DNA of 40,188 bases from a bacterium (GCA_030647955.1 JAUSIQ010000023.1:1-40188); one strand, 5' to 3'. Shown: positions 1-40,188, counted from the stretch's first letter. The notes: generated by a model from the letters alone, not told the origin. Numbers and translations are program-made.

Positions 1-440
1 TTGGCAGCCCAGTTGGAGAATAAGCGGTAAGCCAGCTTGTAACGCCAGGGCAAAGTGCCTTCGGTGTATTCGTAATAAATGTCGTTGGTCAAAACCACCA
101 TAGAACGTCCGACAAAAAAAGCCGGCAACATGAAAGAGGCAAAAAACATGGCTTGCAAATGATCGCGACGATAAGCCCAAGGTAAGAGCAGGTGAAAGAA
201 AATATTGAAAGAAGGACGGGGCAGCCACGACGGCTTTAAAATCTTTTTTACGAAAATAGGATGATTGAGATAGGGGTCGTTAGGAATGGATCCCTTGAAG
301 TAAAGATAAAATCTGAACTCTTTGGCGAGTTCAGATGTGTCTGCTTGTTTGGCGATCTCTTCTAAGATTTTGGAGAGGTGTCTTCCTACTCCCCATCGCC
401 TGCTTTCTAGGTTGTGACATTCGATGCCAACGTTAATCAT
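1..440 (-). CDS. GT4-type glycosyltransferase, N-terminal part (runs off the window)
   Basis: The reading frame is open from the ATG at 440 to the window edge, giving about 146 residues. It begins MINVGIECHNLESRRWGVGRHL, which resembles the first strand and loop of family 4 (GT-B fold) glycosyltransferases; the nucleotide-sugar-binding C-terminal half lies outside the window. The ATG overlaps the stop of the upstream GT2 gene (ATGA), so the two are probably translationally coupled in one surface-polysaccharide or glycan operon. The GT4 class is inferred from the N-terminus and context only; donor and acceptor cannot be told. Confidence 0.7.
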   Translation of the reverse strand, partial: MINVGIECHNLESRRWGVGRHLSKILEEIAKQADTSELAKEFRFYLYFKGSIPNDPYLNHPIFVKKILKPSWLPRPSFNIFFHLLLPWAYRRDHLQAMFFASFMLPAFFVGRSMVVLTNDIYYEYTEGTLPWRYKLAYRLFSNWAA

Positions 441-1342
441 GGATTAATTTTACCGAATTGGTTCTTGTAAAAATCCAGCACTCCATCGATGATCGCATCG
501 GCGGATTTCTCTTTGCTCGGCAATAAAAACATTTTAAAGAGATTTTTGAGTAGAACGTATCCTGCCCAGAAGATTAGGAAAGGCTTGATGGTCCAGGGTG
601 CGTTGAGGCTGTTAAAAATCAGAGCATTTCTCATATGGTAACGTAAAAGGAGAGGTGAACCAAGTTTTTTAGTGGAAGCGGAAGAGCCATGATGAATAAC
701 AGCCTCGGGGACTACTTGCAGTTTGTACCCGGCTAATTGAGCGCGCATAGAGAAATCCGCGTCCTCAAAATAGAGAAAGAAAATTTCATCCAACCCTTCA
801 ATTTTTTCCAAGACTCCCCTTTTCACCAATAACCCCGCGCCAATGAGATATTCTTTAAAGTTTAAGAAATTGTTTTTTGGTTTAGTGGTGGAATGGCGCA
901 GCTCCGGTTTTAACCAGGAAATTTTCCCATGGTAAACAGTTTTGTTTGGCTCGATAATGGCCGGACCGACAGCGCCGACTTGCGGATCTTGCTCGGCGGC
1001 CGTGACTAACTTGTCGAGCGTATCTGGTTCGACGGTAGTATCGTTGTTAAGAATAAAAATATAATCCGCACCTTCGGAGAGGGCGTAGTTTATTCCAATA
1101 TTATTTCCTCCGGCATAGCCTAGATTTTGAGAATTAAAAACCAGAGAAACTCGCTTTAAATCTTGCAGTTGACTTTTTACGTATTCTCGTATATTATCTT
1201 GTTCAGTCTTATCCGAGGCGTTGTCTACGACAATCGTCCGGAAATTCGGATAGTGTAGCTCTTTAACTGAATTAAGACACTTGATAGTGTCTTCGGAATT
1301 GTTGTACTGCAGGATGATAATAAAAACGGAAGGAGGGGTCAT
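437..1342 (-). CDS. GT2 family glycosyltransferase (rhamnosyltransferase-like)
   Basis: A 301-aa GT-A protein. The N-terminus (FIIILQYNNSEDTIKCLNSV) is the usual first strand and helix, followed by IVVDNASD and the metal-binding region LNNDTTVEPD near residues 98-107. The acceptor side shows GLDEIFFLYFEDADFSMR and then AVIHHGSSAS, the pattern of WbbL/rhamnosyltransferase-like GT2 enzymes. A hydrophobic stretch near residues 250-272 may lie on the membrane. It probably adds a sugar to a lipid-linked glycan at the inner face of the membrane. Its stop overlaps the next GT4 gene by 4 bases. The sugar is not predictable. Confidence 0.88.
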   Translation of the reverse strand: MTPPSVFIIILQYNNSEDTIKCLNSVKELHYPNFRTIVVDNASDKTEQDNIREYVKSQLQDLKRVSLVFNSQNLGYAGGNNIGINYALSEGADYIFILNNDTTVEPDTLDKLVTAAEQDPQVGAVGPAIIEPNKTVYHGKISWLKPELRHSTTKPKNNFLNFKEYLIGAGLLVKRGVLEKIEGLDEIFFLYFEDADFSMRAQLAGYKLQVVPEAVIHHGSSASTKKLGSPLLLRYHMRNALIFNSLNAPWTIKPFLIFWAGYVLLKNLFKMFLLPSKEKSADAIIDGVLDFYKNQFGKINP

Positions 1343-1462
1343 ATGGGTGAGGTAGTATTTGTTATTTCCTCGATCTTTCTTTTGATTTCTTCGAGTTTAC
1401 TTATTTATTACAGTAACAAGCTTTGCAAGACAGCTAATCGAATATTAAAGGAGAGTGTATGA
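1343..1462 (+). CDS. 39-aa single-pass membrane peptide
   Basis: Short ORF: ATG at 1343, preceded by AGGAGG at 1331-1336 (6-nt spacing), which also encodes the antisense start of the GT2 gene. The peptide starts MGEVVFVISSIFLLISSSLL, a clear transmembrane helix, and ends in a short basic tail (KTANRILKESV). Its TGA overlaps the ATG of the next small ORF (ATGA). It fills the 219-base gap between two minus-strand glycosyltransferase genes. No family recognised. The perfect ribosome site could be a chance effect of Pro codons on the other strand, so it is tentative. Confidence 0.45.
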   Translation: MGEVVFVISSIFLLISSSLLIYYSNKLCKTANRILKESV

Positions 1463-1575
1463 AGGTTATAGTAGTGATTGTGATTGTGGTGGTAATATTG
1501 TCGATACTGACGGGGCTATTCCTATTTGGAGCAGATGTGTATAAAGCGGGTAAGAAATTTTTCAGCACTGACTAG
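1459..1575 (+). CDS. 38-aa single-pass membrane peptide
   Basis: ATG at 1459 with AAAGGAGAG at 1447-1454. The peptide is almost all Val/Ile/Leu for its first 23 residues (MKVIVVIVIVVVILSILTGL), then DVYKAGKKFFSTD. This is a membrane anchor with a short basic tail. It overlaps the preceding ORF by 4 bases, and its last 14 bases overlap the 3' end of the convergent GT4 gene. Two coupled tiny membrane ORFs resemble a toxin-type or membrane-modulating peptide pair, but nothing proves that. Confidence 0.5.
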   Translation: MKVIVVIVIVVVILSILTGLFLFGADVYKAGKKFFSTD

Positions 1576-2665
1576 TCCGAATCTCAGTAATGGCTTCGCC
1601 CATCTCTTCTTCAAACCGCTCTCGCGAAAACCGCTCGGCGGTTTTTTTAATGTCTAAGGGGCTATATTGAGCGTATTTATCGCTTAATCGTCGCGCTCCA
1701 TCGGCCAAAGTAGCCGGATGTGGATCATCAAAAAACTCGCCGTTGATACCCTCCAAAATATACTCCAAAGCACCCCCTCTTCGCAAGGCGAGGACGGGTT
1801 TGCCATAGGACATGGCTTCCAGAGGGGTGAGGCCAAAATCCTCCTCCTGGGGCAAGATAAAGGCCTTGGCGTGAAGATAATATGTAGCCAGATCAGTATC
1901 AGTCACCTCTCCCACCATGCGGATTTTGGAAGGGTTGGTGATCATCGCTCGCAAGCGCTTATATTCCGGTCCGCTTCCCACAATGACCAACGGCCAACCC
2001 AATTTATTAAAAGCCTCAATGGCGATCTCAATGTTTTTATGCGGAAATAATCTGGAAACGATCAGGAAATAATCGTCTCTATTTATTTTTGTGCGATCGC
2101 TGGAAAGTAAAGATGGGATGGGAAGAGTCAGTGGCGGATAAATTACCGTACTGTCTCGACCGTAATACTTCTTAATACGGCTTTGGACATTTTTTGAAAT
2201 GGCCACGAATTGATCGACACGATGACTGGACTGTCGATCCCAAATTCTTAAGAAATGCCGCATTAGGGAAAAGACCCATCCTCGCTGTTCGTATTCATGA
2301 TTCCAATCCCACAAAAAACGGGTGGGGCTATAACAATAGGAAAGATGTTTGGTTCTGGGTTTTAAGACCAAACCCTTTGAAAAAGCAATGGAAGAAGAAA
2401 TAACTAAGTCATATTCACTGAAGTCCCAAGCCTCGGCGGTCATAGGTAAAAAAGGCAAAAGCCAGCGATGTCGGCCGGTGAGATTGTACCACTTTTGAAG
2501 TGCGGATGGTTTTATCTGCGCCTGCGGTAAAAATTCCTTAGTAAATTTTTCGTTATGAAAAAAAGTATAAATGGGCGCCTCTGGAAACATCTCATGAAAA
2601 ACCTTTAGTGTCCTCTCCGCTCCCCCTAAACCCAAAAGCCAATCGTGGACGATAGCAATCTTCAT
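1562..2665 (-). CDS. GT4 family glycosyltransferase
   Basis: A 367-aa GT-B enzyme. The N-terminus MKIAIVHDWLLGLGGAERTL has the GGAE loop typical of GT4 enzymes. The C-terminal half has YFLIVSRLFPHKNIEIAIEA, VIVGSGPE and EDFGLTPLEAMSYGKPV near residue 276, the nucleotide-sugar-binding region with its Glu pair. It probably adds a hexose (mannosyltransferase-like) to a surface glycan on the cytoplasmic side. It follows mreB after a 92-base repeat-filled gap. Bases 2093-2114 inside it match one half of the 36-base palindrome at 21369-21404. Confidence 0.88.
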   Translation of the reverse strand: MKIAIVHDWLLGLGGAERTLKVFHEMFPEAPIYTFFHNEKFTKEFLPQAQIKPSALQKWYNLTGRHRWLLPFLPMTAEAWDFSEYDLVISSSIAFSKGLVLKPRTKHLSYCYSPTRFLWDWNHEYEQRGWVFSLMRHFLRIWDRQSSHRVDQFVAISKNVQSRIKKYYGRDSTVIYPPLTLPIPSLLSSDRTKINRDDYFLIVSRLFPHKNIEIAIEAFNKLGWPLVIVGSGPEYKRLRAMITNPSKIRMVGEVTDTDLATYYLHAKAFILPQEEDFGLTPLEAMSYGKPVLALRRGGALEYILEGINGEFFDDPHPATLADGARRLSDKYAQYSPLDIKKTAERFSRERFEEEMGEAITEIRTSQC

Positions 2666-2756
2666 AGTTTATCAGGTTATAAAGTTTATCAGGTTATAAA
2701 GTTGCCGATTTTTACTTGATGAACTTTAAGAACTTTATAAACTTGATGAACTATTG
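2663..2756. repeat. AT-rich repeat block between mreB and the GT4 gene
   Basis: A 17-base unit (GTTTATCAGGTTATAAA) occurs twice in tandem, followed by words such as ACTTGATGAACTTTAAGAAC and TTTATAAACTTGATGAACT. The vocabulary is the same as in the four repeats inside the ribosomal operon and the insert in mnmA. Confidence 0.75.
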
Positions 2757-2757
2757 A

Positions 2758-3765
2758 TTATCTCTTGGTAAGAATATTCCTCTTATATATATCAAGGTTG
2801 TTTAAAACGAGGCCGGTGCCTTTGGCGACGCACAGCAAGGGATCATCAGCGATGTGACAAGGCACACCGGTAATTTTAGTTACGAGGGTGTCGATATTTT
2901 TTAATAATGCTCCCCCGCCGGAGATGATGATGCCTTTGTCAATAATATCGGAACAAAGTTCGGGCGGAGTGTCTTGAAGAACGCTTTTAACTGTTTGGAT
3001 AATCTCTCGGAGTTGTTCTTGCATCGCCTCAGTAATTTCATTGGATCCTAACTCGATTGTTTTAGGATAGCCGGTGGTAAGATCGCGTCCGCGAATACTG
3101 ATTTTCTCTTCATTGGTCTGCTTGATGGCACTGCCGATGGCGATCTTAATCAGTTCGGCGGTGCGTTCGCCAATAGCCAGGCCGTGTTTTTTCTTGATGT
3201 AGTCCACGATAGCCTCGTCAATTTTATTTCCTCCTACTCGAGCGGAGTGCCAATTCACGATTCCGCCCAAGCTAATAACCGCCACTTCAATGGTTCCTCC
3301 ACCAATATTAAGAATCATGTTGCCGGAAGGGCTGTTGATGGAGATTTTAGCGCCGATGGCGGCCAAGACCGGTTCTTTGACTAAGTAAGCGGCTTTGGCT
3401 CCGGCATTGATGGTGGCTTCGATGACAGCGCGGCGTTCGGTAGAGGTAATGCCGGCTGGAACAGAGACGAGTACTTCGGGTTTGAACATGCCGATCTTGC
3501 CGATCGCTTTGCGGATGAAATAACGGAGCATGGCTTCGGTCACGCGGTAGTCGGCAATGACGCCGTCTTTAAGCGGACGGGCCACGACAATACTGTCCGG
3601 AGCGCGGCCGATCATTTCTTTGGCTTCGTTACCGACGGCGATAATTTTATTATCCAAAACGGAAATAGAAACCACCGAAGGTTCGTTGATGACGATTCCT
3701 TTCTTCGGAACAAAAACGAGAGTATTGGTTGTACCTAAATCGATGCCAATTTTCTTTACGAACAT
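2758..3765 (-). CDS. mreB: MreB/Mrl rod-shape-determining actin homologue
   Basis: A 335-aa actin-fold ATPase that forms membrane-associated filaments guiding lateral wall synthesis. Seen: phosphate-1 loop IGIDLGTTNT at 7-16, VARPLKDGVIADY, SVPAGITSTERRAVIEA, phosphate-2 region NIGGGTIEVAV and the adenosine motif IIISGGGALLKNID. Length and order match the family. It is followed by a glycosyltransferase on the same strand, which fits an envelope role. An AT-rich repeat-like spacer (3780-3820) lies just upstream, and the PEGA gene diverges from it. The cell is probably rod-shaped. Confidence 0.96.
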   Translation of the reverse strand: MFVKKIGIDLGTTNTLVFVPKKGIVINEPSVVSISVLDNKIIAVGNEAKEMIGRAPDSIVVARPLKDGVIADYRVTEAMLRYFIRKAIGKIGMFKPEVLVSVPAGITSTERRAVIEATINAGAKAAYLVKEPVLAAIGAKISINSPSGNMILNIGGGTIEVAVISLGGIVNWHSARVGGNKIDEAIVDYIKKKHGLAIGERTAELIKIAIGSAIKQTNEEKISIRGRDLTTGYPKTIELGSNEITEAMQEQLREIIQTVKSVLQDTPPELCSDIIDKGIIISGGGALLKNIDTLVTKITGVPCHIADDPLLCVAKGTGLVLNNLDIYKRNILTKR

Positions 3766-3841
3766 GGAAAATAAAATTTTCTACTAAAAACTTTATGGAC
3801 TTGAAGAACTATTTTAAGTCTTGTGGTTTTATTCCGCAACA

Positions 3842-3870
3842 TTGATAAACAAGCGAATTTCTTATATAAT
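3842..3870 (+). promoter_or_regulatory. Sigma-70-type promoter for the PEGA gene
   Basis: TTGATA (3842-3847), 17-base spacer, TATAAT (3865-3870). Start codon at 3896 with a short leader and no evident Shine-Dalgarno sequence. Confidence 0.8.
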
Positions 3871-3895
3871 ATGATAATTGAGCCTATTCTAGTAT

Positions 3896-5239
3896 ATGAC
3901 TAAGCGTACGAGACGAAAACTGTTCTATTTGTCGCTGATTATCTTTGTTTTTATGAGCATCGGAGTGCTCTCTTTTGCGTCCGGGATCACTTATGATTTT
4001 GAGAATAATCAGCTAGTACAGACTGGCTCCATTGCGATCAAAACCAATGTCGAAGCGCAGGTACTGATCGATGAAGAAAAAGTCGGAGACACTGCTCTTT
4101 TAAGTCACAATTTTTCTCGCAGAAATATGCTCCCCGGAGAGTATAATGTGCAGATTAAAAAGGAGGGCTTTCAGTCTTGGCAAAAGCAGGTGGAGGTAAC
4201 CGAAGGATTGGTCAGTGATTTCTCTAAGATTGTGCTGGTTCGAGAGATACCCGAAGAAGAGGTTCTGGATAAAGGCATCCAGATGATCTTCCCCTCTCCC
4301 GATGATCGTCGTCTCGCTTTCGTTCAAAAAGAGCAGTTGGTAATTTTTGACCTATTTAGTAGAAATGTTATCTACACTACCCCGTTGAGTGGACTAAGTG
4401 CGGCAAAGTTAAAGTTAGTTTGGGAATCACGTGGCGAGAAGATTTTAGTTCATGATGGTCTATCCGCTTTACTCATCGACCCTGTGGCTGAAAAGGGTTC
4501 ACTGCTGACTTTTCTGCCGCGTTATTTTTTAAACGAGCAAACCGTCTTGGAGGGACAAAAAATATATGGCACCAGAATACAAAAAGGTAAAAATATTTTA
4601 GAATCTTTCGATGTGGCTACTAGTGAAACCGATTTAGTAATTGAAGATCTCTACGCTTTTGATTTTGTGGATACCAGTTTGTTTTTTGTTTCCAATTTTG
4701 ATCAAAGGCTTTATCGCCTCAGATTAGAGACAAATAGTTTAGAACAATTCCCGGTAATTGACCGTCTTCCGGTCGCCGGTTCAATTAGACAATTAGAGGA
4801 ACGTGATCGTGTGGTTTATACGCTCATTGGGGACCGGCTTTATAAGATTGATCAGGCCGATTCTCTACTTATCGGAGACAAGGTGGTAAAGTTTAGTTTT
4901 TCTCCGGATAACGGACTCTTGGGCTGGATTACGGGACACGAAGCCTGGACGCTGGCTACTAAAGACAATCTTTACCAGCCCCAGAGAAGAGTTGGTGAAC
5001 GAGAAATGCTCACACGGTTCTCCGGCACCCTTGAAGATTTAACTTGGCATCAGAATGGTGCTCATCTCATTCTTAAATTCAATACCGGAGCGTCCCTGCT
5101 GGCTGAAATTGATCTACGAGGCGGGTCTAACCAATACAATTTACTCCAGGGTTCTTTGGGTAATCGGTGGCAATACAACCAAACTCTCAATAAAATAGTG
5201 CAGTGGAAGAATGGCAATCTCGTGCTAGTTTCTTACTAA
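3896..5239 (+). CDS. PEGA-domain membrane-anchored protein with propeller-like repeats
   Basis: 447 aa. A basic start (MTKRTRRKLFYLSL) leads into one transmembrane helix (about residues 8-29), so most of the protein is extracytoplasmic. Residues about 42-115 form a PEGA domain (LPGEYNVQIKKEGFQSWQKQ). The rest has strand repeats such as FPSPDDRRLAFVQKEQLVIF and FSFSPDNGLLGWITG, like a TolB/WD-type beta-propeller. PEGA domains are surface beta modules that often precede propellers in CPR genomes. It has its own promoter and a bidirectional terminator. Exact role unknown; cell-surface binding is the likely theme. Confidence 0.82.
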   Translation: MTKRTRRKLFYLSLIIFVFMSIGVLSFASGITYDFENNQLVQTGSIAIKTNVEAQVLIDEEKVGDTALLSHNFSRRNMLPGEYNVQIKKEGFQSWQKQVEVTEGLVSDFSKIVLVREIPEEEVLDKGIQMIFPSPDDRRLAFVQKEQLVIFDLFSRNVIYTTPLSGLSAAKLKLVWESRGEKILVHDGLSALLIDPVAEKGSLLTFLPRYFLNEQTVLEGQKIYGTRIQKGKNILESFDVATSETDLVIEDLYAFDFVDTSLFFVSNFDQRLYRLRLETNSLEQFPVIDRLPVAGSIRQLEERDRVVYTLIGDRLYKIDQADSLLIGDKVVKFSFSPDNGLLGWITGHEAWTLATKDNLYQPQRRVGEREMLTRFSGTLEDLTWHQNGAHLILKFNTGASLLAEIDLRGGSNQYNLLQGSLGNRWQYNQTLNKIVQWKNGNLVLVSY

Positions 5240-5245
5240 TTCAGT

Positions 5246-5279
5246 AAACAAAAAAGAGCAGTGGTGCTCTTTTTTGTTT
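5246..5279. terminator. Bidirectional intrinsic terminator
   Basis: AAACAAAAAAGAGCA (5246-5260), loop GTGG, TGCTCTTTTTTGTTT (5265-5279). It separates the convergent PEGA gene and the ribosomal operon and has a T run in each direction. Confidence 0.92.
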
Positions 5280-5283
5280 GTCT

Positions 5284-5793
5284 TTATCGCTTCGCCCATT
5301 GCGGGGACTTACGAGCTTTTTTGTGGCCGTACTTGCGGCGCTCCTTTTCGCGAGAGTCGCGAGTGAGGAATCCGGACTTTCTTAATTTCTTAGCAAAGTT
5401 AACGTCGAATAATACTAAAGCACGAGAAAGTCCATGACGAATTGCGTCCGCTTGTCCCGCAATACCTCCGCCGGAAACTTGCACGGTGGCTTTGAAGCGG
5501 TTGGTGGACTTTAGCTTTTTTAGCGGTGCCTCGACGGTTTCCTGTAATTCTTTATCAATAAAATACTCGGTGTAGTCTTTCTTGTTGACGGTCACCAAAG
5601 CATGGTCTTCACTGTTGGCTTCATCGGTGGATTTCTTGGTGTAAATTCTAACGCGCGCGATAGCCGTTTTGCGGCGTCCTACCGCTTCGTAGTATTTTTC
5701 GGAGCCCTTTTCCCCGTTATCTTTGACTTCTTGGTCAATGATAACCTCTGGGGTAATCTCCTCTTCAGTTTTGGTTTTTGTTCGTGGAGTCAT
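5284..5793 (-). CDS. rpsI: Ribosomal protein uS9
   Basis: 169 aa, longer than the usual ~130 because of an acidic N-terminal extension of about 35 residues. The conserved body starts at YYEAVGRRKTAIARVRIY and ends with RKYGHKKARKSPQWAKR, whose C-terminal Lys-Arg reaches the P-site tRNA in known ribosomes. It also has SGGGIAGQADAIRHGLSRAL. It is the last gene of the operon; its ATG overlaps the rplM stop by one base (TAATG). Confidence 0.96.
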   Translation of the reverse strand: MTPRTKTKTEEEITPEVIIDQEVKDNGEKGSEKYYEAVGRRKTAIARVRIYTKKSTDEANSEDHALVTVNKKDYTEYFIDKELQETVEAPLKKLKSTNRFKATVQVSGGGIAGQADAIRHGLSRALVLFDVNFAKKLRKSGFLTRDSREKERRKYGHKKARKSPQWAKR

Positions 5794-6134
5794 TAGGATT
5801 TAATAATCAAATTCTTGATGATCTTATCTCTTAATCGGTTTTTAGGCAACATACCATAGACGGCTGCTCGTAAAACACGACCAGGGTTTTTCTCAAATTC
5901 ATTCTCTAAGACACGGGTCTTCATTCCTCCCGGATAGCCAGAATAGTGATAATATTTCTTCTGCTTTTCCTTTTTACCGCTGAAGGCAATATTCTTAACC
6001 CCGGAAATGACCACCTTATGTTTTGGTAAAAGGTGCGCTTCATAGCTAGCCAAGTTTTTACCGCGCAAAAGATTAGCAATTTCTGTTGCTAATCGTCCGA
6101 ATACTTTATTTGTAGCGTCAATTTGGTATTCCAT
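5793..6134 (-). CDS. rplM: Ribosomal protein uL13
   Basis: 113 aa against about 142 in most bacteria. It carries DATNKVFGRLATEIANLLRG near the start, YYHYSGYPGGMKTR, and the signature VLRAAVYGMLPKNRLRDKII, but stops soon after it, so the usual last ~25 residues are missing. uL13 is an early-binding 50S protein. The start ATG at 6134 directly follows a small hairpin (GTTTGC-GAA-GCAAAC on the coding strand), with no Shine-Dalgarno site. Confidence 0.95.
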   Translation of the reverse strand: MEYQIDATNKVFGRLATEIANLLRGKNLASYEAHLLPKHKVVISGVKNIAFSGKKEKQKKYYHYSGYPGGMKTRVLENEFEKNPGRVLRAAVYGMLPKNRLRDKIIKNLIIKS

Positions 6135-6236
6135 GTTTGCTTCGCAAACTAGTTATAAAGTAGAAAGTCCTTCAAGTTCTTAAAGTTTTATGATTTGTAC
6201 TTTATGAACTTTATAACTTTACAACTTGATGAACTA
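6135..6236. repeat. Operon repeat, copy A (rplQ-rplM gap)
   Basis: An imperfect palindrome with outer arms AGTTATAAAGT (6151-6161) and ACTTTATAACT (6208-6218) and AT-rich interior words. Next to the rplM start is a second small palindrome, GTTTGCTTCGCAAAC. Nearly the same sequence recurs at 8083, 8630 and 9125. Confidence 0.9.
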
Positions 6237-6584
6237 TTTAATTAACTCAATGATGGCCATGGATGCTCCATCGCTTTTGCGAGGAGGCATTTTCATGATC
6301 TTAGTGTATCCGCCAGGGCGGGATTGATAACGGGGTGAAAGCACATCGTATACTTTTTTAGCGTTTTTGGGGTTAAGAAGGCTGTGTAAGTAACGCACGG
6401 TAGAGAGATTCTTAACTTTACCTTTGGTAATAATCTTTTCTACTCGTGGTCTAAGACTTTTGGCCTTCACTTCGGTAGTGACAATTCGTTCTCTTTCGAT
6501 AAGCGAGCGCACTAAACCATTCAGCAATGCATTGCGCTGATTCATGGTTCGTCCGAATTTCTTTTGTTTACTTAAGTGTCGCAT
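6234..6584 (-). CDS. rplQ: Ribosomal protein bL17
   Basis: 116 aa, normal length. N-terminus MRHLSKQKKFGRTMNQRNAL is the family signature (MRHxxxxxKLGR...R.AL). It also has LVRSLIERERIVTTEVKAKS and ends with YTKIMKMPPRKSDGASMAII, typical of bL17. It follows rpoA by 8 bases, the common arrangement. It binds the 50S near the exit tunnel. Confidence 0.97.
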   Translation of the reverse strand: MRHLSKQKKFGRTMNQRNALLNGLVRSLIERERIVTTEVKAKSLRPRVEKIITKGKVKNLSTVRYLHSLLNPKNAKKVYDVLSPRYQSRPGGYTKIMKMPPRKSDGASMAIIELIK

Positions 6585-6592
6585 GGATAAAA

Positions 6593-7369
6593 TTATTCCT
6601 TCTTTTTCTTTTTAGTCTTCTTTTCTTTGCTCTCCTCGCCACTTTCGGTGAGGCGCTGGTTCATACTCTCTTCTCCGGCACCGGCGTCTTCTAATCCGCC
6701 ACGCACTGTACCTAAGTGATCAGAAAGAATGTTGACCGATTTCCATAAGGCATTTTTGGGGCTTACGGTACCATCGGTTTCAATTTCCATTACTAATTTA
6801 TTGTAATCGGTGCGTTGTTCAACGCGAATGTTTTCTACGGTAAAGTTAACATTAACAACTGGAGAGAAGATCGCATCGATAGCCAATGTACCAACCGAGA
6901 TCTTTTCTTTTTGTCTCTGCTCGACTGGAACATAGCCGACACCCCTCTCGGCGATCATTTCAATTTCCAAAGAAGATTTTTTATCCGTTAAGGTGGCGAT
7001 GTGCTGCTTCTTGTTGATAATTTCAACAGAGCTGTTGGCTTTAATATCTTGAGCAGTCACTTCTTTTTCTCCGCTCACCTTAAGGGTTAAGGTGACGGGC
7101 TCATCACTAAAATTCTGAAGACGAATCTTCTTGATGTTCATGATGATCTCGATGACATCTTCTAAAATGCCTTCCATAGAAGAGAACTCATGGCTGACGT
7201 CTTTGATCTTTACGGTGGTGATTGCTGCTCCCTGAATGGAGGAAAGCAAAATACGTCTCAGAGCGTTTCCTAAGGTTACCCCGTATCCGGGATACAAAGG
7301 AGCAAACTCAAAAACAGCTCGTCCATTCTGCTCTTCTACTATTTTTACTTTTTCCGGTAAGGAAATCAT
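6593..7369 (-). CDS. rpoA: RNA polymerase alpha subunit lacking the C-terminal domain
   Basis: 258 aa versus about 310-330 normally. The N-terminal dimerisation and beta/beta'-binding domain is complete: FEFAPLYPGYGVTLGNALRR, SSIQGAAITTVKIKDVSHEF, and NALWKSVNILSDHLG near 215. After that comes a low-complexity charged tail (EESKEKKTKKKKKE) instead of the helix-hairpin-helix C-terminal domain that binds UP-element DNA and activators. Polymerase assembly should be intact, but alpha-CTD-dependent activation should not exist in this cell unless the domain is encoded elsewhere. Confidence 0.96.
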   Translation of the reverse strand: MISLPEKVKIVEEQNGRAVFEFAPLYPGYGVTLGNALRRILLSSIQGAAITTVKIKDVSHEFSSMEGILEDVIEIIMNIKKIRLQNFSDEPVTLTLKVSGEKEVTAQDIKANSSVEIINKKQHIATLTDKKSSLEIEMIAERGVGYVPVEQRQKEKISVGTLAIDAIFSPVVNVNFTVENIRVEQRTDYNKLVMEIETDGTVSPKNALWKSVNILSDHLGTVRGGLEDAGAGEESMNQRLTESGEESKEKKTKKKKKE

Positions 7370-7392
7370 AAATGTTTTAGTCTTGACCCACA

Positions 7393-7425
7393 GTCGCTAG
7401 CTCAACGCTGGGCGTAACTAGCAAC
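7393..7425 (-). promoter_or_regulatory. Nested hairpin between rpsD and rpoA
   Basis: On the coding strand GTTGCTAG (7425-7418) pairs with CTAGCGAC (7400-7393) with one G-T pair, and encloses a smaller hairpin ACGC-CCA-GCGT. It lies about 25 bases before the rpoA start, in the only operon gap of this size without the AT-rich repeat. A leader or processing element is plausible. Confidence 0.45.
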
Positions 7426-7444
7426 GGGAGTGAAAACTTATTAA

Positions 7445-8080
7445 TTACCTGGAATAATACTCAATGATTAACTGCAAATCTTTAACCTCAATTCCGCTAT
7501 CATTTAAATCTGGCAATCGTTCGATCGTGGCGGTTAAGTTTCCTTTATCTACCTTTAACCAATCCGGGGCTTCGTGCTTTGGTAACCAGCCTTGGACGAG
7601 ATGACTAAAGTAGGGACTCTTCTTACTGCCTTCGCGAATACTGATCTTATCTCCTTTTTTAGTTTGGAACGAAGGGATGTTGGTTTTAACACCGTTCACG
7701 ACAATGTGTCCGTGGGTTACTAGTTGTCTGGCCTGATCACGAGATTGAGCCAAACCCATTTTATAAACGACATTATCTAATCGTTGCTCCAAACTCTTGA
7801 TAATCAATTCTTTCGTTTCTTTCTTGGAACGCATCGCCTCTTTTATATAGGACTTGAACTGCTTCTCCATTAAGCGGTAAATGATGCGCACTTTCTGCTT
7901 GGCGTTTAGCTGCAAGCCGAATTCAGAAACTTTGCGGAAAGCGGTCTTGCCGTGCATACCAGGCGGATATGGCTTTTTGACCATAGCCGACTTTGGAGAA
8001 TTGGAACGATCCCCTTTCAAGAAGAGTTTGGTGCCAAGGCGGCGTTCGAGTTTTTCTTTTGGACCAGTATAGCGTGCCAT
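7445..8080 (-). CDS. rpsD: Ribosomal protein uS4
   Basis: 211 aa, normal length. N-terminus MARYTGPKEKLERRLGTKLF. The S4 RNA-binding domain has LEQRLDNVVYKMGLAQSRDQ and ARQLVTHGHIVVNGVKTNIP (about 93-140). The N-terminal zinc-ligand cysteines are absent, as in the C-minus form. uS4 nucleates 16S assembly and in many bacteria represses its own operon. A copy of the operon repeat precedes it. Confidence 0.97.
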   Translation of the reverse strand: MARYTGPKEKLERRLGTKLFLKGDRSNSPKSAMVKKPYPPGMHGKTAFRKVSEFGLQLNAKQKVRIIYRLMEKQFKSYIKEAMRSKKETKELIIKSLEQRLDNVVYKMGLAQSRDQARQLVTHGHIVVNGVKTNIPSFQTKKGDKISIREGSKKSPYFSHLVQGWLPKHEAPDWLKVDKGNLTATIERLPDLNDSGIEVKDLQLIIEYYSR

Positions 8081-8082
8081 AT

Positions 8083-8185
8083 GTACTTCGTAAACTAGTT
8101 ATAAAGTAGAAAGTTTATCAAGTTCTTAAAGTTTTATGATTTGTACTTTATGAACTTTATAACTTTACGACTTTACAAACTTATT
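8083..8185. repeat. Operon repeat, copy B (rpsK-rpsD gap)
   Basis: Outer arms AGTTATAAAGT (8097-8107) and ACTTTATAACT (8154-8164), with the same interior order as the other copies. The small palindrome by the start codon is partly decayed here (GTACTTCGTAAAC). Confidence 0.9.
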
Positions 8186-8187
8186 CC

Positions 8188-8628
8188 TTAGACTCGGCGG
8201 GGTTTAGGCGCTCGCACTCCGTTGTGTGCAATGGGAGTGTCATCAATGATAGCATTAATATTTAAACCGGTGTTGGCTAAAGCGCGAATCGCCGCTTCTC
8301 TTCCCGGACCAATACCGCTGACAGTGATAGACAATTCTACCATCCCGTACTTCTTTACTTTTTCCATAACATCTTTGGCGACCATCGTGGCGGCGTAAGG
8401 AGTAGACTTCTTGGCACCTTTAAAACCTAAAGAGCCGGCCGAAGACCAACCCAAAACATTACCCTGGGCGTCAGAGACGCTGATGATGGTATTGTTGTAA
8501 GAGGAGAAGATGTTCGCCATCCCTTTAAGCACTTGAGCTTTTTGGGATTTCTTGGCGGACTTATCGGCAGCGTCCTTCTGCGCTCCTTCGGTCACCTCTG
8601 CTTTAGTTATGATTCGTTTCTTACCCAT
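8188..8628 (-). CDS. rpsK: Ribosomal protein uS11
   Basis: 146 aa, about 15 longer than usual because of a Lys/Ala-rich N-terminal extension. The core is typical: GMANIFSSYNNTIISVSDAQ, GWSSAGSLGFKGAKKSTPYA, GPGREAAIRAL, and the C-terminus DDTPIAHNGVRAPKPRRV. It sits on the 30S platform. The start codon directly follows the hairpin GTTTAC-GAA-GTAAAC on the coding strand, a base-paired variant of the one before rplM. Confidence 0.97.
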   Translation of the reverse strand: MGKKRIITKAEVTEGAQKDAADKSAKKSQKAQVLKGMANIFSSYNNTIISVSDAQGNVLGWSSAGSLGFKGAKKSTPYAATMVAKDVMEKVKKYGMVELSITVSGIGPGREAAIRALANTGLNINAIIDDTPIAHNGVRAPKPRRV

Positions 8629-8629
8629 G

Positions 8630-8735
8630 TTTACTTCGTAAACTAGTTATAAAGTAGAAAGTTTATCAAGTTCTTAAAGTTTATGATTTGTACTTTATGA
8701 ACTTTATAACTTTACGACTTGATGAACTGCTTGTC
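8630..8735. repeat. Operon repeat, copy C (rpsM-rpsK gap)
   Basis: Outer arms AGTTATAAAGT (8645-8655) and ACTTTATAACT (8701-8711), plus the start-codon palindrome GTTTACTTCGTAAAC. It differs from copy B by single bases. Confidence 0.9.
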
Positions 8736-8736
8736 G

Positions 8737-9123
8737 TTATGTCTTTTCGTTAGCTGATTTTCTTCCGGAACCCATCGTCTTGCGGACGTTACCGCGATTT
8801 GTTCTGGAATTGGTTTTACTGCGGCCATGAATGGGCAAGCGGCGCGAGTGGCGACTACCTCTCCAAGAACCGATTTCTTTCAGGCGCTGAATGTTCTTGC
8901 CCACTTCTCTTTTTAATTCTCCTCCTACTTTAAAATTCTTTTCGATTATGGACTGGATTTTATTGATCTCCTCGGCGCTTAATTCTTTACTTCTCTTGTC
9001 CGCATCCACTCCGGCCGATTTTAAAATTAATTTACTGGAATGTAAGCCAATCCCAAAAACATAGGTAAGGGCTACTTCGATTCTTTTGTTATCGGGAATA
9101 ACGATTCCGGAAATACGAGCCAT
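8737..9123 (-). CDS. rpsM: Ribosomal protein uS13
   Basis: 128 aa, normal length. MARISGIVIPDNKRIEVALT and YVFGIGLHSSKLILKSAGVD match the N-terminal helix-turn-helix. The C-terminal part has GSWRGSRHSRRLPIHGRSKT and NRGNVRKTMGSGRKSANEKT, the tail reaching P-site tRNA. It lies at the 30S head and contacts 50S. Gene order rpmJ-rpsM-rpsK-rpsD-rpoA is the widespread bacterial one. Confidence 0.97.
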   Translation of the reverse strand: MARISGIVIPDNKRIEVALTYVFGIGLHSSKLILKSAGVDADKRSKELSAEEINKIQSIIEKNFKVGGELKREVGKNIQRLKEIGSWRGSRHSRRLPIHGRSKTNSRTNRGNVRKTMGSGRKSANEKT

Positions 9124-9124
9124 G

Positions 9125-9225
9125 TGTTAGGAAATAGTTATAAAGTAGAAAGTTTATCAAGTTCTTAAAGTTTTATGATTTGTACTTTATGAACTTTATA
9201 ACTTTACAAACTTTATGAACTTTCT
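9125..9225. repeat. Operon repeat, copy D (rpmJ-rpsM gap)
   Basis: Outer arms AGTTATAAAGT (9136-9146) and ACTTTATAACT (9193-9203), with interior as in copies B and C. The small start-codon palindrome is missing here. Confidence 0.9.
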
Positions 9226-9228
9226 AGA

Positions 9229-9342
9229 TTAGCCTTGTCGCTGCTTGTGCTTTTTAGTCTTACAAATACAAAAAATCTTTCCTCTTCTTTTGACGATTTT
9301 ACAGTGTCGGCACATCGTTTTGACTGAAGCTCTGACTTTCAT
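9229..9342 (-). CDS. rpmJ: Ribosomal protein bL36
   Basis: 37 aa: starts [20 protein letters not shown] and ends KKHKQRQG. The zinc-binding set is Cys11, Cys14, Cys27 and His32, with an extra Cys25, so this is the zinc (C+) form. It sits between infA and rpsM as in most bacteria. Confidence 0.97.
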
Positions 9343-9359
9343 AGGTTGAAACAAAAAAG

Positions 9360-9575
9360 CTAGTTACGAAATACGATTCTTCCCCGTCTTTCATCCGAAC
9401 CTAGCTCTAAAGTTACTTTGTCTCCTATCATCACTTTTATGTAGTTCATGCGCATCTTTCCCGACAAGTAGGCCAAAACCTCCCGGCCGTCCGCCAGCTG
9501 TACTTTGAAGGTAGTATCAGGCAAAGCCTCAATAACTGTCCCCTCAACTCTGTTTTTTACTTCTTTTTCTGGCAA
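9360..9575 (-). CDS. infA: Translation initiation factor IF-1
   Basis: 71 aa, one OB-fold. [37 protein letters not shown] and [17 protein letters not shown] are the family core. The best start by homology (MPEKEV...) is a TTG at 9575; no in-frame ATG or GTG lies between it and the promoter, and no clear Shine-Dalgarno site is seen. First gene of the ribosomal/rpoA operon, with its own promoter about 40 bases upstream. Confidence 0.95.
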
Positions 9576-9612
9576 AGAAATATTCTAAACTCTATTGATA
9601 AGAGATTTAAGA

Positions 9613-9641
9613 ATATTAGCAAATTATGGTTTTAAAGTCAA
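9613..9641 (-). promoter_or_regulatory. Promoter of the infA-rpsI operon
   Basis: On the minus strand TTGACT (9641-9636), 17-base spacer, TAATAT (9618-9613). The -35 box forms the right end of the palindrome at 9636-9697. Confidence 0.85.
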
Positions 9642-9697
9642 TCCCATACGAAGCAGAGACCCGCTGTGAGCCCTCGCGGGCTTCGTACGGGATCAAT
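9636..9697 (-). repeat. Promoter-linked palindrome S1
   Basis: On the coding strand TTGATCCCGTACGAAGC pairs with GCTTCGTATGGGATTGA, enclosing a second hairpin with CCCGC/GCGGG stems. The right end contains the -35 box of the infA promoter. The ends match those at 12662, 18505 and 31185. There is no T run after the stem. Confidence 0.85.
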
Positions 9698-9714
9698 AAT
9701 GCATCGAAATAACG

Positions 9715-9742
9715 AGCAAGCCCCGCTAAGGCGGGGCTTGCT
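9715..9742 (-). terminator. Hairpin after the acidic membrane-protein gene
   Basis: GCAAGCCCCGC (9716-9726) and GCGGGGCTTGC (9731-9741), an 11-bp perfect stem. It lies 18 bases after the stop at 9760. The T run is weak. Confidence 0.7.
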
Positions 9743-9759
9743 GAGGTTCTATTGGGGTT

Positions 9760-11643
9760 TTAATACATGAGTTCGACCTTTACGTCTTTGCGATTTTTGG
9801 GCACTACTTTTACCCAGAACGGCGAGAGGATTACTTTAGCTGATTCGATTTCCCTTATGCTTAAAAGATAATCTTTGATATTCCCTTGCTTCATACCCAG
9901 CATACTGCCCACGATCTTTTCTTCATCTATCTTGGCGGCTGCTTCGCCCTGAATGGCCACGTTGAAAGTTAGCAGGTTATGGGCAAAATCTGTTTTAACG
10001 TTTTTATACTCCAAACGCAGAGAGTTTTGCAAAAGAATCATTTCTTGGTCTTTGCTGACATAAGCCCGGATCAGTTCAAGGATATCTTCTTCGGAAAAAC
10101 CAACAGTTTTCGCTTCGGCGATTGCTTTGACGGCAAATCCATCGACAGCCTGTTCCGCTTCCGCGGTCGCTTGCAGGGAGGTGATCTTGTTATCCAGTGG
10201 GTCGATAATCTTTAAGTTGTTAGCTTTGGATTTTAGTTTACTGGCCGAACCTTCCAGGGCTTTTTTGGTAACTTCTTCTTTGGCTACAGCAAAATCATTC
10301 TCGGTAACTATTTTAGATAATCCTACTACTCCACCGGAAAAGGCTTTTGCGGATTCAGCATAGAAGCCATCGTATTTCGGAGAACCCTTTAAGCCGGGTA
10401 CGGTAAATCTTCCGGGAGCGATATTGTATTCCGGACCAGCTTTGTCGGCTAAAACTTCTACCGTAGCTGATCCAGGAATGAGTTTGCCTCCGACGGTTTT
10501 AGCCCCGGGAATAGTGACGGGACGAGGAATGCGGAAAATTAAACCAGTTGATGATTCAAAGCGAGTAGTAGCGATGAAAGTCTGCTGCTCGGTATTGTAG
10601 TTATTATAAACTGTAATTTCTCCGCGGGATTTTTGGGCGACTTCTTTTTGTCCGGTAGAAGAGAAATCCTGTGTGACTTCTTCTTTGTAAGTTAAGAGTT
10701 GTCCGGGAATGCGATTGGTTTTTGGATCTATTTCAGAATAGTCACTGGAAGTAGAAATTTTCAGCTCAAAGTCTAGAGTTTGTTTCTGAGGCTTTAAAAC
10801 TACTTGAGCGTTACCGAGGAAAAAATAAAACACTGCGCCCAGAACAATAACCGCCCCACCCAAAAACAGCAGATTAGCTTTGGGAGAAGTTTTTGGTCGA
10901 CGAAATATTTTTTTGTTACTCCATATCCCCGTGGAAGAACTTTCTTGAGCTTGCTCCTTCTCTCCCTTGAACCACATGTTTTCTAAATTCTCTAATTTTT
11001 TAGCACTAGCCTTTTCGGCGGATTTACTCTTTTTGGCGGGGGTGTGGCCGGCCTTAAATTTGGCCATTGCCAAACTGGCTACCCCTGTAGCATGCGCTCC
11101 GTCGTCTTCAAAATCTTCCTCAATGGTTTCTTCTTCCTCTGTGTCCTCGACTTCTTTATCATCTTCAACGATCATTCCTTCTGGAACCGTCTCTTCTTCT
11201 ATTACATCATCCTTCTCAACCTCCTCTACATCTTCAGTCTTTTCTTCCTCAATAACATCTTCTGCTTTTTCGTCCACCATGTCTGTTTCTAGCTCTTCAA
11301 CTTCTAGATCTTCGTCGCTCGGTTCTTCTATTTTCTTCGGTTTCTCTTCTTCTGCCTCCATTTCTTCGTCATCTGAACCACGTCCGGGTGAAGCTAGAAA
11401 TTTAAAACCATATTTTTGAGAGTAGCCCCGGACTTTGTTATCAGCCGTCATAACGGTGATAGTTTTGCCGCTACTTTCAGCTTCAGTGGATAGAGAAACA
11501 AAATGGGCCTCACTCTTGGCGATGTGACTGTTTTTAGGAAATATTAAAATAACCTCTTCGGCGTTTGCTTTTTTAAATTCTTCAAAAACTTCCTCGAAGT
11601 GATCGCCCTTGAGGATGTTTATAATCTTTATACCACTTGCCAT
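9760..11643 (-). CDS. Single-pass membrane protein with acidic linker and large extracellular part (baseplate-J-like in CPR)
   Basis: 627 aa. Residues 1-85 form a small alpha/beta domain (VILIFPKNSHIAKSEAHFVS, TITVMTADNKVRGYSQKYGF). Residues about 90-183 are mostly Glu/Asp. A basic stretch leads to one transmembrane helix at 257-276. The outer ~350 residues include YKEEVTQDFSSTGQKEVAQK, GEITVYNNYNTEQQTFIATT and GKLIPGSATVEVLADKAG. From memory this layout resembles CPR proteins labelled baseplate J/gp47-like, but there is no sign of a phage tail nearby. A -10 box lies 6 bases before the ATG, so it may be leaderless. Function unknown. Confidence 0.75.
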   Translation of the reverse strand: MASGIKIINILKGDHFEEVFEEFKKANAEEVILIFPKNSHIAKSEAHFVSLSTEAESSGKTITVMTADNKVRGYSQKYGFKFLASPGRGSDDEEMEAEEEKPKKIEEPSDEDLEVEELETDMVDEKAEDVIEEEKTEDVEEVEKDDVIEEETVPEGMIVEDDKEVEDTEEEETIEEDFEDDGAHATGVASLAMAKFKAGHTPAKKSKSAEKASAKKLENLENMWFKGEKEQAQESSSTGIWSNKKIFRRPKTSPKANLLFLGGAVIVLGAVFYFFLGNAQVVLKPQKQTLDFELKISTSSDYSEIDPKTNRIPGQLLTYKEEVTQDFSSTGQKEVAQKSRGEITVYNNYNTEQQTFIATTRFESSTGLIFRIPRPVTIPGAKTVGGKLIPGSATVEVLADKAGPEYNIAPGRFTVPGLKGSPKYDGFYAESAKAFSGGVVGLSKIVTENDFAVAKEEVTKKALEGSASKLKSKANNLKIIDPLDNKITSLQATAEAEQAVDGFAVKAIAEAKTVGFSEEDILELIRAYVSKDQEMILLQNSLRLEYKNVKTDFAHNLLTFNVAIQGEAAAKIDEEKIVGSMLGMKQGNIKDYLLSIREIESAKVILSPFWVKVVPKNRKDVKVELMY

Positions 11644-11649
11644 GCCTTA

Positions 11650-11655
11650 ATTATA
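11650..11655 (-). promoter_or_regulatory. -10 box of a probable leaderless promoter
   Basis: TATAAT on the minus strand, 6 bases before the ATG at 11643. The -35 region is poorly matched (TTGTTT-like). Confidence 0.6.
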
Positions 11656-11710
11656 GAGTATCTCTGTAAAAAACAAGTATTAACTGTCAACAACTTGTTG
11701 AAAAGACAAA

Positions 11711-11735
11711 TTAAAAACCCCGCGTGGCGAGGTTA
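11711..11735 (-). terminator. Intrinsic terminator of the SPFH-like gene
   Basis: On the minus strand CCTCGC-CAC-GCGGGG followed by TTTTTAATTT. It overlaps the stop codon at 11733. Confidence 0.8.
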
Positions 11736-12605
11736 TTTTCCTATTTCGATATGTGCTTGCCCTGCGACTTTCTTCAGTATCTCCTTCTTGATATAATGCC
11801 CATCCCAATTAACGATGAGCGTGGTGCCTTTTTCTAGTCTGGCTCCCAAGGCTTGGCACGTCTGCCATTCGCCTACCGACATTTGCGAGGCCCTAATCTC
11901 TACTTCTTTCAAAATCCAATCTCGAATTGCCACCACTTCTTGAATTTCTACCACTTCCCATTGGGGACTACTCTGCGGACCGATAGGGCGTAGATTACTT
12001 TTCTCCAAATCGATCACCGTGTCTACTTTGAACCATACTGTAAAAATACCATCGGTGAATTGAAGGTTCACGGCGAAATTCACTGGTACTTTGGAGTTCA
12101 AAAACTTTAAGTTGTAAGAGCACCATGGTCGATACATTACAAACTCTGTTCCAGGTGTTAGTACGGTATTTGTGTAAGAATTGGTGATATATACGACCAT
12201 GCCGTCCTTAACCTTAAATCTATTCCACAAGAAAGCCTGACAGAAAAGATTATAAAAGGCTACAATGTTAATAATATCGATCAGTTCACCAATCACTACT
12301 TGATTAGCAGATGCAAAGACGAGTACACCACTAGCAGCAACACCGGCTAACATAATAAAGTAACCAAGGCTTGAAAGCATTCGTTCCCACCAGAAATAGG
12401 GACGACTCACATATGAGTGGAGTCTCGGATTTGTCCCCACTGAAACAAATAAAGCAACAAGAGAAAAGAAGTTGAAGGCAATGGGTTGCCCGACTGAGAA
12501 AGGAAGAGAACTATTCGAAGACAAGAAAGCGAAAAGGTAAATTGCGACTGTAATTACTACCAGCGCAACGATAGCTATTCCATTGGGCTGATGCCTAATT
12601 TTCAA
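11733..12605 (-). CDS. Multi-pass membrane protein with SPFH/band-7-like segment
   Basis: 290 aa. Three or four transmembrane helices fill residues 10-125 (IAIVALVVITVAIYLFAFL; FIMLAGVAASGVLVFAS). Then RFKVKDGMVVYITNSYTNTV, LTPGTEFVMYRPW and the later TDGIFTVWFKVDTVIDLEK recall the start of SPFH/prohibitin domains. That resemblance is by eye and weak. The start is TTG at 12605, chosen because GGGGAGGGGG lies just upstream and a TTGACA-17-TATTAT promoter precedes it. Monocistronic: own promoter and terminator. Function unknown. Confidence 0.7.
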   Translation of the reverse strand: MKIRHQPNGIAIVALVVITVAIYLFAFLSSNSSLPFSVGQPIAFNFFSLVALFVSVGTNPRLHSYVSRPYFWWERMLSSLGYFIMLAGVAASGVLVFASANQVVIGELIDIINIVAFYNLFCQAFLWNRFKVKDGMVVYITNSYTNTVLTPGTEFVMYRPWCSYNLKFLNSKVPVNFAVNLQFTDGIFTVWFKVDTVIDLEKSNLRPIGPQSSPQWEVVEIQEVVAIRDWILKEVEIRASQMSVGEWQTCQALGARLEKGTTLIVNWDGHYIKKEILKKVAGQAHIEIGK

Positions 12606-12638
12606 GGTGCCCCCTCCCCTTAATTAAAAGCTGGCCGA

Positions 12639-12667
12639 ATAATATAACTAATTTTGAGAATTGTCAA
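12639..12667 (-). promoter_or_regulatory. Promoter of the SPFH-like gene
   Basis: Minus strand TTGACA (12667-12662), 17-base spacer, TATTAT (12644-12639). The -35 box is the right end of palindrome S2. Confidence 0.85.
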
Positions 12668-12733
12668 TCCCGTATGAAGTCCGAAATCTTATTTCGGCAT
12701 AAACCATAAGTTTTTCACTTCATTCGGGATCAA
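12662..12733 (-). repeat. Promoter-linked palindrome S2 overlapping the alaS stop
   Basis: On the coding strand TTGATCCCGAATGAAGT pairs with ACTTCATACGGGATTGACA (one mismatch). Inside is a hairpin CCGAAAT-AAG-ATTTCGG. The left arm encodes the last residues and stop of AlaRS (Asp-Pro-Glu-stop); the right arm supplies the -35 box of the next gene. Confidence 0.85.
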
Positions 12734-14429
12734 CTACCGCACGGATGCGGCGGACGCCGGCTGAGACGGCTTCTTCTTTCTTAATTTTGAACTGGCCGAT
12801 TTCTCCGGAATGGGTGACATGCGGCCCTCCGCAAAGTTCTTTGGAAAAATCGCCTACCGAGTAGACGTTTACTTTAGGCGGATACTTCAATTTGAAAAAG
12901 CTTAATGCGCCGGTTTTTAAAGCATCTTCGTAAGATAATTCTTCTTTGGTTACAATCACGTCTTGTTTTACCGCTTCATTAACGGTGTCTTCCACCTGCT
13001 TAATTTCTTCAGGGGTTAGCTTCCTTGGAAAACTAAAATCAAAGCGCAGTCTCTCCGCGGTAATATCTGAACCGGCCTGCTTGACGTCCGCTCCCAAGAC
13101 TTTTCTCAAAGCGGCATGTAATAAATGAGTGGCGGTGTGTAAACGGGTTACAATTTTAACCTCCTCTTCGTTAGCCGCCTTTAATTCTCCAGTGTCGAGC
13201 AACAAGCCATGCCCGCCAAATTTCCTTTCCGATCCGGCCCGGGATTTTTCTTGATGCTTTTTAAACTCCTCATCAAAGGCTTCGCGAGTAAGGTTTTTAG
13301 CTTTTTCTCCGGCTATATCTTTGACTACTTCAAAAGGTAAACCGAAGCTCTCATAAAGCTTAAAGGCGGCCGGAGCATCAATTTCTGCAATTCTCTCGAG
13401 CTCCTTTAATCCTTGGGCTAAAGTTTTTTTGAATTTAGCACTCTCGGCGAAATAGGCGTTGATGATATCATTTTTGTGTTCGACAAGGTTGGGATAAAAC
13501 GCACCGAAATTTTCAATGACGGATAATAAAACATTTTCAAAAACCTGCGGAGAGAGTTTAAGTTGATGCTCAATGGTTAAGACTCGACGCAGTAGGCGGC
13601 GCAAAACATAACCCTGATCTTTATTAGATGGTGCAATACTGTCAGATAGAAGAAATACGGCTGCGCGCAGATGGTCACTAATAATTCTTCTCTGGCGCGA
13701 ATCGAGTTCCAGTGGCAGTGGTTTTAGGAGTGGAGTAAATAGATCCGTTTCGAAAATAGTGGGCACATTTTGCGAGACCATTACTAGGCGTTCTAAGCCC
13801 ATGCCCGTGTCGATGCCCGGGGTTTTGAGTTGTTCTAAGGTTTTGTCTGAATGCTGAAAATATTGATTAAAAACAATATTCCATATTTCGATACCATCGA
13901 TATAAATTTCCGTGGTGGGACCACAAGGACCCTGATCCCCCGTCGGTCCCCAAAAATTATCGGCTCGTCCGAATTTTTTTACCTCAATTTTAGGATCGAT
14001 ACTTTTCCAAATTTTCTCTGATTCTTCATCGGCTGGCACGCCGCTTTCTCCTTCGAAAACAGTGATGTAATCAATTTTTAGTCCCATCTCTTTGGTGATA
14101 AATTCATGCGCGAACTGAATGGCCTTTTCTTTGAAATATCCTCCGAAAGAAAAATTGCCCATCATTTCAAAAAAAGTAAGATGACGCTCATCCCCTACTT
14201 CGTCGATATCCGAAGTACGCATTGATTTCTGAATGGAGGTAGTATTGAGCGCGCCAAAATCTTTAATCGGATCGGCTTCGCCGGTGTAGTACGGTTTAAA
14301 CTGCTGCATGCCGGCGGTGGTGAAGAGCACGGAGGGGTCGTTGGGTAAAAGCGAAGAGGAGGGCACAATCGTGTGTCCTCGTTCTTTAAAAAAGGCTAAA
14401 AAATTTTGTCGGATTTCTTGATGCGTCAT
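12720..14429 (-). CDS. alaS: Alanyl-tRNA synthetase without the C-Ala domain
   Basis: 569 aa from the ATG at 14429 (MTHQEIRQNFLAFFKERGH), the start matching the family; the frame stays open further up. The catalytic domain has SSSLLPNDPSVLFTTAGMQQ, GNFSFGGYFKE, NFWGPTGDQGPCGPTTEIY and GLERLVMV. The editing domain has the zinc motif HTATH and CGGPH near the end. The protein stops after GEIGQFKIKKEEAVSAGVRR, so the C-terminal C-Ala/dimerisation region of ~870-aa AlaRS is missing. Alanine charging and mischarged-tRNA editing are both expected. Bases 14430-14500 contain hairpins (GAAAACC/GGTTTTC). Confidence 0.95.
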   Translation of the reverse strand: MTHQEIRQNFLAFFKERGHTIVPSSSLLPNDPSVLFTTAGMQQFKPYYTGEADPIKDFGALNTTSIQKSMRTSDIDEVGDERHLTFFEMMGNFSFGGYFKEKAIQFAHEFITKEMGLKIDYITVFEGESGVPADEESEKIWKSIDPKIEVKKFGRADNFWGPTGDQGPCGPTTEIYIDGIEIWNIVFNQYFQHSDKTLEQLKTPGIDTGMGLERLVMVSQNVPTIFETDLFTPLLKPLPLELDSRQRRIISDHLRAAVFLLSDSIAPSNKDQGYVLRRLLRRVLTIEHQLKLSPQVFENVLLSVIENFGAFYPNLVEHKNDIINAYFAESAKFKKTLAQGLKELERIAEIDAPAAFKLYESFGLPFEVVKDIAGEKAKNLTREAFDEEFKKHQEKSRAGSERKFGGHGLLLDTGELKAANEEEVKIVTRLHTATHLLHAALRKVLGADVKQAGSDITAERLRFDFSFPRKLTPEEIKQVEDTVNEAVKQDVIVTKEELSYEDALKTGALSFFKLKYPPKVNVYSVGDFSKELCGGPHVTHSGEIGQFKIKKEEAVSAGVRRIRAVVDPE

Positions 14430-14512
14430 TTTTGAGCGTCGCTCCGCCATCACATCCCTCCGGGATTTCGAAAACCCCGGCGAGGTTTTCTCATCAGGAA
14501 AAGTTGCTGGCA

Positions 14513-14549
14513 TTGTCAAGAACCCTTCGCAGACTCGGGTCGTTGACAA
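14513..14549 (-). repeat. Palindrome upstream of alaS (S4)
   Basis: TTGTCAAGAACCC pairs with GGGTCGTTGACAA around an 11-base loop. The ends resemble the other promoter-linked palindromes (TTGACA on the minus strand at 14519-14514), but no good -10 box follows at 17 bases (TGATGA). Confidence 0.55.
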
Positions 14550-14610
14550 ACCCTGCTGTCAGCAGCTTTTACTGCCCTTGAGGGATATGATGGCTGCGCT
14601 AGTATCTTAC

Positions 14611-14772
14611 TTACTTGGCTACTTTTCTAAACGCCTTTCTAAGAAAGCGAATGATGAGCAAAATGATGGCCAGGATTAAGAAGGGCCAGGTAAGCCAAAT
14701 AATGAGGTGTAAAGCGAACCCCAGGAGGAAAAGCACGACCAATATTACGATGAGGGCTTCAATAAGTCCCAT
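14611..14772 (-). CDS. 53-aa hydrophobic membrane protein
   Basis: ATG at 14772, TAA at 14611. The peptide begins MGLIEALIVILVVLFLLGFA, continues with a second hydrophobic run (LIIWLTWPFLILAIILLII) and ends with a basic tail RFLRKAFRKVAK. It looks like a membrane hairpin with the Arg/Lys tail in the cytoplasm. It sits between alaS and the C39-like gene. No family recognised, but the composition is coding-like and the frame is clean. Confidence 0.65.
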   Translation of the reverse strand: MGLIEALIVILVVLFLLGFALHLIIWLTWPFLILAIILLIIRFLRKAFRKVAK

Positions 14773-14822
14773 ATAAGTAGATGTTAATGATTAATTCTAA
14801 AACTACCATGTTTTCGCCAAAA

Positions 14823-14913
14823 AGAAAACCTGCCTAAGTTTTTGGGCAGGTGGATCGGCAGCATTGGTGCAAGCCCAAAAATTTTGGCAGGAAAACCCGC
14901 TGAATGGCGGGGT
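14823..14913 (-). repeat. Structured 3' element, copy 1
   Basis: On the minus strand, just after the C39-like gene: a CCCGCC/GGCGGG-type hairpin plus TTTT, then CCTGCCAAAATTTTTGGGC pairing with GCCCAAAAACTTAGGCAGG around an internal GCACC... loop, then TTTTCTTTTT. It is nearly identical to 15421-15508. It probably acts as a double terminator. Confidence 0.8.
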
Positions 14914-15360
14914 TCATTTGGGGAAAACGATCAGACCATAGTATTTACCATGCGGGCTTTTCCATCTTTTCAGTAGTTGTCTTTTGGAAAGAACGTGGCA
15001 ACCGTTTTCTCGGCGATTCCGATAATTGTCTCCAGGATCAAATATAACGATGCGTTCACCTTGAAGAGCTAGGGCCGTGACCCAGTGATCATCATGATCG
15101 ACGCATAAGATTATGGGGTAAGAGTATAAGGCCACAAAAAGTTTGGCTAAGGCGGTCTTTTTATCTTTGGTATCGAAGGCCTCTTTTTTGAACCCCACTT
15201 TCTTGATGGCTAACTTTAATTTTCGAGAACTTGTGCCTCTGGCTCTGCTGGTTTTGCAGATGTGAATCATCTCTTCAATGCTGTAATTTTCTCCAAAGCA
15301 TTTAAGGGCATTGATGAGCGCGGTTGGTCCGCAATCAAAATTACTTTTTTGCAGTCGCAT
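14914..15360 (-). CDS. C39-like papain-fold peptidase, stand-alone
   Basis: 148 aa. MRLQKSNFDCGPTALINALK carries the oxyanion Gln4 and nucleophile Cys10 of the C39/papain-like fold. DDHWVTALAL gives His92, and IVIFDPGDN gives Asp108, so a full triad is present. There is no ABC or membrane domain, so this is not a bacteriocin exporter; stand-alone C39-like proteins may be proteases, transglutaminase-like or inactive binders. AAAGGTGA lies just before the ATG. No bacteriocin precursor was recognised next to it. Confidence 0.82.
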   Translation of the reverse strand: MRLQKSNFDCGPTALINALKCFGENYSIEEMIHICKTSRARGTSSRKLKLAIKKVGFKKEAFDTKDKKTALAKLFVALYSYPIILCVDHDDHWVTALALQGERIVIFDPGDNYRNRRENGCHVLSKRQLLKRWKSPHGKYYGLIVFPK

Positions 15361-15420
15361 ACGTCACCTTTTTAAAAAAGAGCTGATCCATTTTACATTA
15401 AAAAAATAATTTCACGCAAT

Positions 15421-15508
15421 AAAAAACCTGCCTAAGTTTTTGGGCGGGTAGCTTGGCACCAAGGGTGCAAGTCCAAAAAATTTGGCAGGAAAACCCGCCG
15501 AGGCGGGC
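15421..15508 (-). repeat. Structured 3' element, copy 2
   Basis: Same design and largely the same sequence as 14823-14913: CCCGCCTCGGCGGG plus TTTT, a long CCTGCC.../...GGCAGG stem with inner hairpin GCACC-CTT-GGTGC, and a final TTTTTTATT. It begins at the stop of the 15508-15819 gene. Confidence 0.8.
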
Positions 15509-15819
15509 TACTGCACCACGTATGACTTATAAATGTGCTCTGGTATAACTCGACATAGACACCATGTTTCGTCGGGATAGTCTCTCTTCCATTCCGAATA
15601 TTCTTTACACACGGGACATTGCCTGATTTCCCAGATGTTCTGTCCCGATGATTTTGCTAGTACCTCTATTAAATTTGGCGGCGGAAGTACGCACTGGTGT
15701 TTGGAAAATGAAAAAATTTTGTTACCGTATTTTTCCAACAACACGAAAGAGCAGAATAGTAGAAACAGTAGCCCGATAGTTCCTACTAATAGATAACCTA
15801 TCAGCAACACATAATCCAT
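15508..15819 (-). CDS. Small membrane protein with CxxC...CxC zinc-type motif
   Basis: 103 aa from the ATG at 15819, chosen because AAGGAG (15833-15828) lies 8 bases upstream; an in-frame GTG at 15828 is the alternative. MDYVLLIGYLLVGTIGLLFL is a transmembrane helix reaching about residue 30. The cytoplasmic part has IRQCPVCKEYSEWKR and WCLCRV, four cysteines able to bind one zinc. Own promoter just upstream, and structured element copy 2 downstream. No family recognised. Confidence 0.7.
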   Translation of the reverse strand: MDYVLLIGYLLVGTIGLLFLLFCSFVLLEKYGNKIFSFSKHQCVLPPPNLIEVLAKSSGQNIWEIRQCPVCKEYSEWKRDYPDETWCLCRVIPEHIYKSYVVQ

Positions 15820-15852
15820 GTTTACCACTCCTTAAGCACATCATCACAAATA

Positions 15853-15880
15853 ATTATCGATTTTTGTTCCTATTTGTCAA
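15853..15880 (-). promoter_or_regulatory. Promoter of the zinc-motif membrane gene
   Basis: Minus strand TTGACA (15880-15875), 16-base spacer, GATAAT (15858-15853). It directly abuts the upstream terminator. Confidence 0.75.
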
Positions 15881-15883
15881 ATC

Positions 15884-15910
15884 AAAAATCCCCGTGAGGG
15901 GATTTTTGAG
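15884..15910 (-). terminator. Intrinsic terminator of the RRM gene
   Basis: Minus strand AAAAATCCCC-TCA-CGGGGATTTTT, running straight into the TTGACA box of the next gene. Confidence 0.88.
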
Positions 15911-15918
15911 AGTGAAGA

Positions 15919-16269
15919 TTAGTATCGGTCACCGCCACCACCAAAACCTCCGCCGCCAAACCCACCACCACGGTTGCCACCACGGAATCCTCCGCGGTCA
16001 CCACCAGTTCGGGGTCTGTCAGACATAGGTCTGGCTTCATTGACGACCAATTTTCTCCCATCGAGCTCGTAGCCATTGAAAGTCTCTACCGCTTTCGCAG
16101 CAGATTCATCATCGGCCATCTCTACAAAACCGAAACCGCGGGATCGGCCGGTCATCTTGTCCAAGATGACCGAGGCAGAAGCAACGCTTCCAGCTTGAGA
16201 GAAAAGCTCTTTAAGAGCATCCTCATTCGTATCATAGGAAAGATTCCCTATGTATAATTTAGTTGCCAT
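15919..16269 (-). CDS. RRM-type glycine-rich RNA-binding protein
   Basis: 116 aa. One RNA-recognition motif: RNP2 LYIGNL at 5-10 and RNP1 RGFGFVEM at 44-51, with the aromatic residues that stack on RNA. After residue 80 comes a Gly/Arg-rich tail (GGDRGGFRGGNRGGGFGGGG), as in cyanobacterial and eukaryotic-like RBPs, often linked to cold response or RNA chaperoning. A ~175-base folded leader lies between the promoter and the ATG, which suggests control at the RNA level, possibly by its own product. Confidence 0.93.
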   Translation of the reverse strand: MATKLYIGNLSYDTNEDALKELFSQAGSVASASVILDKMTGRSRGFGFVEMADDESAAKAVETFNGYELDGRKLVVNEARPMSDRPRTGGDRGGFRGGNRGGGFGGGGFGGGGDRY

Positions 16270-16445
16270 ACGAACGAAAATCAGAGGAAATGAGCTCCAA
16301 GACTATCGCGTAGCCCTGGAACCAAATCCTCTTAGTTTTTAACGAGTAGGAAGACCTATCCTCTGATCACTCGTTCGCTTTTGGCTTGCCCGAGGGCCGC
16401 CCGAAGGGCTAATAAAGCTCGTTTGAGAATACTTTTACCTACTTA
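16270..16445 (-). promoter_or_regulatory. Long structured 5' leader of the RRM gene
   Basis: On the coding strand CGAACGA plus GATCAGAGGA (about 16377-16359) pairs with TCCTCTGAT plus CGTTCG (16288-16271), bringing a ~70-base loop next to the start codon, which follows one base after the stem. Further upstream are two adjacent GC hairpins (GCCC-TTC-GGGC, GCCC-TC-GGGC) at 16388-16410. The RNA could switch ribosome access or act as a protein-binding site. Confidence 0.6.
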
Positions 16446-16451
16446 TATATC

Positions 16452-16480
16452 ATTATAGCCGATAATCGAATAAAATGCAA
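16452..16480 (-). promoter_or_regulatory. Promoter of the RRM gene
   Basis: Minus strand TTGCAT (16480-16475), 17-base spacer, TATAAT (16457-16452). Confidence 0.82.
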
Positions 16481-16503
16481 GGGTCTTCCAAATATTCAAG
16501 TTT

Positions 16504-17271
16504 TTACACCATTAGGAGAAGTAGAGCTACTACGAGGGCGATGCGGTAAAAACCAAAAGGTTTGAAGTCGTGTTTTTTAACAAAACGGAGGAGGAAAGAA
16601 ATGGCTAAGAGGGCGGTCACGGCGGAAATGATGAAACCGGTACCCAGAACAGCAAACTGATCTTGTGAAAATTCTCCCGCGTTTTTAAATAGGTCATAAC
16701 CGGTAGCAGCCACCATCGTCGGCAAAGCCAGCAAGAAAGAAAACTCCACGGCGGTTTTACGCTTTAAGCCCAAAAACATTCCAGCGATAATGGTGGCGGC
16801 GGCACGGGAAACTCCGGGAATAATCGAGACGGCTTGAAAAATACCAATAAGGATCGCCTGCTTGAAAGAGATTTTAGATATCTCGTCTATATTACTCTCT
16901 TTCTCGCGGTGCTTCCATTCGAATAGAATCAAAAATATTCCACCTAGTAACAACGCCCAAAGGACAACGGCATATCCTTCTAAAAGTGATTTAAAAACAG
17001 AGTAGAGAAAATACCCCAGAATAGCCGTAGGTAAAAATGCGGCGATAATTTTTTTATTAATATCCCAGCGATAGAGAAAAGTTTTCCAGTATAAGATGGC
17101 CACGGCCGCGATGGCTCCCAATTGGATGGCAATTTCAAAAGTTTTTAAAAAAGACGAGGTCGGGATATATAAAAGTCGGGCGGTTAAAATCAGATGAGCC
17201 GTGGAAGAGATCGGCAAAAATTCCGTGATACCTTCGACTATTCCTAAAATTAGTGCGTTAAATATACTCAT
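16504..17271 (-). CDS. uppP: Undecaprenyl-diphosphatase UppP (BacA family)
   Basis: 255 aa, seven or eight transmembrane helices. It recycles the wall carrier lipid by removing a phosphate from undecaprenyl diphosphate at the outer membrane face. Both family motifs are present: EGITEFLPISSTAHLIL (about 13-29) and PGVSRAAATIIAGMFLGL, with the catalytic Glu/Arg/Ser residues. The promoter's -10 box lies 8 bases before the ATG, so the mRNA is probably leaderless. It fits a cell that makes peptidoglycan (see mreB). Confidence 0.97.
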   Translation of the reverse strand: MSIFNALILGIVEGITEFLPISSTAHLILTARLLYIPTSSFLKTFEIAIQLGAIAAVAILYWKTFLYRWDINKKIIAAFLPTAILGYFLYSVFKSLLEGYAVVLWALLLGGIFLILFEWKHREKESNIDEISKISFKQAILIGIFQAVSIIPGVSRAAATIIAGMFLGLKRKTAVEFSFLLALPTMVAATGYDLFKNAGEFSQDQFAVLGTGFIISAVTALLAISFLLRFVKKHDFKPFGFYRIALVVALLLLMV

Positions 17272-17279
17272 ATGGCTTT

Positions 17280-17308
17280 ATTATATGTCATCGATTTAGG
17301 ATAAGCAA
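17280..17308 (-). promoter_or_regulatory. Promoter of uppP, near-leaderless
   Basis: Minus strand TTGCTT (17308-17303), 17-base spacer, TATAAT (17285-17280); ATG begins 8 bases later. Confidence 0.75.
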
Positions 17309-17373
17309 AAGCTTGTTAGTTGACTATTCCTTGCTTTATATTACGATTAAATTGTTTTCATTGGGGAGGTGTA

Positions 17374-17634
17374 ATGACCATTCGGCTTTCGAAATCTGAA
17401 GACGAACAAGAACGGGTAGAGGCCTGGATCGGCAATTTGGAAAGAGAAGTGGCTCAGCTAGAGCATCAGCGAGACACCCTGGGAAGTAATCAAAAAATCA
17501 CTACCGTATGCGGTGGAAAATTCTCTCCCGAAGAAATGGTTAATATAGTAAGGAGTTTAAATAATCAGATCGCTTCTATTAAGGAAGAACTGAGTAGGGT
17601 CAGAGCTTTACTGAAGCAAGCTGATAGTAGTTAA
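17374..17634 (+). CDS. Small coiled-coil protein
   Basis: 86 aa from the ATG at 17374, preceded by GGGGAGGTG; the longer open frame upstream lacks a ribosome site. Two charged helices (EDEQERVEAWIGNLEREVAQ and MVNIVRSLNNQIASIKEELS) flank a short turn with CGGKFSPEE, as in an antiparallel coiled coil. Own terminator. No family recognised; cytoplasmic by composition. Confidence 0.68.
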   Translation: MTIRLSKSEDEQERVEAWIGNLEREVAQLEHQRDTLGSNQKITTVCGGKFSPEEMVNIVRSLNNQIASIKEELSRVRALLKQADSS

Positions 17635-17657
17635 CGGACTAAGCGTCCGTTTTTCTT
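17633..17657 (+). terminator. Intrinsic terminator of the coiled-coil gene
   Basis: AACGGAC-TAAGC-GTCCGTT followed by TTTCTTTT. It partly overlaps the stop codon. Confidence 0.9.
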
Positions 17658-17662
17658 TTACC

Positions 17663-17690
17663 TTGACATTCTAATAATTATTGATAGAAT
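17663..17690 (+). promoter_or_regulatory. Promoter of the 247-aa membrane gene
   Basis: TTGACA (17663-17668), 16-base spacer, TAGAAT (17685-17690), directly after a terminator. Confidence 0.75.
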
Positions 17691-17724
17691 ATGGCTAGCT
17701 TTTGTTCGTTAAAAAGGAGAGGAA

Positions 17725-18468
17725 ATGCATAGAACGGTGCGTATTTTGTTGGCAGTCCTTGCTGGGGCGTTCATTGGTGGAACCATCGCTTTGGAAGTAA
17801 ACCGGATGTTTTGGTGGGTAGGAGTGTTGATAGGAGGCTCCATCGCCTATTTGGTCTATGACTTAAAGGAAATTGCTCTAGCAATTCCAAGAGCCTGGCG
17901 ACGAACCACAAGTTGGCAGCCGGATCGAGAATGGTGGAAAGCTTTAAGAAACTATACTCTTGGCGAATTCAACTTGGTGGCTATAATATGCATCGGCTTT
18001 GCTTTAATTTCTTTTCCAATCTTTGCTCTCACGGGTAATTGGAAAGCGCACATAGCTTTACTGTTAGCAACTTTTCTAGCCGGTTGTTTTATCTCTTGCG
18101 GCATGGTCTTGGGGTCTAGTTCTTATGACACTAGGGGGATTATTATTCTCACATCAGCGCAGGGTGCTCCTAATTTCCTATATCTCTACCTTGTGCTTTT
18201 GCCAGAATATAGTGCCTTGGGTATCAAATGGCTATTGCTTAAGGGTATTCCGCTCGGTGCCAAATTTTTTAAGTATTTATTCTTAATTATACATTCCGAG
18301 TTCCGACTACTTTGCGCCGTAGATGCGGCGATTGGGGTCGTGATTGGTTTCCTTGGCGGCTCGGCCTTGATCGGTGCAGTTGTTGGTGGTTTATTTGCTG
18401 TTCTGAATTACGAAATCTTGAGTGTGCGAGTGTTCAAAATCCAGGGTGCCGATTCGCTCTTTGGATAA
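17725..18468 (+). CDS. Multi-pass membrane protein, unknown
   Basis: 247 aa with about six hydrophobic helices: LLAVLAGAFIGGTIAL, WWVGVLIGGSIAYLV, LVAIICIGFALISFPIFAL, IALLLATFLAGCFISCGM, a middle helix pair, and the C-terminal VVIGFLGGSALIGAVVGG. Gly-rich helices near both ends resemble glycine-zipper packing. A strong AAAGGAGAGG precedes the ATG. Single gene with own promoter and terminator. Not recognised. Confidence 0.7.
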   Translation: MHRTVRILLAVLAGAFIGGTIALEVNRMFWWVGVLIGGSIAYLVYDLKEIALAIPRAWRRTTSWQPDREWWKALRNYTLGEFNLVAIICIGFALISFPIFALTGNWKAHIALLLATFLAGCFISCGMVLGSSSYDTRGIIILTSAQGAPNFLYLYLVLLPEYSALGIKWLLLKGIPLGAKFFKYLFLIIHSEFRLLCAVDAAIGVVIGFLGGSALIGAVVGGLFAVLNYEILSVRVFKIQGADSLFG

Positions 18469-18478
18469 GACGTTTTTC

Positions 18479-18506
18479 AAGTCTCCTTCGGGAGGCTTTT
18501 TCTTTT
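18479..18506 (+). terminator. Intrinsic terminator
   Basis: GTCTCC-TTC-GGGAGGC followed by TTTTTCTTTT. Confidence 0.85.
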
Positions 18507-18582
18507 GACCCTGTAGTGAATTTTTCAAATGCCTTCCGGCTGCGCCAAAGGCGCAGTTGAAAAATCTACTACGGGGTTGACC
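18505..18582 (+). repeat. Promoter-linked palindrome S5
   Basis: TTGACCCTGTAGTGAATTTT... pairs with ...AAAATCTACTACGGGGTTGACC, with inner hairpin CTGCGCC-AAA-GGCGCAG. The right end holds the -35 box of the CYTH-ATPase promoter. It has the same end consensus as S1-S3 and a different stem. Confidence 0.85.
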
Positions 18583-18605
18583 AGTGGCATGATTTATTTT
18601 ATTAT
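18577..18605 (+). promoter_or_regulatory. Promoter of the CYTH-ATPase gene
   Basis: TTGACC (18577-18582), 17-base spacer, TATTAT (18600-18605). Confidence 0.82.
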
Positions 18606-18636
18606 TCCGACACCCAGGACCTTAACAAGGAGGAAC

Positions 18637-19713
18637 ATGCCACAGGAAATCGAACGCCGGTTTTTGATACGTGAACTCAAGCGACCTTGGCCTCAGGTAT
18701 TAAAACTCGATAGAATTTATCAAGGCTATCTGGAGCAAGCCAATACCAGCCGTAGTCTACGAGTGAGGATTTATGGCGATGATACAGCGGTGCTGACCAT
18801 TAAGGAGGGTCGGGGTCTCGTCAGAGAAGAGCTCGAAGAATCTATTTCTTTTGCCATGGGGCGAAGTCTTCTGGAGCGTGCTGATCATTGCCTAGAAAAG
18901 TATCGATATCATCTCGAAGGCGGCTGGGAATTGGATATTTATAGAGGCGTCTTAACGGGTATCACCATTTTAGAAATGGAAAATCCGGAGCCGGACTTAA
19001 CGCTTCCCAAATGGGCCGAGGGAGAAGAGGTCACCGACTCTCTGACTAATTTACACCTGGCGCGTTTGGCCACTCAACTTAATGGAGCGGGAGAAAACTT
19101 CAATCTGTTTTATACTCACCTCCTGAAGCGCTTGCCGACCATGGTGATCACTGGCGGACCTTGCTCCGGAAAAAGTTCGGTGATGGCCGTTTTAAAAGAA
19201 GAATTTCCCAATGTTCATTTTGTGCCCGAAGTGGCCTCAATTGTTATCGGACAGCTAGGCATTGTTCCAATCGGCAGTAAGTTAAGCCAGCGTACTTTGC
19301 AAGAGGCCATCTATCGTGTGCAGTCATTGTTTGAATCTACCTCCCTCGACTTTGCGGCTAGTGAAGGAAAAGAAGCGGTAATTTTTGATCGCGGCTCGAT
19401 GGATGGTGCGGCTTATTTTTCCGGTGGGGTTAAGGGATTTGAAAAAACATTCCGAACTACCGCAGTGGCAGAATATGCCAAATACGGGAAAGTAATCTGC
19501 CTGGGAGTACCCTCTAAAACAGTTTATGACGAAATGAAGAGTAATAATCCCGTGCGCAAAGAAACTCATCGACAAGCTCTAATGCTAGACAGAAGTATTC
19601 AATGGGCCTGGAATATTCATAATCGTTATTTGTATGTTTCCCCGGTGCCTATCTGGGAAGAAAAAGTAGAGCAAGTGCGACGAGAGATCAAAAAGTTTTT
19701 AGCGAAGAAATAG
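18637..19713 (+). CDS. CYTH domain fused to P-loop ATPase/kinase (NadR/AAA_28-like)
   Basis: 358 aa from the ATG at 18637, which has AAGGAGGA just upstream and follows the promoter; the open frame upstream is before the transcript. Residues 1-150 are a CYTH (triphosphate tunnel) domain with the ExExK-type start EIERRFL and charged strands LRVRIYGDDTAVLTIKEG. Residues about 168-358 are a P-loop NTPase with Walker A GGPCSGKSS (173-181), VPEVAS and a FDRGSMDGAAYFSGG segment, like nucleoside/NMN kinases. CYTH domains act on triphosphates with metal ions. A nucleotide or polyphosphate kinase/phosphatase pair is plausible; substrate unknown. Confidence 0.85.
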   Translation: MPQEIERRFLIRELKRPWPQVLKLDRIYQGYLEQANTSRSLRVRIYGDDTAVLTIKEGRGLVREELEESISFAMGRSLLERADHCLEKYRYHLEGGWELDIYRGVLTGITILEMENPEPDLTLPKWAEGEEVTDSLTNLHLARLATQLNGAGENFNLFYTHLLKRLPTMVITGGPCSGKSSVMAVLKEEFPNVHFVPEVASIVIGQLGIVPIGSKLSQRTLQEAIYRVQSLFESTSLDFAASEGKEAVIFDRGSMDGAAYFSGGVKGFEKTFRTTAVAEYAKYGKVICLGVPSKTVYDEMKSNNPVRKETHRQALMLDRSIQWAWNIHNRYLYVSPVPIWEEKVEQVRREIKKFLAKK

Positions 19714-19736
19714 TCCCGCCCCGCGGGATTTTTTTA
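19713..19736 (+). terminator. Intrinsic terminator
   Basis: TCCCGC-CCC-GCGGGA followed by seven T. Confidence 0.9.
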
Positions 19737-19819
19737 TGGGCAAATTCATCTTTATTTTTTTCTTACATTGATTTAATGCGGGAAAATTATGAAAACGCTT
19801 CACGATGTTCATTTTTTTA

Positions 19820-19847
19820 TTGACTCTGCTCCCCTCTCCACTATAAT
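19820..19847 (+). promoter_or_regulatory. Promoter of the GH6 gene, leaderless
   Basis: TTGACT (19820-19825), 16-base spacer, TATAAT (19842-19847); the ATG at 19855 starts 7 bases later. Confidence 0.8.
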
Positions 19848-19854
19848 TAACCTC

Positions 19855-21369
19855 ATGAAAAAATCATTAACTAAGAAATGGCTGATGTCTTCATTTTTTG
19901 CGCTCATCATTTATTTCTTCTTTTTCTCCCATGCGCAGCTTACTTCAGCTAGTGAAAAAACTATCGATGTTTGGTGGCCTACACCAAATGCTCAATTGGT
20001 CGGACTCCAGCCCTTTAAGGCGTTACTTCGTGATAGCGCTCTTTCTGATTACCAGATTTTCTGGCAAGTAGACGGTGGGGCTTGGAATTATATGGGTGAT
20101 AATCAACAGGATTACCCGCATAAAGAATATGCGGTAGATTTGAGTGGCTGGAAATGGAAGGGTCAAGGTCCTTATCAATTGAACTTCATTGCTCTGGATA
20201 GATTTGGCAACAAAGTGGAAAAATCTTTTCCGATCTTTATTGCTGGCTCGGTTACGCCAACTCCAACACCTATTGCAACCCCGACGCCCACTCCTTCTTT
20301 AGCTCCGTGTGCACCAGCGGCTATTACTCCCACTCCTACGCCCGCCCCGATTTTGGCTTGTCCGGCAATGGTCATTCTTACCCCTACGCCTAGTCCGAGT
20401 GTGAGTGCTACACCTTCTCCAAGTCCAACGCAAACTCCAACTCCGACTCCGTCGTCTACCCCCACTCCTTCTCCTACACCCACGCCTACTCCCGTGGCGG
20501 TGATTCAGACTGTAAATGATAGTAAGCTCTATGTAGAAGATAACGCCATTGCTAAAAACTGGAGTAATAATCAGCAACCGGAAGAAAAGAGTCTAATGGA
20601 AAAGATGGTGAACCAGCCCACAGCCAAGTGGCTTGGTAATTGGAACTCCGACGTCCAAAGAGATGTTAGTGCGGTAATGAGCGCGGCTAGCGCACAAGGT
20701 ACAACACCCACTTTTGTGGTCTACAATATTCCGCATCGTGACTGCGGTGGTTATTCCGCCGGAGGAACGGGCAGTGCTGATGCCTATCGCAACTGGATTG
20801 GCGCGGTAGCTCGCGGAATCGGCAATCGCTCGGCTATCGTGGTTTTAGAGCCGGATGCCTTGGCGGGAATAGACTGTTTGTCTGATAGTCTTAAAACCGA
20901 AAGAACTAATCTTTTGCGCGAAGCGATTGGAACACTGAATCAAAACGGTGCGAGTGTTTATCTGGATGCTGGTAACCCCCGCTGGATCGGAGCTTCGGAA
21001 ATGGCTAATCGCTTAAAGAAAGCCGGAGTTGATCAAGCTAAAGGCTTCTCTCTTAACGTCTCCAACTACTTCACTACCGATGACAACCTTAATTATGGTC
21101 AACAAGTTTCTTCGCAAGTAGGCGGAAAACACTTCGTAGTGGATACAAGTCGAAACGGTAACGGTCCGACTGGCGATGCTCAATGGTGTAATCCTTGGGG
21201 TCGCGCTCTTGGAAAAGTCCCGACTCTAAACACGGGCAACTCTTTGGTGGATGCTTATCTATGGATTAAAAATCCCACCGAATCCGATGGTTATTGTAAT
21301 GGTGGGCCATCGGCCGGAACTTTCTGGCCGGAGTATGCCATTGGTCTTGCACGCAACGCTGGCTGGTAA
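19855..21369 (+). CDS. Secreted GH6 cellulase (endoglucanase/cellobiohydrolase family) with accessory module
   Basis: 504 aa from the leaderless ATG at 19855 (an upstream ATG at 19789 precedes the promoter). Signal peptide or anchor at 9-30; an accessory beta module at about 36-131 ([20 protein letters not shown]); a Pro/Thr/Ser linker at 132-215; a GH6 catalytic domain at 216-504. GH6 marks: [12 protein letters not shown] with Asp296, [11 protein letters not shown] with catalytic acid Asp334, [10 protein letters not shown] with Asp430, [10 protein letters not shown], and [12 protein letters not shown]. Cys297/341 and 445/481 can form the usual disulfides. It hydrolyses beta-1,4-glucan by inversion outside the cell. 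It faces the glucan synthase operon. Confidence 0.95.
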
Positions 21370-21404
21370 TCTTTACTTTCCAGCGATCGCTGGAAAGTAA
21401 AGAT
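21369..21404. repeat. Perfect 36-base palindrome centred on GCGATCGC
   Basis: Arms ATCTTTACTTTCCAGCGA and its exact complement. It starts at the last base of the GH6 stop codon. Its right-hand 22 bases recur exactly inside the GT4 gene at 2093-2114. It may also help termination. Confidence 0.9.
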
Positions 21405-21417
21405 AGGGTAGTTCAAT

Positions 21418-21444
21418 AAAACCCTCGCACATGCGAGAGTTTTA
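21418..21444. terminator. Bidirectional terminator between GH6 and the GH113-like gene
   Basis: AAAAC-CCTCGCA-CA-TGCGAGAG-TTTTAT, with T runs in both directions. Confidence 0.85.
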
Positions 21445-21446
21445 TA

Positions 21447-22814
21447 TTACCTGTTCACAAAAATATCGATGGAGCGCTGGGCAAGGGTATTGTGGTCGAA
21501 ATCTTGAACTACAAAGTTAATGTGATACGGTCCACTCCCTTTCCAATTCCAGTCGATAAAGTCCACCGCCACTTCTTTATGGGGATAGTCAACGTAGTTA
21601 TTGAACATGGGATTAAGACGATCGCCATCAACCTGCCAAAACATTTCATACTGCTCGACAGCATTATTTTTAAACATTGCTTTGAAGGGCTGTATTCCGG
21701 AAACGGAAACGCCATTAGTTGGCCACCAAATATCGATCTCTCCGATGGTTGGAGATGGGGTGGGGGTGAGTGTCGGGGTAGCTCCCCCGCCGGTAAACCA
21801 TTTGGTCATCGTGGCTTGAGCGGGTTTGTTTTGGGGAGTGTAATCTACGTTACCTTCTCCTCCGGAGTTAGGGTCAATGTTCCATTCCCAAATATGCCAA
21901 CCTTGCAGGTAGGAGTAGTTGTTCCAATATTGAAATAGCGCCTCATAGGCATTAACTTGCTCTTGGGCGTTGTAGCCATTGTTTGACCCGCTATTCCATG
22001 GCTCGTAATGCGCTCCGTGCATACTACGATAGCCGAGCTCTGTAAAGAGAATCGGTTTATTATATTTATCGTGCAACGGTTTGATCTGGGTGTTGTTCCA
22101 ATAGTCCCAGGCTCCTTTTATACCCTCCACGGATCCGTCTGAGTTCAGATTATAGTAGGCAGAGATTCCGATGTAGTCTAGATGTGGCCAAAAACCAATG
22201 CGGTTAGTCTCGTCCCAGCTTCCCGAAGGACCCCAGTTGGCGCTGTAGGTTAGTTTGCCGTTATAAATTCCGCGAATAGTGGCGATTAGGTTGATCCAGT
22301 CTTGGTTATACTTGGTAGTCATGGTCTGTAATTCTGTTCCCATCATCATTTGCTCAGCGCCGGTGCTTTGAGCAATGCGTGCATAACGGGAAAGCATATT
22401 TCCATAATTGGTAAACCAAGCATCTTTATTATTAGCGTTAATGTAGGCTCGCCACTCTCCAGTATGAGATTCCAAATGCGGCGTAATCATCACCTTTAAT
22501 CCTTTGCTGTGAGCATAGTTAATGGCGGAAGTTAAGGCGGCGTCGGTAGGAGTGCGATAACCGGTTTGGACGTCATCCGCATAAAGATTGGATTGGTAAA
22601 TCGGAACGACTAGGCTCACGAAATTTGCCCCCGTACTGGCCAGCTGATCAATACTAGCCCGGTAACTCTCCGTATCAAAATCATCTGGTGAAAAAGATCT
22701 AATATTAACGCTCTTTTGCCAATCTCCTACCGTCGCCGAGGTAGATCGGGTAGCAAAAATGCCAAGAGATAGACTCAATAAGAGGGCGAGAACGATAATT
22801 TTTTTGATCTCCAT
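21447..22814 (-). CDS. Secreted clan GH-A hydrolase (GH113-like, mannanase/glucanase type) with accessory module
   Basis: 455 aa. Signal peptide at 1-27; TIM barrel at about 30-340; short Thr/Pro linker at 345-357; and a C-terminal module at 359-455 homologous to the GH6 N-terminal module (IDIWWPTNGVSVSGIQPFKA). Barrel marks: GLKVMITPHLESHTGEW, MMMGTELQTM with proposed acid/base Glu161, DYIGISAYYNL, ILFTELGYRS with proposed nucleophile Glu259, and GWHIWEWNIDP. This fits clan GH-A, closest by eye to GH113 beta-mannanases. Substrate is open: mannan or beta-glucan. Last gene of the glucan operon, 79 bases after the PMT gene. Confidence 0.82.
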   Translation of the reverse strand: MEIKKIIVLALLLSLSLGIFATRSTSATVGDWQKSVNIRSFSPDDFDTESYRASIDQLASTGANFVSLVVPIYQSNLYADDVQTGYRTPTDAALTSAINYAHSKGLKVMITPHLESHTGEWRAYINANNKDAWFTNYGNMLSRYARIAQSTGAEQMMMGTELQTMTTKYNQDWINLIATIRGIYNGKLTYSANWGPSGSWDETNRIGFWPHLDYIGISAYYNLNSDGSVEGIKGAWDYWNNTQIKPLHDKYNKPILFTELGYRSMHGAHYEPWNSGSNNGYNAQEQVNAYEALFQYWNNYSYLQGWHIWEWNIDPNSGGEGNVDYTPQNKPAQATMTKWFTGGGATPTLTPTPSPTIGEIDIWWPTNGVSVSGIQPFKAMFKNNAVEQYEMFWQVDGDRLNPMFNNYVDYPHKEVAVDFIDWNWKGSGPYHINFVVQDFDHNTLAQRSIDIFVNR

Positions 22815-22893
22815 AGGTTTATGATTAATAAAATGATGATCTTTGCTTAACCCTGTAGCTTAGAAGTTAGTCGTGTAATTTTTATGAATGTTT

Positions 22894-24411
22894 TTAATGA
22901 CTGGATGAAACTTTCGAGGCCTGCTGTTCGTCAAAGTCGTAGCGTAATTTATAGGTGTATAGATTCAAGCCGTCCGAAAAATTCCTTTCCTCTATTTGCT
23001 CAAAGTGGGTATCAAAATACAACTTAATGTCTTGCTCATATCCTTGGTTGTAACTCAAGACCACCCAGGCCCGCAGATGATTAGACTGAAGGTTCGTAAC
23101 TTCTTGGACCAACTTGTCTTCGGAAAATGCCGGGATCGCTCCTTGGGCAAAGCGATTCCAGCTTGGAATAGTAGAGAGCGGAGCGGGGCCGTGATAGTAA
23201 TATTCAATTGGATAAATGGTGAAGGGCGCGGAGATTACGATGACGTCCTGAGAGGTAGCGTTTTTTTCTAAATACTGACTAACCTCTCGGAAATTTTCTT
23301 TAACGGGAGTCTGACTGCTAAACATTTGGTGACCAAAAGTTAATAACATGGCCGCGACGACGACACCTTTGATAGCTCGAGATAAGCTGGGATGGTAGGT
23401 GGAGAAAATCCAGCTCAAGAAAAGATAGAGCGACGGAACGCTTAAGATTAGATACCGCGTCAGGTAAAGCGGACGAACGGTAATGCTAAAGAGAAAAGAT
23501 CCCATGATGGGAATTAAAATAGTCAGGACAAGAAAAGAAGTTTCCGGAGTAATGCGATTATTGCGGCTTAAGCTCAAAAAGGCCAATAAGGCGGTGAGCG
23601 GCCACAAAGAAACAATCAGGGTATTAAGATGATCGTTTTGAAAACCAAAAATAAATTGCGAGAAGGTCTCAAAGAGATTAATGGTAGTGGGGGCAGTAAG
23701 TAAAGGAGTGCTGTAATTTAATTCCCCCACTTGTAAAACATACCAGCCCCAGCCGAGCATCAAAAAGAAAAGTAAAAACCAGGTGGCTATAAATTTTTTG
23801 TGCAATTTCTTTTGGATAAAATGGTGACGGTGCAGTAAGGCGAAGATGACTTGAGCTAATAACCCAAAGGCAAAAAAGTAATGAGTGAAAGAACCGATAA
23901 TACAGGTCAAAACGTATCCCGTCCAAAGTTTAGCAGTAGAGTTTTGATCCTTAAAGAGGCGTAAGAAAAAATACTGGTTTAAAACCGTTAGTAAGGTAAG
24001 GAGGCTATACATACGAATCTCGTTGGCGTACCAATTCAGGAAAGGAGAAATGGCTATCAAGATAGCGGCAAAACGAGCGACGGCAGAGCTATAAGCCAAA
24101 CGGCCGAGAGCATAAACGGCCGGAATAGTGGCCACAAAAAAGATTAAGGAGAGTAGTCGGGCAGTACCGACCCCACTCCCCCAAAAGAGCTGCCAGAAAT
24201 GCAGGAGGAAATGGTAAACCGGGACGTGTACATCCCCCGCTACCAAATGCAAAATTCGAGAAAGGCTATGACTGGTTTGCCAAAGACTCTGGGCTTCGTC
24301 GAGGCGCAAACTTTGTTTAGATAATACAAAGTAGGAAAAAATAATTACTCCGAGCATGAGTATCCCCAAAAGTGTGGCGGTATTTATTTTTCGGTAGGTG
24401 GCGATTCTCAT
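22894..24411 (-). CDS. PMT/ArnT-type membrane glycosyltransferase (GT-C fold)
   Basis: 505 aa, about ten to eleven helices. The first outer loop carries the acidic motif SLRLDEAQSLWQ (Asp-Glu), as in dolichyl-phosphate-mannose and ArnT-like enzymes, followed by LVAGDVHVPVYHFLLHFWQL and ISPFLNWYANEIRMYSLLTL, typical of PMT_2 proteins. Such enzymes use polyprenyl-phosphate sugars on the outer face to modify proteins, lipids or polysaccharides. It lies 9 bases after the BcsA-like gene, so it may glycosylate the Ser/Thr-rich linkers of the secreted proteins nearby or decorate the polymer; both are inference. Confidence 0.88.
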   Translation of the reverse strand: MRIATYRKINTATLLGILMLGVIIFSYFVLSKQSLRLDEAQSLWQTSHSLSRILHLVAGDVHVPVYHFLLHFWQLFWGSGVGTARLLSLIFFVATIPAVYALGRLAYSSAVARFAAILIAISPFLNWYANEIRMYSLLTLLTVLNQYFFLRLFKDQNSTAKLWTGYVLTCIIGSFTHYFFAFGLLAQVIFALLHRHHFIQKKLHKKFIATWFLLFFLMLGWGWYVLQVGELNYSTPLLTAPTTINLFETFSQFIFGFQNDHLNTLIVSLWPLTALLAFLSLSRNNRITPETSFLVLTILIPIMGSFLFSITVRPLYLTRYLILSVPSLYLFLSWIFSTYHPSLSRAIKGVVVAAMLLTFGHQMFSSQTPVKENFREVSQYLEKNATSQDVIVISAPFTIYPIEYYYHGPAPLSTIPSWNRFAQGAIPAFSEDKLVQEVTNLQSNHLRAWVVLSYNQGYEQDIKLYFDTHFEQIEERNFSDGLNLYTYKLRYDFDEQQASKVSSSH

Positions 24412-24420
24412 GAGAGTAGA

Positions 24421-25965
24421 TTAATTTTTTTTGATGGTTTGAAAGAGAGCTTTGTTTTCGGCCAGTGCGGCTGCTCTTCGTTCGGCCCAGCGCGTTTGCG
24501 GAGCAGCGGCGACGATGAACGGAATAAAGACGGAAACATTAAAGAGGGCCCAGGAGACGTTAGTCATCACCGAAGCCGTGAGGCCCTCACGCCAAATCGC
24601 CAAACCTATCCCCAAAACAACGGCGCCGATGTAGATAAGGTGAGGAATAACCAGGTTCATGAAATTTCCGGTTTGCTGCTTTTTAGGGGTTACCGCAAAG
24701 CTGACCTTTTGGTTTCTTAAGATGGAGTAGAGGGCTTTGAGATGGATAGTAAATCCGGCCATGGCGAAAGAAACCGCGCGGTAAGTGAAGGAAAAATTAC
24801 TGGAGCGGCGCAATACGGCCACGGTCAGAAAAATATGGGGCAGGAAGGCGGCGGCCAAAGCCATGGTCGGGGCATTGAATGGCGTTAATCCTGTGAAAAA
24901 GAAAATCAAAGGCAAGATCGCATTCATTAAAATCACCGGACCAGACAGGAAGAAACTCGATGAGGCCAAATACTGAATTTTCTGGGCCCAGGTTAATCCC
25001 TTCTTAAATAGTGGATTAAATTTGAAAATTAATTCCAAGCTACCGCGAGCCCAGCGATACTGTTGTTTGTAGTAGGAGAGAAAATCTTCCGGAGCTAAAC
25101 CTTCAGCTAATACTTCGGAAACATAATAAGACTTCCAGCCTTTTTCGTGGATCATTTGAGAGGTCAGAAAATCCTCGGTGATGTTGGTCTCGCACATTCC
25201 CCCTACTTCTTCCAAGGCTCGGCGACGAATAGCCATGTTTGTGCCGCACAAAAATGCAGAGTTAAGACGGTTTTTTCCTTTACAAATTGGGCCAAAGAAT
25301 AATTCCTGCTGTTCCCAGGCTCCGGCGGTGATATTGTTCAGGCCTTGGTTTTTATAAAACTGCGGGGATTGTACAAAACCCATCTGAGGATCCACAAAAT
25401 AGCCCATGGTTTTTTGTAAAAAATCACGGTGCGGGACGTGATCGGCATCGAAGACGACAATGAAAGGGCTGTGGGTGAGGTGCAGGGCATTGTTAATATT
25501 ACCGGCCTTGGCTCCTCCGGGAATGGTGCGGGTAATACAGTGTACTCCGAGGCGCTGAGCCAATCTCTCAATCTCTCTCCAATTATCCTTCTTGGCTACA
25601 AAGCCGTCGTTAAGAATGTAGACGTTGAATTTGGGATAGCGCATGTCTTTGGCCGCGAAGACGGTCTGCTCTACGATATCCTCCGGTTCACCGGCTACGG
25701 TAATAAAAACATCTACCGATGGACGGAAAGAAGAGTCGGAGCGGGCGGCGTATCTCGTTTCCCAGATAGTATATCCGTAAGTGAGGAGCTGCCAGAGATG
25801 GAAAATTTCTCCGGCGATAACCATCCAAAAAAGGTAGACGTTATTACGCGGAAACCAAAAAGTGATTACTAAGAAATAAACTATGGCCATGGCCATGTTG
25901 GTGAAGATCAACGTCTTGCTCGTTTTGGTCTTTAAAAAATCTTTTTTTATGTGTGCTTGTTTCAT
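24421..25965 (-). CDS. Cellulose-synthase-like membrane GT2 (BcsA-type, no PilZ)
   Basis: 514 aa. Two N-terminal helices, a GT-A domain at about 80-310 and four or more C-terminal helices. Full processive GT2 signature: VYILNDGF with Asp120, DAD at 173-175 (VVFDADHVPH), FLCGTNMAIRRRALEEVGG, TED at 263-265 and QQYRW at 301-305. It should polymerise UDP-glucose (or a like sugar) and extrude the chain. The PilZ domain that binds cyclic-di-GMP in BcsA is missing, so control must differ. Neighbours GH8 and GH6 make beta-1,4-glucan the best guess. Confidence 0.93.
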   Translation of the reverse strand: MKQAHIKKDFLKTKTSKTLIFTNMAMAIVYFLVITFWFPRNNVYLFWMVIAGEIFHLWQLLTYGYTIWETRYAARSDSSFRPSVDVFITVAGEPEDIVEQTVFAAKDMRYPKFNVYILNDGFVAKKDNWREIERLAQRLGVHCITRTIPGGAKAGNINNALHLTHSPFIVVFDADHVPHRDFLQKTMGYFVDPQMGFVQSPQFYKNQGLNNITAGAWEQQELFFGPICKGKNRLNSAFLCGTNMAIRRRALEEVGGMCETNITEDFLTSQMIHEKGWKSYYVSEVLAEGLAPEDFLSYYKQQYRWARGSLELIFKFNPLFKKGLTWAQKIQYLASSSFFLSGPVILMNAILPLIFFFTGLTPFNAPTMALAAAFLPHIFLTVAVLRRSSNFSFTYRAVSFAMAGFTIHLKALYSILRNQKVSFAVTPKKQQTGNFMNLVIPHLIYIGAVVLGIGLAIWREGLTASVMTNVSWALFNVSVFIPFIVAAAPQTRWAERRAAALAENKALFQTIKKN

Positions 25966-25975
25966 GGGTGTAAAA

Positions 25976-27172
25976 TTAAATTGTTTCCACTAAGTTTGGT
26001 AACAGATTGTTATAAAGGGCTAATCCAAACCAAGTCCAGTTATCATCGTAATAGCTCATCGGATTTTTCCAGGAATCCGTGTCGGGGTTATACAGGGCAG
26101 CTAGTTTATTTTCATAAATATTCTTAGCGGTTTCGGAATCAGCCACTAAAAAATACCCGATGCTTCCACCATAGACGGCCGGTGATTCGAAGTCCGAGAT
26201 AACCTGACCATTGTGGGCATAACCGGCATGGATAAGTTTCTTTTCATCCCATTGGGTCTGCAAAAATTCCAACCGATAAAGATTATCCAAGGCGCGCGGT
26301 TCTTTGAACCAGTACCAATCTAAAGCTAAGCGCCAAGGTAGACGAATGGCATCGAAGCTGTAATTACTAGTGAGGTTTGAAAAATTAGGCGCTTTGATTT
26401 GAGCGGTGCTTCTGTCCATTAAAATCCAATCTGGAGGAAGGTTAATGCTGCGCTCTTTATCGAGCGGAGATTCAATGCTCTTCTGAATAACTTCGTAGGA
26501 GGTATCGATCAGTTTGGTCCAATCATGACCGGAATCGATTTGAGCAAAAAGCCGATAGGCAGAGGGAGATAAATAGGAGGGGTTGATGATAACCGCCTCC
26601 GGGGAGCGTTCTTTTTCTAAATTATTGGCCGCGAGATACGGCTTATTGGCAATGACGACCACTTCCATCTCCCAGATGTCGTTAATGATCGCTTGAGCGG
26701 AGTCTAAATAATCGCGCTCCCCCCAGCGCACATTGGCAAACAGAAGCGCCATGGCAATGTCGGTATCGGCATCACTGGCGGAGTTGTCTCCCCCGGCTTC
26801 ACTCAATACTCCATAACTGCCGTTAGGACGCTGGCCGTACATCCAGGAAAATAAATTACTGTCGATGCGCTTCAAGTTGGCATTGGTCCATCCCCAGACC
26901 TGATCAAAGGTTTCTCGATCTCCCACCCAAACTGCGCGCAGCATACTATAGCTTTGTCCTTCAGAGGTGGTGATATTATTACGCTGTTTGTCGACAGTGC
27001 GACCCTCGGCGATGTATTCTTTTTTATAGGAATCCCAAATGCCATCCAGCATTGAACGTGGAGAAAAGACGATCGCTTGTTGACGCTTGGCGCTGTTGTA
27101 ATAGATCACCGTTACAATCAAAGCGACAGCGGCAATAATAAATATTCCTCCCAGGAGTTTCGAAATTCTCAT
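25976..27172 (-). CDS. GH8 endoglucanase (BcsZ-like), membrane-anchored
   Basis: 398 aa. An N-terminal helix at 7-25 without a clear cleavage site suggests an anchored outer-face enzyme. GH8 marks: ITTSEGQSYSMLRAVWVGDR with proposed acid Glu71, FSWMYGQRPNGSY, and SASDADTDIAMALLFA with the Asp134/136 region. The later SFDAIRLPWRLALDWYW is also typical. GH8 enzymes invert beta-1,4-glucan bonds, and BcsZ-type members are part of cellulose synthase operons, where they trim the polymer. It lies 10 bases before the synthase gene. Confidence 0.93.
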   Translation of the reverse strand: MRISKLLGGIFIIAAVALIVTVIYYNSAKRQQAIVFSPRSMLDGIWDSYKKEYIAEGRTVDKQRNNITTSEGQSYSMLRAVWVGDRETFDQVWGWTNANLKRIDSNLFSWMYGQRPNGSYGVLSEAGGDNSASDADTDIAMALLFANVRWGERDYLDSAQAIINDIWEMEVVVIANKPYLAANNLEKERSPEAVIINPSYLSPSAYRLFAQIDSGHDWTKLIDTSYEVIQKSIESPLDKERSINLPPDWILMDRSTAQIKAPNFSNLTSNYSFDAIRLPWRLALDWYWFKEPRALDNLYRLEFLQTQWDEKKLIHAGYAHNGQVISDFESPAVYGGSIGYFLVADSETAKNIYENKLAALYNPDTDSWKNPMSYYDDNWTWFGLALYNNLLPNLVETI

Positions 27173-27183
27173 AAGCCAAAAGT

Positions 27184-27720
27184 TTAATTCTCTCTTACTG
27201 ACAAGCGACTAGAAGCTGTGCTTAGAAAAACTCCATAAAGCGCCAGTGCCGCGCTTAACCAGTAGAGAGTTCTAGTGGTGGCCGGACTAAAAGTATTCCG
27301 GAAGGAATAGGCGGAGGATGGCTCAGGATCTCCAGAAATTTTAAAAGCCGGCTTAGAGTTAACGCTCCCGGTAGAGTTTGTACCTGCTTCTGGTATGGAA
27401 AAGAAGTCTAAAATAGAAGGGAGACTCAAGGCTACATCGTCACCGGGTGGAAGATTGTCTTGGTCTGAGATAGTTCCGGGAATAGGGCTAGGAGAGGGGG
27501 AGGGAGTTGGTGTTAGGGTGGGGGTCGGAGTGACTAAAAAACCTGCATCTAGATCAGCAGGCTCTGTAATGATGTTCTGGTCCTCATTGCTCTCTTCTAC
27601 GGCCAAAACGGAGAGTCCGAGAGAGGAAGCCTGGGTATTTTGACTATTCCAAAGCAAAATACCGGCCAAGAGGGCCAGGGCCAAAATTGCTAGTAATTTC
27701 TTGTATGCAATGAAAATCAT
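27184..27720 (-). CDS. Pro/Thr-linker membrane protein, first gene of the glucan operon
   Basis: 178 aa. Signal/anchor helix at 9-24 (LLAILALALLAGILLW), a Thr/Pro/Ser linker at about 65-85 ([19 protein letters not shown]), a low-complexity outer part, and a C-terminal helix (LYWLSAALALYGVFLSTA) before a short basic tail. It may be a surface-tethered scaffold or partner of the synthase. The same linker type is used in the GH6 and GH113-like enzymes. It starts the operon 11 bases before the GH8 gene. No domain recognised. Confidence 0.7.
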   Translation of the reverse strand: MIFIAYKKLLAILALALLAGILLWNSQNTQASSLGLSVLAVEESNEDQNIITEPADLDAGFLVTPTPTLTPTPSPSPSPIPGTISDQDNLPPGDDVALSLPSILDFFSIPEAGTNSTGSVNSKPAFKISGDPEPSSAYSFRNTFSPATTRTLYWLSAALALYGVFLSTASSRLSVREN

Positions 27721-27748
27721 GATGTGTCACTATACTACATGCATCATG
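27718..27748 (-). promoter_or_regulatory. Possible operator/promoter start of the glucan operon
   Basis: CATGATG and CATCATG form an inverted repeat around a TATAGT-like -10 box (minus strand), about a dozen bases before the first gene. No convincing -35 box was found. Confidence 0.3.
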
Positions 27749-27790
27749 AGGTAAGGGTGAAAAAAGAAGGGATATTCATCATTTTTGTAG

Positions 27791-27829
27791 CAAAAAAAGA
27801 GCCCGCATGAAGGGCCATCTCAAAGATGA
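27791..27829 (-). terminator. Double-hairpin terminator of the PH/AlbA_2 gene
   Basis: Minus strand CATCT-TTG-AGATG, then GCCC-TTCATGC-GGGC, then CTCTTTTTTTG. Confidence 0.75.
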
Positions 27830-27844
27830 GGGAATTAAAAACTC

Positions 27845-28963
27845 CTAAATTAACTTGGTTTTGAAGCGGGAATCGATATAAGCCGTAGCTTCGGAGAACT
27901 TTAGAGAAGTGGTGCCGTTACCGGTACGAATGTAAAACTCCTCATTATCATCCGTACGCAAATAGGCCGGTTTGGGCGAGGGGGCGACGTTTAAAATACA
28001 GCATTCTTTGTCGTTTATCTTCCCCCAATGTACTCGTACAAATTGCCGGAATTCGGCGCCGATCATTTTGCGAAAAACGTGTGAAAAGTGATTCTCAAAA
28101 CCATCGGAGTTCTCCTTTCCCAGGGTAGAAAAGTCTTCTCCTAGTCCAATAACCGACTTATTATCATCCACTCCTAAAACGAGGTGGCCGCCACGAGAAT
28201 TTAAAAAAGCGGCTACGGTTTTCATGACGGATTTTTCTAATTGTCGATTAACTTTTTTACCGCGCAAATCCCATCGAAACGAACTCTTAAATTCCAAAGT
28301 TTCACCCTCCCCTACTTCTAATAAAGCATGGAGATCGGGTTGGTAGTTGGTAAATTCCACAGGCGGCAAGAGCGGTTCCCCTTTTTGTTTTACGCTGACA
28401 ATTAATTCCACGTGATGCTGAGGATCAGGAATGTGCGGAAAAGAAATGATTTTATGACCTTGGTTATCTTTTAGCTCTAAAGTGCCATAACGCACCAATT
28501 TCCCCAACGGTCCTTGGTGATAAGCCACGGAGGCCACTTGGGAGAGTGGCACAATCTCGCGGCGACGGTAAAGAATACCCCACGCATGGACGATTTGATC
28601 GGCTTTTATCTCGTAGTATTCCCGGTGCCAGCGGAAAAATATGTAAAAAACTAAGATAACTTCCACACCGAGAAGAAAAAGAGCCTGGGCAATTTGATAA
28701 GAGATGGCTTGCGAGAAGCCCAAGGAGCGATAAATCTGAGCGTAGTGTGTAATAGACCCAGCCACAAAATAAGCGACGATCGCCGCCGCCTGCAAAATAA
28801 GAAAGTTCTTGACGATGATGATCGGGTTGGGTTTGATGCGCGTAATTTGGGGATGTCCGGAGGCCTTATCGGCCTTAATCATGCTTAGTAAATCAGCGAT
28901 AACCGTTTTATCCCAACCCCGTTGTTTTAGATATTTGACGATAGTGGATTCCGTCTTTTTCAT
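27845..28963 (-). CDS. Membrane protein with bacterial PH domain fused to AlbA_2/Schlafen domain
   Basis: 372 aa from the ATG at 28963 (AGAAGG just upstream; an in-frame start at 29005 is possible). A charged N-terminal region is followed by two transmembrane helices at about 50-110, then a bPH_2-like domain (YYEIKADQIVHAWGILYRRR, VPLSQVASVAYHQGPLGKL). The C-terminal ~150 residues are an AlbA_2 domain: EGETLEFKSSFRWDLRG, VAAFLNSRGGHLVLGVDDNK and FYIRTGNGTTSL. AlbA_2 domains occur in transcription regulators and Schlafen-type nucleases, so a membrane-tethered regulator or defence protein is possible. Confidence 0.83.
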   Translation of the reverse strand: MKKTESTIVKYLKQRGWDKTVIADLLSMIKADKASGHPQITRIKPNPIIIVKNFLILQAAAIVAYFVAGSITHYAQIYRSLGFSQAISYQIAQALFLLGVEVILVFYIFFRWHREYYEIKADQIVHAWGILYRRREIVPLSQVASVAYHQGPLGKLVRYGTLELKDNQGHKIISFPHIPDPQHHVELIVSVKQKGEPLLPPVEFTNYQPDLHALLEVGEGETLEFKSSFRWDLRGKKVNRQLEKSVMKTVAAFLNSRGGHLVLGVDDNKSVIGLGEDFSTLGKENSDGFENHFSHVFRKMIGAEFRQFVRVHWGKINDKECCILNVAPSPKPAYLRTDDNEEFYIRTGNGTTSLKFSEATAYIDSRFKTKLI

Positions 28964-29093
28964 CCTTCTATTATCCCCTCTTTTTATATCAAAAACAACC
29001 GGCAAAAAATGCTGATTTTCATGACAAAAAAACTACTCGCATTCAAAAGTCACCCCAATTGTTTATTTTTAGATTTCTTTCTTATGTCTTTTG

Positions 29094-29168
29094 GGTGCCC
29101 AGCCGGGCTCGAACCGGCAACCCTCAGGTCCACAACCTGATGCTCTAACCAATTGAGCTATGGGCACC
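29094..29168 (-). tRNA. tRNA-His (GTG)
   Basis: Begins GGTGCCCATAGCTCAATTGG and ends with C73 after GGGCAC, so the extra G-1:C73 pair typical of tRNA-His is encoded. Anticodon loop TTGTGGA. CCA is not encoded (CAA follows). The 5' 24 bases are also the 3' end of the LAGLIDADG gene. Confidence 0.95.
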
Positions 29169-29612
29169 ATTTTTTAATATTAATCTGCGGGCGTATCCAA
29201 AATCTATCCCTAATTTTTTCCCTATAGTTCTATACGTCATACCGCCAGCCCGTAATTTATTCGCCAGGATCATTCTTCTTTCTTGGATGTTTCTTCTTTT
29301 CGCTATCCTTCTAACAGTAGACGTTACTTTAGGCTTGGTCGCCAAAGCAAGCCTCTTTTTAACAACGAGAAAGCCTAGTGTATTTTTAAGAAACGTAAGC
29401 ACATCTTCTTGCTTAGCAACGTAGTACACCCAACTATCTTTCCAATGGGCTTGACGCTTCCTAACTTTAAACACATTACCAATTTTGGAAAATTTTTTAA
29501 TGTCGATTAAAACTTCCAAATTCGCTTGAGCTATCGTTATACGGAATCCTTTACCATTGTGAACTATGGATCCCTCACCGTCAAAAAAACCTGCTATATA
29601 TTGCCATGTCAT
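29145..29612 (-). CDS. LAGLIDADG homing endonuclease, stand-alone, overlapping tRNA-His
   Basis: 155 aa. One LAGLIDADG-type motif (YIAGFFDGEGSI at 5-16) followed by the usual alpha-beta pattern (GFRITIAQANLEVLIDIKKF, WVYYVAKQEDVLTFL), so it would act as a homodimer. The C-terminal ~50 residues look like a helix-turn-helix (LRAGGMTYRTIGKKLGIDFG). Its last codons (GAHSSIG-stop) lie inside tRNA-His. No intron or intein is seen, so it is a free-standing element. Target unknown; the tRNA junction is the obvious suspect. Confidence 0.9.
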   Translation of the reverse strand: MTWQYIAGFFDGEGSIVHNGKGFRITIAQANLEVLIDIKKFSKIGNVFKVRKRQAHWKDSWVYYVAKQEDVLTFLKNTLGFLVVKKRLALATKPKVTSTVRRIAKRRNIQERRMILANKLRAGGMTYRTIGKKLGIDFGYARRLILKNGAHSSIG

Positions 29613-29620
29613 AGCTCAAT
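29152..29620. mobile_element. Homing endonuclease unit with 11-base inverted ends
   Basis: ATTGAGCTATG (29152-29162, D-arm side of tRNA-His) is repeated inverted as CATAGCTCAAT (29610-29620) at the endonuclease start codon. The ORF fills the space between. It may mark an insertion boundary or a fragment of a second tRNA. Confidence 0.45.
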
Positions 29621-29689
29621 CTTACCATGACGTGGATAAACAAGCAACGGCCAACATTAATTATAACCACACTATAATTTTTTTCTTCC

Positions 29690-29764
29690 TGGTGCCCTCG
29701 GAGGGAATCGGACCCCCATCAAGACCTTAGAAGAGTCCTGCTTTATCCATTAAGCTACGAGGGC
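29690..29764 (-). tRNA. tRNA-Arg (TCT)
   Basis: GCCCTCG acceptor pairs with CGAGGGC, then A73 and an encoded CCA (29692-29690). Anticodon arm GGACT-CTTCTAA-GGTCT. T-loop TCCGATT. Confidence 0.93.
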
Positions 29765-29808
29765 CTAGTAACGTCAACTAGGCTAGACGCATTTTAGCAT
29801 GACAACGC

Positions 29809-29837
29809 TTGCCAGTAAAGAGAAAATCGTGTATGAT
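29809..29837 (+). promoter_or_regulatory. Promoter of the GDPD gene
   Basis: TTGCCA (29809-29814), 17-base spacer, TATGAT (29832-29837). Confidence 0.72.
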
Positions 29838-29877
29838 GTTTTTACCTTTTCTTTGCAAATAGGAGGATGAGGGAGGG

Positions 29878-30681
29878 ATGGAAATAATCGCCCACCGAGG
29901 AGTCCATCGCCGGAAAGAAGAAGAGAATACTACGTTTGCCTTCAATAAGGCGGTACTACTCGGCTGTCCGATGATTGAGTTGGATGTGCGCTGTACTTGT
30001 CCTAGAGACAAACAACTCGTAGTTATCCATGATGATATTTTTAATGTCAGGGGTTTCAAGGTCAGAGTTGCTGATCAGCGACTAGATCAATTAATAGAAA
30101 GCGGTCTAGTGGTGGATCGTTTAATTGGCGCTGGTGGACACAACTTGGCGCCGGAATTGAGAATTCCTACCTTGCGTTTTGTCCTTAAGCTATTCTTACA
30201 TCGCACCAAAATTAATATAGAGCTTAAAGACGCTGGCAGTGGTTTAGCTCTATACTTAACACTTGATAGGATGCTGCGAAATGTTAAGCCCGAGATAGCC
30301 AGAGAAAGTTTAAAAAATCTGGTAGTTTCTTCGTTTCTCAAGGAGGAGTTGCTACTTTTCAAGGCCTATGAATTAGGGGCACAAATCGAAACCGCTCTAT
30401 TGCTTAGTCGCTTAAGTCCGTCCAGAATTGGTCGTGGCCGGCTAGGGAATTGGTTAAAGAAAAATAATATACAGGCTCTGCATATGCCGTATGAGATTGT
30501 CACGGCCGAGGCTGTAAATTATTTTAAATCCAAGGAAATAGGAGTGAGGATTTACACCCTAAACATTCTTGAGCAGATGGAATATTTTGAAAGCATCGGA
30601 GTACAAGGAATTTTTACAGATAAGGCCGAGGAGTTTATTCGTACTCAGCGTACTCCATTAGCCAATGTCGTTGCCTCCTAA
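29878..30681 (+). CDS. Glycerophosphodiester phosphodiesterase family protein
   Basis: 267 aa, GDPD TIM barrel without signal peptide, so cytoplasmic. Active-site marks: IIAHRGVH near residues 3-10 (His5, Arg6), IELDVRCT with Glu/Asp metal ligands near 34-36, VVIHDDIF with the second His, INIELKDA, and the C-terminal GVRIYTLN...GIFTDKAEE. It hydrolyses glycerophosphodiesters to glycerol-3-phosphate and an alcohol. GGGAGGG precedes the ATG. Single gene with own promoter and terminator. The insert near RLIGAGGHNLAPELRIPTL is the usual substrate-binding loop. Confidence 0.93.
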   Translation: MEIIAHRGVHRRKEEENTTFAFNKAVLLGCPMIELDVRCTCPRDKQLVVIHDDIFNVRGFKVRVADQRLDQLIESGLVVDRLIGAGGHNLAPELRIPTLRFVLKLFLHRTKINIELKDAGSGLALYLTLDRMLRNVKPEIARESLKNLVVSSFLKEELLLFKAYELGAQIETALLLSRLSPSRIGRGRLGNWLKKNNIQALHMPYEIVTAEAVNYFKSKEIGVRIYTLNILEQMEYFESIGVQGIFTDKAEEFIRTQRTPLANVVAS

Positions 30682-30689
30682 TTTCTCCC

Positions 30690-30720
30690 AAGTCCTGATA
30701 AAGATCAGGACTTTTTAATT
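30690..30720 (+). terminator. Intrinsic terminator of the GDPD gene
   Basis: AAGTCCTGAT-AAAG-ATCAGGACTT followed by TTTAATT. Confidence 0.92.
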
Positions 30721-30721
30721 G

Positions 30722-30792
30722 TCGGGCTGCCGAGATTCGAACTCGGACTAAAACGTCCCAAACGTCTCGTGCTGCCGTTACACTACAGCCCG
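30722..30792 (-). tRNA. tRNA-Pro (TGG)
   Basis: CGGGCTG acceptor pairs with CAGCCCG, A73, CCA not encoded. Anticodon arm AGACG-TTTGGGA-CGTTT with G37, as in tRNA-Pro. Confidence 0.93.
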
Positions 30793-30833
30793 TAATATCT
30801 AAATTCCATCATATTCTAACAGAGTTCGTCAAA

Positions 30834-30863
30834 TAAAAAAAGGGGCGATCTCGTGATCGCCCC
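30834..30863 (-). terminator. Intrinsic terminator of the GC-rich small gene
   Basis: Minus strand GGGGCGATC-ACGA-GATCGCCCC followed by TTTTTTT. Confidence 0.92.
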
Positions 30864-30891
30864 CCACTCCCAACCCTGCAGAGCAGTCGGG

Positions 30892-31140
30892 TTAGGCGGC
30901 CTTCGGCCGGGCCACCTTCTTCTTGCCCCTCTTCTCGGAGCTGGCCGACGGTTTGCCAGTCCCCGTGACCGCAACCCCCCGGATGTCGAAGCCCTTGCCG
31001 AATGCATCGGTTCTCATTCGCCGGACCTTCACCCCGTGGTGAGTCCCGTGGGCCGGGGTCGTTGCGCAACGAACCCTCGGGTGAATGTTGCCCCCGCCCT
31101 TCACTGGGCCGAAGCAGGAAACGCATTTTCCTACTGCCAT
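30892..31140 (-). CDS. 82-aa basic GC-rich protein with Cys/His cluster
   Basis: ATG at 31140, GGGGGTG upstream, and a promoter (TTGACT-18-TATAAT) ~25 bases before. The protein starts MAVGKCVSCFGPVKGGG, has Cys6, Cys9, Cys25 and several His (THHGV), and ends in a Lys/Arg/Ala tail (EKRGKKKVARPKAA). It could bind one zinc and nucleic acid. G/C is strongly favoured at third codon positions, well above neighbouring genes, a sign of recent transfer. Transcript is bounded by a strong terminator. No family recognised. Confidence 0.72.
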   Translation of the reverse strand: MAVGKCVSCFGPVKGGGNIHPRVRCATTPAHGTHHGVKVRRMRTDAFGKGFDIRGVAVTGTGKPSASSEKRGKKKVARPKAA

Positions 31141-31160
31141 AGTACACCCCCAATATGTTA

Positions 31161-31190
31161 ATTATAGCACAATTCTTGCATAAAAGTCAA
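31161..31190 (-). promoter_or_regulatory. Promoter of the GC-rich small gene
   Basis: Minus strand TTGACT (31190-31185), 18-base spacer, TATAAT (31166-31161). The -35 box is the right end of palindrome S3. Confidence 0.82.
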
Positions 31191-31265
31191 CCCCGTTAGA
31201 GAACGCCCTCGCCATAGCGAGTGGCTTCAGCCACCTCGGGGCGGCTTTTCTCTAACGGGGTCAAT
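31185..31265 (-). repeat. Promoter-linked palindrome S3
   Basis: On the coding strand ATTGACCCCGTTAGAGAA pairs with TTCTCTAACGGGGTTGACT (perfect core), enclosing a further GC-rich hairpin (GTGGCTGAAGCCAC). It follows the gap stop by 10 bases and supplies the next -35 box. Confidence 0.88.
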
Positions 31266-31275
31266 AGTTCCATAA

Positions 31276-32292
31276 TTAATCTAACAACGAAGCGAGTGAG
31301 AGCACATGCTTAACGAGCATGCTAGAGTAACCCCATTCGTTGTCATACCAGGCAAAAACTTTGACCAAGTCACCGTCTACTACTTTGGTTAAATCTAAGT
31401 TTACGATTGAGCCATGAGAATTGCCAAGAATATCAGTCGAAACGAGTTGCTCGTCGCTGGCTTGTAAGATTCCCTGCCATTCGGGATTAGCCGCAGCCTT
31501 GCGGAAAATATCGTTTACCTCTTCAACGGTCGTCGGTCTGGCGGCCACGAAGGTAAAATCAATCAGAGAGCCGGAAATCACTGGTACGCGAATGGCAACT
31601 CCGTCAAATTTGTCGTTCATTTCTTTAATAACCTGTCCGGTAGCCTTAGCGGCTCCAGTAGTAGAAGGAACAATATTTTGGGCGGCCGCTCGTCCGCGGC
31701 GAAAATCATCTTTTTTATCCGGTCCATCTACTAAGCTTTGGGTAGCGGTATAGCCGTGCACTGTAGTCATCACCGCTTTCTTAATTCCTAATGTGGCCAT
31801 CATCACAGCGACAACCGGATTAATGGCATTGGTGGTGCAAGAGGCGTTGGAGGTAATTTTTTCATTCTTGAGGCTTTCTTGGTTCAGGTTCGGGGTGGCG
31901 GTCGGAGTTGTATTGTCTTTGGAAGGAGCGCTAATGACGACCCTTTTGGCGCCAGCATCAAGGTGAGCTTGAGCTTTTTCTTTAGAATCGAATACTCCAG
32001 TGGATTCCACCACCACATCAACTTTGAATTTCCCCCACGGCAATTGCGCCGGTTCTTTTTCGTGACAAATCTGAATTTCCTTTCCATCTACTACTAGCGT
32101 ATCCCCTTTTACTTCTACCGTCTTATCCCAGGGGCCGTAAGTGGAGTCGTATTTTAAAAGATAAGCCAGATTAGACAAAGACCCCAAGTCATTTAAAGCG
32201 ACAATCTCGATATCCGGATTAACAAAAGCCTGACGGAAAAATATTCTGCCGATACGACCGAAACCGTTAATTGCTACTCGTAATTTTTTCAT
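31276..32292 (-). CDS. gap: Glyceraldehyde-3-phosphate dehydrogenase
   Basis: 338 aa. NAD-binding start RVAINGFGRIGRIFFRQAF, the acidic Asp34-type turn (ALNDLG), catalytic SNASCTTN with Cys152, and VHGYTATQSLVDGPDKKDDF with His179. C-terminal WYDNEWGYSSMLVKHVLSL is normal. Between about 126 and 145 the sequence (NTTPTATPNLNQESLKNEK) departs from the usual GVNxxxY segment before the active site. It makes 1,3-bisphosphoglycerate from GAP, phosphate and NAD. It follows a 75-aa membrane protein gene by 10 bases. Confidence 0.97.
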   Translation of the reverse strand: MKKLRVAINGFGRIGRIFFRQAFVNPDIEIVALNDLGSLSNLAYLLKYDSTYGPWDKTVEVKGDTLVVDGKEIQICHEKEPAQLPWGKFKVDVVVESTGVFDSKEKAQAHLDAGAKRVVISAPSKDNTTPTATPNLNQESLKNEKITSNASCTTNAINPVVAVMMATLGIKKAVMTTVHGYTATQSLVDGPDKKDDFRRGRAAAQNIVPSTTGAAKATGQVIKEMNDKFDGVAIRVPVISGSLIDFTFVAARPTTVEEVNDIFRKAAANPEWQGILQASDEQLVSTDILGNSHGSIVNLDLTKVVDGDLVKVFAWYDNEWGYSSMLVKHVLSLASLLD

Positions 32293-32302
32293 AATAAAAT
32301 GA

Positions 32303-32530
32303 TTAGCGGGGAGGTTTTATCCTTAAGATTTTATGCCAAAAATTGGGATGATCGATAATAAGCTCGGTGACAATAGCGAAAGGAATGACTACCATCAAAG
32401 CGATCCAGAAAACATTGGCGGTGATTTCGGCATTTGTGGTTAACTTTATACTAATAATATTTTCAATCAAATCCAAAATTAAACCAGCCACGATGAATTC
32501 TAAGATCCGAAGCTTAAAGTTTATTTTCAC
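32303..32530 (-). CDS. 75-aa membrane protein upstream of gap
   Basis: The start is taken as GTG at 32530 because a TATAAT box ends 6 bases upstream; the longer frame would begin before the promoter. Two hydrophobic helices (RILEFIVAGLILDLIENIIS; VFWIALMVVIPFAIVTELII) with a short basic tail (WHKILRIKPPR). No family recognised. It shares a transcript with gap, probably as its leaderless first gene. Confidence 0.6.
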   Translation of the reverse strand: MKINFKLRILEFIVAGLILDLIENIISIKLTTNAEITANVFWIALMVVIPFAIVTELIIDHPNFWHKILRIKPPR

Positions 32531-32536
32531 TACTTG

Positions 32537-32542
32537 ATTATA
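32537..32542 (-). promoter_or_regulatory. -10 box of a probable leaderless promoter (gap operon)
   Basis: TATAAT on the minus strand, 6 bases before GTG at 32530. The -35 region (TTTTCA) is weak. Confidence 0.6.
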
Positions 32543-32558
32543 GCAGAAGGGACATAAA

Positions 32559-32587
32559 TTGAAAAATTGACGAGAATGTAATACAAT
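32559..32587 (+). promoter_or_regulatory. Promoter of tRNA-Gly
   Basis: TTGAAA (32559-32564), 17-base spacer, TACAAT (32582-32587). Confidence 0.65.
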
Positions 32588-32649
32588 GATCAAAACTGCA
32601 AAGGCGGGTGTCCCGCTCTAAGTTTGTGCTTAAAAAAGCAAAAAATTAG

Positions 32650-32720
32650 GCGGGTGTCGTATACTGGTATTACCGCAGGTTTCCAACCTGCTGAAAGGGG
32701 TTCGATTCCCCTCACCCGCT
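32650..32720 (+). tRNA. tRNA-Gly (TCC)
   Basis: GCGGGTG acceptor pairs with CACCCGC, T73, no CCA. Anticodon arm GCAGG-TTTCCAA-CCTGC. T-arm GGGG-TTCGATT-CCCC. The first 9 bases are repeated 46 bases upstream (32604), where they form a small hairpin GCGGG-TGT-CCCGC. Confidence 0.95.
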
Positions 32721-32723
32721 CAT

Positions 32724-32769
32724 CATCAATACAAAAGCGCCCCTCTTACGGGGTGTTTTTGTATTGATG
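32724..32769 (+). terminator. Long-stem terminator after tRNA-Gly
   Basis: CATCAATACAAAA... CCCC-TCTTA-CGGGG ...TTTTTGTATTGATG; nearly perfect 46-base palindrome with a T run. Confidence 0.88.
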
Positions 32770-32918
32770 CCGGGTGAAGCGAGAACTTGAGTTCTCGCGT
32801 GGGGATGAGAACGGCCGGAGCGATGTTTCGTTAGCAGACGAAACCGCGAGGCCCGGTCCGGAGAGCTTGATTCAGCGAGCTGCATCAAGACTCGATGGCG
32901 ATTCCCCCGACCACTTTA
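32770..32918. other. Hairpin-rich non-coding stretch
   Basis: No ORF. Successive hairpins: GCGAGAAC-TTGA-GTTCTCGC; GTTTCGT-TAGCAG-ACGAAAC; CTTGAT...ATCAAG; and GGGGAT near the start against ATTCCCC near the end, which could close the whole domain. GC-rich compared with flanks. A structured RNA or decayed palindromic repeat; it does not match SRP RNA, 6S, RNase P or tmRNA by eye. Confidence 0.45.
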
Positions 32919-32919
32919 C

Positions 32920-32947
32920 TTGACTTTCGTTAAAATAGCTATATAAT
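32920..32947 (+). promoter_or_regulatory. Promoter of the small-gene array, first unit
   Basis: TTGACT (32920-32925), 16-base spacer, TATAAT (32942-32947). Confidence 0.8.
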
Positions 32948-32980
32948 CAGCTTAGGACTCAAATTAAAAGGGGGTGGCTT

Positions 32981-33157
32981 ATGTGGGAGATTGTGGTGGA
33001 TGAGGAAGATAGTTGGGGTTCTAGATCAGTAACAGATCGTTTAAAGATACTCGGGGGCTGGCTTGTGAGAACACACTTTACCACCAGTGGTAATCGAACT
33101 GCGATGGTCTTTGTGTCCGATCCCTTTCACGAATGGGATCTTGAAAAGTGCTTGTAA
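32981..33157 (+). CDS. 58-aa acidic/aromatic small protein
   Basis: ATG at 32981 after AAAAGGGGGTGG. The peptide runs from MWEIVVDEEDSWGSRSVTDR to FHEWDLEKCL, with strand-rich middle (LVRTHFTTSGNRTAMVFVSD). It looks like one small alpha/beta fold, cytoplasmic. It overlaps the next gene by 10 bases, so the two are probably coupled. No family recognised. Confidence 0.62.
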   Translation: MWEIVVDEEDSWGSRSVTDRLKILGGWLVRTHFTTSGNRTAMVFVSDPFHEWDLEKCL

Positions 33158-33381
33158 AGTTCTTTTCCGATCGCATACGCCTTACTTTCGAAAGCGGAAA
33201 GATTTATTTAAGAGTCATTGGACGGAACGAAGAAAAAGGGGTTCCAGAAGCCCTAAAGCAGCTAGCGAGGATAATGGACAGTCTGAAGGAACAAGGGGTT
33301 TTCTTTGAAGAAATGCAAAGAAACTACCGAGGAAAAAAGAAAACAGACTGCATTGGCATTAACCTTAAAAATCGTGAATAA
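33148..33381 (+). CDS. 77-aa basic small protein
   Basis: Start is a GTG at 33148 lying before the stop of the previous gene. LVKFFSDRIRLTFESGKIYL suggests a beta-hairpin, then a helix (ALKQLARIMDSLKEQGVFFE) and a basic tail with RNYRGKKKTD. The overlap with the 58-aa acidic gene makes an acidic/basic pair, so a complex is possible. No family recognised. Confidence 0.58.
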   Translation: MLVKFFSDRIRLTFESGKIYLRVIGRNEEKGVPEALKQLARIMDSLKEQGVFFEEMQRNYRGKKKTDCIGINLKNRE

Positions 33382-33408
33382 AGATCGACGTTCCCCCGGG
33401 AACTCGCT

Positions 33409-33429
33409 GACCGAGAACGGTCTTTTTTT
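33409..33429 (+). terminator. Intrinsic terminator
   Basis: GACCG-AGAA-CGGTC followed by TTTTTTT. A separate GTTCCCCCGGGAAC palindrome lies just before it (33390-33403). Confidence 0.88.
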
Positions 33430-33457
33430 ATTGCAAAAATCTTCCTGCCATTTAAGA

Positions 33458-33486
33458 TTGACAAAAACGTTAAGTATTGTTACTCT
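33458..33486 (+). promoter_or_regulatory. Promoter, second unit of the array
   Basis: TTGACA (33458-33463), 17-base spacer, TACTCT (33481-33486); weak -10 box. Confidence 0.6.
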
Positions 33487-33515
33487 CTGGACAGAATATT
33501 AAAAAGGAGTGTCCC

Positions 33516-33821
33516 ATGGTTGCAACTTGGGTGGTTATTGCGTTTTTACTTATGATTACTGTGTCCAGTCTTTTTGGATCAAGGCTTGAGGCCTATAACT
33601 CTAGACCGAGGGTAATTAAAAAGGTAGTAACAAAGCCTATTTGTTCATTTTGTACAAAGATTATCAACGGACCGGATTTTTCCAAGTGGTTACCGGAAAA
33701 GTATTCAGAGCATCTCTATATTGCAAAGGTTCAAGAGGTGCCGCTTACTGTGAAAGATGGTATCGGTTCATGTAGCCGATGTGGATTCGAGGCAAGAGTA
33801 CTTGAGATCGTACAGTGCTAA
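33516..33821 (+). CDS. Small membrane protein with zinc ribbon
   Basis: 101 aa from the ATG at 33516 (AAAAGGAGTG upstream). One transmembrane helix at 4-22 (TWVVIAFLLMITVSSLFG), a basic stretch, then CSFC (residues 43-46) and CSRC about 40 residues later, a four-Cys zinc-ribbon set in the cytoplasm. Similar layout to the 15508-15819 gene but not evidently homologous. Its stop lies 2 bases before the next ATG. Confidence 0.68.
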   Translation: MVATWVVIAFLLMITVSSLFGSRLEAYNSRPRVIKKVVTKPICSFCTKIINGPDFSKWLPEKYSEHLYIAKVQEVPLTVKDGIGSCSRCGFEARVLEIVQC

Positions 33822-33823
33822 CC

Positions 33824-34057
33824 ATGCCAACGACCAAGAGCGGTGCTGTTTACAAGATAGACGGGGCGGGTGATTTTATAAATATCAATTTTTGTGACGA
33901 CAGAAATGAAAAATTCAATTACACTGATCTTAAAGAAATCATCAAAACAGAATGTCCTCATCTAAGACCCAAAGATATCAGAATCAGTGCTCACAGTGGA
34001 GCAGGCATAACCATTTCTCATAGAATTCCCCACCACAGACTAGTGAAACACAACTGA
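33824..34057 (+). CDS. 77-aa hypothetical protein
   Basis: ATG at 33824, two bases after the previous stop. The peptide MPTTKSGAVYKIDGAGDFIN has strands, a helix (YTDLKEIIKTECPHL) and a His/Arg-rich end (SHRIPHHRLVKHN). Its TGA lies inside the terminator stem. Coupled to the zinc-ribbon gene. No family recognised. Confidence 0.58.
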   Translation: MPTTKSGAVYKIDGAGDFININFCDDRNEKFNYTDLKEIIKTECPHLRPKDIRISAHSGAGITISHRIPHHRLVKHN

Positions 34058-34074
34058 CAAAAGTCAGTTTTTTT
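34053..34074 (+). terminator. Intrinsic terminator
   Basis: ACTGAC-AAAA-GTCAGT followed by a T run; next promoter starts 2 bases later. Confidence 0.9.
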
Positions 34075-34075
34075 A

Positions 34076-34103
34076 TTGACAAATAGCCTATAAATGCTAT
34101 TTT
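34076..34103 (+). promoter_or_regulatory. Promoter, third unit of the array
   Basis: TTGACA (34076-34081), 16-base spacer, TATTTT (34098-34103). Confidence 0.72.
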
Positions 34104-34131
34104 AACTTAGGTTTAAAAATTGGAGAACCCT

Positions 34132-34386
34132 ATGTCCCAAGAAAGAAGTGTGGCTATTTGGGCAATTGTGTGCGCTATTCTTGGATTAGGTTTTGGTTTT
34201 TTCTTTAATTCAGAAGGGCTAAAGATTATTGTCGGAATATGGGTCTTTATCGGAATTGCGGCAGGCACAGCGGCAGATGACCTTCCGTCAGAGCCGATTG
34301 TCGGATGGGCTACATTCGGTGCAGCGCTAGGGTTGACTATAGCCGCGGTAAATTATCAATCCTGGCTTACTCCCCTATTAAGATAG
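34132..34386 (+). CDS. 84-aa membrane protein
   Basis: ATG at 34132 (TTGGAGAA upstream; an in-frame TTG at 34120 is less likely). Three hydrophobic helices: WAIVCAILGLGFGFFF, IIVGIWVFIGIAAGTAA and VGWATFGAALGLTIAAV, with GxxxG-type spacing. Single gene with own promoter and terminator. No family recognised. Confidence 0.62.
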   Translation: MSQERSVAIWAIVCAILGLGFGFFFNSEGLKIIVGIWVFIGIAAGTAADDLPSEPIVGWATFGAALGLTIAAVNYQSWLTPLLR

Positions 34387-34396
34387 CTTTCATACT

Positions 34397-34417
34397 AACG
34401 GGTAACCCCCGTTTTTT
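34397..34417 (+). terminator. Intrinsic terminator
   Basis: ACGGG-TAACC-CCCGT followed by TTTTTG. Confidence 0.85.
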
Positions 34418-34436
34418 GTTGTAAAAATCTACCGTC

Positions 34437-34465
34437 TTGACTTATAACAAGTATTAACATATAAT
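34437..34465 (+). promoter_or_regulatory. Promoter, fourth unit of the array
   Basis: TTGACT (34437-34442), 17-base spacer, TATAAT (34460-34465); close to consensus. Confidence 0.85.
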
Positions 34466-34500
34466 CTCCAGAGTTCTTGGAAATCGACGAGGAGCCTATC

Positions 34501-34842
34501 ATGCCATCAACATACCTAAGTTCTAATCAAAAAGAGGAATATTCAAAAGTCAGTAATCCGAAAATGGATACTCTTCTGCAAAGCGTCAGGAAACTCGATA
34601 ACAACCGCTGGTTTATAGTAGAGGACAAAGCACGTAAGGGCAGGAAGACATTCCCTGTCTACATGATATATTGGGAGTCTGGAATTGATCATCAACTCAT
34701 TCTTTCATACCATGATTTTGATGCAGACGACATCTATGACGATGGTCCATGTATTGGGTATTTAAATATTGGTGCAACCAAATTGATGGTCATCTGCTTT
34801 TTTGAAGGATTATTGAAGGGTCTACAAGCAAAGAGAGCTTGA
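34501..34842 (+). CDS. 113-aa hypothetical protein
   Basis: ATG at 34501 with GAGGAG upstream. Soluble, alpha/beta: RKLDNNRWFIVEDKARKGRK, FPVYMIYWESGIDHQLILSY, an acidic patch (DFDADDIYDDGP) and a C-terminal helix (LMVICFFEGLLKGLQAK). Followed by a decayed-looking GGC/GCC hairpin at 34852-34864 without a T run. No family recognised. Confidence 0.6.
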   Translation: MPSTYLSSNQKEEYSKVSNPKMDTLLQSVRKLDNNRWFIVEDKARKGRKTFPVYMIYWESGIDHQLILSYHDFDADDIYDDGPCIGYLNIGATKLMVICFFEGLLKGLQAKRA

Positions 34843-34877
34843 TACCCCCAACGGCTTAACGCCATTCCTTGCTTTCA

Positions 34878-34905
34878 TTGACTTTTTGATAAATAAGTAT
34901 ATGCT
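34878..34905 (+). promoter_or_regulatory. Promoter, fifth unit of the array
   Basis: TTGACT (34878-34883), 16-base spacer, TATGCT (34900-34905). Confidence 0.68.
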
Positions 34906-34935
34906 ATCAGAAAGTTCATCGTATTAGGAGTACCT

Positions 34936-35304
34936 ATGCTCGTAATTGTTTACGGCATTCCTCAGGGTGTAAGTTCTTTACAGCTGAATACAGACTTTCG
35001 TCCAGGATTAGCAGCGGTAATTGCCGAGGCGGCCGGACCAGATGTTTTACCATCTGAAATTGATATATTTACACCGTTGGAAAATCTGGGCGATGCCGAA
35101 TACCCCATGCAACAAAAAAGGATATTCGTTGTGATTGAAAATTATAGTCAATATGTAGCGATCGAGGATGCGGAAAAAGTATCCGCACGTATAGCCCAAG
35201 CCGTGTCGGAAAAGATCAGAGAATTTCTATTTGCCAGGAATTGTACAATTAAGTGCATCGTTCGCCACCGACCCCAAACTGGTCTAACCTACGATTGCCT
35301 ATAG
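34936..35304 (+). CDS. 122-aa hypothetical protein
   Basis: TAGGAG precedes the ATG. Soluble, alternating strands and helices: MLVIVYGIPQGVSSLQLNTD, KRIFVVIENYSQYVAIEDAE, and a long helix (VSARIAQAVSEKIREFLFAR) before CTIKCIVRHRP. The small alpha/beta pattern with a strand at the N-terminus recalls tautomerase-size folds, but no motif supports that. Last gene of the array. Confidence 0.6.
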   Translation: MLVIVYGIPQGVSSLQLNTDFRPGLAAVIAEAAGPDVLPSEIDIFTPLENLGDAEYPMQQKRIFVVIENYSQYVAIEDAEKVSARIAQAVSEKIREFLFARNCTIKCIVRHRPQTGLTYDCL

Positions 35305-35305
35305 C

Positions 35306-35330
35306 AAACCACCGTTTCCGGTGGTTTTTA
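35306..35330 (+). terminator. Intrinsic terminator, end of the array
   Basis: AACCACCG-TTTC-CGGTGGTT followed by TTTAATTT. Confidence 0.9.
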
Positions 35331-35355
35331 ATTTAAAAAAGTCCGAGGCTGACGC

Positions 35356-35390
35356 ATAGCTAAAACCCGCTTGAGGCGGGTTTTAGCTAT
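35356..35390. terminator. Bidirectional terminator between the array and hup
   Basis: ATAGCTAAAACCCGC (35356-35370), 5-base loop, GCGGGTTTTAGCTAT (35376-35390): 15 perfect pairs. Confidence 0.85.
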
Positions 35391-35416
35391 GATATTTCGG
35401 ATCCAAAATATCAACT

Positions 35417-35692
35417 CTATTGCACTGCTTCTTTCAAAACTTTACTGGCGCGGAACTTTGGAGCCTTGGAAGCTTTGATGTGAACAGTCTCTCCAGTCTT
35501 AGGATTTCGTCCTTCGCGGGCCTTTCGATCCGCTACGCGGAAGATACCAAAACCGGCAATGTTGACCTTATCTCCGGACTTGATCACTTTCGTGATCTCC
35601 TCGAAAATAGTGTCTAACCATTCCATCCCCTGCTTCTTAGAAACGCCGTATTTTTCGGCTAATTTCTCGGCTAATTGATTCTTTTTGACCAT
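35417..35692 (-). CDS. hup: HU-family DNA-binding protein
   Basis: 91 aa from the ATG at 35692, chosen for GAAGGAGG 8 bases upstream; the frame could extend to 35716. MVKKNQLAEKLAEKYGVSKK, the dimer core, then NIAGFGIFRVADRKAREGRN and PKTGETVHIKASKAPKFRAS, the beta-arm (with the Arg-Asn-Pro tip) that bends DNA. Acts as a nucleoid protein. No sign of the IHF alpha/beta split. The 5' region up to 35800 is AT-rich and promoter-like. Confidence 0.97.
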   Translation of the reverse strand: MVKKNQLAEKLAEKYGVSKKQGMEWLDTIFEEITKVIKSGDKVNIAGFGIFRVADRKAREGRNPKTGETVHIKASKAPKFRASKVLKEAVQ

Positions 35693-35828
35693 AATATTCC
35701 TCCTTCTTTTGCTCAACGACTGTAGTTAATTATGCATTAACCCTAGCCGCATGAAGCAAATAAGTTATTATCCTTTATATAATACTAGTACAACAGCGTT
35801 ATTATGCAAGGAAACTATGCACAGCCCC

Positions 35829-37358
35829 CTATCTGGCATATTCTATCGCTCTGGTTTCACGAATAACATTGACCTTAATTTCACCCGGATAGCGCATCTC
35901 TTCTTCGATTCTCTTAGCGATATCCTTGGCCATTTTGAGGGCAGTGAGGTCGTCTACTTTGGCGGGAGTGACAAAGATACGCAGTTCACGTCCGGCTTGC
36001 ACAGCATAGGACTTCTCTACTCCCTGGAAGGAGTTGGCGATCCTCTCTAGGTCCTCTAAACGCTTTAAATAGATCTCTACGGTATCGCGTCGAGCTCCCG
36101 GACGGGCAGCGGAGATAGCATCAGCAGCCTGCACAATGCGTGATTCCAAGGTGGTATAGGGGTATTCTTCATGATGCGACTGCATAGCCAAGATTACTCT
36201 CTCGTCTACATTAAACTTCTGAAGAATCTTGCGACCAATTTCAACGTGAGTGCCCTGTACCTCATGATCGACTGCTTTTCCAATATCATGGAAAAGTGCA
36301 CCCCTCTTGGCAATCGAAACATCTCCACCTAATTCCTGGGCCAAGATGGCCGCCACATGCGTCATCTCAATAGAGTGAATCAGCACATTCTGCCCAAAGC
36401 TAGTACGAAAAGCCAAGCGGCCCAATAAAAAGGTTAGCTTGGGGTCGACGATACCAACGCCAGTTTCGTACAAAGCCGCTTCTCCGGCCTCGCGGATTTT
36501 ATCGTTAATTTCGGCTTTGGCTTTTTCAACGAACTCTTCAATTTTAGCGGGATGAATGCGGCCATCAGCGATCAACTTTTCTAATACTAATTTGGCCGTA
36601 TGTCGACGAACAGGATCAAAGCTGGAAAGAATCAAAGTTTCCGGGGTGTCGTCGATAATGACATCCACTCCGGTCATACGCTCAATCGTTTTAATATTGC
36701 GTCCTTCTTTTCCAATGATTTTACCTTTCATTTCATCGGAAGGAAGATTGACAATCGTGGTGGTGACATCCGAGATGTGCGAACCGGCGTAGCGCTGAAT
36801 AGCCATGGTCATAATCTCCTTGGCTTTGCGGTCCAAAACCTCCTGGTTGCCCTCACCCAACTTTTTCATCTTCTCGTACAGATCGTCCTTGTATTCTTTT
36901 TCAATCGTCTGGTGCATGAGATTAAGAGCCTCATCGCGCCTCAATCCAGAGATCTTTTCCAGTTCAGCAATCTGAATCTGTCTCTTTTCGGTCAATTCCG
37001 CCTCAATCTTCTCTGTTTCAGTAATCTTCGTCTGAAGAACCTGACGATCTTTCTCCGCTTCTTTAGACTTGGATTCTAACTCGCTCTCCTTTTTGGAAAG
37101 CATGTTTTCGATACGAATAAGCTGGGCATGTCTCTCTTTGCCCTCGCGCTTCGAATCTTCTAAAATTTTGAGCGAACGATTCTTTGCTTCTAAGAGGAAA
37201 TCTTGCGACTTCGACTTAGCTTCGTTTAAAATGTTCTGTGCTCTGTTTTCGGCTGAACGGATACGATTATCAGCGATTAAGCGCCGGACGAGATACCCGA
37301 CTCCCATCCCCGAGAAAAACAAAATGACCCAAATTATGGTTCCGGTTGCTAAATTCAT
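35829..37358 (-). CDS. rny: Ribonuclease Y
   Basis: 509 aa, usual length. N-terminal anchor (IIWVILFFSGMGVGYLVRRL), long coiled coil at about 30-190, KH domain with KGKIIGKEGRNIKTIERMTG, then an HD domain with GALFHDIGKAVDHE and the second histidine set (AMQSHHEEYPY). C-terminus ends at GEIKVNVIRETRAIEYAR. It starts mRNA decay by endonucleolytic cuts at the membrane. Single gene. Confidence 0.97.
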   Translation of the reverse strand: MNLATGTIIWVILFFSGMGVGYLVRRLIADNRIRSAENRAQNILNEAKSKSQDFLLEAKNRSLKILEDSKREGKERHAQLIRIENMLSKKESELESKSKEAEKDRQVLQTKITETEKIEAELTEKRQIQIAELEKISGLRRDEALNLMHQTIEKEYKDDLYEKMKKLGEGNQEVLDRKAKEIMTMAIQRYAGSHISDVTTTIVNLPSDEMKGKIIGKEGRNIKTIERMTGVDVIIDDTPETLILSSFDPVRRHTAKLVLEKLIADGRIHPAKIEEFVEKAKAEINDKIREAGEAALYETGVGIVDPKLTFLLGRLAFRTSFGQNVLIHSIEMTHVAAILAQELGGDVSIAKRGALFHDIGKAVDHEVQGTHVEIGRKILQKFNVDERVILAMQSHHEEYPYTTLESRIVQAADAISAARPGARRDTVEIYLKRLEDLERIANSFQGVEKSYAVQAGRELRIFVTPAKVDDLTALKMAKDIAKRIEEEMRYPGEIKVNVIRETRAIEYAR

Positions 37359-37439
37359 ATGAAGTGTTGAGCAAGAAAATCATGACAATTTTTTGCTTAA
37401 AGTTTACTATTTTTGTGGACTATTTTACCCTAGCAGAAA

Positions 37440-37468
37440 TAGACGATCGGTTCAAGTTTTGTTATGCT
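37440..37468 (+). promoter_or_regulatory. Leaderless promoter of gpmI
   Basis: TAGACG-like -35 (37440-37445), 17-base spacer, TATGCT (37463-37468); ATG at 37476 begins 7 bases later. Confidence 0.55.
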
Positions 37469-37475
37469 GTCTGAT

Positions 37476-39014
37476 ATGCCAAACAGACCCGTTGCATTAG
37501 TAATTATTGATGGATACGGCCATAGCGAAAATAGAGTTGGAAATGCCATTATTATGGCCAAAAAGCCCAACCTCGACCTTCTCCAACAGCAATACCCCTA
37601 TACCTTTCTCCAGGCCTCTGGACAGGCCGTAGGCCTTGATTGGGGTGAGCCTGGGAACTCGGAAGTAGGTCACTTATCGATCGGAGCAGGGAGAATTGTG
37701 AAGCAATATCTATCCATTATTAACGGGGCTATTAATAATGGCAGTTTTTACCAAAATCCAGTACTGCTTCAGAGCATGCATGGAGCCAAAAACGCGGGCG
37801 GTAAACTACATTTACTCGGCCTACTAACCTCTGGATCTGTTCATGCTTTTTTTAAGCACCTTCTGGCTATAATAGAGATGGCTACCAAGACCAGCGTACC
37901 AGAGGTGTATCTTCATATTTTCACCGATGGTAAAGACTCCGGTCTTAAGGAAGCCCCTGCTCTTTTAGCAAAATTGCGAGATTATATAAAAGATTTCCCG
38001 CAAGTTAAAATTGCCACCATGATTGGACGCAATGCGTCCATGGAAAGGAATAACGACTGGGCTAAAACTCAAATCGCCTATAATCTATTTGTAAATGGAG
38101 AAGGTATGCCCGTTACCGACCTGGACCAACAATTACAGGAATACTATAACCAAGGAATAACCGACGAAGATATTCCTCCCACCGTTTTAGCTAGCTTGCC
38201 CCGTCCTCTGATTACCCCTGGCGATTCCCTGATATTTTTTAACTTCAGAGAAGATAGCATGCGGCAGATTACCCATGCCTTCATGGATGAGAGCTTTGAT
38301 TTTTTTCCTCGGCAAAAACCCTCCGACATCCATGTCGCCACTCTGACGAAATACTTCGATTACGCTCAAGAAAATTTCATCATTCCTCCTCTGCAAGTAA
38401 AGAATAATTTAGCGGAATGGTTGAGCTCAAACGGACTCAAACAGCTTCACATTGCTGAAAGCGAAAAATATGCCCACGTTACCCTCTTCTTTAATGGGCT
38501 AGCGGATAGGGGTTTTGAGGGCGAATCGGATTTCTTTTTAGAATCTCCTCGCGATTTAGTGAGTGCTCCTGAAATGCGCAGCGCCGATATTGCCGATAAG
38601 GTAGTTAATGAGCTACAAAGAGGTTACTTTGATTTCTATGTCATTAACTTCGCCAACGCGGATCTGATCGCGCATTTGGGTAACATTAATCTCGTCTCCA
38701 AGGGAATTGAGAAGGTTGATACGGCCATCGGAGCTATTCATCAAGAGATGCAAAAGCAAAATGGTATCCTCATCATCACGGCCGACCATGGTAATGCCGA
38801 GTCTTTAACTTACAGCCCTACCGGAGAAAGAGAAACAAAGCACAATAGTAGCCCCGTTCCTTTCTTTCTCGTTGTAGAAGAGCATAAAGGTAAGAAATTC
38901 AGTGGCCAAACTACCGGCATCATTTCTGATATTGCCCCCAGTATCTTGGAATTAATGGGAATTACTAAGCCGGTGGAGATGACCGGAAGAAGCTTGCTTT
39001 CCGATTTACAGTAG
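37476..39014 (+). CDS. gpmI: 2,3-bisphosphoglycerate-independent phosphoglycerate mutase
   Basis: 512 aa from the ATG at 37476; the in-frame ATG at 37464 would overlap the -10 box. Alkaline-phosphatase-fold enzyme interconverting 3- and 2-phosphoglycerate with two Mn ions. Marks: ALVIIDGYGHSENRVGNAI, catalytic Ser in PGNSEVGHLSIGAGRIV, HIFTDGKDS, MIGRNASMERNNDWAKTQIA, FNFREDSMRQ, and metal-binding ITADHGNAE and KHNSSPVPF. With gap it covers part of lower glycolysis in this window. Confidence 0.97.
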   Translation: MPNRPVALVIIDGYGHSENRVGNAIIMAKKPNLDLLQQQYPYTFLQASGQAVGLDWGEPGNSEVGHLSIGAGRIVKQYLSIINGAINNGSFYQNPVLLQSMHGAKNAGGKLHLLGLLTSGSVHAFFKHLLAIIEMATKTSVPEVYLHIFTDGKDSGLKEAPALLAKLRDYIKDFPQVKIATMIGRNASMERNNDWAKTQIAYNLFVNGEGMPVTDLDQQLQEYYNQGITDEDIPPTVLASLPRPLITPGDSLIFFNFREDSMRQITHAFMDESFDFFPRQKPSDIHVATLTKYFDYAQENFIIPPLQVKNNLAEWLSSNGLKQLHIAESEKYAHVTLFFNGLADRGFEGESDFFLESPRDLVSAPEMRSADIADKVVNELQRGYFDFYVINFANADLIAHLGNINLVSKGIEKVDTAIGAIHQEMQKQNGILIITADHGNAESLTYSPTGERETKHNSSPVPFFLVVEEHKGKKFSGQTTGIISDIAPSILELMGITKPVEMTGRSLLSDLQ

Positions 39015-39036
39015 CTACACCGTATATCAATCATTG

Positions 39037-40188
39037 TTAGTGTACTATCACTCCCCCACCCAGCATCTCCTGTCCCCGATAGAACACGACTGACTGCCCA
39101 GGAGTAATCGCTCGAATGGGCGTCGTGGCTACTAACTTAAACACTCCTTTTGAAGATCTGGAAATTTTTGCCCCAATCTCTTTGGTACGATAGCGCGCTT
39201 TGATATTAATTTTCCCCGGAAATTTAGGATTATTCCCTACCCAAGAGGTATCACTGATATAAACTTCTCGAGATTCTAAATCCTCTGTGGAGTTAGTGGA
39301 AACATAAACAATATTTTTCTTTAAATCTTTCCCCGTTACATAATATGGTCCTTGGCCGTTGGAAATATTGAGACCGTGCCGCTGGCCGATGGTATAAAAA
39401 TATACGCCCTCGTGCTCTCCAACCACTTCACTATCTTTCAGTAACTTAATTTTACCCGGCTTGGGCTTGATATAGTATTTCAAAAAATCTCGCATATTGA
39501 GCTGCCCAATAAAACACACTCCCTGGCTGTCTTTTTTATCATGATTAGGCAAGCCAAATTTTTTGGCCATCTTGCGGATTTCCGGCTTAGCGTAGTCTCC
39601 CACCGGAAATAGACAGTGCTTTAATTCTTTTTGGGTCAGCGTCCAGAGAAAATACGACTGATCCTTCGCGCTATCGCGCGCAGTATAAAGTTTATAAAGT
39701 TCATCAGGTTTATCAAGTTCTGAAACTTTACGAACCTTAAAAACTTTCAGCTTGCCACTCGTGCGCTTTAAGCGCACGTAGTGCCCGGTCGCAATAAAAT
39801 CCGCACCTTCTGCCAACGCTTTTTTCAAAAAAATCCCAAATTTAATTTCTTTATTACACATCACATCCGGATTCGGAGTGATTCCCTCGCGATAAGCGTC
39901 GATCATGTAATCCCCCACCTTTTCCTTGTACTCTTTGGAAAAATCCCAGGTTTTAAATGGAATACCTAAAGTGCTGGCCGCCGCGAGAGCGTCCTGTCGA
40001 TCTTCCTTCCAATTACAAAACTCTACACCTTTTTTTGGCTGCCATGGCTTAAAAAATACTCCCACCACCTTAAAACCACGCTTCTTTAAAAGCGCCGCCG
40101 CCACAGAGGAATCCACTCCTCCCGACATGGCTACGAAGACCTTTCTTTTAAGAGGGGTATTTGATTGTTTGTGTTTATTCCAAATTCT
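39037..40188 (-). CDS. mnmA: tRNA 2-thiouridylase MnmA (5' end beyond the window)
   Basis: The frame is open to the window edge, with VFVA just before MSGGVDSS, as expected for the first strand, so the true start probably lies past 40188 (363 aa from the ATG at 40128). It thiolates U34 of Lys/Glu/Gln tRNAs. PP-loop SGGVDSS at 2-8; catalytic Cys90 (NPDVMCNKEIKF) and Cys204 (DSQGVCFIG); GHYVRL; FYTIGQRHGL; and C-terminal barrel. Residues about 127-148 are an extra in-frame segment made from the AT-rich repeat. Confidence 0.95.
   Translation of the reverse strand, partial: RIWNKHKQSNTPLKRKVFVAMSGGVDSSVAAALLKKRGFKVVGVFFKPWQPKKGVEFCNWKEDRQDALAAASTLGIPFKTWDFSKEYKEKVGDYMIDAYREGITPNPDVMCNKEIKFGIFLKKALAEGADFIATGHYVRLKRTSGKLKVFKVRKVSELDKPDELYKLYTARDSAKDQSYFLWTLTQKELKHCLFPVGDYAKPEIRKMAKKFGLPNHDKKDSQGVCFIGQLNMRDFLKYYIKPKPGKIKLLKDSEVVGEHEGVYFYTIGQRHGLNISNGQGPYYVTGKDLKKNIVYVSTNSTEDLESREVYISDTSWVGNNPKFPGKINIKARYRTKEIGAKISRSSKGVFKLVATTPIRAITPGQSVVFYRGQEMLGGGVIVH
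39683..39750. repeat. AT-rich repeat sequence inside mnmA
   Basis: GTTTATCAAGTTCT (39708-39721) is identical to the core of the ribosomal-operon repeats, next to further family words (AAAGTTTATAAAGTTCATCA). In frame it encodes the extra residues VFKVRKVSELDKPDELYKLY between GHYVRL and KDQSYFL. Confidence 0.75.

Follow-up and report, generated by a model that had tools for sequence, protein, structure and literature searches.

A conserved Patescibacterial gene cassette predicted to make and shape a cellulose-like surface polymer

Introduction

Which polymer would be made and processed by a Patescibacterial locus that combines one processive GT2 synthase with a GT-C glycosyltransferase and glycoside hydrolases of three different families? 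Patescibacteria are tiny bacteria that probably depend on a host; their genomes are reduced, an attached life on other cells is assumed for them, and little is known about what coats or anchors them. A preliminary description of one such locus proposed a reduced cellulose-like exopolymer system, with secreted enzymes that either trim the polymer or attack the glucan of a host or neighbor.

Results

Organization of the locus

The window, that is, the whole stretch of DNA analyzed here (40,188 bp), is one entire contig of a 943-kb assembly that is 97.8% complete. Its Patescibacterial origin, suspected before, is backed by kinship (same order) with a relative represented by JAIFWG010000005.1 (‘Candidatus Parcubacteria’). 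Sequence searches against Pfam, NCBIfam and the PDB revealed an operon on the minus strand that is faced by a GH6 gene on the plus strand. In 5′ to 3′ direction, the operon encodes a small protein with a Pro/Thr linker (27184–27720), a GH8 endoglucanase (25976–27172), the GT2 synthase (24421–25965), a GT-C glycosyltransferase of the PMT_2 family (22894–24411), and a GH113-family hydrolase (21447–22814). The successive intergenic gaps measure 11, 10, 9, and 79 bp, which places GH8 10 bp upstream and PMT_2 9 bp downstream of the GT2 gene. The GH6 gene (19789–21369) converges on this operon, and the region between GH6 and GH113 (21370–21446) contains a perfect palindrome of considerable length as well as a hairpin that resembles a terminator (terminator-like site at 21424–21437). 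All six genes are present as first described. That description did not include the FxVTxK motif of the synthase, the conservation of the gene set elsewhere, or a domain of ~94 amino acids that the GH6 and GH113 proteins have in common.

The GT2 protein resembles cellulose synthases

The window GT2 scores 309 bits with the NCBIfam model TIGR03030, which is below the curated cut-off of 699 bits, compared with 70 bits for PgaC and 35 bits for NodC. Based on these scores, we rejected a poly-GlcNAc, chitin or hyaluronan synthase. The nearest solved relatives are BcsA structures (4hg6, E = 7e-65 in the PDB sequence search). The motifs D120 (NDG), DAD, TED, and QQYRW, previously noticed in the DNA, were all recovered in the protein sequence, together with the gating-loop motif FAVTPK (FxVTxK). 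Across 46/46 relatives, there is no variation in DxD, ED, and QQxRW, in three residues of FxVTxK (F, T, and K), or in the Trp of the channel that corresponds to W558 of RsBcsA. Two positions depart from BcsA: the first Asp pair reads N-D instead of D-D, with an N replacing D179 that is fixed or nearly so in relatives, and the position of RsBcsA F426, a cellulose-stacking channel aromatic, is occupied by D or N in most of them. Since BcsA, CrdS, and BgsA all have FxVTxK (PMC6821405), this motif marks a β-glucan synthase and not a linkage. By its sequence, the window GT2 is a processive synthase of the cellulose-synthase type.

The synthase carries no PilZ domain according to Pfam, and none was found anywhere in the 943-kb genome. 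BcsB was likewise not detected across the genome, while positive controls matched; the lack of both, initially noted for the locus, therefore holds genome-wide. No BcsC candidate was found among the scanned window proteins. The genome encodes one GGDEF protein, and c-di-GMP may thus be made in the cell without a PilZ readout. GalU-like sequence is represented by two partial matches at or near the ends of contigs C34 and C18, which fits, and does not prove, a single gene split by the assembly.

Hydrolases and the small linker protein

The catalytic residues of GH8, GH6, and GH113 are all present and kept in relatives. For the GH8 protein (PF01270, E = 2.8e-46), the acidic catalytic motif reported earlier was confirmed: the positions Glu71, Asp136, and Asp274 are conserved, and both the acid Glu and the base Asp are present. 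It matches CelA and BcsZ structures, is predicted to be membrane-anchored by an N-terminal transmembrane segment, and scores 139 bits with the BcsZ model PRK11097, under the equivalog cut-off of 299. The GH6 protein is a predicted secreted endoglucanase with an N-terminal Ig-like domain and a Pro/Thr linker; it exceeds the cut-off of PF01341 (E = 4.8e-64), contains the catalytic Asp residues, and matches the structure of M. tuberculosis Cel6 (1up0, E = 2e-78). Its reading frame opens at 19789, but a start at 19855 is more likely because a signal-peptide-like segment directly follows. The last gene of the operon, first described as encoding a GH113 or clan-A-like hydrolase, encodes a predicted secreted protein with a C-terminal Ig-like domain that scores above the cut-off of PF22612 (E = 7.2e-54) and aligns to mannanase structures (E = 2.5e-28), both catalytic Glu residues being present and conserved (8/8). 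GH6 is a β-1,4-glucanase family, and GH113 is known for mannanases. From these assignments, GH6, GH8, and GH113 are predicted to act on β-1,4-glucan or mannan.

The small protein, previously called a membrane protein, indeed combines an N-terminal hydrophobic segment with a Pro/Thr linker and a conserved C-terminal juxtamembrane motif and could be either secreted or membrane-bound. It has no Pfam match; counterparts, identified by position and weak sequence similarity, immediately precede GH8 in several further lineages. That it takes a role like the membrane anchor of BcsB is a guess.

GH6 and GH113 share an Ig-like module

The N-terminus of the GH6 protein (19963–20241, plus strand) and the C-terminus of the GH113 protein (21453–21737, minus strand) share a domain of ~94 residues with 49% identity. 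AlphaFold2 predicts an Ig-like sandwich with a pLDDT of 97.6, and the closest structure is that of a T. petrophila mannanase (TM-score 0.77). The module recurs, sometimes doubled, in GH6, GH113, and extra GH8 proteins of relatives. We did not assign it to a known module, as Pfam gave no match for the window copy and just weak matches to PKD or Ig families for other members, and the label of a new carbohydrate-binding module was set aside because the fold is Ig-like. Additional GH113 matches in some GH6 proteins were dismissed as cross-matches via this common domain. Among 384 genomes of the class, the module occurs in five, four of which also carry the cassette of synthase, GH8, and PMT genes (p = 8e-8). 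The assembly of the fifth genome is fragmented, and the cassette is present in its genus. Copies examined away from the cassette reside on GH113 proteins, apart from one GH6 copy in genome G356. The module may bind to the polymer.

The PMT-type protein is a predicted ArnT-like glycosyltransferase

The assignment as a PMT-type transferase was upheld by a match to PMT_2 (PF13231, E = 3.6e-8). A PDB search with its sequence gave repeat-driven matches only, and the sole NCBIfam match is a mycobacterial mannosyltransferase at 31 bits, far under the cut-off. Its AlphaFold2 model (pLDDT 91) has ArnT as the top Foldseek match (5ezm, E = 3e-9), and Pmt4 structures are also among the matches. With ArnT and PMT enzymes it shares the predicted fold and the DE motif, which is part of an invariant LDE (L37, D38, E39) in the first external loop, but just 13% of the residues are identical when its model is structurally aligned with ArnT. 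On the basis of this high-confidence model, the protein is predicted to be a GT-C glycosyltransferase with an ArnT-like fold.

ArnT uses a polyprenyl-phosphate sugar as donor and modifies a lipid. In agreement with such a donor, roughly half of the relatives have a gene for a DPM/GtrA-type polyprenyl-phosphate-sugar synthase no more than 6 kb from the cassette, often directly upstream; DPM-like genes are also present elsewhere in the genome of the window. The acceptor would be the glucan or Pro/Thr-rich proteins.

The cassette is conserved, rare, and patchy

When about 85,000 species genomes were scanned for the synthase, 44 loci were found in Patescibacteria (46–63% identity), plus one distant Acidobacterial match. 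Wherever enough flanking sequence was available, GH8 adjoins the GT2 gene (42/42 loci), and a PMT gene adjoins the cassette just as consistently (42/42 loci). The set that had been noted in a single contig thus recurs across many Patescibacterial lineages. One seeming exception, L034, was an artifact of ORF picking, as tblastn found all four genes. The order is GH8-PMT-GT2 in three loci. A convergent GH6 gene follows the cassette in 18 of the 44 loci, and in the class as a whole GH6 is present in four of the six genomes with the cassette versus 4 of the 378 others (384 genomes, p = 1e-6). GH113 adjoins the cassette in few relatives, and is also found together with the Ig-like module elsewhere in cassette-bearing genomes. 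WWE3 cassettes keep the GT-C gene, with no small Pro/Thr-linker protein seen upstream of GH8. The cassette is both rare and patchy, occurring in 6 of 384 sampled genomes of the class and 14 of 380 of the phylum, the genome of the window included. We found no account of it in the literature searched, so that it apparently is unreported so far.

A sister group of synthases is linked to GH81

The same scans yielded a second Patescibacterial group of GT2 proteins with 33–38% identity to that of the window. In this group, 10 of 12 loci contain a GH81 gene and none contains GH8 or PMT; the remaining two loci, which lack GH81, lie outside the GH81 clade in the tree. An HlyD-like protein is often encoded nearby, sometimes also a large membrane protein. 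The two synthase types are fully separated by type of hydrolase (Fisher’s exact test, p = 3e-12 for GH8 and 3e-9 for GH81, computed as if the loci, which share descent, were independent). GH81 is a family of endo-β-1,3-glucanases. As the two hydrolase types cleave different bonds, this context is most simply read to mean that the window type makes a 1,4-linked and the GH81-linked type a 1,3-linked glucan. Such pairing of synthase and hydrolase by linkage provides the strongest evidence for β-1,4-glucan as product of the window GT2.

The synthase forms a lineage separate from BcsA

In a phylogenetic tree, both Patescibacterial GT2 groups lie on one side, apart from BcsA and from rhizobial synthases of the BgsA type. 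Approximately unbiased (AU) tests rejected a grouping of the window type with BcsA alone (p = 1.4e-6) as well as with the BgsA type alone (p = 3.3e-5). The references were plasmid records and two PDB fragments and did not include Streptomyces CslA or clostridial CcsA, so that a closer relative than those in the tree may exist. Since the window GT2 falls outside the BcsA clade, its specificity is not inherited by phylogeny. We discarded membership in the BgsA/CrdS type, given this test and the lack of an HlyD match beside the GT2 gene, and also a plain reduced Bcs operon, given the rejected BcsA grouping and the absence of PilZ and BcsB. Judged from sequence, the GT2 represents a variant lineage separate from BcsA.

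Discussion

Taking domain content, conservation, and context together, we consider it probable that the locus is a complete and compact system that makes and shapes a cellulose-like surface polymer of β-1,4-glucan. In the mechanism that we propose, the GT2 would polymerize UDP-glucose and pass the chain across the membrane by way of its own channel; outside, the membrane-anchored GH8 would cut the chain or set it free. Single sugars would be added to the glucan or to the Pro/Thr-rich secreted proteins of the locus by the ArnT-like GT-C enzyme, itself supplied by a polyprenyl-phosphate-sugar synthase. Remodeling of the polymer would fall to the secreted enzymes GH6 and GH113, which would be kept in place on it by their common Ig-like module. 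The system would work without BcsB and without c-di-GMP sensing through PilZ. We infer both the identity of the polymer and the direction of its processing.

Of the initial proposal, the cellulose-like polymer stands, backed by the synthase motifs, the conserved association of GH8, GT2, and GT-C, and the link to GH6. The idea of a reduced Bcs operon needs amending, in view of the separate lineage, the GT-C gene that is always carried, and a set that is uniform across many Patescibacterial lineages. Attack on the glucan of a host or neighbor has become less likely, with the domain of GH6 and GH113 almost restricted to genomes that have the synthase cassette. Several observations weigh against the main reading: the placement of the synthase apart from BcsA, the N-D pair, D or N at the F426 position, the mannanase family of GH113, the partial GalU matches, and GH6 genes in genomes without the cassette.

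Several other explanations have to be weighed. Because GH113 is a family of mannanases, the polymer may contain mannose, either as a glucomannan or as a β-1,4-glucan carrying mannose from polyprenyl-phosphate-mannose via the GT-C enzyme, to be cut by GH113, GH8, and GH6. The solved GH113 relatives, the mycobacterial mannosyltransferase match of the GT-C protein (weak as it is), the DPM/GtrA-type synthases next to many cassettes, and the GH113 proteins with Ig-like module elsewhere in cassette-bearing genomes agree with this; family-level matches, however, leave the sugar specificity unfixed, and few relatives have GH113 next to the cassette. We consider such a heteropolymer rather unlikely. 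The GT-C enzyme could also leave the glucan unmodified and O-glycosylate the Pro/Thr linkers of the small protein, GH6, and GH113, for which actinobacterial protein O-mannosylation provides an analogue. This explanation, which addresses just the GT-C gene and does not conflict with glucan synthesis, is a tentative possibility: linkers occur in three products of the locus and Pmt4 structures are among the fold matches, but the top match modifies a lipid, and the WWE3 cassettes keep the GT-C gene where no small protein is seen.

Alternatively, GH6 and GH113 might have nothing to do with the synthase and be secreted as weapons or for foraging on glucans and mannans of a host or the environment, which would fit their signal-type N-termini and the four genomes of the class with GH6 and no cassette. 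GH6 is repeatedly convergent to the cassette, though (18 loci), and the Ig-like module tracks it, which makes this explanation improbable. A mixed-linkage or β-1,3-glucan, as made by BgsA or CrdS, appears highly improbable as the product of the window GT2: the FxVTxK motif is shared with these enzymes (PMC6821405) and the Patescibacterial sister group is paired with a β-1,3-glucanase, but the BgsA-type grouping is rejected (p = 3e-5), no HlyD partner is found beside the GT2 gene, and the hydrolases belong to β-1,4 families.

By the features tested, the locus does not belong to the Streptomyces csl, Bcs or clostridial Ccs systems. With Bcs operons (BcsA/BcsB/BcsZ) it shares a GT2 with DxD, ED, QxxRW, and FxVTxK and an adjoining GH8, but the locus lacks PilZ, the genome lacks BcsB, the synthase forms a separate clade, and the GT-C gene is always present; to our knowledge, Bcs operons lack such an enzyme. 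The S. meliloti bgsBA/CrdS type likewise has a BcsA-related GT2 without PilZ but differs by its HlyD partner and rhizobial phylogeny; the GH81-linked sister group is closer to its layout. Clostridial ccsZABHI encodes a cellulose-type GT2 together with an endoglucanase of its own and, in place of BcsB, an extracellular partner that is bound to the membrane (PMC7710045). The window locus shares with it the notion of a hydrolase and a membrane partner specific to the operon, whereas CcsA has PilZ and its operon has GH5 and acetyltransferases in place of GH8 and GT-C (PMC7710045). Among known systems, the locus most resembles cslA-glxA with cslZ of Streptomyces (PMC9040799, PMC11022532), an analogy based on a GT2 and an opposite-strand GH6 just after the operon. 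There, a cellulose-like glycan is made, and its deposition involves the GH6 protein CslZ, encoded on the opposite strand (PMC9040799). In the window, neither GlxA (no Pfam match to such a radical copper oxidase among the scanned proteins) nor an LPMO was seen, and GH8, GT-C, GH113, and the Ig-like module are additional.

More speculatively, Patescibacteria might own a GT2 β-glucan synthase family without BcsB and PilZ that comprises a β-1,4 branch (GH8, GH6) and a β-1,3 branch (GH81), the former being obligately coupled to an ArnT-like glucan decorator that uses lipid-carrier sugars. Its product would then be an undescribed substituted cellulose, a proposal that we put forward with reservation.

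What began as a guess from a single locus is now a conserved, linkage-matched cassette, and the core of the initial interpretation is well supported. The two branches offer a natural experiment on how GT2 enzymes choose between β-1,4 and β-1,3 linkages, and the conserved GT-C partner points to a mode of modification that would be new for such a polymer. For Patescibacteria, this conserved, rare, and patchy cassette provides a candidate for a coat or attachment polymer that can be stained and tested enzymatically.

Gene neighborhood of the cassette

Directly upstream of the cassette, the window encodes a protein in which a bacterial PH domain is fused to a Schlafen/AlbA_2 domain (27845-29005), and a relative of this protein is located near the cassette of another genome (L008). 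A LAGLIDADG-type ORF (29145-29612) is located between the genes for tRNA-His (29093-29167) and tRNA-Arg, and its first 23 bp are shared with the former. A Pfam search at 1e-5 revealed no match for the 627-aa protein encoded at 9760-11643.

Within 19820-19855, a sigma-70-like site (11/12 match) ends 8 bases 5' of the likely GH6 start codon, so that its use would result in a leaderless GH6 mRNA. Four class genomes without the cassette have GH6 genes (L148-L152). Yonathbacteria cassettes carry an additional GH8 with the Ig-like domain (L040:11407-12948 and L045:7121-8758), located downstream of the PMT gene, the position occupied by GH113 in the window.

Related GT2 lineages

Two loci (L110 and L115) represent a third, deeper-branching Patescibacterial GT2 lineage, with neither GH8 nor GH81 among the neighbors. 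The second Patescibacterial GT2 cassette is accompanied by a GH81 beta-1,3-glucanase (L062-L066, L109, and L111-L114), frequently by an HlyD-like protein, and in some cases by a ~690-aa GT-C-like membrane protein. Its GT2s show a degenerate gating loop (WxAT) and FCVGT in place of FMCGT. We propose this GH81-linked cassette as a candidate curdlan-like system.
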